Source: Anaerolineales bacterium (GTDB lineage Bacteria; Chloroflexota; Anaerolineae; Anaerolineales; Villigracilaceae). Taken from it: a stretch of DNA of 64,000 nt. Below the pieces are notes generated by a model. It saw nothing but the letters and a program-made list of their open reading frames with translations. It did not search any database and was not told the origin of the DNA. Of the stretch, positions 1 through 64,000 are shown one piece after another (position 1 is the stretch's first letter; every line of letters starts with the position of its first letter). The position numbers and the translations under genes were made by a program. The DNA lies in the NCBI GenBank assembly GCA_016934715.1, contig JAFGSI010000053.1, positions 1 through 64,000 on the forward strand. The letters are read 5' to 3'.

Positions 1-1
1 C

Positions 2-73
2 CTGCGCACGGGACCGGCCTCCGGTCTCCTGATCGATGGCAGCGTGAGCGAGTACGACTTCACCACGTATTGA
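2..73 (+). CDS. C-terminal end of an unidentified protein (partial)
   Basis: An open frame enters from the left edge and ends at a TGA. It leaves 23 residues ending in the peptide SEYDFTTY. The piece is too short to recognise a family. It stops about 40 bases before the promoter of the MerR-type regulator, so it is a separate upstream gene. That it is coding rests only on the open frame and its ordinary residue composition. Confidence 0.4.
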   Translation: MRTGPASGLLIDGSVSEYDFTTY

Positions 74-113
74 TGTGGTTTTCCTGCCGCCCCACGCGCT
101 GCCAATCCTCCTC

Positions 114-144
114 TTGACTCTCCTCCCACGGGAGGTTGTATAAC
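114..144 (+). promoter_or_regulatory. MerR-type promoter with dyad operator
   Basis: A -35 box TTGACT (114-119) and a -10 box TATAAC (139-144) are separated by 19 bp instead of 17. The spacer carries a perfect dyad, CCTCCC-AC-GGGAGG (122-135). Over-long spacers with a central GC-rich dyad are the hallmark of promoters that MerR-family activators untwist, and this sequence is close to those of BmrR/TipA-type multidrug regulators. The next gene is such a regulator, so autoregulation is likely. Confidence 0.85.
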
Positions 145-166
145 AGGCCATGGAGGCTTCCCAACC

Positions 167-988
167 ATGATCCGGATCGGAGACTTCTCAAAACTCAGCC
201 GGGTGTCCATCAAGACCTTGCGGTACTACGACGAGGTGAACCTGCTCAAGCCGGTCGAGGTCGACCGCTTCACCGGCTACCGTTACTACGAGTTCGACCA
301 GTTGCCGCGCCTGCACCGCATCCTGGCCTTCAAGGACCTGGGCTTCTCGCTGGAGGAGATCGGCCGTCTCCTCGAAGAAGACCTGTCCGTCGAGCAGATG
401 CGGGGGATGTTGAAGCTGCGCCAGGCCGAGATCAGGCAGCAGGTCCAGCAGGAAGCGGAACGCCTGGAGCGGGTGGAACTCTGGCTGAGACGAATCGAAC
501 AGGAGGATTTCATGTCCAAGTACGATGTTGTCATCAAAAAGGCCGCGGCGATCCAGGTCGCCTCGGTGCGCGGGGTGGTCCCCACGCCGCCCGAACAGGG
601 CGGGTTGTGGAACGAGCTGGAGGATTACCTGGCCAGGCAGCGGGTCCACCCGGTCGGGCCGTGCTTCACGCTCTATCATAATGAAGACGAACCGGAACAC
701 GATTGGGACCTGGAGGTCTGCGAGCCGATCGCCGACGCAATGGCCGCCAGCCGCAAGGTCAAGGTCTACAGCCTGCCAGCTGTCGAGACGCTGGCCTGCA
801 CCGTCCACGCCGGACCGTTCGTCACCGTCGGCGAGGCTTACGATGCCATCGGCAAGTGGATCGATGAGAACGGCTACCAGGTGACCGGCCCCTGCCGGGA
901 GATCTACCTGCAGCCTCCCACGCCGGAAGGCAACCAGAATGACCCGGGCACGGTGACCGAGATCCAGTTCCCGGTCGACAGAGCCTGA
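167..988 (+). CDS. MerR-family transcriptional regulator with GyrI-like effector domain
   Basis: The 273-residue protein has an N-terminal MerR winged helix-turn-helix (about residues 3-70, containing the TLRYYDE motif typical of the family). A dimerisation coiled coil follows (about 75-112), then a C-terminal GyrI-like/BmrR-type ligand domain (about 118-270). Members bind bulky, often cationic or aromatic drugs in the GyrI-like pocket and activate transcription by twisting a long-spacer promoter. Such a promoter lies directly upstream. The ATG at 167 is preceded by GGAGG at 152-156. No transporter lies beside it, so its target other than itself is not shown here. Confidence 0.9.
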   Translation: MIRIGDFSKLSRVSIKTLRYYDEVNLLKPVEVDRFTGYRYYEFDQLPRLHRILAFKDLGFSLEEIGRLLEEDLSVEQMRGMLKLRQAEIRQQVQQEAERLERVELWLRRIEQEDFMSKYDVVIKKAAAIQVASVRGVVPTPPEQGGLWNELEDYLARQRVHPVGPCFTLYHNEDEPEHDWDLEVCEPIADAMAASRKVKVYSLPAVETLACTVHAGPFVTVGEAYDAIGKWIDENGYQVTGPCREIYLQPPTPEGNQNDPGTVTEIQFPVDRA

Positions 989-1140
989 TCTTCAACCCTC
1001 GACCCTCGACAGGGGCGCCAGGTGCGCCCCTGTTCGTTCTCCTGGACGCCTGGTGCAGGATGCGCGCATCTCCCATGCTGGATCCTGGATGGGCTGTTCG
1101 ACACGCGCCTCAAGTCCGGTGCGTGTCGGCACTTAAGCGG

Positions 1141-1153
1141 TAAAATAGAGCCA
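1141..1153 (+). promoter_or_regulatory. -10 element placing the glgA transcript start at or near its ATG
   Basis: TAAAAT at 1141-1146 ends six bases before the glgA ATG (1153), and no Shine-Dalgarno sequence lies between. A start about seven bases after the -10 box would give a leaderless message. No good -35 hexamer is visible 16-18 bp upstream. Confidence 0.5.
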
Positions 1154-2613
1154 TGGGTGAAACGCTCACTATTCTTTTCCTTGCCGCTGAAGCAGAACCC
1201 TTCTACAAGGTGGGAGGACTGGCCGATGTGGCCGGATCACTGCCCGTTGCACTGCGGGGACTCTCGCCGAAGATGACCGGCGGGATGCAGCTCGACATCC
1301 GTCTGGTCCTGCCGCTCCACTGCACGGCCCAATCCGAACCGCAGTCCCTCCTGCGGACGAATGAATTCCCGGTCTACCGGCGCGGCGGGAGCATCCGCGC
1401 CCAGGTCTTCGAGCGTGATCTGAACGGTGTGCCGGCCTACTTCATCACCGGCCAACCGATCCTCAACGCCACCTCGATCTACTCGGCTGACCCGGCGGCC
1501 GACCGCGAGAAGTACATCTTTTTCTCTCTGGCGGCCCTGGAATTGAGCCGCCGCATGGGCTGGCGCCCCGACATTGTCCATGCCAATGACTGGCACACGG
1601 CCCTGGCTTTGTACACCCTGCGGGCCCGCCGCGGCGAGGCCTTCTTCTCCCGGACGGCCGGCCTGCTGACGGTCCATAACCTGCCCTACATGGGCGGAGA
1701 TGCCAGCGACGTTCTGGCGGCCTACGGCCTGGCGCCCCTGTTCGAAGAGAACCTGCCCTCGTGGGCCCGGTCCCAGCCCCTGCCGATGGGCTTGTGGGCG
1801 GCCGATGCCATCGTTCCGGTTTCGGAAACCTACGCCCGCGAGATCCTGACGCCTGATTTCGGCTGCGATCTGCAGGATTTCCTCAAACAGCGGGCCAACT
1901 CGATCACCGGGATCGTCAACGGGGTGGATGTCAATGCCTGGAACCCGCTGACCGACCGGCGCCTGGCGGCCACTTTCGACGCCGACAGCCTGGGCGGGCG
2001 CCTGGAGAACAAGACCGCCCTGCAGAAGAAAATGGGTTTTCCGATCGAGGCGCGTGTCCCGCTGCTGGCGATGGTCACGCGCGTTGACCAGCAGAAGGGC
2101 CTCGACCTGGTCTTTGAGGCTTTGCCGAAACTGGCCGAGAAACCCTGGCAGTTCCTCCTGCTGGGTTCGGGGGCCCCCCAGCTCGAGGCCGCGGCCCGCA
2201 GCCTGCAGGCAAAGTATCCCGAACGCGTTCAGGCTGTCCTGCGTTACGATGCCAATCTCAGCCGCCTGATCTACGGCGGTGCCGACATGTTCCTGATGCC
2301 GTCGCGCTACGAGCCCTGCGGCCTGGGCCAGATGCTCGCCATGCGCTACGGCTGCGTGCCGGTCGTGCGGGCCACCGGCGGGTTGAAGGATACCGTCGAG
2401 GAGGGCAAGACCGGTTTTCTGTTCGCCAGGGCCGATGTCGATGAATTTGTCGAGGCCCTCCAGCGCGCCCTGGGAGTCTACGCCAGCCAGGAGAAGTGGC
2501 GCCGCTTCCAGCGGAATGGTATGAAGCAGGATTTCTCCTGGACCCGTTCGGCCCGCCAGTACGCCACCCTGTACCGCTGCCTGGTTCCCGAAGCGGTCCC
2601 CGATCCCGAATGA
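1153..2613 (+). CDS. glgA: Glycogen synthase (ADP-glucose type, GT5)
   Basis: This 486-residue GT5 glycosyltransferase transfers glucose from ADP-glucose to the non-reducing ends of alpha-1,4-glucan. The N-terminal ADP-glucose-binding KVGGL motif is at residues 19-23 and HANDW lies near residue 146. The C-terminal Rossmann half carries SRYEPCGLGQ and the ATGGLKDTVEEG segment, both diagnostic of bacterial starch/glycogen synthases. Length matches the usual 470-490. It is first in an operon with the ADP-glucose pyrophosphorylase gene, which supplies its substrate, and malQ. The ATG follows a -10-like TAAAAT so closely that the message may be leaderless. Confidence 0.97.
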   Translation: MGETLTILFLAAEAEPFYKVGGLADVAGSLPVALRGLSPKMTGGMQLDIRLVLPLHCTAQSEPQSLLRTNEFPVYRRGGSIRAQVFERDLNGVPAYFITGQPILNATSIYSADPAADREKYIFFSLAALELSRRMGWRPDIVHANDWHTALALYTLRARRGEAFFSRTAGLLTVHNLPYMGGDASDVLAAYGLAPLFEENLPSWARSQPLPMGLWAADAIVPVSETYAREILTPDFGCDLQDFLKQRANSITGIVNGVDVNAWNPLTDRRLAATFDADSLGGRLENKTALQKKMGFPIEARVPLLAMVTRVDQQKGLDLVFEALPKLAEKPWQFLLLGSGAPQLEAAARSLQAKYPERVQAVLRYDANLSRLIYGGADMFLMPSRYEPCGLGQMLAMRYGCVPVVRATGGLKDTVEEGKTGFLFARADVDEFVEALQRALGVYASQEKWRRFQRNGMKQDFSWTRSARQYATLYRCLVPEAVPDPE

Positions 2614-2659
2614 AGCACCCGGCGTGGATCCCTGCTGGGCGCCTGGTTGAGGTGTGACG

Positions 2660-3926
2660 ATGAAAACACGTGCCGTGATCATGGCTGGTGGGGATGGTTC
2701 CCGTTTGAGCGTCCTGACTGCCAAGCGGACCAAGCCGGCCGTCCCGTTTGCGGGGAAATACCGCATCATCGACTTTACCCTCTCGAACTGTGTCAACTCC
2801 GGGATCTTCGATGTCATGGTCCTCGGGCAGTACCGCCCACACTCGCTGATCGAGCACATCGGTGCCGGCGGCCCCTGGGACCTCAACCGGGATTTCACCG
2901 GCGGGGTGCGCATTCTCACCCCGTATCGCGGACGCTTTGGCGCCGAGTGGTACGTGGGCACGGCGGACGCCGTGCAGCAGAACTTCACCTTCATCAAGCA
3001 AACCCGGCCTGACCACATCCTGATCCTCTCGGGCGACCATGTCTACGCCATGGACTACGATGCCATGCTGACCTTTCACCGCGATCAGGAGGCCGAGCTG
3101 ACCATGGCAACCGTGCGCGTCCCGCTGGTCGAGGCCTCGCGCATGGGCGTCCTCGGCGTGGACAAGGCCTTCCGGGTGACTTCTTTTGTTGAGAAACCGC
3201 CCAAGCCGCCCTCTGATCTGGCCAATATGGGCGTTTACATCTTCAATATGGAGGTTCTCGACCGGGTCCTGTGGGAGGACCACCTGCGCGATGAGTCGTC
3301 CCACGACTTCGGCAAGGACATCATTCCACGCATGGTGGCTGAAGAGCGAAAGGTGTTCGCCTACCCGTACACCGGCTACTGGGTTGACGTGGGGACGGTC
3401 CATTCCTACTGGCTGGCCCACATGGACCTGCTGGCCGAACAGCCGCGGCTCGATCTGAACGACCGGGGCTGGGTCATTCACACCCGGACCGAGGAGCGGC
3501 CCCCGTTGCGCGTAGCCCGAGGCGCGCTGGCCGAGGACAGCCTGATCTGCGACGGCTGCATCCTCGAACCCGGGGCGGTCGTCGAGCGCAGCGTGCTCTC
3601 TCCCGGGAGCATCGTTCGGGCCGGTGCCCGGGTGTGCGAGTCGGTCATCCTGACCAATGCCGAGATCGGACCCGGGGCGGTCGTCGAGCGCGCGATCCTG
3701 GACAAGGGCGTCAGGGTGGGGGAGCGGGCCCGCATCGGGGAGGTCGGTTCCCTGGGTGGCGAGGCGGTCACCGGGTCCGACCTGGCCCTGGTTGGCAAGG
3801 CCAGCGAGGTCCCGCCGCTGACGGTCATCTCCCCTGGAGGAACCGTCGGCAGCGATGTCATCGCCTCCGATTACCCTTCCCTTACGGTAAAATACAAGGA
3901 AACCATCGAGACGAAACGAAAACCCT

Positions 3927-3937
<11 letters not shown>
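2660..3937 (+). CDS. glgC: Glucose-1-phosphate adenylyltransferase (ADP-glucose pyrophosphorylase)
   Basis: The 425-residue enzyme makes ADP-glucose from glucose-1-phosphate and ATP, the committed step of glycogen synthesis. The N-terminal nucleotidyltransferase signature MAGGDGSRL is followed by KRTKPAVPFAGKYRIIDF-like residues, and a left-handed beta-helix with hexapeptide repeats fills the last third. The ATG at 2660 has GAGG at 2649-2652 with seven-base spacing. An in-frame GTG six bases upstream is a less likely start. It lies 46 bases after glgA and overlaps malQ by 11 bases, indicating co-transcription and probably translational coupling. Confidence 0.96.
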
Positions 3938-5408
<1,471 letters not shown>

Positions 5409-5514
5409 TCGCCCCCGGAAGACGAAATCCTGGTTGTTCGTCGGCCCGGGAGAGCTGGCGATCTGTCTTTGTGCGCTGATCGGAGCGTGTCGGCCAGTTT
5501 TCATCGCCCCATCA

Positions 5515-5550
5515 CCCTCCCCACCTGGTCGCGGGGAGGGCCTGCTTTTT
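5515..5550 (+). terminator. Rho-independent terminator of the glycogen operon
   Basis: CCCTCCCC (5515-5522) pairs perfectly with GGGGAGGG (5533-5540) around a 10-base loop. A T5 run follows at 5546-5550. It lies about 105 bases after malQ. Confidence 0.8.
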
Positions 5551-5564
5551 ATCAGGGAGGTCCT

Positions 5565-6146
5565 CTAATGGCGCGGCCATTCTCTTTCGCACCGCCGCCG
5601 ACGATGAGCAGCCTGCAAGCGTGGGCGAGTTCGTGTCTGGCGTTCATCCCAAAGAGGAAGGGCGCAGATCCAGGGGAGTGCGCCGGGAACGGTTTTGTCC
5701 CTTGTTTCCAATGCCGTCCCTTCTTTGAAGTTGAAGAACAACAGCAGGATATCCGTGCGGGTGCGCTCGAACGGATCCACCTCCGTGATGAGCCTCGCCG
5801 TCTCGGGGGGATGTCTGTCCCGTATTGGCGCATGGTAAAGGTGCCCCGCAGGCCGGCATGCAGGAGTCCATCCAGGTAGTTGGAACTGCCAACTTCAAGC
5901 ACGCCGCGCAGGGCGAATTCCAGCACCCCGCCGCCCTGGATGCTCGCCTGTCCATCGGCCTCGGCGATCGACAGGCGGAACAGGGCCACGCATTCCTTGC
6001 GTGTGCTGGGACCGGTGAGGCGCAGTTCGATCTCCCCTCGGGTGGGAGCCGGAGCCGTGTGAAGCGCAGATGCCGGCCGCGGGTTCCCTGGATCCAGGAA
6101 AACCTCATCAAAGGCAACTCCCGCGTTTGTCTGCCGCCGGGCACTT
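5565..6146 (-). pseudogene. Decayed gene of unknown family (frameshifted remnant)
   Basis: On the minus strand a protein-like sequence runs from about 6146 to 5820 (contains FDEVFLDPGNP, GEIELRLTGPS and GGVLEFALRGVLEVGSS). It continues in another frame (TARLITEVDPFERTRTDIL and on) down to about 5565. The switch coincides with a C6 run on the coding strand (G6 on the given strand near 5805-5810); one extra C restores a single frame. There is no start codon or ribosome site, because the frame opens inside the 3' end of the upstream 2H-phosphoesterase gene. I do not recognise the family. A sequencing indel in the homopolymer would explain the frameshift but not the missing N-terminus. Confidence 0.5.
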
Positions 6147-6731
6147 TCAGCAGTTCCCCTGCCGGCCGACCTGCAAGATTCGATAGGTCATGAAATCGCC
6201 TTCGAGGCTTAAGGGCTCATCATATACGAACATGGCCAGTTCGCGCACCGTGAAACGAAGGTTGAGGGTACGCTCCGTGGTCTCACCAAAGAACTGGCGA
6301 TAGACCTCCGGGGGCTGTCCTCCCATCATCACGGTCATGTGGAAATGATATTCTGCTCCGTCGTGGGCGGCCTGTGTGTTCTGGAACCGCTGGCTCAGCT
6401 CCAGGTTGACTCGCTGGTGCAGCTGGCGCAGTTCTTTCGATTCCTGCACCTCCAGCCAGACGAGACCCACCTGGCGGCCCTCGAAGACTGCCGGGATCAA
6501 CTGGAGTTCGGTCAGGGTGACATCGAAAGGATCCAGGGACCCCGCCAGGTCACGCAGGTAGTCTTCGAGGGCTGGCAGATCTGTGACCTCAAAGGGCTGC
6601 TTGAGCGAAATGTGCGGTGGCAGGCGGCAGACGCTGGTCCCGGTGCGATATTGGGTGTGGATCTGCCAGGACAGCTTGCGCACCAGGTTGTGGACATCTG
6701 GATTGGCGAGAAGAGCAAAGGTCGCTTTCAT
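6147..6731 (-). CDS. 2'-5' RNA ligase/2H phosphoesterase-family protein
   Basis: The 194-residue protein carries the two H-x-(S/T) motifs that define the 2H phosphoesterase fold: H40-I-S42 and H131-M-T133. Each lies in a beta-strand context (PPHISLKQPF and HFHMTVMMG). Family members act on 2'-5' or 2',3'-cyclic phosphodiester bonds of RNA or small nucleotides; the substrate here cannot be told. The ATG at 6731 has AGAGGGG just upstream. A longer reading upstream is the antisense of the neighbour and lacks support. It begins 11 bases after the CPBP gene, so the two are probably one transcript. Confidence 0.85.
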   Translation of the reverse strand: MKATFALLANPDVHNLVRKLSWQIHTQYRTGTSVCRLPPHISLKQPFEVTDLPALEDYLRDLAGSLDPFDVTLTELQLIPAVFEGRQVGLVWLEVQESKELRQLHQRVNLELSQRFQNTQAAHDGAEYHFHMTVMMGGQPPEVYRQFFGETTERTLNLRFTVRELAMFVYDEPLSLEGDFMTYRILQVGRQGNC

Positions 6732-6742
6732 GGAACCCCTCT

Positions 6743-7423
6743 TTACCATACCGGTTGGGTAAAATCCATGGCTCCCACGAGGACGAAGACGATCCCGGAG
6801 ATGACATGGGCCAGCCAGGGCGCCAGGATGTTGCCGCTGCGCTGGAAGGCGTGGGCGTAGAGCAGGCCGGCGCCGAAGGTCGACAGGGCCCCGATCGGCG
6901 TCGCGAGCGGGACCGCGGTCCGGCCCACGAAGGGGGCGCAGTAATGCCAGAGCGTAAAACAGGCGGTTGCCAGCAGCAGGCCCCACCGGGGGCCCAGGAC
7001 GGCCTCGAACCTGGACTGCAGCCAGCCGCGAAAGAAGAACTCTTGAAAGGGGCTGGCGATCAGCGCCCAGATCGGAATGCCGATCGCCAGCTGCAGTCCG
7101 AGCTGGGGGGGAAACGTACGCTGGGGCACGACGGCGATCCCGATCAGGCCGGTCAGGACGCCCGCGGCTATCCCCCACGCCAGGGCCAGCCCCAGCTTGT
7201 TTCGGGTGAAGCCCATCGCGGCCCAGTTTCCGGTGGCCTTTCCCCAGGCCAGGGGAAGGGCGATCCCCATCAGCACCACCAGCCCCAAGAGCGGGTAGGC
7301 AACCTGGCTCAGGAGGCTGAGGCCGCAGAAGATCAGGTAGACTGCGACCGCTCCGGCAAGTCTGCGGGTATGGGGTTGTCGGGCCCCCCGGTTCTGTTTT
7401 GAGCGGGTGGTTTCACAGGGCAT
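6743..7423 (-). CDS. CPBP-family intramembrane metalloprotease-like protein
   Basis: The 226-residue polytopic membrane protein has the CPBP/CAAX-protease core. The motif QEFFFRG (about residue 130) sits where active members have EExxxRG, and a later helix has LWHY and a final LAHVISG. The first Glu of the usual pair is Gln, so proteolytic activity is uncertain. Family members cleave membrane substrates, mature bacteriocins or confer self-immunity; the role here is unknown. The ATG at 7423 is preceded by GGAGG with a five-base spacer. Confidence 0.8.
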   Translation of the reverse strand: MPCETTRSKQNRGARQPHTRRLAGAVAVYLIFCGLSLLSQVAYPLLGLVVLMGIALPLAWGKATGNWAAMGFTRNKLGLALAWGIAAGVLTGLIGIAVVPQRTFPPQLGLQLAIGIPIWALIASPFQEFFFRGWLQSRFEAVLGPRWGLLLATACFTLWHYCAPFVGRTAVPLATPIGALSTFGAGLLYAHAFQRSGNILAPWLAHVISGIVFVLVGAMDFTQPVW

Positions 7424-7484
7424 GGCCGCCTCCGGAGCGACTCTTGGCGGTGCAGGGCGTACCCATTCCGGCGGATGCGCTCTG

Positions 7485-8165
7485 CTAGGCTGAAAGCAAA
7501 CGGAGTTGCTCTACCGTGATGGTTGGCGAGAATAATCGGACATAGGCTTCGATCGTCCGCAGCTGCAGGGCGACCGATTCCAGCGGGATACCGGTGGGGG
7601 CATAGGCGACATACAGCACGCCGGAGGTCGCTGGGGTGATGGGGGAGCGGTCGTCCTGCCCGTACAGGATCGAACAACTGATTCCGTCCGCATCGCGCAT
7701 GATCATATCCCCGGCGCGAATGATCTTGGCGGTTCCGTTCATCAGGATCATGTGATCGCCTTCCCGGGATGTGTCGATCGAGACCGGTTGGCGCAGTCTG
7801 GCAAGATCGTGCCCGGCAGTGAGGACCAGCGTCTCCACCTCCGCCATGAAGTTCGCATCGACTGCCGGAGAACCATCTGGAAGATTCTTGCCCTTCAGCA
7901 CGATCGACTCGACCTGCAGCTGCAGGTGATAGGTCTTGTTGAATCGCGTGTAATAGCGATCGTATGCGGCCATCACGGGAAGCGCCAGGAAGTCCTGCCG
8001 GGTGAATTCCTTGTACCCTTCTCTCAGGTTCGCTTCGATCTCTCGTTTGCGGGCATTCAATTGCGGGGACGGGCGGGCATTGTCCAGGCCCGTGATCTCC
8101 AGCAAGCCGATCGTTCCCCCGGGGTGAGATGTTCGCCATTCGTCGGTTGGTGATATCGCTAGCAT
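7485..8165 (-). CDS. B3/B4 (phenylalanyl-tRNA synthetase beta-like) domain protein
   Basis: The 226-residue protein matches stand-alone B3/B4 domain proteins (COG3382 type). They resemble the editing region of the PheRS beta subunit but lack a synthetase core. Residues about 60-215 hold the domain (YKEFTRQDFLALPVMAAYDRYYTRF, then DANFMAEVETLVLTAGHDL). They are thought to bind tRNA or a mischarged amino acid, but function is not settled. The ATG at 8165 has AGGAGA about eight bases upstream; an in-frame start at 8198 lacks a ribosome site. Confidence 0.8.
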   Translation of the reverse strand: MLAISPTDEWRTSHPGGTIGLLEITGLDNARPSPQLNARKREIEANLREGYKEFTRQDFLALPVMAAYDRYYTRFNKTYHLQLQVESIVLKGKNLPDGSPAVDANFMAEVETLVLTAGHDLARLRQPVSIDTSREGDHMILMNGTAKIIRAGDMIMRDADGISCSILYGQDDRSPITPATSGVLYVAYAPTGIPLESVALQLRTIEAYVRLFSPTITVEQLRLLSA

Positions 8166-8279
8166 GTCGGTCTCCTGGTGCCAATGGGATGTATCCAACT
8201 ATACAGGAAAACAAACCTTCCGGCAAGCAGCCGGGCAGGGGCCCCAAAACCCCATCGGAAGTGGTGACAAACGTCCTGC

Positions 8280-8308
8280 TTGAATCCTGACCCCTGCTTT
8301 GCTACAAT
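8280..8308 (+). promoter_or_regulatory. Sigma-70-type promoter for the GntR/glycyl radical enzyme operon
   Basis: TTGAAT (8280-8285) and TACAAT (8303-8308) are separated by exactly 17 bp. Transcription would begin near 8315, downstream of the ATG at 8307. The regulator is therefore best started at the GTG at 8352. Confidence 0.75.
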
Positions 8309-8351
8309 GAATCTGGCTGGTGGTTTTACCACGCCGCAAAGCGAGAAAAGT

Positions 8352-9080
8352 GTGGACGTCCCGATCGCACCGCTCAAGGTCCTGAGTCTCAAGGAAGCCT
8401 GCGTCGCCCGGCTGGAGGCGTTGATCCTCTCCGGCGAACTGCACATCGGGGAGCGCCTGCCTCCCGAGCGCGATTTCGCCCTGCGCCTGGGGGTCAGCCG
8501 CCCGGTCCTGCACGAGGCCCTGGTCGACCTGGCGGGCAAGGGCCTGGTGGAGATCCTCCCCCGGCGGGGGGTCTTCGTCAGCGACTACCGCCGTGACGGT
8601 TCGCTGGCCATGCTGACCTCACTGCTGGCCCATCACGAGGGCCGCCTCGACCCGGCTTTCTTCGACAGCATGCTCGCCTTCCGCCTGCTGCTGGAGGTCG
8701 AGACTGTCCGCCTGGCGGCCCTGGCCCGGACCCCTGCGCAGCTCGCTGGCCTGCTGGACCTGCTGGCCCGGGAGGCTGCCGCCGATCCGTCCAGGGCTGC
8801 CCTGCTGACCGAACTCGACTTCGATTTTCACCTGTCTCTGGCGATCGCCTCCGCCAACCATGTCTATCCCCTGATCCTGAATTCGTTCAAGTGCGTCTAC
8901 ACCAGCCTGACCGGCGAATTCTTCCGACGCTACGCCGGCGGGCAGGTCGTCGCCGAGGTGTTCGATTTTCACCGCCGCCTCGTCGCCGCGGTCGCCGCCC
9001 GGGATGCCGCCGATGCGGCCCGACTGATGACCGCCACCCTCGAACACGGCGCCGCCCACCTGAAAGGAGAAATTGCATGA
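8352..9080 (+). CDS. GntR-family (FadR subgroup) transcriptional regulator
   Basis: The protein has about 242 residues. An N-terminal GntR winged helix has the signature GERLPPERDFALRLGVSRPVLHEAL, and a C-terminal all-helical FCD ligand domain follows (FRLLLEVETVRLAALA, DFDFHLSLA, HRRLVAAVAARD). Regulators of this subgroup usually repress an adjacent catabolic operon until a carboxylic acid effector binds. Its TGA overlaps the ATG of the glycyl radical enzyme (ATGA), so it is translationally coupled to the enzyme it presumably controls. The start is set by the promoter; an ATG at 8307 lies inside the -10 box. Confidence 0.88.
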   Translation: MDVPIAPLKVLSLKEACVARLEALILSGELHIGERLPPERDFALRLGVSRPVLHEALVDLAGKGLVEILPRRGVFVSDYRRDGSLAMLTSLLAHHEGRLDPAFFDSMLAFRLLLEVETVRLAALARTPAQLAGLLDLLAREAAADPSRAALLTELDFDFHLSLAIASANHVYPLILNSFKCVYTSLTGEFFRRYAGGQVVAEVFDFHRRLVAAVAARDAADAARLMTATLEHGAAHLKGEIA

Positions 9081-11605
9081 CCGCCCTCGCTCTCCAGACC
9101 GAATCCCGGCCGCGTTTTGCCATCAAGACTCCCGAAAACCTCTCGGCGCGCATCCAGTGGCTGCGCGATTATTATTTCCAGGGTGTGCAGCGGGCCTGGA
9201 ACAACGAGGCAACTGCCTGGACCACCGGAACTCCCTGGGACTTCCAGTACAACGAACTCAACTTCTACATCGTCCCGGAGACCTACGCCTTCCTGCAGAC
9301 CTTCCGCTCCTCGTTCCAGCAGGTCGCCCGCCCGGTGGCCCTGCATCCGGATTTCTGGAAGTGGTCGCTGCCCGAACGGCGGGCCTGGTTCATGCGCGAG
9401 GTCATGGTCTGCTATTTGCCACGCGAGGTCCTGCCCGGCGACCTGCTGGCCGGGGCGCGCTTCAACGTCCAGACCTCGGCCTGCCTGACCCGGCGCGAGA
9501 CCAGGAGCCGCGACCGGCTGGTCTATGGAAAGAACGGAACCCGCGCCGCCCTGGTCTGGTTCCACAACCACGGCTACGGAAACGCCGGCCCGACCGCCGG
9601 CCACCTGATCCCGGACTACGGGCGCATCGTCCGCGAGGGCTGGAAGGCGGTCCACGCCGAACTGGAGAGCCACTACGACGGCCTGTCGAAGCGCGAGCGG
9701 CGCGGTCCACGCGCGGCCCAGCTGCGGGCCATGCTGACTGCTGCCGGCATGCCGCGCGACCTGGCGCGGGCCTACAGCCGGGAGTGTGCCCGCCTGGCGG
9801 AGTCAGAGTCCGATCCGGTCCGGCGGGAGGAGCTGCGCCAGATGGCGGCCAACCTGCTGTGGGTCCCGTGGGAGCCGGCGCGCAGCTTCTGGGAGGCGGT
9901 CCAGGCGCTCTGGCTGACCCATATGCTGGTCATGTCCGATGAGAACTATCCCGGCCCAGGGGTCTCCTTCGGGCGCCTGGACCAGTTCCTGGGCCCGCTC
10001 TGGGAGCGCTCGCTGGCCGAAGGCATGCCGCGCGAATTCGGGAAGGAGATCCTCAAGTGTCTGTGGGTTCACGCCAACACGGCCTACGACTCGATGATCC
10101 GCACCGGCGGCAACCAGGGGATCACCGCCGGTTACGGGCAGCTGCTGACTGTCTCCGGCCTCGGCCCGGACAGGCAGGATAGGACCAATGACCTGACCTA
10201 CGCCCTGCTGGAGGTGGTCGACGAGATGTCGCCGATCCTGGAGCCCAAGCCCAACGTGCGCCTGCACCGCGGCACGCCTGAGAAGCTGCTCGACCGGGTG
10301 GTCGATATGATCGCCTCCAGCCAGGGCGCCCCGTTCCTGCTTAATTTCGACGAGCGCTCGATGGCCGGGATGATGCTCCAGGCCCGTCGCTCGGGGGTCG
10401 AGCATCTCATCCATGCGGACAACGTCTTTGATTATGCTCCGGTCGGCTGCCTGGAGAACACGATGGCCGGCAATGACCGCTCGGGCACGGTCGACGCCAA
10501 CCTGAATCTGCTCAAGGCGGTCGAGTTGGCCCTGACCGGCGGCTTTGACCTGCATCCCTTCACCGACCCGCTGACCGGCGTCCCCGACCCGCCGCGCCGC
10601 GACGGACCCGACACCGGCGACCCGGCTGGTTTCGCCACCTGGGAGCAGTTCTGGGCCGCCTATGGTGAGCAGACCCGCTCCATCATCCGCAGGATCGTCG
10701 ATCTGTACGAGCGGCCGGAGGCCATCCGGGCCCGCTTTGCCCCGACGCCCTACCTCTCCTGCCTGGTGGGCGGCTGCGCCGGGCGGGGCCTGGACGTGAC
10801 CCAGGGCGGGGCCGAACTGAGCTACGTGACCATCGAGGCGGTCACCTACGCCACCACGGTCGACTCGCTGCTGGCGGTCAAGTACCTGGTCTACGATCAG
10901 AAGGTCTGCACGCTGGCCGAGCTGGTCCAGGCCCTGCGCGACAACTGGGTTGGGCACGAGGTCCTGCAGGCGCGTGCCCTGCACAGGGCCCCCAAGTACG
11001 GCCGCGACGACGATGCGGCCGATGCCCTGGCCGCCCAGGTGATGGAACTGTGGACCGAGGAGACCTGGAAGCACAAGACCTTCTCGACCGGCCGCCAGTA
11101 CCGTCCCGGGATGCTCTCCTGGAACTACTGGGTGGCCGACTCGTTCCTCCTGGCCGCCAGCCCTGATGGCCGTCCGAAGGGCAAGTTCCTCTCCAACGCC
11201 CTGTGCCCCTCCAACGGTGCCGACATCAACGGACCCACCGCCAATGCCAACTCCGTCGGCAAGGTTCTGGGCGGCAAGGCTCCCGACGGGAAGGGCGACT
11301 GGCTGGATTATCTCAACCGGCTGCCCAACGGCGGCAGCCACACAATGAGCTTCAACCCATCGCTGTTGCGCGATCCCGAGCATCGCCAGAAATTCAAGGC
11401 CTTCCTGCGCGGCTACGTCGAGAACGGCGGCAGCGCCCTGCAGGTCAACATGATCAACGCCGAGATGCTGCGCGATGCCCAGAAGCATCCCGAGAACTAC
11501 CGTCACCTGCTGGTGCGGGTCACCGGCTACAATGCCTACTTCACCACCATCGGGCGCGAACTTCAGGACGAGATCATCGCCCGTGAGAGCCACCAGACCT
11601 GCTGA
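9077..11605 (+). CDS. Glycyl radical enzyme, pyruvate formate-lyase-like, substrate unknown
   Basis: The 842-residue oxygen-sensitive radical enzyme has the catalytic thiyl cysteine at Cys458 in VGCLENT, with the CxE glutamate at 460. The glycyl radical loop is RVTGYNAYF with Gly817, 26 residues from the end. CxE rather than the PFL Cys-Cys pair places it with the dehydratase/decarboxylase branch (glycerol, choline, hydroxyproline or arylacetate enzymes), not with formate lyase. The GITAGYGQLLT and SGTVDANLNLLKAVEL blocks may suggest an arylacetate-decarboxylase-like subgroup, from memory only. The ATG at 9077 has AAAGGAGA upstream. Its activase follows. Confidence 0.93.
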   Translation: MTALALQTESRPRFAIKTPENLSARIQWLRDYYFQGVQRAWNNEATAWTTGTPWDFQYNELNFYIVPETYAFLQTFRSSFQQVARPVALHPDFWKWSLPERRAWFMREVMVCYLPREVLPGDLLAGARFNVQTSACLTRRETRSRDRLVYGKNGTRAALVWFHNHGYGNAGPTAGHLIPDYGRIVREGWKAVHAELESHYDGLSKRERRGPRAAQLRAMLTAAGMPRDLARAYSRECARLAESESDPVRREELRQMAANLLWVPWEPARSFWEAVQALWLTHMLVMSDENYPGPGVSFGRLDQFLGPLWERSLAEGMPREFGKEILKCLWVHANTAYDSMIRTGGNQGITAGYGQLLTVSGLGPDRQDRTNDLTYALLEVVDEMSPILEPKPNVRLHRGTPEKLLDRVVDMIASSQGAPFLLNFDERSMAGMMLQARRSGVEHLIHADNVFDYAPVGCLENTMAGNDRSGTVDANLNLLKAVELALTGGFDLHPFTDPLTGVPDPPRRDGPDTGDPAGFATWEQFWAAYGEQTRSIIRRIVDLYERPEAIRARFAPTPYLSCLVGGCAGRGLDVTQGGAELSYVTIEAVTYATTVDSLLAVKYLVYDQKVCTLAELVQALRDNWVGHEVLQARALHRAPKYGRDDDAADALAAQVMELWTEETWKHKTFSTGRQYRPGMLSWNYWVADSFLLAASPDGRPKGKFLSNALCPSNGADINGPTANANSVGKVLGGKAPDGKGDWLDYLNRLPNGGSHTMSFNPSLLRDPEHRQKFKAFLRGYVENGGSALQVNMINAEMLRDAQKHPENYRHLLVRVTGYNAYFTTIGRELQDEIIARESHQTC

Positions 11606-11635
11606 ACAGGGACCCTTCATAATTATGCCAATGCC

Positions 11636-12604
11636 ATGCCTGACTCCCTGACCGGACGCATCCTGCACCTGCAGCGCCTCTCGACCGAGGATGGGCCGGG
11701 CATCCGGACGACCGTCTTCTTCAAAGGCTGCCCGCTGCACTGCGCCTGGTGCCACAACCCGGAAAGCATCTCCTCGCTGCTCCAGGTCCAGTGGCATGCC
11801 GACCGTTGCCTGGAATGCCTGACCTGCCTGAACGTCTGCCCGCGCGGTTGTCTGACGATGACCCGCGCCGGGATGGAAATCGACCGGGTCCGCTGCTCGC
11901 GCTGCGGCAAGTGCGCCGAAGCCTGCCCGGCCAATGCCCTCGAGATGCTCGGCCGCCAGGTCACGGTCGACGAACTGCTGCCCGAACTGCTCAAGGATCG
12001 GGCCTATTACCTGGCATCCGGCGGAGGAGTGACCCTTTCGGGTGGTGAGCCGCTGCTTCAGATGGACTTTGTCGAGGCCCTGCTGCGCGGCCTGAAGGAG
12101 GCCGGGATCCACACTGCCCTCGACACCTGCGGCCAGGCCCAGGCTGCCAATCTGGTCCGCCTGCTGCCTTACGTGGACCTGGTGTTGTACGATGTCAAGC
12201 TGGCCGACGCCGGGGCGCATCAAAAATATACCGGCCTGCCGAACCAGAAGATCCTGGCCAACCTGCTCGTCCTGCGGGATGCCCTTCGGGACGGCGGCCT
12301 GGGTGTGGAACTGTGGGTGCGCACCCCGCTGATCCCCGGGGCGACGGCCGGGGCCGCCAATCTGGCTGCCATCGGGCGCTTCCTGGCCGAGCACCTCGAC
12401 GGCTGCCTGGCACGCTGGGAGCTGTGCGCTTTCAACAACCTGGCCCGCGACAAGTACAGCCGCCTCGACCAGGATTGGGCCTACGCCGGCCAGGCCCTGA
12501 TGACCTCCGCCGAACTGGCCGCCTGTGAACAGGCCGCCCGGGCCCACTTCCCGGACCCGCAGATCGTCCTGGCCAGCGGACCGACCCGCCCTCCGGAAGA
12601 TTGA
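11636..12604 (+). CDS. Glycyl radical enzyme activating enzyme (radical SAM)
   Basis: The 322-residue radical SAM protein abstracts a hydrogen from the glycine of the upstream enzyme. The SAM-cluster motif CxxxCxxC is at Cys32, Cys36 and Cys39. A ferredoxin-like insert follows with two further 4Fe-4S motifs (Cys58/61/64/68-72 region and Cys87/90/93/97), the arrangement typical of activases for non-PFL glycyl radical enzymes. GGEP, which contacts SAM, is at 136-139. It lies 30 bases after the enzyme gene. The ribosome site is weak, so translational coupling may be loose. Confidence 0.95.
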   Translation: MPDSLTGRILHLQRLSTEDGPGIRTTVFFKGCPLHCAWCHNPESISSLLQVQWHADRCLECLTCLNVCPRGCLTMTRAGMEIDRVRCSRCGKCAEACPANALEMLGRQVTVDELLPELLKDRAYYLASGGGVTLSGGEPLLQMDFVEALLRGLKEAGIHTALDTCGQAQAANLVRLLPYVDLVLYDVKLADAGAHQKYTGLPNQKILANLLVLRDALRDGGLGVELWVRTPLIPGATAGAANLAAIGRFLAEHLDGCLARWELCAFNNLARDKYSRLDQDWAYAGQALMTSAELAACEQAARAHFPDPQIVLASGPTRPPED

Positions 12605-12622
12605 TCGCGAAAGGACATTGTC

Positions 12623-13471
12623 ATGGAAAAGACCCTCCCCCAATTCTCCGACGCTGACGCCCGCGACCTGCGGGCCGAGATGAAGATCGGCCTGCTGGTG
12701 ACGGTCGATCCGCGCGGGTTGCCGCATGTCACCATGCTCTCGACCCTGATGGCCTGCGGTCCGCAGACGATGTGCTTCGGCCAGTTCACCGAGGGCCTCT
12801 CCAAGGGGTATCTCCGCCAGAATCCCAAGGCGGGCTTCCTGATCATGAGCCTTGACCGGCACGAATGGCGCGGCAGGGCCGTCTTCACCCACACCGCCCG
12901 GGAGGGGGCCGAATACGAGTACTACAACAATGTCCCTATGTTCCGCTACAATGCTTACTTTGGCGTCCATACGGTCTACTACCTGGATCTGGTCGGGCAC
13001 ACCGGCAAGGCGCCCCTGGCGATGAAGCGCATCATCCCGGCTGCTGTGCGGACGATGCTCGGTCGGACCCTGGGCCGCAAACCCGGCCGGCAGGCGGTCC
13101 TCAACCCCTGGACGCGAGCCTTCCTGAACAAGCTCGACAATCTCAAGTTCCTGGCCTACGTCGGTGCCGATGGGTTCCCGGTCATTTTTCCTGCCATCCA
13201 GGCCCAGAGCCTGGACTCCGAGCATGTGCTGTTCGCCACCGGGGCCTACACGGAGGAGCTCGAACGGATCCCGCCGGGGATCGCGCTGGCCCTGTTCGGG
13301 TTGTCACTTACCATGGAGGATGTCCTGCTGCGCGGCCGCTACCAGGGTCTGCGGCGCATGGGCGGGGTGCGGGCCGGCCTGATGCAGGTGGAGTGGGTCT
13401 ACAATGCCATGCCCCCGGTCCCCGGGCAGATCTATCCCCCACTCCCGCTCGAGGCGGTTGAGCACTTCTAG
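12623..13471 (+). CDS. Pyridoxamine 5'-phosphate oxidase-like FMN-binding split-barrel protein
   Basis: The 282-residue protein has an N-terminal split beta-barrel (about residues 15-110; EMKIGLLVTVDPRGLPHVTMLSTL), the usual flavin-binding fold of PNPOx-like proteins. A second region (about 165-270) repeats barrel-like features (NLKFLAYVGADGFPVIFPAI). It lies 18 bases after the activase with AAAGGA upstream of the ATG, so it belongs to the glycyl radical enzyme operon. A flavin reductase, a reactivation factor or a product-handling enzyme are all possible. No catalytic residue decides between them. Confidence 0.7.
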   Translation: MEKTLPQFSDADARDLRAEMKIGLLVTVDPRGLPHVTMLSTLMACGPQTMCFGQFTEGLSKGYLRQNPKAGFLIMSLDRHEWRGRAVFTHTAREGAEYEYYNNVPMFRYNAYFGVHTVYYLDLVGHTGKAPLAMKRIIPAAVRTMLGRTLGRKPGRQAVLNPWTRAFLNKLDNLKFLAYVGADGFPVIFPAIQAQSLDSEHVLFATGAYTEELERIPPGIALALFGLSLTMEDVLLRGRYQGLRRMGGVRAGLMQVEWVYNAMPPVPGQIYPPLPLEAVEHF

Positions 13472-13541
13472 CGCAGCGGGCTTTTCCGGCCTGTGTTTTG
13501 CGCGCCGGATCGGTGCCTGCGTCCGGGCCTCGGTCTGCTTC

Positions 13542-13865
13542 TCAGTCGACGATGAACAGCCTGGCCCCGGTCGGCGTGCCGGAGCGATGCGGCTCGGCGT
13601 TGTCGGCTACCTGGTAGCTGGTCCCCGGGGTCAGGACGAATTTCCTCCCGTCGGCCAGCTCGGTGTGCAGTTCTCCCTCCAGGCACAGCAGGATATGGCC
13701 CTTGGTGCACCAGTGATCGGCCAGGTACCCGGGGCTGTATTCGACCAGCCGGACCCGGAGATCGTCGAATTGCTGCGTGCGCCAGGTCGCCATGCCTGAC
13801 TCACCCTTGTGCTGCGTGGAGGCGATGTGCGCCCAGTCGGTCGTGCCAAAGGGGATGTTCTTCAT
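13542..13865 (-). CDS. Small cupin-fold protein with DHWC motif
   Basis: The 107-residue single-domain cupin has the segment YLADHWCTKGHILLCLEG (about residues 46-63), which supplies His and Cys ligands of the type seen in 'DHCW/DHWC motif' cupins. A C-terminal strand ends in PTGARLFIVD. The family is common but uncharacterised, and a metal-binding enzyme or sensor is likely. Its ATG overlaps the TGA of the upstream metallophosphatase (ATGA), so the two are translated together. Confidence 0.75.
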   Translation of the reverse strand: MKNIPFGTTDWAHIASTQHKGESGMATWRTQQFDDLRVRLVEYSPGYLADHWCTKGHILLCLEGELHTELADGRKFVLTPGTSYQVADNAEPHRSGTPTGARLFIVD

Positions 13866-14623
13866 TTCCACGGTTTGTTCTCCAAAAAGAAATAGCCTGT
13901 TTGCAGGGCCCGCTCCCAATCCGGACGGGCGTTGCGGTGGGCCTGGGCCGCCGCCGCCGGGTGGTCGTAAGGCACGAGCACGAATTCGGCCTGCCAGTCC
14001 GGCCCGTGTTTTTCGAGCAGGGCGTAGCGGGCGTGCGGCGAACCGTTCTCGATGACATGCGGCTCGGGAGCGGTGTCGTCGTAGGCCTGCAGGCCGACGC
14101 TGCCCGGGTTCAGGATCAGGCCCTGGCCGGGCAGGGCGACCAGGCGCGGAACATGCGAGTGCCCGCACAGGATCAACGCGGCGGAAACGGCTCCCAGGCG
14201 CTGGCGGATCTCAACCGGGTCGGCCAGCCGGACGTGGCCGCCGTTGACCGTCTCGAGCAGGTAGGCAGTATCGTCCGTCGGGGTCCCGTGAAAGAGCAGC
14301 AGGCCGCCATCCAGCTCGACCCGGGCAGGCAGGCAGGCCAGCCAGGCGCGCGCGTCCTCGCTGGTATGCGTGTAGGCATAGTGGTCGGACGATCCGTGCT
14401 CAGCCGGGTCCTGCGTGACCAGCCGGCGGTCGTGGTTGCCCATCACGTGGTTCCAGTCGCGGCCGCGCAAGAAGTCAGCTGTCTCCTGGGGCCAGAGCGG
14501 ACCGGAGAGGTGGTCGCCCAGGTTGACGACCCGCTCCACGCCTCGCCGGGAGAGGTCGGCGGCAACCGCCTCCAGCGCCGGCAGGTTGCCGTGGATGTCG
14601 GATAGAATGGCCAGGCGGGTCAT
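13862..14623 (-). CDS. Calcineurin-like metallophosphoesterase
   Basis: The 253-residue protein has the dimetal phosphoesterase motifs in order: DIHGN (residues 9-13), GDHLSGP (about 36), GNHD (about 62) and GHSHVPR (about 155), then LNPGSVG. This is the YfcE/MJ0936-like compact class that hydrolyses small phosphodiesters or phosphomonoesters; the natural substrate is unknown. It is the first gene of a two-gene minus-strand operon with the DHWC cupin. Confidence 0.92.
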   Translation of the reverse strand: MTRLAILSDIHGNLPALEAVAADLSRRGVERVVNLGDHLSGPLWPQETADFLRGRDWNHVMGNHDRRLVTQDPAEHGSSDHYAYTHTSEDARAWLACLPARVELDGGLLLFHGTPTDDTAYLLETVNGGHVRLADPVEIRQRLGAVSAALILCGHSHVPRLVALPGQGLILNPGSVGLQAYDDTAPEPHVIENGSPHARYALLEKHGPDWQAEFVLVPYDHPAAAAQAHRNARPDWERALQTGYFFLENKPWK

Positions 14624-14775
14624 GGTTCTCCTTCCTGCAGCCTGTCCGGGAGGACGACTCCCGGTATGGCTGCCGAGGCGGTGAGGTTCAGGGTGGGTCC
14701 GGTCATGAGGGGTGTGGTCAGGTCTGCCTCCCTTTGGAATGGCCAGGTGGAGCGGGCAAGGATCTTACCCGGGGC

Positions 14776-15267
14776 TCACGAATTGCCCGGCACAGGAATG
14801 CTCCGGCAGGCGTGCCCGGTGATCTGCAGGATGCGTTCGATATCCTCGCGCTGGATGACCAGCGTGCTGGTGTTGACCAGCGGGTGGCATTTCAGCGCCC
14901 CGGCTGCCCAGATCTGTTCGTCCAGGATCACCTCGACCGCGCCGGCCGCGTCGTTGACGATCGCCAGCAGCGAGACCGATCCGGGCTCGATGCCCAGATG
15001 TGTTCGCAGCCGCTCGGGTGAGGCCATGGACAGTTTCGAGACACCCAGGGCCTTTGCCAGTGCCTGCAGGTCGACCGTCTTGTCGAAGCTAACCACGACC
15101 AGGAAGTGCCGGCGGCCTTTGCGGTCGCGCAGCAGCAGGTTCTTGGTCTCGGCCCCGGGCATCGGCGGGACCAGGCGTTGGGCCTCGGCCACGGTGTAGA
15201 CCGGCGGGTGGTCGACCTTCTGGTAGGGAATGGCGTGTTCGGCCAGGAAGGCGTAGATGTCGGTCAT
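14776..15267 (-). CDS. YbaK/ProX-family aminoacyl-tRNA deacylase
   Basis: The 163-residue protein has the YbaK/ProX editing fold. It has the family pattern IPYQKVDHPPVYTVAEA at the N-terminus and KNLLLRDRKGRRHFLVVVS in the core, with GSVSLLAIVND near residue 115. Members hydrolyse wrongly charged tRNA, classically Ala- or Cys-tRNA(Pro). The sequence is closest to the ProX/PrdX type. It is last in a four-gene minus-strand operon, and its ATG overlaps the stop of the zinc-ribbon gene. The B3/B4 protein at 7485 is a second editing-like gene in this window. Confidence 0.88.
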   Translation of the reverse strand: MTDIYAFLAEHAIPYQKVDHPPVYTVAEAQRLVPPMPGAETKNLLLRDRKGRRHFLVVVSFDKTVDLQALAKALGVSKLSMASPERLRTHLGIEPGSVSLLAIVNDAAGAVEVILDEQIWAAGALKCHPLVNTSTLVIQREDIERILQITGHACRSIPVPGNS

Positions 15268-15584
15268 TCCTGCCTGCCTCCCCGGGGTGGGCGGTTGCCG
15301 GCCTGGAGCAGGCGCAGTTCGAACTTCTTCTTCGGTTGCCCTTTGAGCAGGGTGACCTGCCCCTCGATGTTCACATGCGCCCCGTTCTCGATCTCGACGT
15401 CTCCGTAGATTTCCACCCGGGCGCTTTTTTCGAAGACGACGTTGGCCCCTTTGACGATCGTCAGGGCTGGATCGTCGGTCAGTACCTGGAACAGGCTGCC
15501 GCAGTGGGCGCAGCGCACCCGCCGGGCGCCGGCTTTCTCGAAGTTGGTCGATCCGCACTGGGAGCATTCGTAGGGTGTGATCAT
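15264..15584 (-). CDS. Zinc-ribbon protein with short bactofilin-like tail
   Basis: The 106-residue protein has an N-terminal zinc ribbon with two CxxC pairs (CSQCGS at residues 7-12 and CAHCGS at about 26-31). About 50 residues of regular beta pattern follow (VVFEKSARVEIYGDVEIENGAHVNIEG), resembling the start of a polymer-forming (bactofilin-like) beta-helix. The function is unknown. It overlaps the genes on both sides by four bases each (ATGA), so it is an integral operon member. A basic, Gln/Gly/Arg-rich C-terminus ends the protein. Confidence 0.65.
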   Translation of the reverse strand: MITPYECSQCGSTNFEKAGARRVRCAHCGSLFQVLTDDPALTIVKGANVVFEKSARVEIYGDVEIENGAHVNIEGQVTLLKGQPKKKFELRLLQAGNRPPRGGRQE

Positions 15585-16522
15585 TTTCTCTCCTGCCTGG
15601 TTGCCAGGGAGATCCCGGCCAGGATCAAAATGCCGCCGACAACCTTGATCCAGCCCGGCGACTCGCCGAAGATGAGGTAGCCCAGGATCGTCGAGCCGAT
15701 CGGCTCCCCCAGCACACCGATGGCCACCAGGGCTGCCGGCAGGTAGCGCAGGGCCCAGTTGTAGGTCGAGTGGCCGATCAACTGCGGGACGAGGGCCAGC
15801 AGCAGGATCCAGAGATAGGTCATTGGCGTGTAGCCAAAGGGAGTCTGTCCGGCCGCCAGCAGGATGGCGACCAGGACGACCGCCGCGATCCCATAGACCA
15901 GGAAGATGTACGGCACCAGCGACATCCTGGAGCGCAGGCGGCGCCCGATGATCAGGTAGCCGGTCACCGTCCAGGCACCGGCCAGGGCCAGGAAGTTGCC
16001 TCCCATCGCCGCGCCGCCCCACCATTCGGCCAGCGGCGGGCAGGCCAGGCCGCCTTCCCAGCGGCAGGCGTCGCTGATCCCGATGATGCTCCCTCCGGCC
16101 AGTGCCAGGGCCATCCCGACCAGGGCCAGTGGTGCGAGCCGCTCACCCAGCAGCAGTGGCGAGAGCAAGGCCACCCACAGCGGAGCGGTGCTGACCAGGA
16201 CCACCGAACTGGCGATCGAAGTGGTTTCCAGCGAAGAGATCCAGGTGGCGAAGTGCAGCGCCAGGCAGATCCCCGAGACCAGTGCCAGTCCGAGGTCGAG
16301 CCGTGTCAGGTGCTGCAGCTCGGACCGGCCGCGGGTCAGCGCGAAGGGAGCCAGGACCAGGCTGGCCAGGGTCAGCCGCCCGGCGGCGATGACCAGCGAA
16401 GGCGCCTCCATCTGGGCGAAGCGAATGAAGATCGAGGCGGTCGAGACTGCCAGGATGGCCAGAAGGAGGGCCAGGGACAGGACCAGCCGGGAGGGATCCT
16501 TCACATCAGAACCCGGATGCAT
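15581..16522 (-). CDS. EamA-family (drug/metabolite transporter) permease
   Basis: The 313-residue integral membrane protein has ten predicted hydrophobic segments arranged as two EamA repeats, the second beginning near residue 185. EamA transporters export amino acids, purines, nucleosides or other metabolites; the substrate here is unknown. A Trp/Cys-containing loop (DACRWEGGLACPP) lies between the two halves. It begins one base after the alpha/beta hydrolase gene ends and overlaps the zinc-ribbon gene by four bases. Confidence 0.88.
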   Translation of the reverse strand: MHPGSDVKDPSRLVLSLALLLAILAVSTASIFIRFAQMEAPSLVIAAGRLTLASLVLAPFALTRGRSELQHLTRLDLGLALVSGICLALHFATWISSLETTSIASSVVLVSTAPLWVALLSPLLLGERLAPLALVGMALALAGGSIIGISDACRWEGGLACPPLAEWWGGAAMGGNFLALAGAWTVTGYLIIGRRLRSRMSLVPYIFLVYGIAAVVLVAILLAAGQTPFGYTPMTYLWILLLALVPQLIGHSTYNWALRYLPAALVAIGVLGEPIGSTILGYLIFGESPGWIKVVGGILILAGISLATRQERK

Positions 16523-16523
16523 G

Positions 16524-17588
16524 TCAGCGGGCGGCCGCGACCACCTGCAGGATGGCTGCGACAACCGCCTCCGGCCGCTCGAGGTGGATGGCGTGCCCGC
16601 AGTCGATGATCGTGTGGGTGCTGTCTGTCGACAGGGCGGCCAGTTCGGCCTGCAGTTCCAGCCAGACCTGCTGGATTTCGCGGACGGGGAAGTCGGGTGG
16701 CAGGCCGATGGACTGCAGCGCATCGGGGGTCAGGGTGCTGCCGGCGGTCAGCACGACCAGCGGCAGGCCGTCCAGGTCGCCGGCAGCTTGAACCTGGCGG
16801 CTGCTCTCCTCCAGGGCATTCAGTTCGGCCAGCGTGGCATCGAAATAGCCAGGGTGCGACATCAGCGCCAGATAGACCGGCTGCACGTCTTCCGGGAGCT
16901 GCCAGATGAAGGACGGGGCCAGGTCGTGCCCGCCGGAGCTGTTGCCCATCAGGCGCAGCAGGCCAAAGCGCGCCAGGAAGCTCATCGTGCTCAGGACGCC
17001 GACCTGCTGCCGGTTGACCTGTTGGTAGGCCGCCGGCAGCCGTTCGAACTGCTCCTCGTGCCCGGCATCGGCCAGGACCATCCCGGCCATTTCGTCCGGG
17101 TACAGGCTGGCAAACAAGCGCACGCCGTAGCCGCCCAGCGAGTGGCCGACCAGCACGTATGGCCCGGGGATGTTCGCATTGACCAGCAGGGCGTGCAGTT
17201 CCTGGGCGATGTTTCCGGCCGTGCGCGGCAGCCGGCTGGGGTCGCTCCAGCCGTAGCCGGCCCGGTCGTAAGTGCAGATGCGGGTGGTCGCAGACAGCTC
17301 GGCCTGGATCACGGTCCAGCTGAGTGAGAAATCGCCGTTGCCGGCATCGATGACGACAGTCGGGCTGCCCTCCCCGGTGCAGTGAATGTGCAGGCGGGTG
17401 CCGCCAATGTCGACCAGCTGCCCCGGGGCGGGGTACTGGCGGAAGTCATCGGCGGTGGTCTTGAGCTGGGCACCGAAGCCGGCCCCCAGCAGGACCAGGG
17501 TCAGGATCACCAGCCCGGCCAGAATGTGCAGTCCCCAGCCCAGACAGCCGGCGGGTCTGCGGTCCTGCTTGGGATTAATTCCAGCCAT
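16524..17588 (-). CDS. Membrane-anchored alpha/beta-hydrolase
   Basis: The 354-residue protein has one N-terminal transmembrane helix (about residues 18-40) and an extracytoplasmic alpha/beta-hydrolase domain. The nucleophile elbow is GHSLGG (about residue 150), and a late Asp and the HAIHLERPE histidine complete the likely triad. The oxyanion-strand motif IDAGNGDFSLSW is typical of this lipase/peptidase-like subfamily. The ATG at 17588 has GAGGAGAGC just upstream; an in-frame ATG further upstream has no ribosome site. It is first in the operon with the EamA gene. Confidence 0.88.
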   Translation of the reverse strand: MAGINPKQDRRPAGCLGWGLHILAGLVILTLVLLGAGFGAQLKTTADDFRQYPAPGQLVDIGGTRLHIHCTGEGSPTVVIDAGNGDFSLSWTVIQAELSATTRICTYDRAGYGWSDPSRLPRTAGNIAQELHALLVNANIPGPYVLVGHSLGGYGVRLFASLYPDEMAGMVLADAGHEEQFERLPAAYQQVNRQQVGVLSTMSFLARFGLLRLMGNSSGGHDLAPSFIWQLPEDVQPVYLALMSHPGYFDATLAELNALEESSRQVQAAGDLDGLPLVVLTAGSTLTPDALQSIGLPPDFPVREIQQVWLELQAELAALSTDSTHTIIDCGHAIHLERPEAVVAAILQVVAAAR

Positions 17589-17654
17589 CTTGCTCTCCTC
17601 GGGAGATGATTTGGACATAAGTATAAACGATGTATAAGAAATCGACCCCGGCTC

Positions 17655-17683
17655 TTGACAGGGGAGCCCCCAAAGGCTACAAT
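17655..17683 (+). promoter_or_regulatory. Consensus sigma-70-type promoter of the superoxide dismutase gene
   Basis: TTGACA (17655-17660) and TACAAT (17678-17683) are separated by 17 bp. Transcription would start near 17690, inside the dyad described next. Confidence 0.85.
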
Positions 17684-17687
17684 ATTG

Positions 17688-17701
17688 ATGATATTTATCA
17701 T
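17688..17701 (+). promoter_or_regulatory. AT-rich perfect dyad over the sod transcription start (candidate operator)
   Basis: ATGATA-TT-TATCAT is a perfect 14-bp inverted repeat centred at the expected +1. AT-rich dyads of this kind are typical of Fur/PerR- or DtxR/MntR-type metalloregulators, which often control superoxide dismutases. The regulator is not identified in this window. Confidence 0.45.
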
Positions 17702-17736
17702 AAAAATTCACATTCACCCACCAAAGGAGATCCCCC

Positions 17737-18348
17737 ATGGCTTTTTCCCTTGCCCCCCTGCCGTATGGTTACGACGCGCTCGAACCCATCATCGATACCA
17801 CCACGATGCAGATCCACCACGACAAACATCATGCCGCCTATGTCAACAACCTGAACGCCGCGATCGAGAAGTACCCCGAACTTGCCGACCAGTCGCTGGA
17901 AGCCCTGCTTTCCAGCCTGAACGCCGTCCCGGAGGACATCCGCACGGCCGTCCGCAACCACGGCGGCGGGACCTGGAACCACAACCTGTTCTGGGAGATC
18001 ATGGCCCCCAAGGCAGGTGGCGAGCCCAGGGGCCCGCTCTCGCAGGCTCTCGAGGCGGCCTTCGGCGATTTCGCCGCTTTCAAGGCGGAGTTCGAAAAGG
18101 CCGCCAATACCCGCTTTGGGTCCGGCTGGGCCTGGCTGGTGGTCAAGAAGGACAATGGTTTGTCGGTCGTCTCGACCTCCAACCAGGACAACCCGCTGTC
18201 CGACGGCCTGACCCCGATCCTGGGCCTGGATGTCTGGGAACACGCCTACTACCTGAAATACCAGAACCGCCGTCCCGAGTACGTTGGCAACTGGTGGAGC
18301 GTGGTCAACTGGGACGAGGTCGCCCGGCGCTACGAAGCCGCCCGCTAG
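17737..18348 (+). CDS. sodA: Superoxide dismutase, Mn/Fe family
   Basis: The 203-residue enzyme dismutates superoxide. Metal ligands are His27, His82, Asp165 and His169 ([21 protein letters not shown]). The outer-sphere glutamine is in NQDNPL (Gln150), the position used by manganese-type rather than iron-type enzymes, so Mn is favoured. GGAG precedes the ATG. It stands alone between a consensus promoter and the ferredoxin gene's own promoter. It protects a genome that also encodes oxygen-labile radical enzymes. Confidence 0.96.
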
Positions 18349-18496
18349 AAGGACTCGGGGAGCCTGATGGGCAGCTGGATCTCCCATCCGGGCTGGGTGG
18401 ATTTTACAGCCTACGGCGGAAATATCCGAACTGAAATCATCGCCGCCCCCTGCTTCGTGGCAACTGCAGTTCCGCTGTTTCTGCAAGAAGCAGAAA

Positions 18497-18525
18497 TTGC
18501 GAAAATCCTCCAACATGGATATAAT
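18497..18525 (+). promoter_or_regulatory. Promoter of the ferredoxin gene
   Basis: TTGCGA (18497-18502) and TATAAT (18520-18525) lie 17 bp apart. The ferredoxin ATG, with AGGAGG at 18555-18560, is about 35 bases beyond the expected start. Confidence 0.75.
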
Positions 18526-18566
18526 CAGTCCATCTTGTCCACGTCCATAACCAGAGGAGGAATCTG

Positions 18567-18980
18567 ATGACCCATGTGATTACCAGTCTTTGCCTGCGTG
18601 ATCGCGGCTGTATCGAAGTCTGCCCGGTGGAGTGCATCGTCCCCGGCAAGGCGGGTTCGGAATGGCCGATGGTCTACATCGACCCCGAGACCTGCATCGA
18701 CTGCGGCGCCTGCGTCCCTGAGTGCCCGTACAACGCCATTTTCCCGGAGGCCGAGATCCCGGCGGCCTTCACCGCCCAGGGCGGCGAGTACCTCAACCAG
18801 GTCAGTCTGAGCGGCCACTACGAGGGCACCAACCACCTCGGCAACCCGGTGGCGCTGGACAGTGTCAGGCAGCTCGCGGCCGGCGAAATCGTCGACCTGA
18901 CCCCCGACACCCAGGTCAACGCCGATTTCTTCTCCAGCGGTCCCGGCTATGCCGCCAAGGACGACGACGACGGAACCTGA
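18567..18980 (+). CDS. Seven/eight-iron ferredoxin with C-terminal extension
   Basis: The 137-residue protein's first 65 residues form a bicluster ferredoxin: Cys9, Cys15, Cys19 and Cys23, then CIDCGACVPECP. The Cys9-x5-Cys15 spacing resembles 7Fe ferredoxins (3Fe-4S plus 4Fe-4S). The remaining 70 residues lack cysteines and end in an acidic KDDDDGT tail; such extensions occur in soluble ferredoxins of this size. It is a low-potential electron carrier, partner unknown. It is a single-gene unit with its own promoter and terminator. Confidence 0.88.
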   Translation: MTHVITSLCLRDRGCIEVCPVECIVPGKAGSEWPMVYIDPETCIDCGACVPECPYNAIFPEAEIPAAFTAQGGEYLNQVSLSGHYEGTNHLGNPVALDSVRQLAAGEIVDLTPDTQVNADFFSSGPGYAAKDDDDGT

Positions 18981-19001
18981 TCTCCCCGATCGAAATTCCC
19001 G

Positions 19002-19029
19002 CCAGGCCTCGCCAGAGACCTGGTTTTTT
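19002..19029 (+). terminator. Rho-independent terminator after the ferredoxin gene
   Basis: CCAGGCCTC (19002-19010) and GAGACCTGG (19015-19023) form a 9-bp stem with one mismatch and a four-base loop. T6 follows at 19024-19029. Confidence 0.85.
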
Positions 19030-19041
19030 GTTCCCAAAGGG

Positions 19042-19047
19042 TATAAT
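19042..19047 (+). promoter_or_regulatory. -10 element of the binding-lipoprotein gene
   Basis: TATAAT, 23 bases before the ATG at 19070, follows the terminator directly. No convincing -35 hexamer is present at the usual distance. Confidence 0.5.
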
Positions 19048-19069
19048 CAGATTCGGGAAGGAGATCGCC

Positions 19070-21013
19070 ATGAAACCCGGAGTGCGTTGCTTGGTCTGCT
19101 TGTCTCTCGCCCTGGTCCTGCTGGCGGCCTGCGATGGCCTGCCGTTGGGGGAGGGCTACCGCCTTCCGACGCCGGCCGATGCCCAACTGGCTCCCCTGGC
19201 GACCCCGACCCGGATCCCGGAGTCACCCGACACGCTGGTGGTCTGCCTGGGGGCCGAACCGACCGACCTGTTCCTGTACAGCGAACCGACCTATGAAAAG
19301 CTGGCCATCCTGGCGGCGATCTACGACGGCCCCATTGACCGGATCAATTACACCTATCAGCCGGTCATCCTGGAAAAGATCCCCTCCCTGGCCGACGGCG
19401 ACGCCCTGATCCAGCCGGTGACAGTGGAAGAGGGCGAATTGGTCATCGACACGGGCGGGCAAATGGCGCCCCTGCTGCCCGGGTTGCTCGTCCGGCCGGC
19501 CGGCTGCCGCTCGGATGCCTGTGCCGTGGCCTTTGAGGGGGGGACTCTTGAAATGGATCACCTGCGGGTCACTTTCCATCTCCAGCAGGGCATCCTCTGG
19601 TCGGACGGGACACCGCTGACCGCGCACGACTCGGTCTTCAGTTACCGGGTGGCGGTCTCCGAGTGGACGGCCTACGGGCTGGGGGGGCTGGTCTCGCGCA
19701 GCGCCCCGACCGCGATCTCCACCGCCGCGTACACCGCCGAAGATGAGCACACGGTCGTCTGGACCGGCCTGCCGGGCTTCATGGACCCGACCTATCAGGC
19801 CAATTTCTTCATTCCCCTGCCTGCACATACCCTGGCGCGCTTTCCGGTCGAAGTGCTGCTCGCCTCGGATGATGCCAACCGGACCCCGCTGGGTTGGGGG
19901 CCTTACAGGTTGACCACCTGGGAGCCCGGGGCGCAGATCATCCTTGAGCGCAATCCGAACTACTTTCGGTCCGGGGAAGGGCTGCCGTACTTTGACCGGC
20001 TGGTCTTCCGCTTCCAGGGGCGCGACCTGGTTGCCAACCTGACCGCCATCCAGTCGGGGGCCTGCGACATCCTGCTGGCCGATGCTCTGCCGGAGGTGCC
20101 CACCCCTGAGATGCTGATCCTGGTCGAAGCCGGGGCGGCCCGGCTGGTGCCGCTCCCCGGGTTGGACGGGGCGGTCTGGGAGGCCCTGACCTTTGGCGTC
20201 AATTCCGGTGAGGGTGTGCCGCGTCCCGATTTCTTCGATGACCCGCGTCTGCGGCATGCCGCGGCCTACTGCCTCGACCGCCAGGCGATGGCGGATGCGA
20301 TCTACCTTGGTACCGCCCCGCTGATCGACACCTACCTTCCGACCGGCCATCCTCTGCTGGTGGGGGCCCAGGTCGCAAGCTACCCCTATCAACCGGAGTC
20401 CGGCATGGCTCTGCTGGACGATCTCGGCTGGCGCGATGAGGACGCTGACGGGATCCGGGAAGCCCATGGCGTGACGGGGATCGCGGAAGGCGTGCTGTTG
20501 CAGTTCACCCTGACGACCACCGATTCCGGTTTGCGGCTCGCGGCCGGTCAGGCCATCGCTGCTGATCTGGCCGCCTGCGGGATGGATGTCGCCCTGGTCC
20601 AGGCTCCGGGCCGCGAGCTGTTTGTCCAGGACAGCCAGGCGCTCCTGGCCGGGCGGCGCTTCGACCTGGCCCTGTTCTCCACCCGGACGGGTTGGGTCCC
20701 GCCCTGTGCGCTCGGCATGACGTCTGCCATCCCGGCCGGGGGAAACGCCTGGGCTGGCGAGAACCTGAGCGGGTACGTCAATCCGGCGTACGACGCTGCC
20801 TGCGCGCTGGCCCTGGACAGCCTGCCGGGGACACCGGAGTATGTCACCGCCCACCAGGAGGCGCTGCGCATCTACTCGGCTGACCTGCCGGTCCTGCCGC
20901 TGTTCGTGCAGGTGTATTTCATGATGACCCGGCCGGAATTGAGCGGGCTTTCTGTGGCCTACACCCAGGGCAGCGAATTGATCCACGTTGAGACTCTGCG
21001 CCGGGAGCCGTGA
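19070..21013 (+). CDS. Family 5 extracellular solute-binding lipoprotein (peptide/nickel-type ABC)
   Basis: The 647-residue protein has a signal peptide with lipobox LLAAC (Cys at about residue 22). A large periplasmic-binding-protein class C fold follows; the LSDGTPLTAHDSVFS-like block (ILWSDGTPLTAHDSVFSY) and NPNYFRSGEGLPYFDR are typical of SBP family 5. These capture oligopeptides, nickel chelates or other solutes for an ABC permease. No permease or ATPase gene adjoins, so this is an orphan or serves a distant transporter. GGGAAGGAG precedes the ATG. Confidence 0.9.
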   Translation: MKPGVRCLVCLSLALVLLAACDGLPLGEGYRLPTPADAQLAPLATPTRIPESPDTLVVCLGAEPTDLFLYSEPTYEKLAILAAIYDGPIDRINYTYQPVILEKIPSLADGDALIQPVTVEEGELVIDTGGQMAPLLPGLLVRPAGCRSDACAVAFEGGTLEMDHLRVTFHLQQGILWSDGTPLTAHDSVFSYRVAVSEWTAYGLGGLVSRSAPTAISTAAYTAEDEHTVVWTGLPGFMDPTYQANFFIPLPAHTLARFPVEVLLASDDANRTPLGWGPYRLTTWEPGAQIILERNPNYFRSGEGLPYFDRLVFRFQGRDLVANLTAIQSGACDILLADALPEVPTPEMLILVEAGAARLVPLPGLDGAVWEALTFGVNSGEGVPRPDFFDDPRLRHAAAYCLDRQAMADAIYLGTAPLIDTYLPTGHPLLVGAQVASYPYQPESGMALLDDLGWRDEDADGIREAHGVTGIAEGVLLQFTLTTTDSGLRLAAGQAIAADLAACGMDVALVQAPGRELFVQDSQALLAGRRFDLALFSTRTGWVPPCALGMTSAIPAGGNAWAGENLSGYVNPAYDAACALALDSLPGTPEYVTAHQEALRIYSADLPVLPLFVQVYFMMTRPELSGLSVAYTQGSELIHVETLRREP

Positions 21014-21109
21014 CCCCGGGGTACCATTGCAGTCTCAATTTCACACCGCAGGCATGACTTGTGATAGACTCATACCCACGCTTGCAGCACGTCAATGACG
21101 GAGTAGACC

Positions 21110-21616
21110 ATGTCCCTTGATCCCACCTTCTTGAGCGGCTTCACCCTGGTCCTGACGGGTTTTGGCGGGGCATTCCTGGTGGCGATGTGGATTGCCCTGG
21201 TCGTCTGGACATATCGCGATATTCGCAATCGTCATCGCGACCGGCTGGTGCACATCCTGGCGGCGGCTCTGGTGGCCGTCCTGTTCCTGCCGGGAGTGCT
21301 GGTCTACCTTGTTCTGCGCCCGGGCCATACGCTGGAGGAGGAGTACCAGCGCACCCTCGAAGAGGAGGCCCTTCTCCAGACGATCGAAGATCAGTCCATT
21401 TGTCCGGGATGTGAACGCCGCGTCAAGGAGGACTGGCAGGTTTGCCCGAATTGCCACACCAGGCTCAAGAAACCCTGCCACAAGTGCGGCCGGTTGATGG
21501 AGATGCCCTGGAACCTGTGTCCTTACTGCGGCACCCCGGCCCCCGGGATGCGCCGGGAGGGGATCACGATGTCCGAGGCGCTCGGCGGCCAATCGCGAGA
21601 GGATGACCTGGGTTGA
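21110..21616 (+). CDS. Membrane protein with C-terminal double zinc ribbon
   Basis: The 168-residue protein has two transmembrane helices (about residues 10-34 and 46-66) and an acidic helical linker. Two zinc-ribbon units follow: CPGCERR...CPNC (about 98-118) and CHKCGR...CPYC (about 122-140). 'Double zinc ribbon' membrane proteins are widespread and mostly uncharacterised; the ribbons probably face the cytoplasm and bind protein or nucleic acid. The function is unknown. It is followed 56 bases later by the MenC-like gene. Confidence 0.75.
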   Translation: MSLDPTFLSGFTLVLTGFGGAFLVAMWIALVVWTYRDIRNRHRDRLVHILAAALVAVLFLPGVLVYLVLRPGHTLEEEYQRTLEEEALLQTIEDQSICPGCERRVKEDWQVCPNCHTRLKKPCHKCGRLMEMPWNLCPYCGTPAPGMRREGITMSEALGGQSREDDLG

Positions 21617-21672
21617 AGTTCCTTCTGTCGTGATGGTCCCGGGGCCGTCGCGACAGCCGATCAGGGATAGTC

Positions 21673-22785
21673 ATGCGAATCGAAAGGATCACTCTCGATC
21701 ACCTGCGCATGCCGCTCGTCACGCCGTTCGAGACCTCCTTTGGGCGCAGCACCGCCCGGGAATGCATCCTGGTCACGGTCCATGCGGAAGGGCTGACCGG
21801 CTACGGCGAGTGCGTCGCTGACCGTGATCCGGGTTACTGCTACGAGACGACCGGCACGGCCTGGCATATTCTGAAAGACTATCTTGCCCCGCTCCTTCTC
21901 GGGCATGACCTGGCCGGCATCGAGGACTATCGCCAGCGGGTGCGATCGATCAAGGGGCACCTGCTGGCCAAGGCGGGGGTCGAGATGGCCCTGTGGGACC
22001 TGCTCGGCAAGCAGGCCGGGCAACCGCTGTCCCGCTTGTTGGGAGGAACCCGGCCCCGGGTCCAGGTTGGGGTATCGGTCGGGCTGCAGGCCTCGCCTGC
22101 GGCGCTCGTCACGATCGTCGGGCAGTATCTGGACCTGGGCTACGCCCGCATCAAGCTCAAGATCAAGCCCGGGCGTGACCTGGACGATGTCGGCGCGGTC
22201 AGGGATGCCTTTCCTGCCGTTCGCCTGCAGGTGGATGCCAACGCGGCCTACACGCCCGAGACGGCCTCGGCCCTGTTGCCGCTCGACGCGCTGGCGCTGC
22301 TTCTGATCGAACAACCCCTGGCGGAGGACGATCTATGGGATCACGCCCGCCTGCAGGAGCAGTTCCGCACTCCGCTGTGCCTCGACGAGAGCATCACCTC
22401 GCTGCGCCATGCCCGCCAGGCGCTCGAGATGAGATCTTGCCGGGTGATCAATATCAAGGCCGGGCGGGTCGGCGGGTTGAGCCTGGCAGTGGGCATCCAT
22501 GACCTTTGCCAGGAGCGCGGCATGCCGGTCTGGTGCGGGGGGATGCTCGAGACCGGGGTCGGGCGGGCTTCCAACCTGGCGCTGGCCTCGCTGCCCAATT
22601 TCACCCTTCCCGGCGATATTTCTGCCTCCGATCGTTATTACGCGCGGGACATCACCCGCGAACGCTTCACGCTCGATGCGGACTCTTGCATCGCCGTCCC
22701 GACCGGACCTGGCCTGGGCGTGACCCTGGACGAGGTCGCCGTGCAGGAATTCAGCCTGGCCCGGACGGCTCTCTGTCCAGCCTAA
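21673..22785 (+). CDS. menC: o-Succinylbenzoate synthase/N-succinylamino acid racemase-type enolase-superfamily enzyme
   Basis: The 370-residue member of the enolase superfamily has a full muconate-lactonising-type active site: K161-x-K163, metal ligands Asp188, Glu213 and Asp238, and Lys262 in NIKAGRVGG. Length and the GGMLETGVGRASN motif fit the MenC/NSAR group. These form o-succinylbenzoate in menaquinone synthesis, racemise N-succinyl amino acids, or do both. A menaquinone-using alternative complex III is encoded nearby. No other men gene lies in the window, so the main reaction cannot be fixed by context. Confidence 0.85.
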   Translation: MRIERITLDHLRMPLVTPFETSFGRSTARECILVTVHAEGLTGYGECVADRDPGYCYETTGTAWHILKDYLAPLLLGHDLAGIEDYRQRVRSIKGHLLAKAGVEMALWDLLGKQAGQPLSRLLGGTRPRVQVGVSVGLQASPAALVTIVGQYLDLGYARIKLKIKPGRDLDDVGAVRDAFPAVRLQVDANAAYTPETASALLPLDALALLLIEQPLAEDDLWDHARLQEQFRTPLCLDESITSLRHARQALEMRSCRVINIKAGRVGGLSLAVGIHDLCQERGMPVWCGGMLETGVGRASNLALASLPNFTLPGDISASDRYYARDITRERFTLDADSCIAVPTGPGLGVTLDEVAVQEFSLARTALCPA

Positions 22786-22804
22786 ACGCGAAGGAAATCC
22801 GATT

Positions 22805-24571
22805 TTGAGAACCAAACATTCCATCGTGCGGCCTGTTTTCGTTTTCAGTGTTGTTCTCGTCCTTGTTTCCTGTGCGCCGGCCTGGGGATCAGGGGCGCCG
22901 GGCACGAATGTACCCGTTGCGCCGCCCGCCTCTCAGGAGATCCCCGCCGGGCAGCCCTTCACGTCCACCCCCTTCCAGCCCGAAGGGTACTTTCCAACGG
23001 ACACGCCGACCACCAGCCTGACCGCTGTGGGGATCCCGAGTTCAACCCCCAGCCAGACGCCGGGCATCACCACCACGCCTGCTCCGCTCCTGCTGTGGAT
23101 CGCCCCTTCCGTCCCGCCGGCGCTGCGCCAGGCGGCGCTCCATGCGGGCCTGCGGGTGGCCGAAACCGCCCGGGCCGGCACGGTAAGCCTGGAGCTGTAC
23201 GACGCGCAGGTTTCCATCCCCAATAGGTATTCGACCTGGATCTATGCCCTGGTGGCTCCTTTTCCGACGGTCACCGATGGGGTCACGAATACAGACCTGC
23301 AGAATGCCTGGAACGGCCGGCCCAGCGGGCCCTTTGCCGGCCGGCCGCTATGGATGACCGAGTCCACCCTGGCGGCGTTCACGGCCCGGTGGGGGTCACC
23401 TGCCAGTGGTGCTGTGCGGGTGGCCGCGGACTCCGGGCTGCTCGAAGGGGCCTGGGCGGCGCGGCCGGCCTGGGCGATCGTCCCGTTCGAAGACCTTGAG
23501 CCGCGCTGGAAAGTCCTGACCATCGACGGCCAGTCGCCGATCCACATGGATTTCAACCCGCTCAATTACCCCCTGACGATTACATTTGCCTTTCGTTCCA
23601 GCGCGTATCCCCAATTTACGGCCGATCTTCCTGCAACCAACCGCGAGCAGTCCAGGATGACCGTGCTGGTGATGACCGGTGTGACTGCCATGGTCCGGGC
23701 GACGGCCTACCGCATGGAACAGCGCGGGATCCTGTACCCGGGTGAGGCGGTGCGGGATGTGCTGCGCAGCGCCGACCTGACCCACATCAGCAACGAGATC
23801 CCGTTTGCCGAGGGCTGCCCCTATCCCAATCCGAACTCTACCAGCCTGATCTTTTGTTCCGACCCGGATTACATCCAGTTGCTGGAAGACGTTGGCACCG
23901 ACATTGTCGAGCTGACCGGCAACCACTTCCAGGATCACGGCTCGGCGGCGACCATGATGACGCTGGAGATGTATACTGCCCGGGACTGGCCTTACTACGG
24001 GGGCGGCCGCAACCTGGACGATGCGACCAGGTCGATCACGGTCGAACATAATGGCAATCGGTTGGCCTTCATCGGCTGCAATCCGGTCGGACCGGAATAC
24101 GCCTGGGCAACGGAAACGCGCCCCGGGGCTGCCCCGTGCGGGGATTATTCCTGGATGACGTCTGAGATCAACCGTCTGGATGCCGCCGGGATTATTGTGA
24201 TCGCCACAATGCAATATAATGAGTACTATATCCACAATGCGCCCGAGAACCAGGTGCGTGACTTTGGCCGCCTGGCCGACGCCGGGGCGGCGATCGTCAG
24301 CGGCAGCCAGGCGCATTTCCCGCAGGCGATTGCATTTGGCGACGGCTCTTTTATCCACTACGGATTGGGAAATCTATTCTTCGACCAGATGAACGTTCCT
24401 GTCCCCGGGACGCAGCGCGAGTTCATCGACCGGCACATTCTCTACGGCGGCCGGCATATCAGCACCGAGTTGCTGACGTACATGCTCGAGGATTATGCCC
24501 GTCCGCGCCCGATGACCGAACTGGAACGCCTTGATCTCCTGCAGGATATCTTCCTGGCCAGCGGCTGGTAA
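22805..24571 (+). CDS. CapA-like (poly-gamma-glutamate synthesis-type) lipoprotein
   Basis: The 588-residue protein begins at TTG with AAGGA upstream. A signal peptide has lipobox LVSC (about residue 23), followed by a Pro/Thr/Ser-rich linker (about 25-95). A long unassigned domain with binding-protein-like features comes next, then a CapA metallophosphoesterase-like domain (about 285-570). The latter has NEIPF, ELTGNHFQDHG and SGSQAHFPQ motifs. CapA proteins take part in poly-gamma-glutamate or related polymer export; no capBC genes are present. The start follows menC by 19 bases. Confidence 0.82.
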   Translation: MRTKHSIVRPVFVFSVVLVLVSCAPAWGSGAPGTNVPVAPPASQEIPAGQPFTSTPFQPEGYFPTDTPTTSLTAVGIPSSTPSQTPGITTTPAPLLLWIAPSVPPALRQAALHAGLRVAETARAGTVSLELYDAQVSIPNRYSTWIYALVAPFPTVTDGVTNTDLQNAWNGRPSGPFAGRPLWMTESTLAAFTARWGSPASGAVRVAADSGLLEGAWAARPAWAIVPFEDLEPRWKVLTIDGQSPIHMDFNPLNYPLTITFAFRSSAYPQFTADLPATNREQSRMTVLVMTGVTAMVRATAYRMEQRGILYPGEAVRDVLRSADLTHISNEIPFAEGCPYPNPNSTSLIFCSDPDYIQLLEDVGTDIVELTGNHFQDHGSAATMMTLEMYTARDWPYYGGGRNLDDATRSITVEHNGNRLAFIGCNPVGPEYAWATETRPGAAPCGDYSWMTSEINRLDAAGIIVIATMQYNEYYIHNAPENQVRDFGRLADAGAAIVSGSQAHFPQAIAFGDGSFIHYGLGNLFFDQMNVPVPGTQREFIDRHILYGGRHISTELLTYMLEDYARPRPMTELERLDLLQDIFLASGW

Positions 24572-24617
24572 CACCGGGCTTGTGGCCGGGCGCGGTGTAA
24601 AATTAGGAATGGAACCG

Positions 24618-25247
24618 ATGAAAATCTATGACATAAGCCTGACGATGTCCCCCGGAATGCCGGTTTGGCCTGGCGACCCGCCGGTGGCCCTGACCAGGGT
24701 CGCCTCGATGGACGAAGGCGCCCATGCCAACCTGACGCACCTGGCCTGCAGCGCCCACACCGGCACCCACGTCGACGCGCCGCATCACTTTCTCAATGAC
24801 CGGCGCACGGTCGAGGGCCTGCCGTTGGAGGTGCTCACCGGGCCGGCATGCCTGGTCCGCATCCCCGACCAGGTGACCTTGATCACCGCCGCGGTGCTTG
24901 AAGCGGCCGCCATCCCCGCCGGGACCGAGCGCTTGCTGCTTAAGACCGCCAACTCGGCCCTGTGGGGCCAGGGTGCGGAATTCTTCACCGCTTTCGTGGG
25001 CGTGTCCGAAGACGGAGCCGCCTGGTTGGTCCGCAGCGGCATCCGTCTGATCGGTGTGGATTACCTGTCCGTCGCGCCCTACAAGCAAGGGGTTCCGACC
25101 CACCGGGCGCTGCTGGCGGGCGGCGTGGTGATCGTCGAAGGGCTGGATCTGAGGGCGGTTGAACCTGGCGAATACGCTCTCTATTGTCTGCCGCTCAAAC
25201 TGGCTGGCTCCGACGGTGCCCCGGCGCGAGCCATCCTGGTCGGCTGA
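24618..25247 (+). CDS. Cyclase-family protein (kynurenine formamidase-like)
   Basis: The 209-residue metal-dependent hydrolase of the cyclase family has the defining HTGTHVDAPHH motif (HxGTHxDxPxH, near residue 53), which binds a metal pair. Family members include bacterial kynurenine formamidase and isatin hydrolase; the substrate here is undetermined. The ATG at 24618 has AGGA at a normal distance. An in-frame ATG at 24609 would be leaderless, because TAAAAT lies at 24598-24603. Either start changes only three residues. Confidence 0.88.
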   Translation: MKIYDISLTMSPGMPVWPGDPPVALTRVASMDEGAHANLTHLACSAHTGTHVDAPHHFLNDRRTVEGLPLEVLTGPACLVRIPDQVTLITAAVLEAAAIPAGTERLLLKTANSALWGQGAEFFTAFVGVSEDGAAWLVRSGIRLIGVDYLSVAPYKQGVPTHRALLAGGVVIVEGLDLRAVEPGEYALYCLPLKLAGSDGAPARAILVG

Positions 25248-25292
25248 GCGGGTCATGCTGGAGCAGGGGATCGTCTCATGTGGAGGTGAAAG

Positions 25293-26126
25293 ATGCAATA
25301 CCCGTCACAACCCGTTCGGCGTTACTTCGGCCTGACTCTGATCCAGCTGGTCATCCTGGCCTGCATGGGTCTGTTCTCGATCGGCCTGGTTGTAGGGATG
25401 GGATGGTTTGTGCTTGGCGATTCCGTCCAGCCCGGTGTGGAGCTGCCCACCCTGGCCCAGCTGCCCACCTCCATGCCGCCGGCGGCTCCCGAAGCGCCGA
25501 CCGCGACCCTGGAGGAGACCGAACCGCCTGTCCCGACGATTACGCCGACGGCCACCGAAACGCCCATTCCGTACCGGTCGCTGATCCCGGCCGGGTGGAA
25601 CCAGTTCCTGGGAGGCGCGGTCGAAATCTGGCTGCCCCCGAGTTTCGTCGGTGGGGACATGACCGTCCATCGGACGCAGACCCTGGCAGCCCTGGATGAT
25701 CTCGATCCATTCTTTTCAGCCGCGGTCGACTTTGGGCGCAACCTGCCCCCCGAATGTGTCCTGTTTGCCGTCGACTCCCAGCGCAGTCCGCTGCTGGTGA
25801 TCACCGATATGCGGTTGTGTTTCGACCCCGAGCCGGTTTCGGACCTGGCCGATTATGTGTACGCGATCTTCGGCGATCTGCCGGCCGGGACTACGAATCC
25901 TCCCCTGATTACCGAGAGCACCGCCCTGACGCCTCTCTGGGGAGAGGCGGCTCACCGGGTTCTTTTCGAGATCGAGTCCGATGGGTTGCAGCTCAAGAAG
26001 GCGATGTACTTTGTCCTGGACGGGGATACTGTCTGGGTCATCATGTTCACCACCCATATCAACGAATTCTACGATCGGCGGCCGGCCTTCGAGCAGGTTT
26101 TCCAGACCTTCCGGATTGCCCCCTAG
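25293..26126 (+). CDS. Membrane-anchored hypothetical protein with Pro/Thr-rich linker
   Basis: The 277-residue protein has one N-terminal transmembrane helix (about residues 14-40). A Pro/Thr/Glu-rich extracytoplasmic linker (about 48-95) is followed by a globular domain (about 95-277) beginning IPAGWNQFLGGAVEIWLPPSFVG and ending with a Phe-rich DRRPAFEQVFQTFRI. That end pattern resembles PsbP-like or DUF1795-like stress lipoprotein domains, but I cannot assign it. GGAGG lies just upstream of the ATG, and a terminator follows. Confidence 0.7.
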   Translation: MQYPSQPVRRYFGLTLIQLVILACMGLFSIGLVVGMGWFVLGDSVQPGVELPTLAQLPTSMPPAAPEAPTATLEETEPPVPTITPTATETPIPYRSLIPAGWNQFLGGAVEIWLPPSFVGGDMTVHRTQTLAALDDLDPFFSAAVDFGRNLPPECVLFAVDSQRSPLLVITDMRLCFDPEPVSDLADYVYAIFGDLPAGTTNPPLITESTALTPLWGEAAHRVLFEIESDGLQLKKAMYFVLDGDTVWVIMFTTHINEFYDRRPAFEQVFQTFRIAP

Positions 26127-26146
26127 GCGAAGCCATTTTTGAATGA

Positions 26147-26183
26147 AAAACTCCCGCTGGCCGTGTGCTGCCTCGGGAGTTTT
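26147..26183. terminator. Bidirectional terminator between convergent genes
   Basis: AAAACTCCCG (26147-26156) and CGGGAGTTTT (26174-26183) form a perfect 10-bp stem with A and T tracts at its outer ends. It can therefore end both the plus-strand hypothetical gene and the minus-strand RRM gene. Confidence 0.8.
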
Positions 26184-26187
26184 GCTG

Positions 26188-26547
26188 TTAATATCTGCGC
26201 TGGCCGCCGCGGGGATTGCGCCGGTTGCGCCCGCCGCCAGGGCCACCGCGGTTGTTGCCACCCCGCCGGTCATCGTAGCGGTCCCCGAAGCTGCGCTCTT
26301 CCTTCGGGCGGGCAATGTTGACCTTGAGCGGCCGGTTGCCAAAGGTCTGGTCGTTGAACAGCTGGATCGCTTTTTCAGCCTCGCTCTGGTTGCTCATCTC
26401 GACGAAGGCAAACCCCTTCGAGCGGCCGCTATCGCGATCCTTGATCAGTGCCACCGAACTGACCGTCCCGGCCTGGCTGAACAGGTCGCGTAGTTCATCT
26501 TCGGTGGTTTCGTAGGACAGGTTGCCTACATAGAGCTTGGTTTGCAT
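26188..26547 (-). CDS. RRM-type glycine-rich RNA-binding protein
   Basis: The 119-residue protein has a single RRM domain (residues 3-80) with RNP2 LYVGNL and RNP1 KGFAFVEM. A Gly/Arg/Asn-rich (RGG-like) tail follows (about 85-119). This is the bacterial and cyanobacterial Rbp layout, and such proteins are often cold-induced RNA chaperones. It is a single-gene unit. The ATG at 26547 has an AAGAGGAAAA purine stretch upstream. Confidence 0.92.
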   Translation of the reverse strand: MQTKLYVGNLSYETTEDELRDLFSQAGTVSSVALIKDRDSGRSKGFAFVEMSNQSEAEKAIQLFNDQTFGNRPLKVNIARPKEERSFGDRYDDRRGGNNRGGPGGGRNRRNPRGGQRRY

Positions 26548-26586
26548 TTTTCCTCTTTCACTTGTGATGGGTACAGCCGGTCGGTG

Positions 26587-26622
26587 AAAAAAACAGCGCC
26601 AGGCCTGTTTCAGGTCTGGCGC
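26587..26622 (-). terminator. Terminator of the fabL transcript
   Basis: Read on the minus strand, a 12-bp stem with one mismatch (26622-26611 with 26607-26596) and a three-base loop is followed by T7 (26593-26587). It lies 50 bases after the fabL stop and upstream of the RRM gene. Confidence 0.8.
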
Positions 26623-26673
26623 AATCGCGCGCACAAATCCCGCTGCAAGTAGGCCTATTCTAACATGAAAAAG

Positions 26674-27456
26674 CTACCTGACTGGCAGGGTGTAACCGCC
26701 GTCGACGACCAGGACCTGGCCGCGGATCATGGCTGCCCCAGGGCTGCACAGAAAGGCGACCACCTCGGCCACGTCCTGCGGGGTGACCAGCCGTCCGGCC
26801 GGTGTGGCGGCGGCAGTCCGCTCGAGGATGTTGCTCTCCTGGGTGGCAGTGAAGTGCTTCAGCACGTCGGTCGCCACCAGCCCGGGCGAGACGGCGTTGA
26901 CAACGATGTTCCGGGGCGCCAGTTCGACTGCCAGATAGCGGGTCAGGGACTCGAGAGCGGCCTTGCTGGCCCCGACGACCACGTACTCGGGCATGACCCG
27001 CGTCGACCCCTGGCTGGTCACGCTGACGATCTTCCCGCCGCCGCGCAGCTCCATCAACGGAACACACCTCTGGGCGGCGAACAGCAGGGCCCGGGCGTTG
27101 ATGTTCATCGTCCATTCCCAGCCTTTGGGCTTCTGCTCCAGGGCCGGGCGGTTGTAGCCCGAGGCGGCATTGTGGACGAAGATATCCAGCCCGCCGAAGG
27201 CCTGTTCGACCTCGTCGAATAAGCGTCCCAGATCGTCCAGGTCGCCGACATCGGCCTTGATCAGTTCGGCCTGCCGGCCGAGGCGCTCGACCTCGGCCGC
27301 GGTCGCCTCGGCCGGGCCGCGGTTGCGGAAGAAGTTGATCGCCAGGTCGGCGCCCTGGCGCGCCAGATGCAGGGCGATGGCCCGGCCAATGCCGCGCCCG
27401 GAGCCGGTCACCAGGGCGGTCTTACCGGAGAAGGGCAGGAGGGAGGAATTCGACAT
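26674..27456 (-). CDS. fabL: Enoyl-[acyl-carrier-protein] reductase III (FabL-type short-chain dehydrogenase)
   Basis: The 260-residue SDR has cofactor motif TGSGRGIG (residues 17-24) and NAASG at 96-100. The active site is Y158-x6-K165 (YVVVGASK); the six-residue spacing, rather than the usual three, is characteristic of enoyl-ACP reductases. The segment KGWEWTMNINARALLFAAQ strongly resembles FabL of Bacillus. The enzyme would reduce enoyl-ACP with NADPH at the last step of fatty-acid elongation. It is monocistronic, with a TATAAT -10 box close to the start and its own terminator. Confidence 0.88.
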   Translation of the reverse strand: MSNSSLLPFSGKTALVTGSGRGIGRAIALHLARQGADLAINFFRNRGPAEATAAEVERLGRQAELIKADVGDLDDLGRLFDEVEQAFGGLDIFVHNAASGYNRPALEQKPKGWEWTMNINARALLFAAQRCVPLMELRGGGKIVSVTSQGSTRVMPEYVVVGASKAALESLTRYLAVELAPRNIVVNAVSPGLVATDVLKHFTATQESNILERTAAATPAGRLVTPQDVAEVVAFLCSPGAAMIRGQVLVVDGGYTLPVR

Positions 27457-27467
27457 GGACAGACCCT

Positions 27468-27496
27468 ATTATACCGTTCGGAAAGAGCTTCGCAAA
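27468..27496 (-). promoter_or_regulatory. Promoter of fabL
   Basis: On the minus strand TATAAT (27473-27468) lies 17 bp after TTTGCG (27496-27491). The expected start is within about five bases of the ATG, so the leader is very short. Confidence 0.55.
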
Positions 27497-27556
27497 CCCT
27501 ACTGGCGAGGGTGGGGAAATCCAGTTCTTCTGGCTATACTGATTGGGTGGTCGGCG

Positions 27557-27585
27557 TTGTTCCCGCTGTCCGGTCATGGTAAAAT
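27557..27585 (+). promoter_or_regulatory. Promoter of the MoxR-DUF58 operon
   Basis: TTGTTC (27557-27562) and TAAAAT (27580-27585) are 17 bp apart, just before the first gene at 27601. Confidence 0.65.
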
Positions 27586-27600
27586 CTGCAGACGATCCCT

Positions 27601-28494
27601 ATGCATCCACATCCGAACCGGAAAACTTCCCTGCTGGTGACCGGAATCCTGGCGCTCCTGGCGATCGCCGTTCTGGCTGCCAGCCTGGATAGCCTGGTGC
27701 TCGCTCCGGCGACCCCCTTTTCCCCCGCTGGGGAGCGAAATGAGACGACCCTGGTCCCGCTTCGACCGCCGAGCGGACTTTTCTTCTGGGTTGTGGCGCT
27801 CATCGGAATCACGATCCTGACCGTTGGGATCCTCGTGGCGATGATCTTCGCCACGCCGCAGCAGCGCCGGCGCATGGCCAGGGCGCTGCTGTTGATGACC
27901 TTCTTCCTGATCCTGGCAGCCCTGCTGATCTCGCAGGATTCGGAGGCCGAGCAGGCGGCTGGCGAAGCTCCCGTTCAACCGCAGGCCGCCGCGACGGTCA
28001 TCGATCCAGGAAGCACCGGGACCGAGGAGGCACCGCTTGCGTTCTTCGAGCCACCGCAGGTTTCGCCGTGGATCTCGTTCGGGGTGTCTTTTGGCGCGCT
28101 GGTCCTGCTCGCCGGACCGCTGGCCTGGCTGCTGATCCGGGCCTCGAAGGCGCGCCGCGCTCCAGGCCCGCTGGAGGAGCTGCGCGAGATCGCCCAGACG
28201 GCCCTCGACGACCTGCAGGCTGGCGTTGAATGGGGGGATGCCGTGGTGGCCTGCTATGCCAGCATGACCGAACTGCTCCAGGAGAAGCGCGGCCTCAGTC
28301 GCCGGGCCTACATGACCCCGGCCGAATTTGCCGCCGGGCTGACCCGGGCCCGCATCCCGCAGCCGGCCGTTGAGCACCTGACACGGCTCTTTGAACGCGT
28401 CCGTTATGGAGCCGGACGTTCCAGCCCGGCCGATGGCGATGCAGCCGCAGCCTGTCTCCGGGAGATCGTGACAGCCTGCCTGGAGGAAGCGTGA
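27601..28494 (+). CDS. DUF4129-domain membrane protein
   Basis: The 297-residue protein has transmembrane helices near residues 11-33, 59-84, 93-112 and 156-182. A cytoplasmic C-terminal domain (about 195-297) has the DUF4129 pattern: ALDDLQAGVEWGDAVVACYASMTELL, then TPAEFAAGLTRA and LTRLFERVRYG. DUF4129 proteins are regular partners of MoxR ATPases and DUF58 proteins in clusters linked to transglutaminase-type or cell-surface functions. It is the first gene of the five-gene operon, and its TGA overlaps the next GTG start. Confidence 0.85.
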   Translation: MHPHPNRKTSLLVTGILALLAIAVLAASLDSLVLAPATPFSPAGERNETTLVPLRPPSGLFFWVVALIGITILTVGILVAMIFATPQQRRRMARALLLMTFFLILAALLISQDSEAEQAAGEAPVQPQAAATVIDPGSTGTEEAPLAFFEPPQVSPWISFGVSFGALVLLAGPLAWLLIRASKARRAPGPLEELREIAQTALDDLQAGVEWGDAVVACYASMTELLQEKRGLSRRAYMTPAEFAAGLTRARIPQPAVEHLTRLFERVRYGAGRSSPADGDAAAACLREIVTACLEEA

Positions 28495-29087
28495 AACGGC
28501 GCTGGCTCTGGGTTGCCCTGCCTGGTCTGGCCGTGCTGGTTCTGCTGGCGAACGCGCTGCGCGGGACAGTCGGCGCGGTCATCATCCTGCCGCTGGCGCG
28601 CCTCTTCTGGCTGGTGCGGGGCTATTACGGTTCTCTGCAGCAGAGCAGTTACTGGATCCTGCTGATGATGGCGGTGACCATGATCGGGCTGTTCAGTTTC
28701 CGCCTGTTCGACTGGGGCCTGGGCCCGCGCAGCGGGAAGGCGGACCCCGACCAGGGCGAGGTCCAGCAGCTGGCCTTCTGGATCGCCCGTGCCCGGCACG
28801 GGGTCTACCCGCGCTGGCGCGTGGCCCGCATCCTGGCCGACCTGGCACTGGACATCCTCGAGAGGAAAGGCGGCCCGGCCCGGCATGACCAGCTGCTCAC
28901 CGGTTCAGGCTGGGACCCGCCGCAGGAGATCCAGGAATACCTTGAAGCCGCCCTGCGCCTCAGCCCGGCCCATTTCTCCCGTTACGTCACTTCGTCTGAA
29001 TCCGTGCACCTTGACCAGGATATCGACCTGGTGATCGCCTATTTGGAATCCCTGATGGAGAACTCTCATGACCACACCCATTCCTGA
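28491..29087 (+). CDS. Hypothetical membrane protein of the MoxR operon
   Basis: The 198-residue protein starts at GTG overlapping the previous stop (GTGA). It has two N-terminal transmembrane helices (about residues 7-42 and 54-74) and a soluble helical domain (about 90-190). The latter contains WRVARILADLALDILERKGG, which suggests a small winged or helical adaptor domain. No family is recognised. It overlaps the moxR gene by 20 bases, so it is clearly an operon member and probably a structural partner of the DUF4129 protein. Confidence 0.75.
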   Translation: MKRRWLWVALPGLAVLVLLANALRGTVGAVIILPLARLFWLVRGYYGSLQQSSYWILLMMAVTMIGLFSFRLFDWGLGPRSGKADPDQGEVQQLAFWIARARHGVYPRWRVARILADLALDILERKGGPARHDQLLTGSGWDPPQEIQEYLEAALRLSPAHFSRYVTSSESVHLDQDIDLVIAYLESLMENSHDHTHS

Positions 29088-30033
29088 AACTTCCAGGCTC
29101 TGCCAGCAGGTCATCGCCGAGGTCGAGAAGGCGGTCGTCGGCAAGCGCAGCGTGCTCGAGATGCTGATGGCATCCATCCTGGCCGGCGGGCACGTCCTGC
29201 TGGAGGACTACCCTGGCCTGGGCAAAACCCTGATCGCCCGCTCGTTCGCCAGTGTGCTCGGCCTGGACTTCAAGCGTATCCAGTTCACGCCCGACCTGCT
29301 GCCGGGCGACATCACCGGCGGGTACATCTTCAACCGCAACGAGAACCGCTTTGAGCTGCGCCGGGGCCCGGTCTTCGCCAACATCATCCTGGCCGACGAG
29401 ATCAACCGGGCCTCGCCCAAGACCCAGTCGGCACTGCTGGAGGCCATGCAGGAGGGCCAGGTGACCCTCGAAGGCGAGACCCGCCGCCTGCCGGATCCCT
29501 TCCTGGTGCTGGCCACCCAGAACCCGATCGAGTACGAGGGCACCTTTCCGCTGCCCGAGGCCCAGCTCGACCGCTTTATGCTCAGGCTGACGGTCGGGTA
29601 TCCCGACGTGGACGAAGAGCGCGAGATCCTGCACCGCCGCCATCAGCGCCGCCAGGAGGAGGTCAGCCTGGCGAAGGTCACCTCGGCGGGAGAGATCCTG
29701 AAGATGCGCCAGGCGGTCGAGGCGGTCCACGTCGACCCGGACCTGGAGGAGTACATCGCCCGCATCGTCCATGAGACGCGCGGCGAACGGCACGTGGCGG
29801 TCGGGGCCAGCCCGCGTGGCTCGCTGGCCTTTCTCAAGATGGCACGCGCCCATGCTGCTCTGGAAGGCCGCGATTACATCCTGCCCGACGACGTCAAACG
29901 CTTTGCCGTCCCGGTGCTCAGCCATCGGTTGATCCTGCAGCCCGAGTACTGGCTGACCAAGCAGGTCAACGAACGTGTCATTGCCGAGATCCTGGCCCGG
30001 GTGCCGGTGCCGGTGTTGAAGAAGGGTTCTTGA
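29068..30033 (+). CDS. MoxR-family AAA+ ATPase
   Basis: The 321-residue MoxR ATPase has Walker A DYPGLGKT (about residues 47-54), Walker B ILADEINRASPKTQ (about 107-120), sensor 1 ATQNP, and a C-terminal lid with GASPRGSLAFLKMARAHA. MoxR proteins remodel or mature VWA- or DUF58-containing partners, often for metal cofactor insertion or envelope complexes. The DUF58 partner is the next gene. It overlaps the preceding gene. Confidence 0.95.
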   Translation: MTTPIPETSRLCQQVIAEVEKAVVGKRSVLEMLMASILAGGHVLLEDYPGLGKTLIARSFASVLGLDFKRIQFTPDLLPGDITGGYIFNRNENRFELRRGPVFANIILADEINRASPKTQSALLEAMQEGQVTLEGETRRLPDPFLVLATQNPIEYEGTFPLPEAQLDRFMLRLTVGYPDVDEEREILHRRHQRRQEEVSLAKVTSAGEILKMRQAVEAVHVDPDLEEYIARIVHETRGERHVAVGASPRGSLAFLKMARAHAALEGRDYILPDDVKRFAVPVLSHRLILQPEYWLTKQVNERVIAEILARVPVPVLKKGS

Positions 30034-30074
30034 AAGCTCGCCCGGCAGCCCCAGGCACAGCCGCGTAACCCATC

Positions 30075-31349
30075 ATGATCCGTCTCGCTGCCCTTGCCCT
30101 GCTCGCCTTCCTGCTGTTCCTGGCTGGCCTGATCGGTTACCAACCCGGGTTCCTGCTGCTGGCCCTGCCGCTGGTAGCTTACCTGTTGGCCGGATTGTGG
30201 GGAGCGCCGGAACGGGTCTACCTGGAGGCCAACCGCAGCCTGAGTGCCGAGCGCATCCACACCGGCGACCAGGTCGTGGTCACGCTGACCGTGACCAACC
30301 GGGGGGCGCTCCTGGAGGAGGTCCTGCTCGAGGACCGACTGCCGGATGGGCTGGAGGTCATCGAAGGTTCGGCCCGCCGCCTGGTGCGCCTGCCGGCTGG
30401 CGGATCGGTCAGCTGGAGCTATCGCCTGGGCGGCCGGCGAGGCTACTACGCGCTGCAGCACCTGGCCGCCACGGTGGGGGAGACCCTGGGCGTGCGGCGG
30501 GTCGCACTGAATTTGGAGACCGATGGGCAGTTGTTCATCCTGCCGCCGGTCCTGCGCCTGCGGCGGATCTCGATCCGCCCGCGCCGGACGCGGGTCTACT
30601 CGGGCACCATCCCGGCCCGCCAGGGCGGACCCGGGGTCGAGTTCTTCGACGTGCGCGAGTTCCAGAGCGGCGACTCGCCGCGCCAGATCAACTGGCGGGT
30701 CACTGCCCGCCAGCAGGAGGCGACCTTCACCAACCAGTATGAACAGGAGCGGGTGGTCGACGTGGACATCGTCCTGGATGGGCGCCGGCGGGCCAACCAG
30801 TTCGGCGAGCATTCGATCTTCGAGCACTCGGTCCTGGCGGCCGCCGCCCTGGCGGATGCCTTCCTGGCAGCCGGCAACCGGGTCGGGCTGATCTTCTATG
30901 GCCAGCATGTCCGCTGGACCATGCCGGGCTACGGCAAGGTCCAGGGCGAAAAGATCCTGCACGCCCTTTCGCAGGTCGAGCCGGGCGATTCGCAGGTCTT
31001 CGGCGAGCTGTATGTCCCGCGCCGGATGCTGTCGTCTCGTTCGCAGCTGGTGGTGGTCAGCCCGCTGTGCGGCGAAGACTTTCAGGCCCTGGCCGACCTG
31101 CGGGCGCGTGGCTACGCCGTCCTGGCGGTCAGTCCGGCCCCGGTCGATTTCGAGGTCGCCGGCTTGCCGCTGACCGAGAGCGTACGCCAGGCGACGCGCA
31201 TCGCCCGGATGAAGCGCCAGGTGCTGCTGCGCCGCCTGGCCGGGATCGGCATCCAGATCGTGGACTGGGATGTGGCCCTGCCGTTCGAGCAGGTCGCCCG
31301 GCGGGCGCTTGAACGCCGTCCGCCGGTCCTGCGAGGGTTGATCCGATGA
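30075..31349 (+). CDS. DUF58-domain protein (MoxR partner)
   Basis: The 424-residue protein has two N-terminal transmembrane helices (about residues 3-43) and a beta-sandwich region (about 48-150, SAERIHTGDQVVVTLTVTN). The DUF58 hallmark GVEFFDVREFQSGDSPRQINWR begins near residue 192 and leads into a VWA-like fold (VDIVLDGRR). DUF58 proteins are the standard clients of MoxR ATPases. Its TGA overlaps the ATG of the next gene by four bases. Confidence 0.93.
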   Translation: MIRLAALALLAFLLFLAGLIGYQPGFLLLALPLVAYLLAGLWGAPERVYLEANRSLSAERIHTGDQVVVTLTVTNRGALLEEVLLEDRLPDGLEVIEGSARRLVRLPAGGSVSWSYRLGGRRGYYALQHLAATVGETLGVRRVALNLETDGQLFILPPVLRLRRISIRPRRTRVYSGTIPARQGGPGVEFFDVREFQSGDSPRQINWRVTARQQEATFTNQYEQERVVDVDIVLDGRRRANQFGEHSIFEHSVLAAAALADAFLAAGNRVGLIFYGQHVRWTMPGYGKVQGEKILHALSQVEPGDSQVFGELYVPRRMLSSRSQLVVVSPLCGEDFQALADLRARGYAVLAVSPAPVDFEVAGLPLTESVRQATRIARMKRQVLLRRLAGIGIQIVDWDVALPFEQVARRALERRPPVLRGLIR

Positions 31350-31831
31350 CCCGCCCGGTCTATTTCCTGTCGGCAGCCGTCAGTGTGATCCTGATCGGGA
31401 TGGCCTTCCTGGTCGGCGACCACGCCTGGATCGCCCTTGGGCTGTTTTTGTGTTTTCCTTTTTACCTGTTTGGCTTTCGCCGCCCCTGGGCCGCGGCTGC
31501 CGGGACGTTGATCGTTTTCTGCGCGGCCGCCTATGGTTTTGTGTTGGCGCTCTCCCCGGCCTGGCTGCTCCCGGCGGCCTGCTTGGCCCTGCTGGCCTGG
31601 GACGTGTCCGCCTTCGCCGCCCGCCTGCAGCTGGCCGCTCCCGAGGATGACCGTTCCTCCCTGGAGCGGGCACACTTGACCCGCCTGGGTCTGGTCGGGC
31701 TGGCGGTCGCAGGGCTTGCTGCCTTCGCCCTGGCCGTGCGCCTGGAGCTGTCCTTCGAGTGGACGGCGGTGCTGGTCCTGCTTGGGGCCGGGGCACTGGG
31801 CAGGTTGATCTACGGCCTGCTGCAGGACTAG
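31346..31831 (+). CDS. Hypothetical integral membrane protein, last gene of the MoxR operon
   Basis: The 161-residue, very hydrophobic protein has about five transmembrane helices (near residues 5-24, 25-45, 48-80, 110-130 and 133-158) and no soluble domain of note. No family is recognised. The overlap with the DUF58 gene (ATGA) indicates co-expression, so a membrane subunit of the same complex is the simplest guess. Confidence 0.7.
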   Translation: MTRPVYFLSAAVSVILIGMAFLVGDHAWIALGLFLCFPFYLFGFRRPWAAAAGTLIVFCAAAYGFVLALSPAWLLPAACLALLAWDVSAFAARLQLAAPEDDRSSLERAHLTRLGLVGLAVAGLAAFALAVRLELSFEWTAVLVLLGAGALGRLIYGLLQD

Positions 31832-31856
31832 GAAAACGCGGCCCCCGGGCAGCCGC

Positions 31857-31916
31857 CTGGCACGATCTGCCAGGATCTGAAATCCGTACGTGCGTCCTCC
31901 GCCAGCCTGGCGGAGG
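31857..31916. other. Two hairpins in a convergent intergenic region
   Basis: CTGGCA/TGCCAG (31857-31873) and the near-continuous inverted repeat CCTCCGCCAG-C-CTGGCGGAGG (31896-31916) lie between the convergent MoxR operon and the kinase-like gene. No long T run follows either, so a rho-independent terminator is only possible; they may slow rho-dependent termination. Confidence 0.45.
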
Positions 31917-31922
31917 TCTTAG

Positions 31923-32480
31923 TTAAATGGAGGCAAGCCAATCGTTCGCCTGGCGCGGCTTCTTGAAGCGGTAGACCTTCAGATGGGCGTATTCAGGCCG
32001 TGCGAACAGGGCCGGGTACTGGCGTTTGCGGCGCCTGTAGGTCATGAACAGCCAGGCAAAGAGCGAATCTTTGGACCACAGTTTGAAGTGGATCCAGAAC
32101 GGCTCGACGTTGTTGTTCCACAGGACTTCGCGGGTCCATGCGCGGCGCAGGGTGCGGAAGAACAGCTGTCGGAAGATCGTCCAGAACGGGTAGTCTAGCC
32201 AGACGACAGCCTGGGCGCGCGGCCAGGTAACCGGTCGCGTGATGCCGTAATTGCCATCCATCACCCAGCCGTCGGACCGGGTGGCGGCGTCGAGGCGCTG
32301 GAGCAGCGCCTCGTCTGAGCAGTGGGTCCAGTTTGGGCCCCAGTGCAGCGCGTCGATCTCGATGTGCTGCGCGCCCAGGCGGCCTGCCAGGGCGGCGGCC
32401 ATGGTCGTCTTGCCGGAGCCGGTCGCGCCGATCACGACGATGCGGCGGATGTCAGGGGCGAGGGGCGAGGGGGTGTCCAC
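31923..32480 (-). CDS. P-loop kinase-like (FlaR/topology-modulation-type) protein
   Basis: The 185-residue P-loop NTPase has Walker A GATGSGKTT (about residues 18-26), followed by IEIDALHWGPNW. It has the VMDGNYG and YPFWTIFRQL segments found in small adenylate-kinase-like proteins annotated as DNA topology modulation protein FlaR. The annotation is by similarity only, and the true substrate of the group is unknown. The 162 bases upstream hold no other gene. Confidence 0.75.
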   Translation of the reverse strand: MDTPSPLAPDIRRIVVIGATGSGKTTMAAALAGRLGAQHIEIDALHWGPNWTHCSDEALLQRLDAATRSDGWVMDGNYGITRPVTWPRAQAVVWLDYPFWTIFRQLFFRTLRRAWTREVLWNNNVEPFWIHFKLWSKDSLFAWLFMTYRRRKRQYPALFARPEYAHLKVYRFKKPRQANDWLASI

Positions 32481-32642
32481 CAGGGTTTATTACCAAAAGG
32501 TCTGGCCAGCCTGCAGATGGAACCGGGCAGATCAAAAGGCCCTATGGGTTTATGGCCGCCGGGCTTGCGCCCGCAGGTCGGGGGCAGGCAGCGCGCTTCA
32601 CCTGGGCGAGGGTGATCCCCGCCATACAGAACCGGGCGGGCA

Positions 32643-33290
32643 CTACGGTTCCGGCAGCGGTTCCCCGGCCAGGAGCGTGGGTCCGCCCGCGGGGACCGCG
32701 CCCTGCGGGCGGCCGAAGGGCATCTTCTCCAGAACGAACAACTGCTCGTTGAGCTTGGATGCGGCCCAGTCCCCGCCGCCCAGGATGTCGTTGCCGGAGG
32801 CCTCCAGCGAGGCCCGGCGTGACCCAGCCAGGATGCCGGTGTAGTCGCTCAAATCCATCCCGGCCGCCGCGGCGCTCAAGGTGGAGTTGTGGCAGGTGGT
32901 GCAGGCCACCGCGCCGGTGTACCACAGGTTGCCCTCGGCGAACAGCGGCTGCAGATCGGCGAAGGTCGCCTGGCAGGCGATCCCATTCACGTCGGTGAAC
33001 GCGAAGGGCTGGCGTTCGGGAACCCCGGCGTTGACCCAGGCTGCCAGCAACGTCTCGGCCTGGACCGTGCAGCGGGTCGCCGCGGCGGACCCCGGGCCGG
33101 TCTGAGGGGTTGGCAGGGAGGCCGGGAGCAGGGTCGGGATCGGGGTATGGATGATCTCGGGCAGGTTGCTGTAGCCGCATTCCTGGCCGAAACCACAGTT
33201 GCCGAAGTACAGGGCGGCGAGGAACAGGATCAGGAACAGCGGCAGGCCGAAAACCAGGATCATCATCCAGGATTTGAAATCTTTGTTCAT
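32643..33290 (-). CDS. Membrane-anchored monoheme c-type cytochrome-like protein of the complex III operon
   Basis: The 215-residue protein has an N-terminal transmembrane helix (about residues 10-32), a Pro/Thr-rich linker, and one heme c site CTTCH near residue 131. A distal Met may come from the AAAAGMDLSDY region. Two extra cysteines (NCGFGQEC) lie just after the helix. It is the last gene of the act operon, four bases after actE. It may pass electrons from the complex toward the oxidase; it is not a recognised Act subunit. Confidence 0.75.
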   Translation of the reverse strand: MNKDFKSWMMILVFGLPLFLILFLAALYFGNCGFGQECGYSNLPEIIHTPIPTLLPASLPTPQTGPGSAAATRCTVQAETLLAAWVNAGVPERQPFAFTDVNGIACQATFADLQPLFAEGNLWYTGAVACTTCHNSTLSAAAAGMDLSDYTGILAGSRRASLEASGNDILGGGDWAASKLNEQLFVLEKMPFGRPQGAVPAGGPTLLAGEPLPEP

Positions 33291-33294
33291 CAGC

Positions 33295-33804
33295 TTACTC
33301 TCCCACCCCGGGCAGGCTGCGCAGGAAATTGACCACGTCCCAGCGGTCGCGCACGGTCAGGTTCTCGTTCAGGGCCGGCATGCGCCCCGGAACGCCGTTC
33401 GAGATGGTCAGGAAGAGAGCCCCGTCGCTCTTGTTCTGGACGACCTCGCTGGTCAGATCGGTTGGCCTGGCCGGTTCGAGGAAGACCGCCACCGGGCCAT
33501 TGCCCAGGCCGCTTCCCCCATGGCAGTGCGAGCAGTTGATGCTGTACAGCTGGGCCCCGCGCGCCAGCGAGACTTCGTCGGCGGTCAGCGGGTTGGCCGG
33601 GGCGCCCATCCCGGGCACGAAGGCCGCCCCGTCGACCGGGATCGACTGGGCCGGGACCGGCAGCGGATCCTCCATTGGCTTGTAGGCTGGCTGGATCTCC
33701 ATGAACGAGATCCAGTCGATCTTGAGGATGTCGTAGGTGAAGAGCAGCACCAGGCTGCCTGCCAATGCGACCAGGCCCAGCAGGATGGTCAGGCGTTTGA
33801 TCAT
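33295..33804 (-). CDS. actE: Alternative complex III subunit ActE (monoheme cytochrome c)
   Basis: The 169-residue protein has an N-terminal membrane anchor (about residues 4-25) and a cytochrome c domain with CSHCH near residue 92. A likely axial Met is in GVPGRMPALNE, and the domain ends WDVVNFLRSL. This is the small monoheme cytochrome that accepts electrons within the complex. Its start overlaps the actD stop by four bases. The ATG at 33804 is chosen by that coupling. Confidence 0.9.
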   Translation of the reverse strand: MIKRLTILLGLVALAGSLVLLFTYDILKIDWISFMEIQPAYKPMEDPLPVPAQSIPVDGAAFVPGMGAPANPLTADEVSLARGAQLYSINCSHCHGGSGLGNGPVAVFLEPARPTDLTSEVVQNKSDGALFLTISNGVPGRMPALNENLTVRDRWDVVNFLRSLPGVGE

Positions 33805-34325
33805 AGCTGCCTGGCCTCCGCCGGGGCGACCGATTCGGCGCCCAGCTTCTTCAGCGCCAGGACGATCTGGGCTTGTTTTTGCTGCGGGCATTGGAACAGG
33901 ATCCCGATCTTGCCGTCGCTGATCTCGGGCAGGTATTCCTTTGGCCGGTAGGATGGGAAATAACTGTCCAGGAACACACCGATGAAGGTTGAGACCAGCA
34001 TCCCCAGCATGGTCAGCTCGAACAGGACCACGATGCTGGGCGGGATCGGGATGAGTGCCTGTCCGCCGACGTGGATCGGGTACAGGAGCGGGGCCCCGAA
34101 GGCTAGGAAGGCCCCCACCAGGAAGCCGCCGAGCGACCCGCCCAGCGCCAGGCGTGGCACGTTGCTCCACTGGCGTGGTCGACCGAGCATCGCCTCGGTC
34201 ACCGGGATGCCCGAGATGACGTTCATCTGGTCGTCGGGGATGCCCAGCTTGCGCAGGCGTTCGATCGCGGCCGCGGTCGGGTCAAGATCTTCGAATAAGG
34301 CCAGGAGAGTCTTATGTTCTTCCAT
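33801..34325 (-). CDS. actD: Alternative complex III subunit ActD (DUF3341)
   Basis: The 174-residue DUF3341 protein has a soluble N-terminal alpha/beta domain (LLALFEDLDPTAAAIERLRKLG) and two transmembrane helices (about residues 62-82 and 96-120). A C-terminal alpha/beta piece ends the protein (ISDGKIGILFQCP). ActD is a structural membrane subunit of alternative complex III. It sits in canonical order between actC and actE. Confidence 0.92.
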   Translation of the reverse strand: MEEHKTLLALFEDLDPTAAAIERLRKLGIPDDQMNVISGIPVTEAMLGRPRQWSNVPRLALGGSLGGFLVGAFLAFGAPLLYPIHVGGQALIPIPPSIVVLFELTMLGMLVSTFIGVFLDSYFPSYRPKEYLPEISDGKIGILFQCPQQKQAQIVLALKKLGAESVAPAEARQL

Positions 34326-34336
34326 CGTGGATCTCC

Positions 34337-35750
34337 TCACTCCAGCTCGCTGACCGAAACGACGGTTTTCCTGCCGAACTTGCGCAGGCTGTGGGCCATC
34401 TGGCCCTCCTGGACCTCCCAGACCGGCACCAGCGGAACCAGCCTGGAGGCGAGCATGTACAGCAGGATGAAGAAGGCCAGCGTGCCGATCCCGAGCACGA
34501 TCTCGATGCCGGGCCTGTACGACTGCCAGGTGAACGGCATGCGGTTGATGGTCAGGGAGATCGGGATGATGACGTAGCGTTCGCACCACATCCCGACGTT
34601 GATCAGCAGGCCGATGACGAACATCCACCCGGGTCGGGAGCGGATCTTCCTGTTCCAAAGCAGGAACCAGGGCACGGCCACGTTGCAGACCAGCATCAGC
34701 CCCCAGATCCAGGCCAGCGGCCCGGATTCGTGCCATGCGAGCAGGGTATGGGTCCAGTGGTCGCCGCCGTACCACTGCACCAGGTAGTCGTTGAAGAAAA
34801 AGTAGGCCCAGCCCATCGAAATGACCAGCATCAGTTTACCGATGGCGTCGAAGTGTTCGGCCCGGATGAAGTACTTCATGTTCTTCATCGTGCCGCGCAC
34901 CACGACCAGGACCATCGCCACCGCAGCGACGCCCGAGTGCAGCGCCCCGACAACGAAGTACGGCCCGAAGATGGTCGACGACCAGCCTGGCCGGCTGGCG
35001 GCGGCGAAGTCCCAGGCGACGATGGTATGGACCGAGAACATGACCGGCAGGATGGCGAAGGCGAAGATGTTCATCGCCGTGCGCAGGTGGGCCCACTCGC
35101 CCTCGGTGCCGCGGAAGCCCAGCGCCAGGACCCGATAGACGACCTTCCGCCAGCCGGTTGAGCGGTCGCGTGCCATCGCCAGGTCGGGGATCAGCGGCAG
35201 GAACAGGTACATCGTGCTGGCCAGCAGGTAGGTGTTGATCGCCAGGAAGTCCCAGGCCAGCGGGGAGTGGAAGTTGGGCCACAGGCCGCGGGCGTTGGGG
35301 TATGGGGCCAGCCAGTAGGACAACCAGACCCGGCCCATATGCATGAAGATGCTCAGGCCGGCCTGGATCAGGCCGAAGGTGGTCATCAGTTCGGCGGCCC
35401 GGGTGAACGGACGGCGGAACTCGGCTTTGAAGACCCGCAGCAGGGCCGATACAAAGGTCCCGGCGTGGCTGATGCCGATCCAGAAGACGGTGTTGACCAG
35501 GAAGATGCCCCAGTAGGCCGGGCGGTTGACGCCGGCCACACCCAGGCCCTCGCTGATCATGTAACCCCAGGCCAGGAACAGGCAGACCAGCACCACGATC
35601 CCGAGCAGGAAGGCGATCCCCCAGAACTTCCATGAGGTGGTGTGCATCGACTCCATGACCATGGCGTTCATCTCGCCGCGCGGCCTGGGGTCGAGCATCA
35701 GGTGCTGGCGTGATTCGGCGTGCTCTTCGTGGGTGGCCGGTGCGATGGGT

Positions 35751-35767
<17 letters not shown>
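34337..35767 (-). CDS. actC: Alternative complex III quinol-oxidising subunit ActC (NrfD-like)
   Basis: The 476-residue polytopic NrfD/PsrC-type protein has about ten transmembrane helices. The conserved WIGISHAGTFVSALLR and HSPLAWDFLAINTYL segments contain the His and Asp residues near the quinol site in related proteins. It oxidises menaquinol and passes electrons to the iron-sulfur subunit. It overlaps actB2 by 17 bases. Confidence 0.94.
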
Positions 35768-36482
<715 letters not shown>

Positions 36483-36503
36483 GAATCTGCTCCTCACCAC
36501 GCT

Positions 36504-38678
36504 CTATTCCAGGCCTTCTCCGTAGACGCCAATGCGGCTCTCCAGGCGGGCCAGTATGGATGTCCGGCCGGTCTTCTCCAGGCGGACCCGGGTGGCGGCG
36601 AAGGCCAGGTCGCCGGCGCCGGTCAGCTTCAGGCCCAGCAGGGCAACCGGGTTGGCCCCCCGTCCGTCTGCGTAGCGACCCAGGGCGGTGTGGCCTTGCC
36701 CGAAGGGGATGGCAATCGTGTCCCTGCGGATGGCCGGGTACCGGTAAACAGGTGCTTCGATGGCTCCGAAATCGGAGGCGACCCGCACCACGTCGTTGTC
36801 CTCCAGGCCGAGTTCGTCGGCCGTTTCCGGGTTGATCTCGACCCAGGTGTTCCACATCACGGTGGTCATCGGGTCGGGGGTTTCCTGCAGCCAGGGACGG
36901 TTGGCCCCGGCCCCGTCGCCCAGGATCGGGGATGGGTAAACGTGCAGGTGGAATTCCCCCTCCCCGGCGAACTCGGGTTCGATCAGGCGCAGCGGGCGCT
37001 CGAGGGGAGCAGGCGTGCTGGGCGCATCCAGGCCGGCCTCGGCCGCCCACCAGCCGCCGTACTGCTGGAACTGGGTCATGAAAGTGCGGATCTCGGGGGC
37101 GGCGATGTTACCGGCCTCCTGGACCAGGGTCAGCAGCGACTGTTGCAGGAAGTCGACCTCGTCGCTGTAGGGCACGCCGGCGGCCAGGTCCCCGCCGGCT
37201 GCCTGGATGGCTGCCAGCAGGACATCGACCGTGGCGCGCGTGTTGTGGAACGGGACCACCACCGGCTGGGCTCCCGACAGGGCCGCCCGGTCGCTGCCGG
37301 TGCGGACCTTCTGGTAGCCCCATGATTCGAGCGGAGTGTGGTCCGGGAAAATATAATCGGCGAGGAGGGCAGTCTCATCCGGGAAGGAGGCGAACGAGAT
37401 GATCTGCGGGACGTTCTCGAGAGCCGCCGTGAAGCCCAGCGCGGCGGGCAGCTCGAAGGCCGGGTTGATCCCGTGGACGAACAGAGCCTTCACCTGCCCT
37501 GATCGCATCCGGCCGATCAGGGCGTTGATTTCCACCAGCGTGTCGGGCCCGCGGCGGCTGTCCGGGTGGACGTTCGGGACGGGGGTCAGGAAGACCCCGC
37601 CCGGCTGGCCCAGGTTGCCGGCCAGGGCGTTGAGGGTCAGGACCGCCCGGGCGGCTTCCAGCCCGTTCACGTGACCCAGGGCGGCTCCGCCCGGAACGGC
37701 CAGCGGGTGTTCGGCGTTGGCGAAGATGCCCGCCAGGCGGGTCAGGGTCCCCTCGGGGACGCCCGAGGCCTCGGCCGCGGTGGCCACGTCGACCTCGCGG
37801 TAAGCCGCCGGGACCAGTCCGCCGCGGGCTTCGGCGACCAGCCGGCCGAGGGCCAGGGCGACCAGGCCCTCGGTTCCCGGGGCGACCGCGATCCACTCGT
37901 CGGCAGCCGCGCCGGTCTGCGACAGGCGCGGCTCGAACTGGACCAGGAAGCCACGCCGGCCGACCTGGCCTCGGCGCATGCGGGCGAAGCCGCGCCCGTA
38001 GGCCAGCGGTGAGAGCCAGGTCTCCAGGAAGTTGGCCCCGAAGGAGAAGGCCACGTCGGATCCCCCCAGGTCGCAGAAGGGCAGGGCGGTGCGGTTGAGC
38101 ACCTGGGCGGTGGCCTGCACCAGGGTTGCCCGGGCCTCGAACAGCGCCTGGGTCCCATAGCACAGCGGCGCGGGTCCGCCCAGGGAGCGCATGATCTCGC
38201 TGACCAGATCGTATAGATGGTCAGGCGAGGGCCCCAGCAGGAAGGCGATCTCCTCCGGCCGGTTCCCGATCAGGGCCTCCCTGACCACGCGGATGGCGCG
38301 GTCCCAGTCGATCTCCTGCCGATCGCCAGCGGCCAGCGCCTGCGGGGCCTCCACCCGGTCGGGGTTGTACAGGCCCTGCAGGGCGGCCTGGCCGCGGGAG
38401 CAGGTCTTGCCAAGGTTGACGGGGTGAGAGGGGTTGCCCTCGATCTTGAGCGCCCGTCCCTGGTGGGTGCGGACGACGATCCCGCAGCCTGCCGGGCATT
38501 CGCGGCAGGTTGTGGCATAGAAGGTGCTCTGCCCGTTGTAGGTGTACTCGGGCATCTCCGCGTAGGGCGAGCGTACGACGTAGCGCGAGGCCGGCCCACA
38601 GCCGGTTAGGACGGCGGTCGCCCCGGCCCCGGCGGCGGTCAATTTGAGAAAATCGCGTCTGGAAAGTTTTTCGGTCAT
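36504..38678 (-). CDS. actB1: Alternative complex III molybdopterin-oxidoreductase-like subunit (ActB1)
   Basis: The 724-residue protein has a twin-arginine signal (SRRDFLKL) followed by a lipobox-like LTGC. The catalytic-subunit fold of the DMSO reductase superfamily follows, with an N-terminal Cys cluster: CRECPAGC and GKTCSRG. In structurally known complexes this subunit has lost the molybdenum cofactor and is a scaffold; that is assumed here. Late Mo-bis-PGD-type motifs (WVEINPETADELGLEDNDVVRV) are retained. Confidence 0.93.
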   Translation of the reverse strand: MTEKLSRRDFLKLTAAGAGATAVLTGCGPASRYVVRSPYAEMPEYTYNGQSTFYATTCRECPAGCGIVVRTHQGRALKIEGNPSHPVNLGKTCSRGQAALQGLYNPDRVEAPQALAAGDRQEIDWDRAIRVVREALIGNRPEEIAFLLGPSPDHLYDLVSEIMRSLGGPAPLCYGTQALFEARATLVQATAQVLNRTALPFCDLGGSDVAFSFGANFLETWLSPLAYGRGFARMRRGQVGRRGFLVQFEPRLSQTGAAADEWIAVAPGTEGLVALALGRLVAEARGGLVPAAYREVDVATAAEASGVPEGTLTRLAGIFANAEHPLAVPGGAALGHVNGLEAARAVLTLNALAGNLGQPGGVFLTPVPNVHPDSRRGPDTLVEINALIGRMRSGQVKALFVHGINPAFELPAALGFTAALENVPQIISFASFPDETALLADYIFPDHTPLESWGYQKVRTGSDRAALSGAQPVVVPFHNTRATVDVLLAAIQAAGGDLAAGVPYSDEVDFLQQSLLTLVQEAGNIAAPEIRTFMTQFQQYGGWWAAEAGLDAPSTPAPLERPLRLIEPEFAGEGEFHLHVYPSPILGDGAGANRPWLQETPDPMTTVMWNTWVEINPETADELGLEDNDVVRVASDFGAIEAPVYRYPAIRRDTIAIPFGQGHTALGRYADGRGANPVALLGLKLTGAGDLAFAATRVRLEKTGRTSILARLESRIGVYGEGLE

Positions 38679-38699
38679 GGGGCGTTCCTCGCGGATCCT

Positions 38700-39266
38700 T
38701 TAGCGATGGCAGGTGGCGCAGTCGGTCAGGCGGGCGAGCATTTGCTCATCCCCGGCGGCGCGCCCGCGGTGGCAGTCCAGGCACCAGCCCATGTTCTGAC
38801 GGGGGATCGGCTGGGCGACTGTCTGGCGGCTGATCTCGCCGTGGCAGTTCTCGCAGTTCAACCCGGCGGCGATATGCGGCCGGTGGTTGAAATAGACGAA
38901 GTCGGGCTGGATGAAGACCGGCACCCAGGGGATCGACTCGCCGGCCATGGCGTAGGCGACCAGCACCTGCTGGGCCGGCTTGGTGTTGGCCATCTGCTGA
39001 TGGCAGCCCCAGCACTTGGCCGTGGTCGGCAGCCCGGCGGCAGCCTGGCGCCAGGCGCCCGGATGGCAGTACAGGCACTGGATTCCCAGCCCGACGTGGA
39101 CCTGGTGGTTGAAATCGAGCGGTTGGGGCGGCGGGGCCTGCATGCTGCGGATCCCGCTTCCCACCCCGGCGGCCAGTAGGATGGTGAACAGTCCGGTGAC
39201 GATCCAGAAGATCGGTCGCCGGGCCAGGTTCTGCAGGCGTTCCAGGAGTTTCAGGCGTTGAAGCAT
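38700..39266 (-). CDS. actA: Alternative complex III pentaheme cytochrome ActA
   Basis: The 188-residue protein has one N-terminal transmembrane helix (about residues 18-38) and five CxxCH heme c sites: CLYCH, CWGCH, CENCH, CLDCH and CATCH. The five-heme count matches ActA of characterised complexes. It lies 21 bases before actB1. It would conduct electrons on the outer face of the membrane toward cytochrome c or the oxidase. Confidence 0.94.
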   Translation of the reverse strand: MLQRLKLLERLQNLARRPIFWIVTGLFTILLAAGVGSGIRSMQAPPPQPLDFNHQVHVGLGIQCLYCHPGAWRQAAAGLPTTAKCWGCHQQMANTKPAQQVLVAYAMAGESIPWVPVFIQPDFVYFNHRPHIAAGLNCENCHGEISRQTVAQPIPRQNMGWCLDCHRGRAAGDEQMLARLTDCATCHR

Positions 39267-39279
39267 GGGCTGCTCCTCG

Positions 39280-40269
39280 TTACTTGCGTCGACCCAGGAG
39301 GATGACGACCAGGAACCCGAGCACCAGGAAGCCGCCGAGGAACAGGATCGCGTAGCTGAGCGCGGCGGCGAAGACGCCGATCCCGGTCAGGACCCCTTCG
39401 AGAAAGTTCTCAGCCGGTCCACCGGGGACCGGCATTGGCTCGGGTGCCGGGGGCGCGAACTGCTCCCCGAGGACGATCTCGCCGCCGGTCGGCAGGGTTT
39501 GGGCGTAAGCCAGGATATCGCGTCCGTCGGCAGGGGTCCAGCCGAGGGCGTAGCCGATTGGCATCGAGGTCCCGGCAGTGCCGAAGCGGGTACGGTGCAG
39601 GAAGCGCCACGGGTCACGCAGTGCCAGCGAGCCGAGGTACTCGTTCACTCCCTCCGTGCGGAAGAGGATCCCCTTGCCATCATCCGCATGGCAGGCGGCG
39701 CAGGTCGATTCGTACAGGGCCTGACCGTGATCCATGTCCCCGCCGATGACCTGCAGCGAGACCGGGTTGATGTACAGGGTGTCGTCGATGAGGCTGTATT
39801 TCAGAAAGGTGGCCAGTTGAACGAGCGCCTGGTCGTCCAGGTAACCTGAAAAGTCATGGGCCGGGTCGTTGGCCCCCTGGAGATGGGCGACGATCTCGTC
39901 GATCGACAGCGAGGCTGCCAGGGGCATCAGGTCGGGGAAGCCGGTGTAGTGCGAGCCCGCTCCATAGGCCCCCTGGGCGCCGCGATAGTCCCAGCCGTGG
40001 CACTCCGCACAGCGCCAGGAGTCGGGGCCGGAGCGGGTGTTGGTGCTCTGGCGGCTCCAGACGGGCATGTTCCCCTCGGGGGGCAGGACTCCCAGGGCGG
40101 CGAACCAGCTGTCGTACAGAAGGGCCCCCTGGACGATGTCTTCGTCCGCAGGGATCTGCTCCTCGGGGGGCGGCGTCTGCTCCTGGGCCTGGACGCTTCC
40201 TGCTGCAGCGAGCAGGGCGAGACCGGCGAGGAGGAGGAACGGTGTTGCAAACTTCACCAAGCGTCTCAT
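39280..40269 (-). CDS. Diheme c-type cytochrome with C-terminal membrane anchor
   Basis: The 329-residue protein has a cleavable signal peptide (to about residue 28) and heme sites CAECH (about 87) and CAACH (about 182). A Pro-rich stretch precedes one C-terminal transmembrane helix (about 295-322) and a basic end. It is the first gene of the act operon, 13 bases before actA. It is not a standard Act subunit; it may shuttle or accept electrons. GGGAGAAGC precedes the ATG at 40269. Confidence 0.85.
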   Translation of the reverse strand: MRRLVKFATPFLLLAGLALLAAAGSVQAQEQTPPPEEQIPADEDIVQGALLYDSWFAALGVLPPEGNMPVWSRQSTNTRSGPDSWRCAECHGWDYRGAQGAYGAGSHYTGFPDLMPLAASLSIDEIVAHLQGANDPAHDFSGYLDDQALVQLATFLKYSLIDDTLYINPVSLQVIGGDMDHGQALYESTCAACHADDGKGILFRTEGVNEYLGSLALRDPWRFLHRTRFGTAGTSMPIGYALGWTPADGRDILAYAQTLPTGGEIVLGEQFAPPAPEPMPVPGGPAENFLEGVLTGIGVFAAALSYAILFLGGFLVLGFLVVILLGRRK

Positions 40270-40306
40270 AGCTTCTCCCTTTGCGTACGCCTGCACGAAC
40301 AATAAA

Positions 40307-40312
40307 ATTATA
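40307..40312 (-). promoter_or_regulatory. -10 element of the alternative complex III operon
   Basis: TATAAT on the minus strand (40312-40307) lies 38 bases before the first gene, in the AT-rich divergent region between the act and cox operons (40270-40430). A convincing -35 partner is not visible. On the other strand TATACT (40354-40359) may serve the cox operon. Confidence 0.5.
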
Positions 40313-40430
40313 CTTCAATAGGCGAAAATATCCAGTTATTTCTGTTGTCGTGATATACTTAAAATCATCGTGAAAGAGATCGCAACCCTTGCCGGTTGAT
40401 AATTCTTCCCCTGGTCTGAGGAGGAATTGC

Positions 40431-41432
40431 ATGAAACATCTCATCACCGTCGCCATCCTGGTGGTCCTGGGCACGCTCGGGGTCCATGCCGGCCTGGGCA
40501 CCCTCGGCCTGCTGCCCGAACAGGCCAGCCTCCAGGCGATCGCCGTCGACAAACTGCTCGATGTCCACCTGTGGTTGATCTCCTTTCTGTTCTCGCTGAT
40601 CGTCATGACCCTGGCCTACAGCCTGGCCGTCTTCAGGCGCCGCAAGGGCGAGACCGGGGAGGGCGCCCACATGGAGGGCAACACGACCCTGGAGATCTTC
40701 TGGACGATGATCCCGCTCCTGGCGGTCGTTTTCCTGGCTTTCATCGGGGCCGCTTCGCTGGGGGAGATCCGCCGCATTGACCCGAGCGCTCTGCAGGTCA
40801 ATGTCCTCGCCGGGCAGTGGTACTGGCAGTACCAATATCCCGAATATGGCATCGTCTCCACCGAACTATACCTGCCGGTCGACCGCCAGGTAAATCTGCA
40901 AATGACCAGCAACGACGTGATCCATTCGTTCTGGGTGCCCGAGTTCCGTGTCAAGCAGGATCTCGTTCCCGGGCAGACGACCGAGTTGCGCGTCACCCCC
41001 AACATGGTTGGCGAGTTTCGGGTCCTGTGTGCCGAATTGTGCGGTACATCGCATGCCTACATGGAGAGTGCCGTCTTCGTCGTTACCGAGGAGGACTTCG
41101 CGGCCTGGGTTGAGAGCCAGCAGTCGACCGCTGAAGTTGATCCGCTCCTGCTCGGCCAGCAGCTGGTCCAGCGGTATGGTTGCACGGCCTGTCACTCGAT
41201 CGACGGTTCCCAGCGGACGGGCCCTACCTGGGCCGGGGTCTTCGAGTCGGTCATCCCGCTGGCTGATGGGACGACGATCATCGCCGACCGCGAGTACCTG
41301 ATCCAGTCGATCATCAATCCCAACCTGCACATCGTCGAAGGCTACAATCCCAACGTCATGCCGTCCTTCGCCAGCGTCCTCGACCAGACCCAGGTCGAAG
41401 CGATCGCCTCGTATCTCGAAACCTTGAAGTAA
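40431..41432 (+). CDS. coxB: Cytochrome c oxidase subunit II with fused cytochrome c (caa3 type)
   Basis: The 333-residue protein has two N-terminal transmembrane helices and a cupredoxin domain with the CuA site Cys200-x3-Cys204-x3-His208-x2-Met211 (CAELCGTSHAYM). A C-terminal cytochrome c domain has CTACH (Cys251, Cys254, His255). The fusion defines caa3-type oxidases. GAGGAGG precedes the ATG at 40431; an upstream in-frame start at 40389 lacks a ribosome site. It is first in the oxidase operon, divergent from the act operon. Confidence 0.96.
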   Translation: MKHLITVAILVVLGTLGVHAGLGTLGLLPEQASLQAIAVDKLLDVHLWLISFLFSLIVMTLAYSLAVFRRRKGETGEGAHMEGNTTLEIFWTMIPLLAVVFLAFIGAASLGEIRRIDPSALQVNVLAGQWYWQYQYPEYGIVSTELYLPVDRQVNLQMTSNDVIHSFWVPEFRVKQDLVPGQTTELRVTPNMVGEFRVLCAELCGTSHAYMESAVFVVTEEDFAAWVESQQSTAEVDPLLLGQQLVQRYGCTACHSIDGSQRTGPTWAGVFESVIPLADGTTIIADREYLIQSIINPNLHIVEGYNPNVMPSFASVLDQTQVEAIASYLETLK

Positions 41433-41502
41433 GCAACCCGCTTGTTCGTTTTTGCGCGGGATGACAACCCGCCCACAGAACCCATGTGCGCCAGGAGGTC
41501 GG

Positions 41503-43334
<1,832 letters not shown>

Positions 43335-43338
<4 letters not shown>

Positions 43339-44099
43339 TGCCTGCATCGCCAGAAAAATCCTCTGCCCTGCGCATGGGCCTGCTGATCTTCCTCGGCCTG
43401 GCCGTGCTGACCGCCCTCGAGTTCGCCATGGCGATCCTGCTGGCCTTCTGGCAGCTGCTCCTGCTGGTCTCGCTTTTCAAGGCCGGGCTGGTGCTGTACT
43501 ATTACATGCACGTCTCCAGGCTGTTTGAGGCTGACCAGGACGCCGACCACGAGTCGTACGCCTACCGGCTGGCCACCAATCGTATCGGGCTGTGGCTCTT
43601 CCTGGTTTCGGACGCCTTCATCTTCGGCGGTCTGCTGATCTCGCGCATCAACCTGCTCGGCCTGACCCGCCCGGAGTTGAACCAGGTCCTGGGCCTGAGC
43701 GTGACCTCGGTCCTGCTGATCTCGTCCTTCTTTATGAACCGGGCCGAGACGGCCATGGCCCATGGCGATCGCAGGCAGTTCATCCGGGGCATCGGCGTGA
43801 CGCTCTTCCTGGGCATGCTCTTCCTGGCTGGCGTGGTCGGGGTCGAATGGCAGATCGCCGCCTTCGGTCCCGGCGATGGAGTCGCCGGGGCGATCTTCTA
43901 TGCGATGACCGGCTTCCACGCCTTCCACGTCCTGACCGGGGTGATCTTCCTGATGGTCGTCCTTCGCAACGGTCTGCGCGGCCGCTATTCAGTCGAAAAG
44001 CACTGGGCAGTGGAAGCCTGTGCAGTCTACTGGCACTTCGTCGATGTGGTCTGGATCTTCTTCTACCCGGCCCTGTACCTGATCGGTACGGTGCTCTAG
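43335..44099 (+). CDS. coxC: Cytochrome c oxidase subunit IV-III fusion
   Basis: In this 254-residue protein, residues 10-65 resemble the small subunit IV (LLIFLGLAVLTALEFAMA and a LFKAGLVLYYYMHVSRLF helix). From about 75 on it is subunit III, with five helices including FHAFHVLTGVIFL and the terminal YWHFVDVVWIFFYPALYL. The two are separate genes in many bacteria. It overlaps coxA (ATGA); a second in-frame ATG at 43338 has better ribosome-site spacing. Confidence 0.9.
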
Positions 44100-44150
44100 C
44101 CCCTGCCCCCCTTTTCTGGAGGGGAATGGGGAAGAACGGCGTGAGGTCTC

Positions 44151-44756
44151 ATGGAACGCAGATTCATCTGGGTGGTGATCGGCATGCTGGCGGTCCTGGC
44201 GGTCGTCACGGCGATCCTGCTCCAAAACCAGGGGCAGAATTATCGCGGGGTACGCTACGAGCCGCCGGCCCCGGCCTTCGACTTTGGCCTGGCAGCCCCG
44301 GACGGGCGGACCGTCCGCCTGGGCGACTTTCGCGGGCAGGCCGTGCTGCTCTTCTTCGGTTACACCTCCTGCCCCGACGTCTGCCCGACCACCCTGGCCG
44401 AATTGCGCCAGGTGCGCGCCGACCTGGGAGGCGATGCGGAGCGGGTCCAGGTGGTCTTCGTCACCGTCGATCCCGAGCGCGATACTCCTGAACGCATCCA
44501 GAACTATGTTTCGGCCTTCGACCCGTCCTTCGTCGGGTTGAGCGGCGACCTGGCAGAGCTGGAGGCGGTCTGGGAGGCCTACGGCGTCTTTCGCGAGATC
44601 GATGACACCACCTTCACGGCGGCTGGCTACCTGGTCACGCATTCGGCTCGCACCTACCTGATCGACCCGGACGGGAACCTGTTCCTGTCGTACGGATACG
44701 GCACCCCGCCCGACGACGTCCTGCATGACATTCGCCTGCTGCTGAGGGTGCCATGA
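44151..44756 (+). CDS. SCO1/SenC-family copper chaperone
   Basis: The 201-residue thioredoxin-fold protein is anchored by an N-terminal helix (about residues 6-25). The copper site is Cys74-x3-Cys78 (TSCPDVCP) and His164 (VTHSARTYLID). SCO proteins deliver copper to, or reduce the thiols of, the CuA site in CoxB. It overlaps the PCuAC gene (ATGA), so the two CuA-assembly factors are made together. Confidence 0.95.
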   Translation: MERRFIWVVIGMLAVLAVVTAILLQNQGQNYRGVRYEPPAPAFDFGLAAPDGRTVRLGDFRGQAVLLFFGYTSCPDVCPTTLAELRQVRADLGGDAERVQVVFVTVDPERDTPERIQNYVSAFDPSFVGLSGDLAELEAVWEAYGVFREIDDTTFTAAGYLVTHSARTYLIDPDGNLFLSYGYGTPPDDVLHDIRLLLRVP

Positions 44757-45166
44757 AAAGGATGGTTGTGCCGATCCTGGTCTTGTTCCTGGCCGCCTGT
44801 CAACCCACGGCCGGCCTGACCGTCCTCGATCCCTGGGCCCGTCCCGGCCTGACTGGCGGGAACGGGGGGGTCTTCTTTGTCATCACCAATGGCGGCGAGG
44901 CCGACACCCTGCGCGCGGCCACCAGCGAGGTGGCCGAAGCGGTCGAGATCCACATGACCGTCATGGATGGTGATCTGATGCAGATGCAGCCGCAGGAGTC
45001 CGTCCTGGTCCCGGCCGGGGGGAGGGTGGACTTCCAGCCCGGTGGTCTGCACGTCATGCTCATTGGCTTGAAAGAGGACCTGGGCGAGGCGGACGTCTTC
45101 GAGCTGGTGCTGACCTTCGAGCAGGCCGGTGAGATTGTCCTGCAGGTCGAGGTGCGCCAGCCGTGA
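44753..45166 (+). CDS. PCuAC-type periplasmic copper chaperone (lipoprotein)
   Basis: The 137-residue lipoprotein has lipobox LAAC (Cys16). It has the methionine/histidine copper site of the family: His67-Met68, Met76 or Met78, and His100-x-Met102. PCuAC collects Cu(I) outside the membrane and hands it to the CuA centre, often with SCO, whose gene is immediately upstream. It overlaps the next gene at GTGA. Confidence 0.93.
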   Translation: MKRMVVPILVLFLAACQPTAGLTVLDPWARPGLTGGNGGVFFVITNGGEADTLRAATSEVAEAVEIHMTVMDGDLMQMQPQESVLVPAGGRVDFQPGGLHVMLIGLKEDLGEADVFELVLTFEQAGEIVLQVEVRQP

Positions 45167-45654
45167 CCCGCAGGGACATCTTCCGCCGCGTCGCGATTGC
45201 CGTGCTGATCGGGCTGGTCGTCGGGGCCGGGATCAACGAGGTGACCTTCGCCTTTCTGCGCGCAGACGAACGTTCGCCGAGGCGCATCGAGCTGGTCATC
45301 CCGCCCGGGACCGCCGGGCAGGTGGCCCGCGGCGAACAGCCCCCTGATCTCCCCGAAGAAATGACCTTCGTGGTCGGCGATACCCTAGTGGTTCACAACC
45401 AGGACTCGGTCGACCACCAGCTCGGCCCGTTATGGGTCCCGGCCGGGGCCTCGGCCAGCCTGACCCTTAACCTCCAGGCGAACTTCGTCTACGAGTGCTC
45501 CTTCCAGCCGACCAGGCTCTTCGGCCTCGACGTGCGCCTGCCGTTGACCCTCTGGACCCGCCTGCAGGGCATCGTGATGAGCGGCGTCCCGCTCGGCATC
45601 CTGCTGGCGCTGTATGCCGTGGTCGGTTGGCCGCAGAAAAAAAAGACGCCTTAG
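45163..45654 (+). CDS. Cupredoxin-like membrane protein of the oxidase operon
   Basis: The 163-residue protein starts at GTG overlapping the PCuAC stop. It has an N-terminal helix (about residues 10-30) and a cupredoxin-like beta domain (about 40-125) with possible copper ligands in QDSVDHQLGPLW (His) and FVYECSFQP (Cys). A C-terminal helix follows (about 132-155). A loss of the usual C-x-H-M pattern makes a true type 1 site doubtful. Its place between PCuAC and SURF1 suggests a role in copper delivery or oxidase assembly. Confidence 0.7.
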   Translation: MTRRDIFRRVAIAVLIGLVVGAGINEVTFAFLRADERSPRRIELVIPPGTAGQVARGEQPPDLPEEMTFVVGDTLVVHNQDSVDHQLGPLWVPAGASASLTLNLQANFVYECSFQPTRLFGLDVRLPLTLWTRLQGIVMSGVPLGILLALYAVVGWPQKKKTP

Positions 45655-45667
45655 CGGTGCAGAACGG

Positions 45668-46435
45668 ATGAAGCTTCTGGAATTGTATTTTTCCCACCGC
45701 GGGTGGTGGACCACCTTGTTGATGTTCGCTGCCGTTGCCGTGATGGTTCGCCTGGGGGTCTGGCAGCTCGACCGCCTGGAGGCCCGCCGGGCCTTCAATG
45801 CTCAGGTGACGGCCATGCAGGCCGCCCCGCCGTTGGTCCTGGAGGGGGCCGCCAATGTCGCGGAATTGACCGCCATGGAGTACCGGTCTGCCTCGGCCAC
45901 CGGTGTCTATGACTTTGCGAATCAGATCGCCCTGCGCAACCAGTACTGGGGCGATCCTGATGGACGCGCCGAATACGGCTACCACATCCTGACTCCATTG
46001 ATCCTGGCCGAGGGCACCGCTGTGCTGGTCGACCGGGGCTGGGTCGCCGGGGAATACGATCGGCCCGCATCCTGGCGTGTCTTCGACGAACCGGCCTCTG
46101 TCACGGTGACGGGCATCCTCCGTCTCGGTCGGGCGGAGGCCGAAATGGGCGGCCAGCGGAACCCGGTCACGATCCCCGGCCAACCCAACTACTTCTGGAT
46201 TTTTCCAGACATGGGCCAGATCAATGCCCAGATGCCCTATCGGCTGTTGCCGGTCTACCTGCAGCAGGCTCCGGATGGCGCACAGGTTTCCATGCCATAT
46301 CAAGCCCTGCCGGTGCTGGACCTGAACGACGGTCCGCACCTGGGCTACGCCCTGCAGTGGTTCTTCTACGCCGCGTTGCTCTTCTTGGGTTACCCGGTTA
46401 GCCTGCGGAAACAAGTCCAATCAGCAAGGTCATGA
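45668..46435 (+). CDS. SURF1-family oxidase assembly protein
   Basis: The 255-residue protein has the SURF1 layout: an N-terminal transmembrane helix followed by GVWQLDRLEARRAFN, a periplasmic beta-rich domain with VDRGWV, and a C-terminal helix with HLGYALQWFFYAALL. SURF1 supports heme a insertion into CoxA. It overlaps the cydDC gene by four bases (ATGA). The ATG at 45668 is preceded by a weak purine site. Confidence 0.93.
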   Translation: MKLLELYFSHRGWWTTLLMFAAVAVMVRLGVWQLDRLEARRAFNAQVTAMQAAPPLVLEGAANVAELTAMEYRSASATGVYDFANQIALRNQYWGDPDGRAEYGYHILTPLILAEGTAVLVDRGWVAGEYDRPASWRVFDEPASVTVTGILRLGRAEAEMGGQRNPVTIPGQPNYFWIFPDMGQINAQMPYRLLPVYLQQAPDGAQVSMPYQALPVLDLNDGPHLGYALQWFFYAALLFLGYPVSLRKQVQSARS

Positions 46436-49400
46436 CCCGCCGCCTGTTCGCCCTCGCCCGCGACTCCCGCCTGGCCCTGGCCCTGACGGTCCTCTTCGGA
46501 CTCCTGGCCGGCGGACTGGCCATCGGCCAGGCCTCGGCCCTCAGCACGGCTGTAGCGCGGGTCTTCCTGGACGGGGCCTCCCGGGCGGAGGTCTGGCCGT
46601 ACCTGGGCCTGATCCTGGTCCTGGTTGCCGGGCGGGGTTTGCTGGCCTGGGGGATCGAGGTCAGCGCCCATGCCGTGGCGCGGCGGGTCAAGACTGACCT
46701 GCGCGAGCGCCTGTTCGACAAGATCCTATCCCTGGGCCCGGTCTACACGCGCGGTGAGCGCAGCGGCGAGTTGACCTCCGCCGCCGTGGAAGGGATCGAG
46801 GCCCTGGAAGCCTACTTCAGTCAATACCTGCCCCAGCTGCTGATCGCGGCACTCGTCCCGCTCAGTATCCTGGTCTTTGTATTTCCGGCGGATATTCTCT
46901 CTGGTCTTGTCCTGCTCCTGACGGCACCCCTGATCCCGCTCTTCATGGTCTTGATCGGCAAGGCCGCCGAGGCCCTGACCGGGCGCCAGTACGCCCTGCT
47001 CGGCCGCCTGAGCGCCCACTTCCTCGACAGCCTGCAGGGCCTGGAGACCCTCAAGCAGTTCGGCCGGGCGCGCGACCAGGTCGAGTCGCTGCGGCGCTCG
47101 AGCGAGCGCTTCCGCGACGTGACCCTCTCGGTCCTGCGGGTGACCTTCCTCTCGGCGCTGGCTCTGGAGTTGATCGCCACTCTCAGCACGGCGGTCGTCG
47201 CCGTCGAGATCGGGTTGCGCCTGCTGGCAGGCGGCCTGCCCTTTGCGAGGGCGCTCTTCCTGCTGGTCCTGGCGCCTGAGTTCTATCTTCCGCTGCGCAT
47301 GCTCGGTCTGCGCTTCCACGCCGGGATGGCTGGTGTGACCGCCGCCCGGCGCATCTTTGCCATCCTGGATGTTCCCGCAGCGACCGCGCTTCCCCCTTTG
47401 CCGTCCGCAGTCCGGGGACCGGGCACCGTCCGCCTGCGATCGGTCGCCTTCACCTATCCCGGTGAACGCCAGCCGGCGCTGCAGGATGTCTCATTGACCA
47501 TCCAGGCCGGTGAACACCTTGCCCTGGTCGGGCCGAGCGGAGCTGGGAAGTCGACCCTGGCGGCCCTGCTGCTGGGCTTCATCGTGCCCGCGACGGGCGA
47601 GATCTCCCTGGATGGCAGGCCGGCCGCCCAGGTCGGGGAATCTGCCTGGCGGCGGACCTTCGCCTGGGTGCCGCAGGCTCCCTATCTGTTCCACGATACA
47701 ATTGCGGGCAATCTGCGTATAGCCAGAAAGGCTGCCACGCCGACCGAGATGCATACGGCTCTGCAGGCCGCCGGGCTGGAGGAATTCGTCGCCTCGCTTC
47801 CGGAAGGGCTCGAGACGGTCATTGGCGAGCAGGGAGCCCGCCTCAGCGGGGGCCAAGCCCAGCGGCTGGCCCTGGCGCGGGCCTTCCTGCGTGACGCACC
47901 GGTCTTGGTCCTCGACGAACCGACCTCCAGCCTGGACCCCGGGCAGGAGGCCCTGGTCGAGTCAGCCACCCGCCGGTTGATGCGGGGGCGCACGGTGCTG
48001 ACGATCGCCCACCGCCTGAACACCACTTTCCGGGCAGACCGCATCCTGGTGCTGGACAAAGGCCGTCTCGTCGAAACCGGGACCCACCGCCAGCTGCTGG
48101 AGCGCGGTGGCCTGTACGCCCGCATGGTCGGTCCGGCTGCCGGGGTTTTTTCAGCCGTCGAAGAAAGGCTCCCGAGTGAAACGAGCGGTGCGAATCTGGC
48201 AGTCGACTCATATTCGGCGGCCCCTGTTTCGCAATCATCCACTGGCGGTCGAAAACCGGGAATCGCCGTCCAGCTGCTGTCATTCCTGCGGTCCGCCTGG
48301 GATCAGGTGGCGCTCTCGGTCCTGCTCGGGGCGCTGACAGTGGGCGCCTCGGTTGGCTTGCTGGGCGCCTCGTCCTGGTTGATCGCCACGGCAGCCCTGC
48401 AGCCCTCGATCGCTGACCTGCAGGTGGCCATCGTTGGTGTGCGCTTCTTCGGGCTGGGGCGCGGGTTCTTCCGCTATCTTGAGCGGCTGGTCTCGCACAA
48501 CGTGACCTTCCGCCTGCTGACCCGCCTGCGGGTCTGGTTCTACGAGCAGCTCGAGCCGCTCGCCCCGGCCCGGCTGATGGGATTCCGCGCGGGCGACCTG
48601 CTCAACCGCATCATTGCCGATGTCGCGACACTGGAGAACTTCTACGTGCGGGTCGTCGCCCCACCGCTGGTAGCGCTGGTCATTGTCCTTGCCATGACGC
48701 TTTTCCTGGGGAGGTTTGACCCGGCCCTGGCCTGGGCCTATCTGGCCTGCGCCCTGGCCCTGGGCCTGTTGGTGCCCATCCTGACCCGGATCCTGGGGTG
48801 CGGTCCCGGGAAGGACCTGGTGCATACCCGGGCGACGTTGCGCGTCTGCCTGCTGGACGGCATCCAGGGCCTGGCCGACCTGCTGGCCTTCGGTCAGGCG
48901 GCGGACTACCGGCATCGGGTCCGACAGGCCGGGGAGGCCTGCGAACAGGCCGGGGTGCGCCTGGCCCGGGTAACGGGCCTGGCCGGCGGAGCCGGTGTCC
49001 TGTTTGCCGGGCTGGGAATGTGGTCCGTTCTCTTCCTGGCGATCCCGCTTGCAACGGCCGGTTCCATGGACGGGGTGCTGCTGCCGGTCCTGGCCCTGAT
49101 GGCCCTGGCCAGCTTCGAAGCCCTGCTGCCGTTGCCGGCAGCGGCCCAGAACCTGTCTGCCAGCCTCGAGGCAGGCCGGCGCCTGTTCGAATTCGTCGAG
49201 CACGACCAGGCGCCACTTGCCATCCCGCTGCCAGTCGTTGCAGGTCAGGGGCCGCCCGTGCCCGACCTGCAGATCGCCAATTTGACCTTCACCTATCCCG
49301 GGAGTCTCACCCCGGCGTTGCAGGAGGTTTGCCTGGCGCTGCCGCCGGGCAGGCGTCTGGCGGTCATCGGGCCAAGCGGGGCGGGCAAGTCGACCCTTGT

Positions 49401-50007
49401 AAACCTGCTGCTGCGCTTCTGGGACCCGCCCGAGGGGAGCATCCACCTTGGGGGTCGCGACCTGAGCGCGGTCTTGCCCGAGCAGGCCCGGGAACACTTC
49501 AGCGTCATCTCGCAGCGCACCTACCTGTTCAACGTCTCCGTCCGTGAAAACCTGCTGCTGGCAAAACCGGAGGCAACATGGGAGCAGGTCGAGCAGGCTG
49601 CCCGGGAGGCCCAGTTGCACGAGTTCATCCTTGACCTCCCGCAGGGTTACGAAACGGTCGTTGGCGAGCACGGCCTGCGCCTGAGCGGCGGCGAACGCCA
49701 GCGCCTGGCCCTGGCCCGGGCCCTGCTCAAGGACGCCCCGATCCTGCTTCTGGATGAACCGACCGCCAACCTCGATCCCCTCATTGAGCGGCGCATCCTG
49801 GAGCGGATCCTGGCCGCCGGCCGCGGCCGGTCATTGCTGCTGATCACCCACCGTCTGGTCGCGCTGGAGGCCATGGACGAGATCGTCGTCCTGGATGGTG
49901 GTGGGATCGTCGAGCGCGGCACGCATGCAGCGCTGCTGGACGGAGCCGGCTTATATCTGCGTCTCTGGAATCTTCAGAATCGGATCTTCCTGCAGGAGGT
50001 GGGATGA
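46432..50007 (+). CDS. cydDC: CydD-CydC fused heterodimeric ABC exporter (thiol/heme exporter) in one chain
   Basis: This 1191-residue polypeptide holds two complete ABC half-exporters. The first (about residues 1-570) has six helices and a nucleotide-binding domain with GPSGAGKST (about 366) and LSGGQAQRLALARA. The second (about 600-1191) has GPSGAGKST (about 979) and LSGGERQRLALARA. CydDC normally comes as two genes and is needed for cytochrome bd and periplasmic cytochrome c maturation. No cydAB lies here; the overlap with the SURF1 gene ties it to caa3 oxidase biogenesis. Confidence 0.93.
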   Translation: MTRRLFALARDSRLALALTVLFGLLAGGLAIGQASALSTAVARVFLDGASRAEVWPYLGLILVLVAGRGLLAWGIEVSAHAVARRVKTDLRERLFDKILSLGPVYTRGERSGELTSAAVEGIEALEAYFSQYLPQLLIAALVPLSILVFVFPADILSGLVLLLTAPLIPLFMVLIGKAAEALTGRQYALLGRLSAHFLDSLQGLETLKQFGRARDQVESLRRSSERFRDVTLSVLRVTFLSALALELIATLSTAVVAVEIGLRLLAGGLPFARALFLLVLAPEFYLPLRMLGLRFHAGMAGVTAARRIFAILDVPAATALPPLPSAVRGPGTVRLRSVAFTYPGERQPALQDVSLTIQAGEHLALVGPSGAGKSTLAALLLGFIVPATGEISLDGRPAAQVGESAWRRTFAWVPQAPYLFHDTIAGNLRIARKAATPTEMHTALQAAGLEEFVASLPEGLETVIGEQGARLSGGQAQRLALARAFLRDAPVLVLDEPTSSLDPGQEALVESATRRLMRGRTVLTIAHRLNTTFRADRILVLDKGRLVETGTHRQLLERGGLYARMVGPAAGVFSAVEERLPSETSGANLAVDSYSAAPVSQSSTGGRKPGIAVQLLSFLRSAWDQVALSVLLGALTVGASVGLLGASSWLIATAALQPSIADLQVAIVGVRFFGLGRGFFRYLERLVSHNVTFRLLTRLRVWFYEQLEPLAPARLMGFRAGDLLNRIIADVATLENFYVRVVAPPLVALVIVLAMTLFLGRFDPALAWAYLACALALGLLVPILTRILGCGPGKDLVHTRATLRVCLLDGIQGLADLLAFGQAADYRHRVRQAGEACEQAGVRLARVTGLAGGAGVLFAGLGMWSVLFLAIPLATAGSMDGVLLPVLALMALASFEALLPLPAAAQNLSASLEAGRRLFEFVEHDQAPLAIPLPVVAGQGPPVPDLQIANLTFTYPGSLTPALQEVCLALPPGRRLAVIGPSGAGKSTLVNLLLRFWDPPEGSIHLGGRDLSAVLPEQAREHFSVISQRTYLFNVSVRENLLLAKPEATWEQVEQAAREAQLHEFILDLPQGYETVVGEHGLRLSGGERQRLALARALLKDAPILLLDEPTANLDPLIERRILERILAAGRGRSLLLITHRLVALEAMDEIVVLDGGGIVERGTHAALLDGAGLYLRLWNLQNRIFLQEVG

Positions 50008-50069
50008 AGACCAGGAGAAAAAATGCTTGAGGCATGACGAGGGGAGTTTCGGAGAATGGACATTGTTGC

Positions 50070-50098
50070 TTGACTTTACGTGCAGGTCGAATTACAAT
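50070..50098 (+). promoter_or_regulatory. Promoter of the riboswitch-controlled eno transcript
   Basis: TTGACT (50070-50075) and TACAAT (50093-50098) are 17 bp apart. The expected start is at about 50105, exactly at the 5' base of the riboswitch P1 helix. Confidence 0.9.
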
Positions 50099-50105
50099 CC
50101 CTGTC

Positions 50106-51504
<1,399 letters not shown>

Positions 51505-51570
51505 TTCCGGCTGCTCGAAAACTGCGAACCACCGGGCTCGAAAGGCAGTCACCGTCGAGGAAAGGTCCTG

Positions 51571-52287
51571 ATGCCGAGTTTCACAGCCTACAATATTCTG
51601 GAGGTCTGCCGTCAACCCGGCTGTCCGGTTTGCCGCCTGGAGCAGCGTTACGTGGAGCGCTACCTGGATAACCAGTTCTATGAGAACGTCAACAACCCGG
51701 ATTGGCGCAATCTGCTACGCCTCAGTCTGGGATTCTGCCGGGAGCATGCCTGGCTGGCTGTGGATGAACGCCTGGGGGATGCCCTTGGCTTTGCGATCAT
51801 CTATCATGATGCCATCGGAGCGACCCTGGAATGCCTGGACAAGGGCTTTCCGCCCCCGACCCGGCGATGGGCAGGTAGGCTCAAACGCATCCCCGAACAG
51901 GTGCGGGCTATGGTTTACAGGGCCATCTACGCCCTCACGCCCCGGAAGCGCTGCCCGGCTTGCCAGAAACGGGACGAGATGACATCCATTATTGTGTCGT
52001 CGCTGGTCGAAAGCCTTGAACAGCAGGAAATGGCGGAAGCGCTCCAGGCTTCAGACGGATTATGTTTGCCCCATCTGAGGCTGGCTCTGCAGGCAGTCAG
52101 GGACATCCCCTCTTGTGAGATGCTGATCGCCATCCATCGGAGAAAACTGGAAACCTTGCAGGCGGAATTGGCCGAGCTGATCCGCAAGCACGATTACCGG
52201 TTTTCGAAGGATGGTTTCGGGAAAGAGGGAGATTCCTGGCTGCGGGCAGTGGCCATGATGGCAGGAAATCCAAAGTCCAGGCAGTAA
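51571..52287 (+). CDS. DUF6062-like cysteine/histidine-rich protein
   Basis: The 238-residue protein has four evenly spaced metal-binding-type motifs: GCPVCRLEQ (about residue 17), GFCREHAWL (about 53), KRCPACQKRD (about 130) and LCLPHLRLAL (about 165). This suggests an internally duplicated Cys/His-coordinated zinc or iron-sulfur scaffold. The pattern matches DUF6062 proteins as I remember them; function is unknown. It lies 66 bases after eno with no promoter or terminator between, so it is probably in the fluoride-induced transcript. Confidence 0.75.
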   Translation: MPSFTAYNILEVCRQPGCPVCRLEQRYVERYLDNQFYENVNNPDWRNLLRLSLGFCREHAWLAVDERLGDALGFAIIYHDAIGATLECLDKGFPPPTRRWAGRLKRIPEQVRAMVYRAIYALTPRKRCPACQKRDEMTSIIVSSLVESLEQQEMAEALQASDGLCLPHLRLALQAVRDIPSCEMLIAIHRRKLETLQAELAELIRKHDYRFSKDGFGKEGDSWLRAVAMMAGNPKSRQ

Positions 52288-52386
52288 AAGACGGCAAGAA
52301 AAGATCCGGGAAATCCCTGCCTGGGAAAGGGATTGCACAGCGGCTCTCCACCTCCCAGCCGCAAACAACGAGAATCGCAGCTCTCG

Positions 52387-52429
52387 AAAGAGCACCCTCG
52401 CCGGACGAGAGGCAGAAGTGCTCTTTTTT
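52387..52429 (+). terminator. Terminator of the eno-DUF6062 transcript
   Basis: AAAGAGCAC (52387-52395) and GTGCTCTTT (52418-52426) pair, extended inside by CTCG/CGAG-type pairing, and T6 closes at 52424-52429. It lies at the convergence point with the DUF190-CBS gene, whose stop is at 52428. Confidence 0.8.
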
Positions 52430-53687
52430 ATCCGAGGGAGATCGCCCGGAGCAGGATATGGCGATCCACCAACCCCAATGGATGATTCTTCTCGTCTACC
52501 ACCACCAGCCACTTGCGTTTGGGAGACATCATCATCTTGACAGCATCTACCAGGGGAGTTTCCCGCCTGGCCGTCAGCACACCGGGGGACATCAATGCGC
52601 CTGCCGTTACCTTGCTGGCAGGCGTCTTGGCTCTGCCGCGCAGGGCGGTCAGCACGCCGTGCCGCTCGGAGGGTTGGATGCGCGCCACAACATCTGAATC
52701 GCTGATCAGGCCCACCGCGTTTCCCTTCTCATCCACCACGATGACACGATGAGAGCCGCTGTCCAGCAAGGTGTCCACGATGATGCCCAGGTCATCCTCC
52801 TGCCGGACCACTGGAATGCTGGGGGACATCACGTCCTGCACACTGGTCGCCGCGCCCAGTGGAGCGGTCATCTTACGGGCCTCCTTTTCGGCCACCAACC
52901 GCAGGACGTCCACCCGAGAAAGCATACCGACCAGCCTGTTGTTGTCATCGACCACCGGCAGCCGCTTGATGCCTGCCTTTGCCATGCGGGAGGCGGCCAC
53001 CCCCAGCGAATCCTTCGCCCTCACGGTGATTGCCGGTTTGGACATTACTTCGGCCACAGTCAGGGGAGAGCTGCGCAGCCGCTCGATCTCGTCTTTCAGG
53101 AAGGCGGCATCCAACCGCTCGGCGACCGAAAGGCGCTGTTGTAAGCCGGCGCGTTCCAGCAGATCCTCGTCGGTAAGCATCCCTACCACCGCGCCATCCT
53201 GATCTACAACCGGCAAGGCTTTCAAAAGGGTATCGAGCATTTTCTGCCAGGCATCTACCACGGGCATCGTCGGGAGGAGCGCGACCACATCGCGGGTCAT
53301 CACCTCGTCCATGAACCGGTCGGCAGGCAGCGGGTTCAGGTAGCGGTGCGTATACTTGATCACGTGGGTGTCTTCCACCATGACCAGGCCCTCGGTCACC
53401 ATCGGCGCGACCAGGTCGATCACATGGGCGATTTTCTCGGGCGCGTCCACCACCTGGATGCAAAGCGGCAGGTCTTCCGAAAGCCGCAGGATCGAGGCGG
53501 TGTGAATAAGCGAGTGAGCGCCGAAACCAGCCACGCCGCGCAATACCGTTGCCCCGGCGATCTTCTCCGCTTTGAGCATTTCCAGAATGGCGGCGTAGAG
53601 CGGCCGGCCGCGCCATTTGTCGCTTTCGCCGATAAAGATCGTCAGGAGCTGTGCATCTTCACTGAGTCTTGGGGTCATTTTCGCCAT
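52428..53687 (-). CDS. DUF190 domain fused to four CBS domains
   Basis: The 419-residue protein has an N-terminal DUF190 domain (about residues 8-112; LTIFIGESDKWRGRPLYAAILEML, then RGVAGFGAHSLIH), a PII-like fold commonly encoded next to crcB. Four CBS motifs follow (about 128-180, 215-270, 285-335 and 370-419), that is two Bateman pairs that usually sense adenine nucleotides. It follows crcB by three bases on the same strand and so shares the fluoride riboswitch. A regulator of the exporter or of a stress response is plausible but unproven. Confidence 0.88.
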   Translation of the reverse strand: MAKMTPRLSEDAQLLTIFIGESDKWRGRPLYAAILEMLKAEKIAGATVLRGVAGFGAHSLIHTASILRLSEDLPLCIQVVDAPEKIAHVIDLVAPMVTEGLVMVEDTHVIKYTHRYLNPLPADRFMDEVMTRDVVALLPTMPVVDAWQKMLDTLLKALPVVDQDGAVVGMLTDEDLLERAGLQQRLSVAERLDAAFLKDEIERLRSSPLTVAEVMSKPAITVRAKDSLGVAASRMAKAGIKRLPVVDDNNRLVGMLSRVDVLRLVAEKEARKMTAPLGAATSVQDVMSPSIPVVRQEDDLGIIVDTLLDSGSHRVIVVDEKGNAVGLISDSDVVARIQPSERHGVLTALRGRAKTPASKVTAGALMSPGVLTARRETPLVDAVKMMMSPKRKWLVVVDEKNHPLGLVDRHILLRAISLG

Positions 53688-53690
53688 CCT

Positions 53691-54074
53691 TTAGACAGCC
53701 TTGCCTAGCAGGATACCCGCCAGAACAGCTGCTGCCCCGAGAATGCTGCTTCCCAATAAATTGATCAGGCCCAACCCAACCTGACCTTTCAGGATCAGGT
53801 TTACACTCTCGTAAGTATACGTGGAAAATGTAGTGTACGCGCCGAGAAAGCCGATCGTCACAAGCAGCCGCCAGCGCGGATCCACCAGAAAACGATCGGT
53901 GACCAGCGTAATGAAAAAACCCAGCATCAGGCTGCCCGTGACATTGATGATCAGTGTGCCGAATGGGAAGGTCGTTCCGAAGCGCTCCGCTGCCCAGCCG
54001 CCCAACCAGTAACGTGCATTCGCTCCGAGGATGGCTCCCAGCGAGATGATCAGGAATTTATCCATTCTCTCCAT
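53691..54074 (-). CDS. crcB: Fluoride exporter CrcB/Fluc
   Basis: The 127-residue four-helix membrane protein has the Fluc signatures: GANARYWLGG, PFGTLIINVTGSLMLGF (pore Asn) and GFLGAYTTFSTYTYE (phenylalanine box and central Na+ site region). Fluc channels work as antiparallel dual-topology dimers that let fluoride leave the cytoplasm. Only one crcB is present, so a homodimer is expected. The ATG at 54074 has AAAGG upstream; an in-frame ATG nine bases later is possible. It is the first gene behind the minus-strand fluoride riboswitch. Confidence 0.95.
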   Translation of the reverse strand: MERMDKFLIISLGAILGANARYWLGGWAAERFGTTFPFGTLIINVTGSLMLGFFITLVTDRFLVDPRWRLLVTIGFLGAYTTFSTYTYESVNLILKGQVGLGLINLLGSSILGAAAVLAGILLGKAV

Positions 54075-54123
54075 GAAAACCTTTGTGAATCTATGGGACA
54101 GCGATCAGTCTATTGGCAAAGGC

Positions 54124-54158
54124 AATAAAATACCCCTACTGAGGGAATCCAGTAGAGG
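54124..54158 (-). terminator. Riboswitch expression-platform terminator before crcB
   Basis: On the minus strand CCTCTACTG (54158-54150) pairs with CAGTAGGGG (54141-54133) over nine pairs with one G-U, loop of eight, followed by a T-rich tail TATTTTATT. Its 5' strand overlaps the aptamer's pseudoknot strand, so bound fluoride should block termination. Confidence 0.9.
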
Positions 54159-54196
54159 CCATCAGTCCGCAGACGGTTTTGGCGAGCCTCATCGCC
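54152..54196 (-). promoter_or_regulatory. Fluoride riboswitch aptamer (crcB motif) upstream of crcB
   Basis: Read on the minus strand: P1 GGCG/CGCC encloses ATGAGGCT (54196-54181). AAAACCG and a short CCG/CGG helix follow, then CTGATGGCCTCTACT. Loop GAGGCT pairs with GGCCTC (one G-U) as the pseudoknot. The match to the Thermotoga petrophila aptamer (GCGATGAGGC, CTGATGGCCTCTACTG) is nearly exact. The gene it controls is the fluoride exporter. Confidence 0.96.
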
Positions 54197-54204
54197 GTGC
54201 GAGT

Positions 54205-54213
54205 ATTGTATCA
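54205..54213 (-). promoter_or_regulatory. Extended -10 promoter of the crcB transcript
   Basis: TGATACAAT on the minus strand (54213-54205) is an extended -10 element. The -35 region (54228-54234) is not consensus, as is common for extended -10 promoters. The start is expected at about 54198, just before P1. Confidence 0.75.
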
Positions 54214-54558
54214 CGCTTTTTGGGCCGAGGTGGTTTGCTCAGATCTGGGAGTGGTAAAGGAGTGGGCCAGGTTTCCACGCCATTGGCAGGCTCCTACCGA
54301 GTGACGGCCTCTGACCGGGCCACCGGCCAGAGGGTCCGGCCGTTGCCATGAATCCCGGGACCTGTTGCTCGGGCCTGGCCAAGGCCAGGATCCTCAATCA
54401 AAATGATGGCGAGTGGCCTCTTCGGAATCCCTGTGCCAGCCGCTGTGAGCATAACCGGCCTTTTGCCCCTTGGAGTCCATGCCTTGCCAGAGCCGGGACC
54501 CTTGCGGTGCACGACCCTCACTGGCAGTTTGGGAAGGTGTGGAATGTTTTGATTTTGC
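54214..54558. other. Gene-free GC-rich stretch between crcB and rho promoters
   Basis: No reading frame here looks like a protein. Two hairpins are visible: a 10-bp stem with one mismatch at 54309-54332 and a perfect CCTGGCC-AA-GGCCAGG at 54374-54389. The stretch may be the residue of a lost gene. Nothing else is supported. Confidence 0.4.
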
Positions 54559-54587
54559 TTGCACCTGCCCTGTAACCATGCTATAAT
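54559..54587 (+). promoter_or_regulatory. Promoter of rho
   Basis: TTGCAC (54559-54564) and TATAAT (54582-54587) are 17 bp apart. The start near 54594 leaves a leader of about 170 bases before the rho ATG. The leader has C/T-rich segments, fitting the autogenous Rho-dependent attenuation known for rho genes. Confidence 0.8.
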
Positions 54588-54763
54588 GCTGGCACGCTTG
54601 ATTGTTCGGTCCATCCCCCTTTGGATGACAAGTCTATCTGGTGAACACACCCCTCTTCTGAGTTAATGCAGTTGATTTTCTATTGGCCCGCGCATGGGGG
54701 CGCATGTTATCTTTGCTCGTCGTAAGCACCCATCCCACCCTATGAAATTGTTGAGAACGCGAC

Positions 54764-56041
54764 ATGGACATCCTTGAACTCGAAAACAAGCCCTTGGCCG
54801 ATCTGCGGAATGTGGCCAAGGAATTCAATGTAGCCAATGCCCACCGCCTGAAGAAAGAGGCGCTGATTCTGCGCATCTGTCAGGAGGATGCTGCCCAGAA
54901 GGGCGTCGACTTGCGCGGCGGCATCCTGGAGATCATGAGCGAGGGCATCGGTTTCCTGCGCTCGGCGCGCTATACGGTCAGTGAAGACGATGTCTACGTC
55001 TCGCAGGCCCAGTTGCGGCGTTACGAACTGCGCTCCGGCGACCTGATCATCGGCCACGTCCGCCCGCCACGCGAATCGGAGCGCCATTGGGGTCTGCTCA
55101 AGGTCGAGAGCGTCAACGGTGTCGATCCCGAAAAGGCCAAATTCCGGCCCAAGTTCGAAGACCTGACGCCGATCTTCCCCGACGTCCGTTTCGATCTCGA
55201 GACGACGGGCGATATCCTGTCAACCCGCCTGATCAACCTGGTTGCCCCGATCGGGCGCGGCCAGCGCGGCCTGATCGTCTCGCCGCCCAAGGCGGGCAAG
55301 ACGACCATTCTGAAGCAGATCGCCAATTCCATCTCGACCCAGTATCCCGACGTGCACCTGATGGTCGCCCTGATCGGCGAACGCCCCGAGGAGGTCACCG
55401 ACATGGATCGCTCGGTGGATGCGGAGGTCATTGCCTCAACCTTCGACGAACCGGTCACCTCCCATGTCCGTACGGCCGAGATCGCCCTCGATCGGGCCAA
55501 GCGCCTGACCGAGATCGGCCGCCACGTGGTCATCCTGATGGATTCGATCACCCGTCTGGCGCGCGCCTACAACCTGGTCGTCAATCCCTCCGGCCGGACC
55601 CTGTCCGGCGGCATGGACCCCACGGCTCTCTACCCGCCCAAACACTTCTTCGGTGCGGCCCGCAACTTCGAAGAGGGCGGCTCCCTGACCATTATTGCGA
55701 CCTGCCTGGTGGACACCGGCTCGCGCCTCGACGATGTGGTCTATGAGGAGTTCAAGGGGACCGGCAACATGGAATTGCACCTGTCCCGCAGGTTGCAGGA
55801 ACGGCGCATCTTCCCGGCCGTGGACATCGAGCGCTCCTCCACCCGTCGCGAGGATCTGCTCCTGGGGCCTGATATCCTCCAGCGGGTCTGGACCATGCGG
55901 CGCATGTATATCCAGATGGTCTCCTCCCCGCCGCAGGGGGCCGGGATGGATGCCGCGGTGGCCACCGAGGCGATCCTGCAGCGTATCAACAAGACCAAGA
56001 ACAACCAGGAATTCCTGGAAACCCTGACTGACGGAATATGA
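54764..56041 (+). CDS. rho: Transcription termination factor Rho
   Basis: The 425-residue RNA-dependent ATPase and helicase ends transcription at unstructured C-rich RNA. A Rho-N helical domain (about residues 5-45), a cold-shock-type RNA-binding domain (about 50-120) and the ATPase core follow in order. P174-PKAGKTT holds Walker A, and ALIGERPEEVTDMDRSV and ILMDSITRLARAYN are present. The Q-loop region is GGMDPTALYPPKHFFGAARN. It lacks the long N-terminal insertion of actinobacterial Rho. It overlaps the peptidase gene by four bases. Confidence 0.97.
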   Translation: MDILELENKPLADLRNVAKEFNVANAHRLKKEALILRICQEDAAQKGVDLRGGILEIMSEGIGFLRSARYTVSEDDVYVSQAQLRRYELRSGDLIIGHVRPPRESERHWGLLKVESVNGVDPEKAKFRPKFEDLTPIFPDVRFDLETTGDILSTRLINLVAPIGRGQRGLIVSPPKAGKTTILKQIANSISTQYPDVHLMVALIGERPEEVTDMDRSVDAEVIASTFDEPVTSHVRTAEIALDRAKRLTEIGRHVVILMDSITRLARAYNLVVNPSGRTLSGGMDPTALYPPKHFFGAARNFEEGGSLTIIATCLVDTGSRLDDVVYEEFKGTGNMELHLSRRLQERRIFPAVDIERSSTRREDLLLGPDILQRVWTMRRMYIQMVSSPPQGAGMDAAVATEAILQRINKTKNNQEFLETLTDGI

Positions 56042-57090
56042 AAAATCTCCTCAAGCCTGTCCAGAGTCCCCACCTCTTTAATGGTATCAGCTGGGGTGCG
56101 ACAGCCCTGATCGTGATCGTCTCGTTGGGCTTCACCTATTTCCGGCTCAGGCCCGCGGCTGCGGTCGCAGCCCTGCCAGGAGAGACTGGCCCGGCCTCTG
56201 GAGCAGGGTCGGTCAGCCTGCCAGCTGTCCCGGTCGCGGCCGGGGTGGACGCCATCACCCGCCAGGTTTCGCTTGATATCGAGATCCCCGAACGGCCGCG
56301 CTATGACGTGATCGAGTACACCGTCGGGCGCGGCGACTCGCTGCTCAAGATCGCGGCTGACTTCGACCTCGAACCCGAGACGATCCTGTGGGCCAATGCG
56401 GATACCCTCGCGGGGGATCCGCACAGCATCCGCATCGGACAGGTGTTGCGCATTCCGCCGGTGGACGGGGTCTATTATGAGTGGCAGGAGGGGGACACGC
56501 TCGAATCGGTCGCCGAAGAACTGGAAGCAGATCCAGAGCAGATCCTGGCCTGGCCGGGCAACAGCATCGATCTGGGCAACCCGGTTGTCACCCCGGGAAC
56601 CTATGTCATGGTCCCGGGCGGTCAGCGGGCGAGCGTGGCGATCTATCTGCCCAATGTCACCACCGATTCGGCCGGAGGCGCGGGGGTGAGCGCCTGCGGG
56701 GGCGGGGCGACCGGGACCGGCTTCTTCGTCTGGCCGGCCAACAATCACTTCCTGTCGGGCAACGATTTCTGGGGTGAGCACCAGGGGATCGACATCGCTG
56801 CCAACGAAGGCGCACCGGTTTTCGCCGCGGATAGTGGCGTCGTGACCATGTCCTCCCTCGGCTGGAATTTCGGGTATGGCAATGTCGTCCAGATCGACCA
56901 CGGCAATGGCTTCCTGACGGTCTATGCCCACCTGAGTGTCATCAATGTCGGCGTTTGCCAGAACATCTACCAGGGGCAACTGGTCGGCGCTTCGGGCAAT
57001 ACCGGCAACTCCTTCGGCGCCCACCTGCATTTCGAGATCCGCATCGGTGGGGCGCGTGTCAACCCGTGGGGCTATCTTCCACCTCCTTGA
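56038..57090 (+). CDS. LysM-domain M23 metallopeptidase (envelope)
   Basis: The 350-residue protein has an N-terminal transmembrane anchor (about residues 18-38) and two LysM-like repeats (about 98-144, IEYTVGRGDSLLKIAADFDL; about 147-195, YEWQEGDTLESVAEEL). A C-terminal M23 domain (about 235-350) has zinc ligands in HQGIDIAA (His, Asp) and GAHLHFEIRI. It would cut peptidoglycan cross-links or, if degenerate, regulate amidases; the ligands seen are intact. It overlaps the rho stop (ATGA). Confidence 0.92.
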   Translation: MKNLLKPVQSPHLFNGISWGATALIVIVSLGFTYFRLRPAAAVAALPGETGPASGAGSVSLPAVPVAAGVDAITRQVSLDIEIPERPRYDVIEYTVGRGDSLLKIAADFDLEPETILWANADTLAGDPHSIRIGQVLRIPPVDGVYYEWQEGDTLESVAEELEADPEQILAWPGNSIDLGNPVVTPGTYVMVPGGQRASVAIYLPNVTTDSAGGAGVSACGGGATGTGFFVWPANNHFLSGNDFWGEHQGIDIAANEGAPVFAADSGVVTMSSLGWNFGYGNVVQIDHGNGFLTVYAHLSVINVGVCQNIYQGQLVGASGNTGNSFGAHLHFEIRIGGARVNPWGYLPPP

Positions 57091-57095
57091 TCCGG

Positions 57096-57875
57096 ATGCG
57101 CGAGCGTCATCTCAAGGCCGCTCTCCGGGACCTGCCGCTGGGCGGCTTCCGTTATTTCGACCGGACCGGTTCGACCAACGACGTGGCCCTTGCCTGGGCA
57201 GCGGAAGGCGCCCCGGACCTGTCGCTGGTCGTCGCCGATGAGCAGACCGCCGGCCGCGGCCGCAGCAGGCGGCACTGGTATACCCCGCCCGGCTCGGCGT
57301 TGGCCTTCAGTCTGGTCCTGCGCCCCAGGGCGGACGAGGCCGGCTCCCTTTCGCGCTTTTCGGGTCTGGCCGCCCTGGCGGTTTGCGCAGCCCTCGCGGA
57401 ATACGACCTGCCGGCGTTGATCAAATGGCCGAACGACATCCTGCTCGGCGGGCGCAAGGTTTGCGGGATCCTGGTTGAGGCGGTCTGGCTGGGGGAGCAG
57501 GTCGACAGCCTGGTCGTGGGGGTCGGGGTCAACGTAGGTCCGGAATCGGTCCCGGCGGCCGAACTGCTCAATTTTCCGGCGACCTGTCTGGAGACCGAAG
57601 CTGCCCGGACCCTGGACCGGGGCGCCCTCCTGGGTGCCATCCTGGCTGGGCTGCTTGCCTGGCGTGAGCGCATGCCGGAGGCCGAATTCCTCTCCACCTG
57701 GGTGGCTCGCCTGGCCTTTCGCGGCGAACAGGTCGAGGTCTGGACCGTGGGCCAGGCCCCTCGCAGAGGAACCCTGGCCGGGCTCGACCCCGACGGAAGT
57801 CTGCGTCTGCGTTCACCGGAGGGGGCTGTATGCACAGTCCATTTTGGGGAAGTTCATCTGCGCCCGGTAGTATGA
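57096..57875 (+). CDS. birA: Biotin-[acetyl-CoA-carboxylase] ligase (monofunctional BirA)
   Basis: The 259-residue enzyme forms biotinyl-AMP and biotinylates carboxyl carrier proteins. Motifs: STNDVALAWA, TAGRGRSRRHW (biotin/ATP loop), KWPNDILLGGRKVCGILVE and GVGVNVG. A C-terminal SH3-like domain is present. There is no N-terminal helix-turn-helix, so it does not act as a repressor. It starts five bases after the peptidase stop, so it is the third gene of the rho operon. Confidence 0.94.
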   Translation: MRERHLKAALRDLPLGGFRYFDRTGSTNDVALAWAAEGAPDLSLVVADEQTAGRGRSRRHWYTPPGSALAFSLVLRPRADEAGSLSRFSGLAALAVCAALAEYDLPALIKWPNDILLGGRKVCGILVEAVWLGEQVDSLVVGVGVNVGPESVPAAELLNFPATCLETEAARTLDRGALLGAILAGLLAWRERMPEAEFLSTWVARLAFRGEQVEVWTVGQAPRRGTLAGLDPDGSLRLRSPEGAVCTVHFGEVHLRPVV

Positions 57876-57899
57876 TATACTCCAATCACGAGGTGACCC

Positions 57900-58142
57900 A
57901 TGCTCGACAATCTCCGTGACCAGGCATCTTCATCGGCTTACTTCCAGGAAGAAGAGGGAGACGCTCCGTCGTACGAAGCGCAGCCAGTGACAGCCTCTCC
58001 GGCGCGGCGTTCGATTGACGAGATCACCGGGATGGGCGCATCCCAGCGTTTCATCCTGGCGGCGATCTTCTTGATGTTCGTCTGCCTGCTGGGGTCGGTC
58101 CTGCTGGTGATCACCGGCAGGGTGGTCCTGCCGTTCTTGTAA
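57900..58142 (+). CDS. Small single-pass membrane protein
   Basis: The 80-residue protein has an acidic, Ser-rich cytoplasmic part (about residues 1-48) and one transmembrane helix (about 50-77, ending RVVLPFL). No family is recognised. A possible extended -10 TGATATACT (57873-57881) and a GAGG site precede the ATG, and a very strong terminator follows. Conserved small membrane proteins of this layout are common; function unknown. Confidence 0.65.
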   Translation: MLDNLRDQASSSAYFQEEEGDAPSYEAQPVTASPARRSIDEITGMGASQRFILAAIFLMFVCLLGSVLLVITGRVVLPFL

Positions 58143-58151
58143 AAAGAAGGG

Positions 58152-58193
58152 AAAAAGGTCGGGGCCGCCCGCAGAGGCGGCCCCGACCTTTTT
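58152..58193. terminator. Strong bidirectional terminator
   Basis: A perfect 18-bp stem (58152-58169 with 58176-58193) with a six-base loop starts in A5 and ends in T5. It terminates both the plus-strand small gene and the minus-strand gyrA. Confidence 0.95.
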
Positions 58194-58216
58194 AGGCCCC
58201 ATGGGTTGGACCGGAT

Positions 58217-60778
58217 TTACCCGATCGGCAGTTCATACTGCTGGTCAGGCTCAGGGGCGGCTTGGCCGTTGGCCTTGACCCCGGCCCGCTTCAGGTCGGC
58301 GGTGGCGGTGCGGGCGATGGAGGCCACCCGGTCACCGGCCTTGACTTCCATCAGGCGCACGCCGCGCGTCGCCCGCCCGGACTGTTTCACATCCTTCACC
58401 TTCATGCGCAGGACGATCCCGTTGGCCGAGATCAGCGTCAGGTCGTCGGCCAACTGGACGACCCGCGCTGCGGCGATCATGCCGATCTTGTCGGTCGCGC
58501 CCTTGGACAGGGTCTGCACGCCACCGGTGGCGCGACCCTTGGTAGGATACTCCTCCAGCAGAGTGCGCTTGCCGTATCCCTGCTCGGTGACCAGGATCAG
58601 TTCGCCATTGGGCTCGATGACTTCCATGCTGGTGACCTGGTCCCGGGCGGCCAGGCGGATGCCGGTCACGCCGCCGGCGCTGCGGCCCATCGGGCGCAGG
58701 TCTCCCGACGAGAAGCGCAGGGCCTGGCCCTGCTTGGTGATCAGGATGATCTCGTCCTTGCCGCGCGTCAGGCGGGCCCAGCCGAGGGCGTCGTCCTCGT
58801 CCAGGCCGATGGCGATGATCCCTGAAGGACGCACGGCGGTGAACTCGGTCAGTGCCATGCGCTTGACCCGGCCCCTGCGGGTGGCCAGGGTGACGTAGTC
58901 GGCGGCCCCGAAGTTTGGCACCGCCACGGCAGCGGTGACGATCTCGCCGGGGTCGAGAGCCAGCACGTTGACCAGCGGAATGCCCCTGGCGGACCGGTCG
59001 GCGTCGGGGATCTGGTAAACCTTCTCGGAGTAGACCTTGCCCTGGTCGGAGAAGAACAGCATCGTATCCAGTGAGCGGGCCGGGATGAGGGTCAGGACCT
59101 CGTCCTCCTCCTTGGTAGTATGCCCGGTGATCCCCTTGCCGCCGGTCCCCTGGGCTCGGAAGGCGGCGGCGGCGACGCGCTTGACGTAGCCGCGGGCGGT
59201 CAGCGAGATCAGGACAGCCTCGTCCGGCACCAGGTCCGCTTCGGAAAGATTTTCGACCGCCTCGACGGCGATGTGCGTGCGGCGCTCGTCGCCGTATTTT
59301 TCGGACAGCAGGCGCAGATCTTCCTGGATCAGGGCCAGGATCTTCTTCGGATGGGCGAGCAGGTCTTCCTGGTGGGCGATCTGGTCGGTGACCTGCCTGT
59401 ACTCGTCCTCGATCTTCTGGCGTTCGAGAGCGGCCAGGCGGCGCAACTGCATGTCCAGGATCGCCTGAGCCTGCAGGTCGCTCAACTTGAAGCGCTTCAT
59501 CAGGCGCTCCTTGGCCACGTCGGCGTCGGGAGATTCACGGATCGTCTGGATCACAGCGTCAAGGTTGTTGATGGCGATGCGCAGGCCTTCCAGAATATGG
59601 GCCCGCGCGCGGGCCTTGTCGAGCTCGAACTGGGTCCGGCGGGTGAGCACGACCTGGCGGTGCTCGATAAAGAGTTGCAGGGACTTCTTGAGCGGCAGCA
59701 GGCGCGGCTCGCCGTCGACCAGGGCCAGCATCTGGACGCCGAAGGTCGACTGCAGCGGAGTGTACTTGTAGAGCTGGTTGAGCACCTTGCGGGGCTGGGC
59801 GCCGCGCTTGAGCTCGATGACCACGGACATCCCGCGCCGGTCGGATTCGTCGCGCAGGTCGGAGATCGAGTCGATCCTGTCCTCGCGCACCAGTTCAGCG
59901 ATCCGTTCGATCAGCCCGGCCTTGTTGACCTGGTAGGGCAGTTCGGTGATCACGATCCGATGGCGGTTGCCTGACATCTCCTCGATGTGGGCCAGGCCGC
60001 GCAGGACGATGCGGCCCTTGCCCGAGATATAGGCCTGTTCGATGCCTTCGGTGCCGACGATCACGCCGCCGGTGGGGAAGTCAGGGCCGGGGATGAAGGT
60101 GCGCAGGTATTCGACCGGGATGTCATCGATCGTCTCGTAGTTGTTGATCAGGTAGATGATCGCCGCGACCAGTTCCTTCAGGTTGTGGGGAGGAATGTTG
60201 GTGGCCATGCCGACGGCGATACCGGAGGCCCCGTTCAGCAGCAGGTTGGGCAGCCGGGCCGGCAGGACGACCGGTTCCTGCAGCGAACTGTCGAAGTTGT
60301 CGGTGAAGTCGACCGTATTCTTATCGATGTCGGCCAGCAGCTCCTCGGCCATTTTGTGCAGGCGGGCCTCGGTGTACCGCATGGCCGCCGGGGCGTCGCC
60401 GTCGACCGAACCGAAGTTGCCCTGTCCGTCGACCAGCAGGTAGCGCATCGAGAAATCCTGGGCCATGCGGGCCATGGTCTCGTAGACCGCTGCGTCGCCG
60501 TGCGGGTGGTACTTGCCCAGCACCTCGCCGACGATGCGGGCCGATTTCTTGTAAGCCGAGCCGGCCCGGATGCCCATGTCGTCCATGGCGTACAGGATCC
60601 GGCGGTGGACCGGCTTGAGGCCGTCGCGGGCGTCGGGCAGAGCCCGGGCGACGATCACGCTCATGGCATAGTCCAGGTAAGCGGTGCGCATCTGCTCGTC
60701 GATGTCGACCATCTCGACGGTGCCGATGACCTGTTTGACCGGTTCGGGGGTCTGGCCGTTGGTTTCGGGTTCTACCAT
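58217..60778 (-). CDS. gyrA: DNA gyrase subunit A
   Basis: The 853-residue type IIA topoisomerase breakage-reunion subunit has catalytic Tyr135 ([11 protein letters not shown]). The GyrA box QGTGGKG (about residue 575) marks true gyrase rather than topoisomerase IV, and a six-bladed C-terminal pinwheel wraps DNA. In the quinolone-resistance region the usual HGDSAVYD is HGDAAVYE: Ala96 and Glu100 sit where E. coli has Ser83 and Asp87. The gene is monocistronic. Confidence 0.97.
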
Positions 60779-60792
60779 TGTGTCCTCACGAT

Positions 60793-60826
60793 GTAGTAGG
60801 GGCGGATCTCGGTCCGCCCCTACTAC
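60793..60826. repeat. Palindromic repeat-like element in the gyrA leader
   Basis: GTAGTAGGGGCGGA and its exact complement TCCGCCCCTACTAC surround a six-base loop: a perfect 14-bp inverted repeat. GTAGGGGC...GCCCCTAC palindromes are a recurrent intergenic repeat type in several bacterial phyla, as I recall. Here it lies between the gyrA promoter and its ATG, so the RNA hairpin ends about 15 bases before the start codon. It lacks a T run, so it is not a rho-independent terminator. Confidence 0.7.
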
Positions 60827-60849
60827 GGATTGTCCATCAGAGCGGAAGG

Positions 60850-60879
60850 ATTATACCTCATGCCGGGCCGCCTTGCCAA
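60850..60879 (-). promoter_or_regulatory. Promoter of gyrA
   Basis: On the minus strand TATAAT (60855-60850) lies 18 bp after TTGGCA (60879-60874). The -35 box overlaps that of the divergent tRNA promoter. Confidence 0.75.
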
Positions 60880-60901
60880 ATCGGGATTGGGCGGGTATAA
60901 T
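60873..60901 (+). promoter_or_regulatory. Promoter of tRNA-Pro
   Basis: TTGCCA (60873-60878) and TATAAT (60896-60901) are 17 bp apart. Its -35 box shares bases with the gyrA -35 box on the other strand, so the two promoters should compete for polymerase. Confidence 0.85.
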
Positions 60902-60915
60902 CCCGCCTGCTTATT

Positions 60916-60990
60916 CGGGGCGTGGCTCAGCCCGGTTAGAGCGCTGCGTTCGGGACGCAGAGGTCGGCGGTTCAATTCCGCCCGCCCCGA
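60916..60990 (+). tRNA. tRNA-Pro (anticodon CGG)
   Basis: A full cloverleaf is visible. The acceptor CGGGGCG pairs with CGCCCCG, and the D-arm holds GCTCAGCCCGGTTAGAGC. The anticodon stem CTGCG/CGCAG has loop TTCGGGA, giving anticodon CGG. The T-arm is GGCGG-TTCAATT-CCGCC. C1-G72 is typical of bacterial tRNA-Pro. The CCA end is not encoded. A consensus promoter precedes it and a perfect terminator follows, so it is a single-tRNA unit. Confidence 0.96.
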
Positions 60991-61014
60991 CAGGTTCGAC
61001 CCTGACCCGACAGG

Positions 61015-61046
61015 AAAGACTCCCGGATCCGGGAGTCTTTGTTTTT
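61015..61046 (+). terminator. Rho-independent terminator of the tRNA gene
   Basis: AAAGACTCCCG (61015-61025) and CGGGAGTCTTT (61030-61040) pair perfectly around GATC, followed by GTTTTT. Confidence 0.92.
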
Positions 61047-61312
61047 CGTTCCTTTCTCCAAGAGGCACACAGGGCAGCCCCTGAATGGGTGGCGCTTTGT
61101 GCTGTTTGTGTCTACAATAGGCTCATGGAGAAAACGCGCCTCTCCACCCTTCTGACCATCCTCGGCCCGATCCTGGTGCCGGCTTTCTGCAGGTGCGCTG
61201 TTCCAGGCACCATCCGTGAGCAGGTACCGCCAGCGGAGATTACTTTTGTTACTACATGTTTCACGGCCCTTGGGCTATGATTGGGATTGCACCCTGACCG
61301 CTGAAACGATCA

Positions 61313-61760
61313 TGGATATTCCACTTTCCAGGCGGGGCAGTTTTGTCACCCGGTGCGACCGACAGGACGTCGAGGAGATCTTCCGTTCGTGCCGCCGCCT
61401 GGAGGAAATGGCCATCGAACGGGCGGTCGGCTCGATGACCCCCAATGATTTCCACACACTGCGGGCCTTGATCGCCCGCCGGGAGCAGCCTGCCCGCAGC
61501 CAGGACCTGGATGGGTGACCCAGTCGGACCTGCAGATCCATGAATGCATTCTGTGGAAGGCCAATCGCTCCTGTTTGCTGAAGGCCTGGTGCGAGCAAAG
61601 AGCCCAGTGCCAGATGCTGCCGCCTCTCTGTTTTCGCAGGTTGGCTGATCGCACTCTGGAGGCCGGGGTTGTTGACACACCAACATCAGTGCTGCCATGC
61701 AGCAGGGAGACGTCGACCGGCTGGTTGCATTCCGAGATCGGCCGGCGCGTCTCTCGGGAG
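61313..61760 (+). pseudogene. Decayed GntR/FadR-type regulator (FCD-domain remnant)
   Basis: Three frames in succession read as pieces of one FCD ligand domain. The first is GSFVTRCDRQDVEEIF...RRLEEMAIERAV (61340-61515). The second, after a frame change near 61513, is SDLQIHECILWKANRSCLLKAW (61515-61600). The third is NISAAMQQGDVDRLVAFRDR in another frame (about 61683-61742). The winged-helix N-terminus is missing. Several frameshifts argue for real decay, not a single sequencing error. The 260 bases between the tRNA terminator and this remnant hold no supported gene. Confidence 0.7.
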
Positions 61761-61873
61761 TTGATCGCCATCCCGGACGGGAAAGAGATCTCTCTGCGGG
61801 GCAATGTACGCTGATCGCTCCGCCAGATCTTCACTGATTGACCGCTATTCGTTCAACCCAAGGAGAACTCTGC

Positions 61874-63331
61874 ATGATCGAACAACTCAAGCAACAGATC
61901 GAGCGTATCAAGGCGCAGGGTGCCACGTACGTGGATGCCCGCTGGTACCCCTTCGAGGAGTCCAACCAGCTGGTGATGCTGAATGGCAACCTGAAGAACG
62001 CCTCCGCCTCCCGAGAGAGTGGGGTGGGCATCCGCGTGCTCTACCAGGGCGCCTGGGGTTTCTCGGCCTCGTCAGATCTAGGCGACCTGGGGGCGCTTTT
62101 CGATAAGGCCCTCGACAATGCCCGGGTGGCGGCGGAACGGGTCACTTTCCCGATCCGCCTGGCGGAAAAGGACGCCGTCCAGGCGACCTTTTCCAGCCCA
62201 TGCGAGGTCAACCCATTCGAGGTCCCGTTGGCCGACAAGGTCGCTTTTCTGAAAGAGATGGACGACAAGTTGAAGCAGGAAGGCGTCTTCCTGCGCTTCA
62301 GCCGTCTCAATTTCATACGCAAGCAGATCGTCTTCGTTGACTCGGAGGGCAGCGAGATCGAGAAGCTGATCACCGAAGTTTTCGCCGGCCTGGAAGTCGA
62401 TGGCAAGGACGCCCAGGGGATGACCCACGAGCGCAAGTTCACCTTGGGCCAGCAGGGCAAACCGACCCGCGGCTGGGAGTCGATCGATCGCCAGCTCTTC
62501 GCCCAGAATGCCGAACGCATCGTCCGCGAGTTGAAGGAAATGCTGGTCGCCGATGACTGCCCCAAGGAAGACCGCTCGGTCATCCTGCTGCCCGGCATCA
62601 TGTTCCTGCAGACCCATGAAACCATCGGCCATGCCCTTGAACTGGACCGCATTCTGGGCTACGAACTGGCCTTTGCTGGCGGTTCGTTCGTAACCCTGGA
62701 CGACTTCGGCAAGCTGCGCTATGGCTCGCCGAAGCTGACGGCACGCGCCAACGCCACCGTTCCCAACAGCCCCGGCAGCTTCGGCTTTGACGATGATGGC
62801 ATCCCGGCCAAAGACACAGTCCTGATCGATAAGGGCGTCCTGGTCGGGGCGATCACTGGCCGCCAGATGGTTGAGGAGGCCAATGCCAGGGCCAGGAAGC
62901 CGATCTTCGATGGCAGCGGCGGTGCCAACCGGGCGACCTCCTTCTACCGGGTGCCGATCGAGCGCATGACCAATATCAACATCGATCCCGGCACGGATGG
63001 GACCCTGGATGATATCGTCGCCCGGACCGAGAAGGGTATCGTTCTGGACGGCGAACGCTCCTGGTCGATCGGCTCGAACCGCGAGCAGTTTCACTTCGCC
63101 ACCGACATCGGCTGGTTGGTCGACGAAGGCAAGGTCACCAGGGTGGTCAAGAATGCCACCTACAAGGGTGATACGCTCAAGTTCTGGAATTCTCTCTCAG
63201 CCGTGGGCGACGAGTCCACCTGGGAATTGAAGTTCGTGGATAACTGCGGGAAAGGCCAGCCCAACCAGGTCATGCAATTGGGACACGGGGTGCCGGTCTG
63301 CCGCTTTGACAATGTGAGGATAGGAGAGTAA
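61874..63331 (+). CDS. tldD: TldD metalloprotease-family protein
   Basis: The 485-residue TldD subunit has the zinc motif H248-ExxxH253 (HETIGH) with a downstream Cys ligand region (FVDNCGKGQPNQVMQLGHGVP). TldD pairs with TldE to form a peptidase that degrades unfolded or modified peptides, including microcin B17 precursors and other leader peptides. AAGGAGA precedes the ATG at 61874; an upstream in-frame start at 61838 is unlikely. The partner gene follows two bases later. Confidence 0.95.
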   Translation: MIEQLKQQIERIKAQGATYVDARWYPFEESNQLVMLNGNLKNASASRESGVGIRVLYQGAWGFSASSDLGDLGALFDKALDNARVAAERVTFPIRLAEKDAVQATFSSPCEVNPFEVPLADKVAFLKEMDDKLKQEGVFLRFSRLNFIRKQIVFVDSEGSEIEKLITEVFAGLEVDGKDAQGMTHERKFTLGQQGKPTRGWESIDRQLFAQNAERIVRELKEMLVADDCPKEDRSVILLPGIMFLQTHETIGHALELDRILGYELAFAGGSFVTLDDFGKLRYGSPKLTARANATVPNSPGSFGFDDDGIPAKDTVLIDKGVLVGAITGRQMVEEANARARKPIFDGSGGANRATSFYRVPIERMTNINIDPGTDGTLDDIVARTEKGIVLDGERSWSIGSNREQFHFATDIGWLVDEGKVTRVVKNATYKGDTLKFWNSLSAVGDESTWELKFVDNCGKGQPNQVMQLGHGVPVCRFDNVRIGE

Positions 63332-63333
63332 CC

Positions 63334-64000
63334 GTGAAGGAGCGAATCTTAGAGACCCTGCGTGATCTGCGCGCGTATGCCCTCGATAGGGGTTACGAAA
63401 TCGTGCTGGATTATCACGAAGAAGACAGCTACTTGATGCGCTTTGCCAATTCGGCCATTTCGCTCAATACCAACGAGCACCTGATCCGCCTCGAGATCAC
63501 CGCTTTTGCGGGCCGCAAACGGGCCAGCTACGAACTGATCACCGACCTGGACAAGATCAATGAGATGAAACAGGGCGTCGACGTGGCCGCCGAAATGGTC
63601 CAGCATGCCCAGCCGCTGGAGTACGATCCCACGATCCCCGCGTTTGCGGCCTCCTTCGCCGACGAGAGCGCCTACGATGAGGACCTGGCCCAACTGGCCA
63701 ATGCAGAAAAGCTGGCCTACTTCAACCGGGCCGTGGAAGGGCTGGAGACAGACGACCTCCAGCTCTCCGGAATCTTCTCGAGCGGCGAGACCATCGCCGC
63801 CCAGAGCAACACCCGCTCCGAACACACCCAGTTCTGGCGGGCCTCGGATGCCCAGGTGAACGCCGTATTGGCGCACGCCACGCTCAAGTGGGAAGTCATC
63901 GCCGAGCAGTCGGCGCAGTGCAAGGCGGACCTCGATCCGGAGCCCCTGCGGCGTGATCTGGCCTACCTGCTCGAGCGCTACCAGACCGAGACCGCCCAGC
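63334..64000 (+). CDS. tldE: TldE/PmbA metalloprotease-family protein (partial, runs off the window)
   Basis: An open frame starts at GTG 63334 with TAGGAGAG upstream, two bases after the tldD stop, and reaches the window end after 222 residues without a stop. The N-terminal region (VLDYHEEDSYLMRFANSAISLNTNEHLIRLEITAFAGRKR) and the later TDDLQLSGIFSSGETIAAQSNT are typical of PmbA/TldE, the non-catalytic partner of TldD. About half of the expected 440 residues is visible. Confidence 0.9.
   Translation, partial: MKERILETLRDLRAYALDRGYEIVLDYHEEDSYLMRFANSAISLNTNEHLIRLEITAFAGRKRASYELITDLDKINEMKQGVDVAAEMVQHAQPLEYDPTIPAFAASFADESAYDEDLAQLANAEKLAYFNRAVEGLETDDLQLSGIFSSGETIAAQSNTRSEHTQFWRASDAQVNAVLAHATLKWEVIAEQSAQCKADLDPEPLRRDLAYLLERYQTETAQ

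Follow-up and report, generated by a model that had tools for sequence, protein, structure and literature searches.

A predicted transcriptional fluoride riboswitch upstream of crcB and a DUF190-CBS gene in an Anaerolineales genome

We propose that the minus-strand element preceding crcB in this Anaerolineales genome is a transcriptional ON fluoride riboswitch of the crcB-motif class, a reading to which sequence comparison leads us to assign a probability of roughly 94%. In the window, by which we mean the whole 64,000-nt stretch of DNA analyzed, the aptamer matches the full model of Rfam family RF01734 (1 to 64 of 64) at 54205-54146 on the minus strand, with 42.1 bits against the Rfam cut-off of 34 and an E value of 2.7e-8. 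A genome-wide search of the 4.09 Mb assembly gave the same match an E value of 4.1e-10, and with such values a chance origin can be discounted. An earlier note had described an almost canonical crcB-motif aptamer and had proposed a covariance-model search as a check; that search bears the description out.

Aptamer, promoter, and terminator

Alignment of the aptamer places stem P1 at 54196-54193/54184-54181 and stem P2 at 54174-54172/54167-54165. The pseudoknot GAGGC/GCCUC (54190-54186/54159-54155) has all five of its pairs formed in the window sequence and is topped by a U.G pair (54185/54160), while a 30-switch alignment locates the linchpin A-U pair at A54162-U54154. We take this pair to be A40-U48 in Bacillus cereus numbering, by our own mapping of the positions onto that aptamer sequence. 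The same A-U pair is found in 30 of 30 aligned switches, the crcB-side one included, and its role is described in the available part of PMC8752731.

That alignment holds 30 of 36 switches, six having been dropped for inserts (L002, L004, L009, L011, L015, and L048). Of all cells in the 13 pairs that make up P1, P2, and the pseudoknot, 94.1% pair, compared with 85.8% in shuffled alignments and at most 55.7% when the structure is slid; for the pseudoknot itself the figure is 100%, and three of its pairs are compensated. Changes on both sides occur in 8 of the 13 pairs (5.3 when shuffled), and the covariation score reaches 0.373, compared with 0.196 for shuffled alignments and a maximum of 0.135 for slid structures. 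Of the five measures, one fails to favor the structure, as further pair types number 13 versus 15.4 in the shuffled control. Also, a fourth P2 pair is weak, being unpaired in 19 of 29 filled cells. The top pair of the pseudoknot is U-A in 12 switches, U-G in 10, including the crcB-side switch, and C-G in 8; many natural switches therefore lack the U.G wobble that the consulted part of PMC11077080 calls critical for switching.

An extended -10 element, TGATACAAT, was identified by motif match at 54213-54205 on the minus strand. The Rfam match starts on the last base of this box with nine model positions that do not pair, and P1 begins 8 nt past the box, at 54196, in keeping with the earlier description of an extended -10 promoter followed at once by the aptamer. 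TGNTACAAT occurs twice in the window against 0.32 expected by shuffling, and no -35 box was found upstream by a simple consensus scan, which lists no promoter there. In 17 of the 36 switches, TGNTANAAT lies within 45 nt upstream of the aptamer stem (shuffling gives 0.15 on average and never more than 2), and since this placement recurs in relatives, that of the crcB-side promoter is no accident. If initiation takes place about 7 nt past the -10 box, transcription would start near 54198, 2 nt before P1.

The aptamer runs into an intrinsic terminator at 54159-54124, which consists of a stem-loop (54159-54132) and a U-rich tail, ATTTTATT, that ends at 54124. The hairpin GCCUCUACUG...CAGUAGGGGU folds at -16.4 kcal/mol (z = -3.62), a value matched by 1 of 200 shuffles. 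The first five bases of GCCUCUACUG make up the pseudoknot's 3' strand, all of which the hairpin takes up, so that the terminator does reuse this segment as had been claimed, and the expression platform is exclusive with the pseudoknot, an arrangement that is common, not universal, in the RF01734 class. When the pseudoknot strands were forced to be unpaired, the 10-bp terminator stem was replaced by two shorter elements, a 6-bp hairpin away from the U tract and a helix of 4 bp that spans this tract. Free folds, which cannot show pseudoknots, paired the 5' end of the 78-nt leader against its 3' end and kept the terminator (-28.8 kcal/mol); without its last bases, the leader folded into P1, a P2-like helix, and the terminator (-28.5 kcal/mol; z = -2.51; 2 of 200 shuffles as good).

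Sorting by script divided the 36 switches into 20 terminator-like, 10 Shine-Dalgarno-like, and 6 others. It mis-parsed L039, which is terminator-like by eye; inspection also revealed AGGAGT just upstream of the start codon in L004, L005, and L015. The terminator-type set thus comprises 19 of the 30 aligned rows, 18 by script and L039 by eye. A terminator arm can pair with the 3' strand of the pseudoknot in all 19, a count that is partly so by construction because the class was chosen largely by a like test. The crcB-side arm reads GGGGU, not GAGGC, and is the only one of the 19 with two wobble pairs, so termination may leak. A separate observation is that a C-G top pair (alignment columns 14/43) is found in none of the 19 terminator-type switches and in 8 of the 11 others (P = 2.8e-5), a difference confounded by relatedness.

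The aptamer, the overlap between pseudoknot and terminator, and the target genes can be read in the sequence itself; fluoride as the ligand, the start site, read-through, and cotranscription of the DUF190-CBS gene are what we infer. The RNA would start about 2 nt before P1. Without fluoride, the downstream arm CAGUAGGGGU would sequester GCCUCUACUG, the terminator would form, and transcription would stop near 54124. With Mg2+ and fluoride, the GAGGC/GCCUC pseudoknot and the A-U linchpin would be locked, the terminator could not invade, and polymerase would read through into crcB and the DUF190-CBS gene. Such anti-termination logic is published, as described in the accessible parts of PMC2864571, PMC8752731, PMC11077080, and PMC13273304. 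The last of these, in the part consulted, reports that 323 of 1901 fluoride switches were functional in an assay with E. coli polymerase, and so a working crcB-side switch in such a test system is not assured.

With the transcriptional type of RF01734 known from B. cereus and Thermotoga petrophila, the element shares P1, P2, the pseudoknot, the linchpin A-U pair, crcB as the target, and a terminator that overlaps the pseudoknot. At the three pseudoknot positions compared, 1 (U.G), 2 (C-G), and 5 (A-U), the element agrees with the T. petrophila W1 variant as described in the available part of PMC11077080. In contrast to that type, the element has a terminator arm with two wobble pairs, a leader before P1 that is predicted to be very short, and a DUF190 gene with four CBS domains downstream.

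Could the element instead be a relic or a misfit, that is, a plain terminator with a chance resemblance to the aptamer or a degenerate switch that no longer responds to fluoride? The two wobbles that weaken the terminator arm would suit this idea, as would L034, L036, and L037, which are among the closest crcB relatives in the best 80 of 455 (71-79% identical) and have no switch in the locus DNA scanned. However, the genome-wide E value, the intact linchpin and tested pairings, and a target gene that is the correct one make it very improbable. The finding is right and the earlier reading of this DNA is supported: by its sequence, the element is a textbook fluoride riboswitch, and a well-known class gains one clear example. 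As a natural switch, it has a pseudoknot that fits the published working rule and a terminator arm that pairs more weakly than the 18 others compared.

Genes downstream of the switch

The next gene, as had been stated and as in many bacteria that have such a switch, is that of the predicted fluoride exporter. crcB (53691-54074, minus strand) encodes a predicted Fluc fluoride channel of 127 amino acids that matches PF02537 with 93.2 bits (cut-off, 32.9) and aligns to the solved Fluc structures 5a40 (E = 1.7e-10) and 5a43. Its start is more likely Met4, at 54065, which is nearly invariant among relatives and would give 124 amino acids. Covariation, linchpin, terminator overlap, and target gene concur, as the earlier note had held for sequence, architecture, and target. 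The assembly contains no other CRCB match; a CLC-family transporter is encoded elsewhere in it, on C48.

Starting 3 nt past the crcB stop codon, a 419-amino-acid protein with a DUF190 domain (124.8 bits; Pfam cut-off, 23.4) and four CBS domains is encoded at 52428-53687 on the minus strand. We take DUF190 (COG1993) to be PII-like. This is the only DUF190 match in the assembly; sequence searches found PH1503 (2dcl) and TM0021 (1o51) as solved relatives, and the predicted structure of the DUF190-CBS protein has a mean pLDDT of 83.7. In 201 genomes sampled from the order, 31 of the 36 DUF190 hits come right after crcB in the same orientation; one of these 31, in G179, is partial. One of the five exceptions is a partial hit in G012, a genome without a crcB match, and the other four are weak (E = 1.3e-5 to 2.8e-4) and fall in frames of 1045 to 1318 amino acids. 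Moreover, a crcB match is present in all but one of the 34 genomes that contain a DUF190 match (33 of 34), compared with 66 of 201 genomes overall.

The 3-nt spacing and the like gene order in relatives suggest that the DUF190-CBS gene is under the control of the crcB-side switch. A switch that controls crcB only, with the DUF190-CBS gene served by a promoter of its own, is very unlikely. What speaks for it is little, namely, a minus-strand promoter-like site at 52948-52921 that lies inside the DUF190-CBS gene and is too far in to serve it. The simple consensus scan listed no minus-strand promoter-like site before the gene, and both the spacing and the order seen in most DUF190 hits argue against it.

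Our literature searches found nothing that joins DUF190 to a fluoride riboswitch or COG1993 to fluoride. A search for DUF190 with CrcB or fluoride returned, as far as the retrieved parts go, a review of GABA production and, for fluoride, work on MAST kinases (DUF1908 in one abstract), and one for DUF190 as a PII-like protein led to DUF34 instead.

The enolase-side switch and DUF6062

The earlier note had called the crcB-side element the second fluoride switch, and there is indeed another. It spans 50070-50187 on the plus strand before an enolase gene, with a TTGACT-17-TACAAT promoter, an aptamer at 50098-50170, and a terminator hairpin with a T tract. The two were the switches found by a covariance search of the whole window, and they are the only RF01734 matches in the assembly at E values up to 0.001. 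The enolase-side aptamer scores 29.0 bits, below the Rfam cut-off of 34. It is nevertheless credible because it has its own promoter, a P1 that on inspection reads GAGCG/CGCUC, and a terminator arm of 9 bp with eight T residues. Other signals in the window were not counted as switches: a plus-strand match at 27835-27912 to the switch model built here (12 bits; E = 0.056) and three weaker lines of the same window-wide search. An Rfam match to MIR1846 at 58193-58152 (26.8 bits against a cut-off of 77.5) was also set aside; it looks like a strong inverted repeat, and this long, GC-rich repeat (58152-58193), lying between A and T runs, is probably a bidirectional terminator.

The enolase gene (50224-51504, plus strand) has its start codon 53 nt past the aptamer. 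Enolase genes in fluoride-switch operons are described in the available part of a review (PMC11139923). As in those operons, the window enolase gene is preceded by a switch, here 4 kb from crcB and on the other strand; unlike in them, as described there, enolase and crcB would form two convergent transcripts. At L048, enolase, crcB, and DUF190-CBS genes all follow a single switch, in one apparent operon.

Behind the enolase gene, and presumably on the same transcript, lies a gene with a Pfam match to DUF6062 (51571-52287, plus strand). A survey of 301 genomes from the phylum gave 99 DUF6062 genes, which were set against switch matches that include sub-threshold ones. At least 25 of these genes, from 19 genomes, follow a listed fluoride switch in the same orientation at a distance of up to 3 kb, and at least 15 do so within 400 nt. 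Three are placed in the wrong orientation or order relative to a listed switch, each being also among the 25. Of the 99 genes, 51 come from genomes for which a switch is among the matches listed. An alignment of 20 sequences (the window protein and those of 19 of 30 fetched loci) revealed invariant C18, C21, C56, H59, C128, C131, C165, and H168, and these two CxxC...CxxH sets suggest metal sites. The predicted structure is all-helical (mean pLDDT, 91.3). It gave only partial helical matches, with Z scores up to 5.2, and no solved structure at a Foldseek E value below 0.3, an absence that is uninformative; by sequence, no solved structure matched at E values up to 1. Our literature search found no paper naming DUF6062.

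Distribution and origin

In the sample of 201 genomes from the order, 46 have an RF01734 match at E values up to 0.001, and in 33 a match exceeds the cut-off; for 29 of the 59 matches, a crcB gene in the same orientation follows within 6 kb. We also compared the crcB loci of the best 80 of 455 relatives in public genomes with a model of the crcB-side switch, admitting E values up to 0.1 (weakest counted, 0.0028). Of these 80 loci, 26 have a switch within 300 nt upstream of crcB and 9 have one on that strand at a greater upstream distance; in 45, some of them short, none was found in the locus DNA scanned. A literature search for fluoride riboswitches in Chloroflexi led only to an oral Megasphaera.

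Several neighboring arrangements can be described. L042 and L043 have two divergent switches each, one for a pair of MutS-like genes and one for crcB, and such back-to-back switches are located at L042 4733-4932, L043 4797-4960, and L072 1654-1906. Proteins of about 480 amino acids with a pyrophosphatase domain (cut-off, 23.5 bits) are encoded directly under fluoride switches at L013 1611-3053 (32.9 bits) and L028 1581-3035 (29.2 bits). A HEAT-repeat protein (70 bits) is the first gene after a switch at L020 971-1474, in a genome of the window's genus without a crcB match, and the first gene after the switch at L018 1032-1475 has a HEAT-repeat score just under the cut-off.

MutS domain V proteins of about 500 amino acids occur under fluoride switches at L035 (1883-4956), L038, L039, L042, L043, L019, L021, L023, and L024; mutS is already listed among crcB-motif genes in the part of PMC2864571 consulted. 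Our literature search found no paper that mentions MutS together with the fluoride riboswitch by that name. L035, L038, and L039 have them as a tandem pair followed by crcB and DUF190-CBS, which raises the idea that the window switch was inherited from an operon of this kind and came to lie directly before crcB through loss of the MutS-like genes. Such an origin, which we would put somewhat below even odds, is compatible with the fluoride riboswitch explanation. In a comparison with 23 switches, the aptamer upstream of crcB in the window proved most similar to that of L039 (0.87) and also similar to others that precede MutS-like genes (0.85 for L021 and L020). When the genome of the window was searched with the second MutS-like protein of L035, only 26-31% identity was found, over the ATPase part, in frames of 823 and 1308 amino acids. 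On the other hand, the L022 switch, which immediately precedes crcB, and the L035 switch are equally close (0.83 each), some MutS-side switches are far (e.g., L043, 0.68), and the aptamer is short.

Finally, the two switches might together define a small fluoride regulon in which the DUF190-CBS protein is a dedicated partner of CrcB (e.g., an adenylate-sensing subunit for gating or energy reporting) and DUF6062 is a new fluoride-response protein with a Cys/His metal site, a proposal that we regard as rather unlikely in this full form. The analysis points to two families to which Pfam assigns no function, DUF6062 and DUF190 (joined here to CBS domains), as candidate fluoride-response genes. We posit that these poorly known companion genes matter more than an ordinary switch and could repay work.
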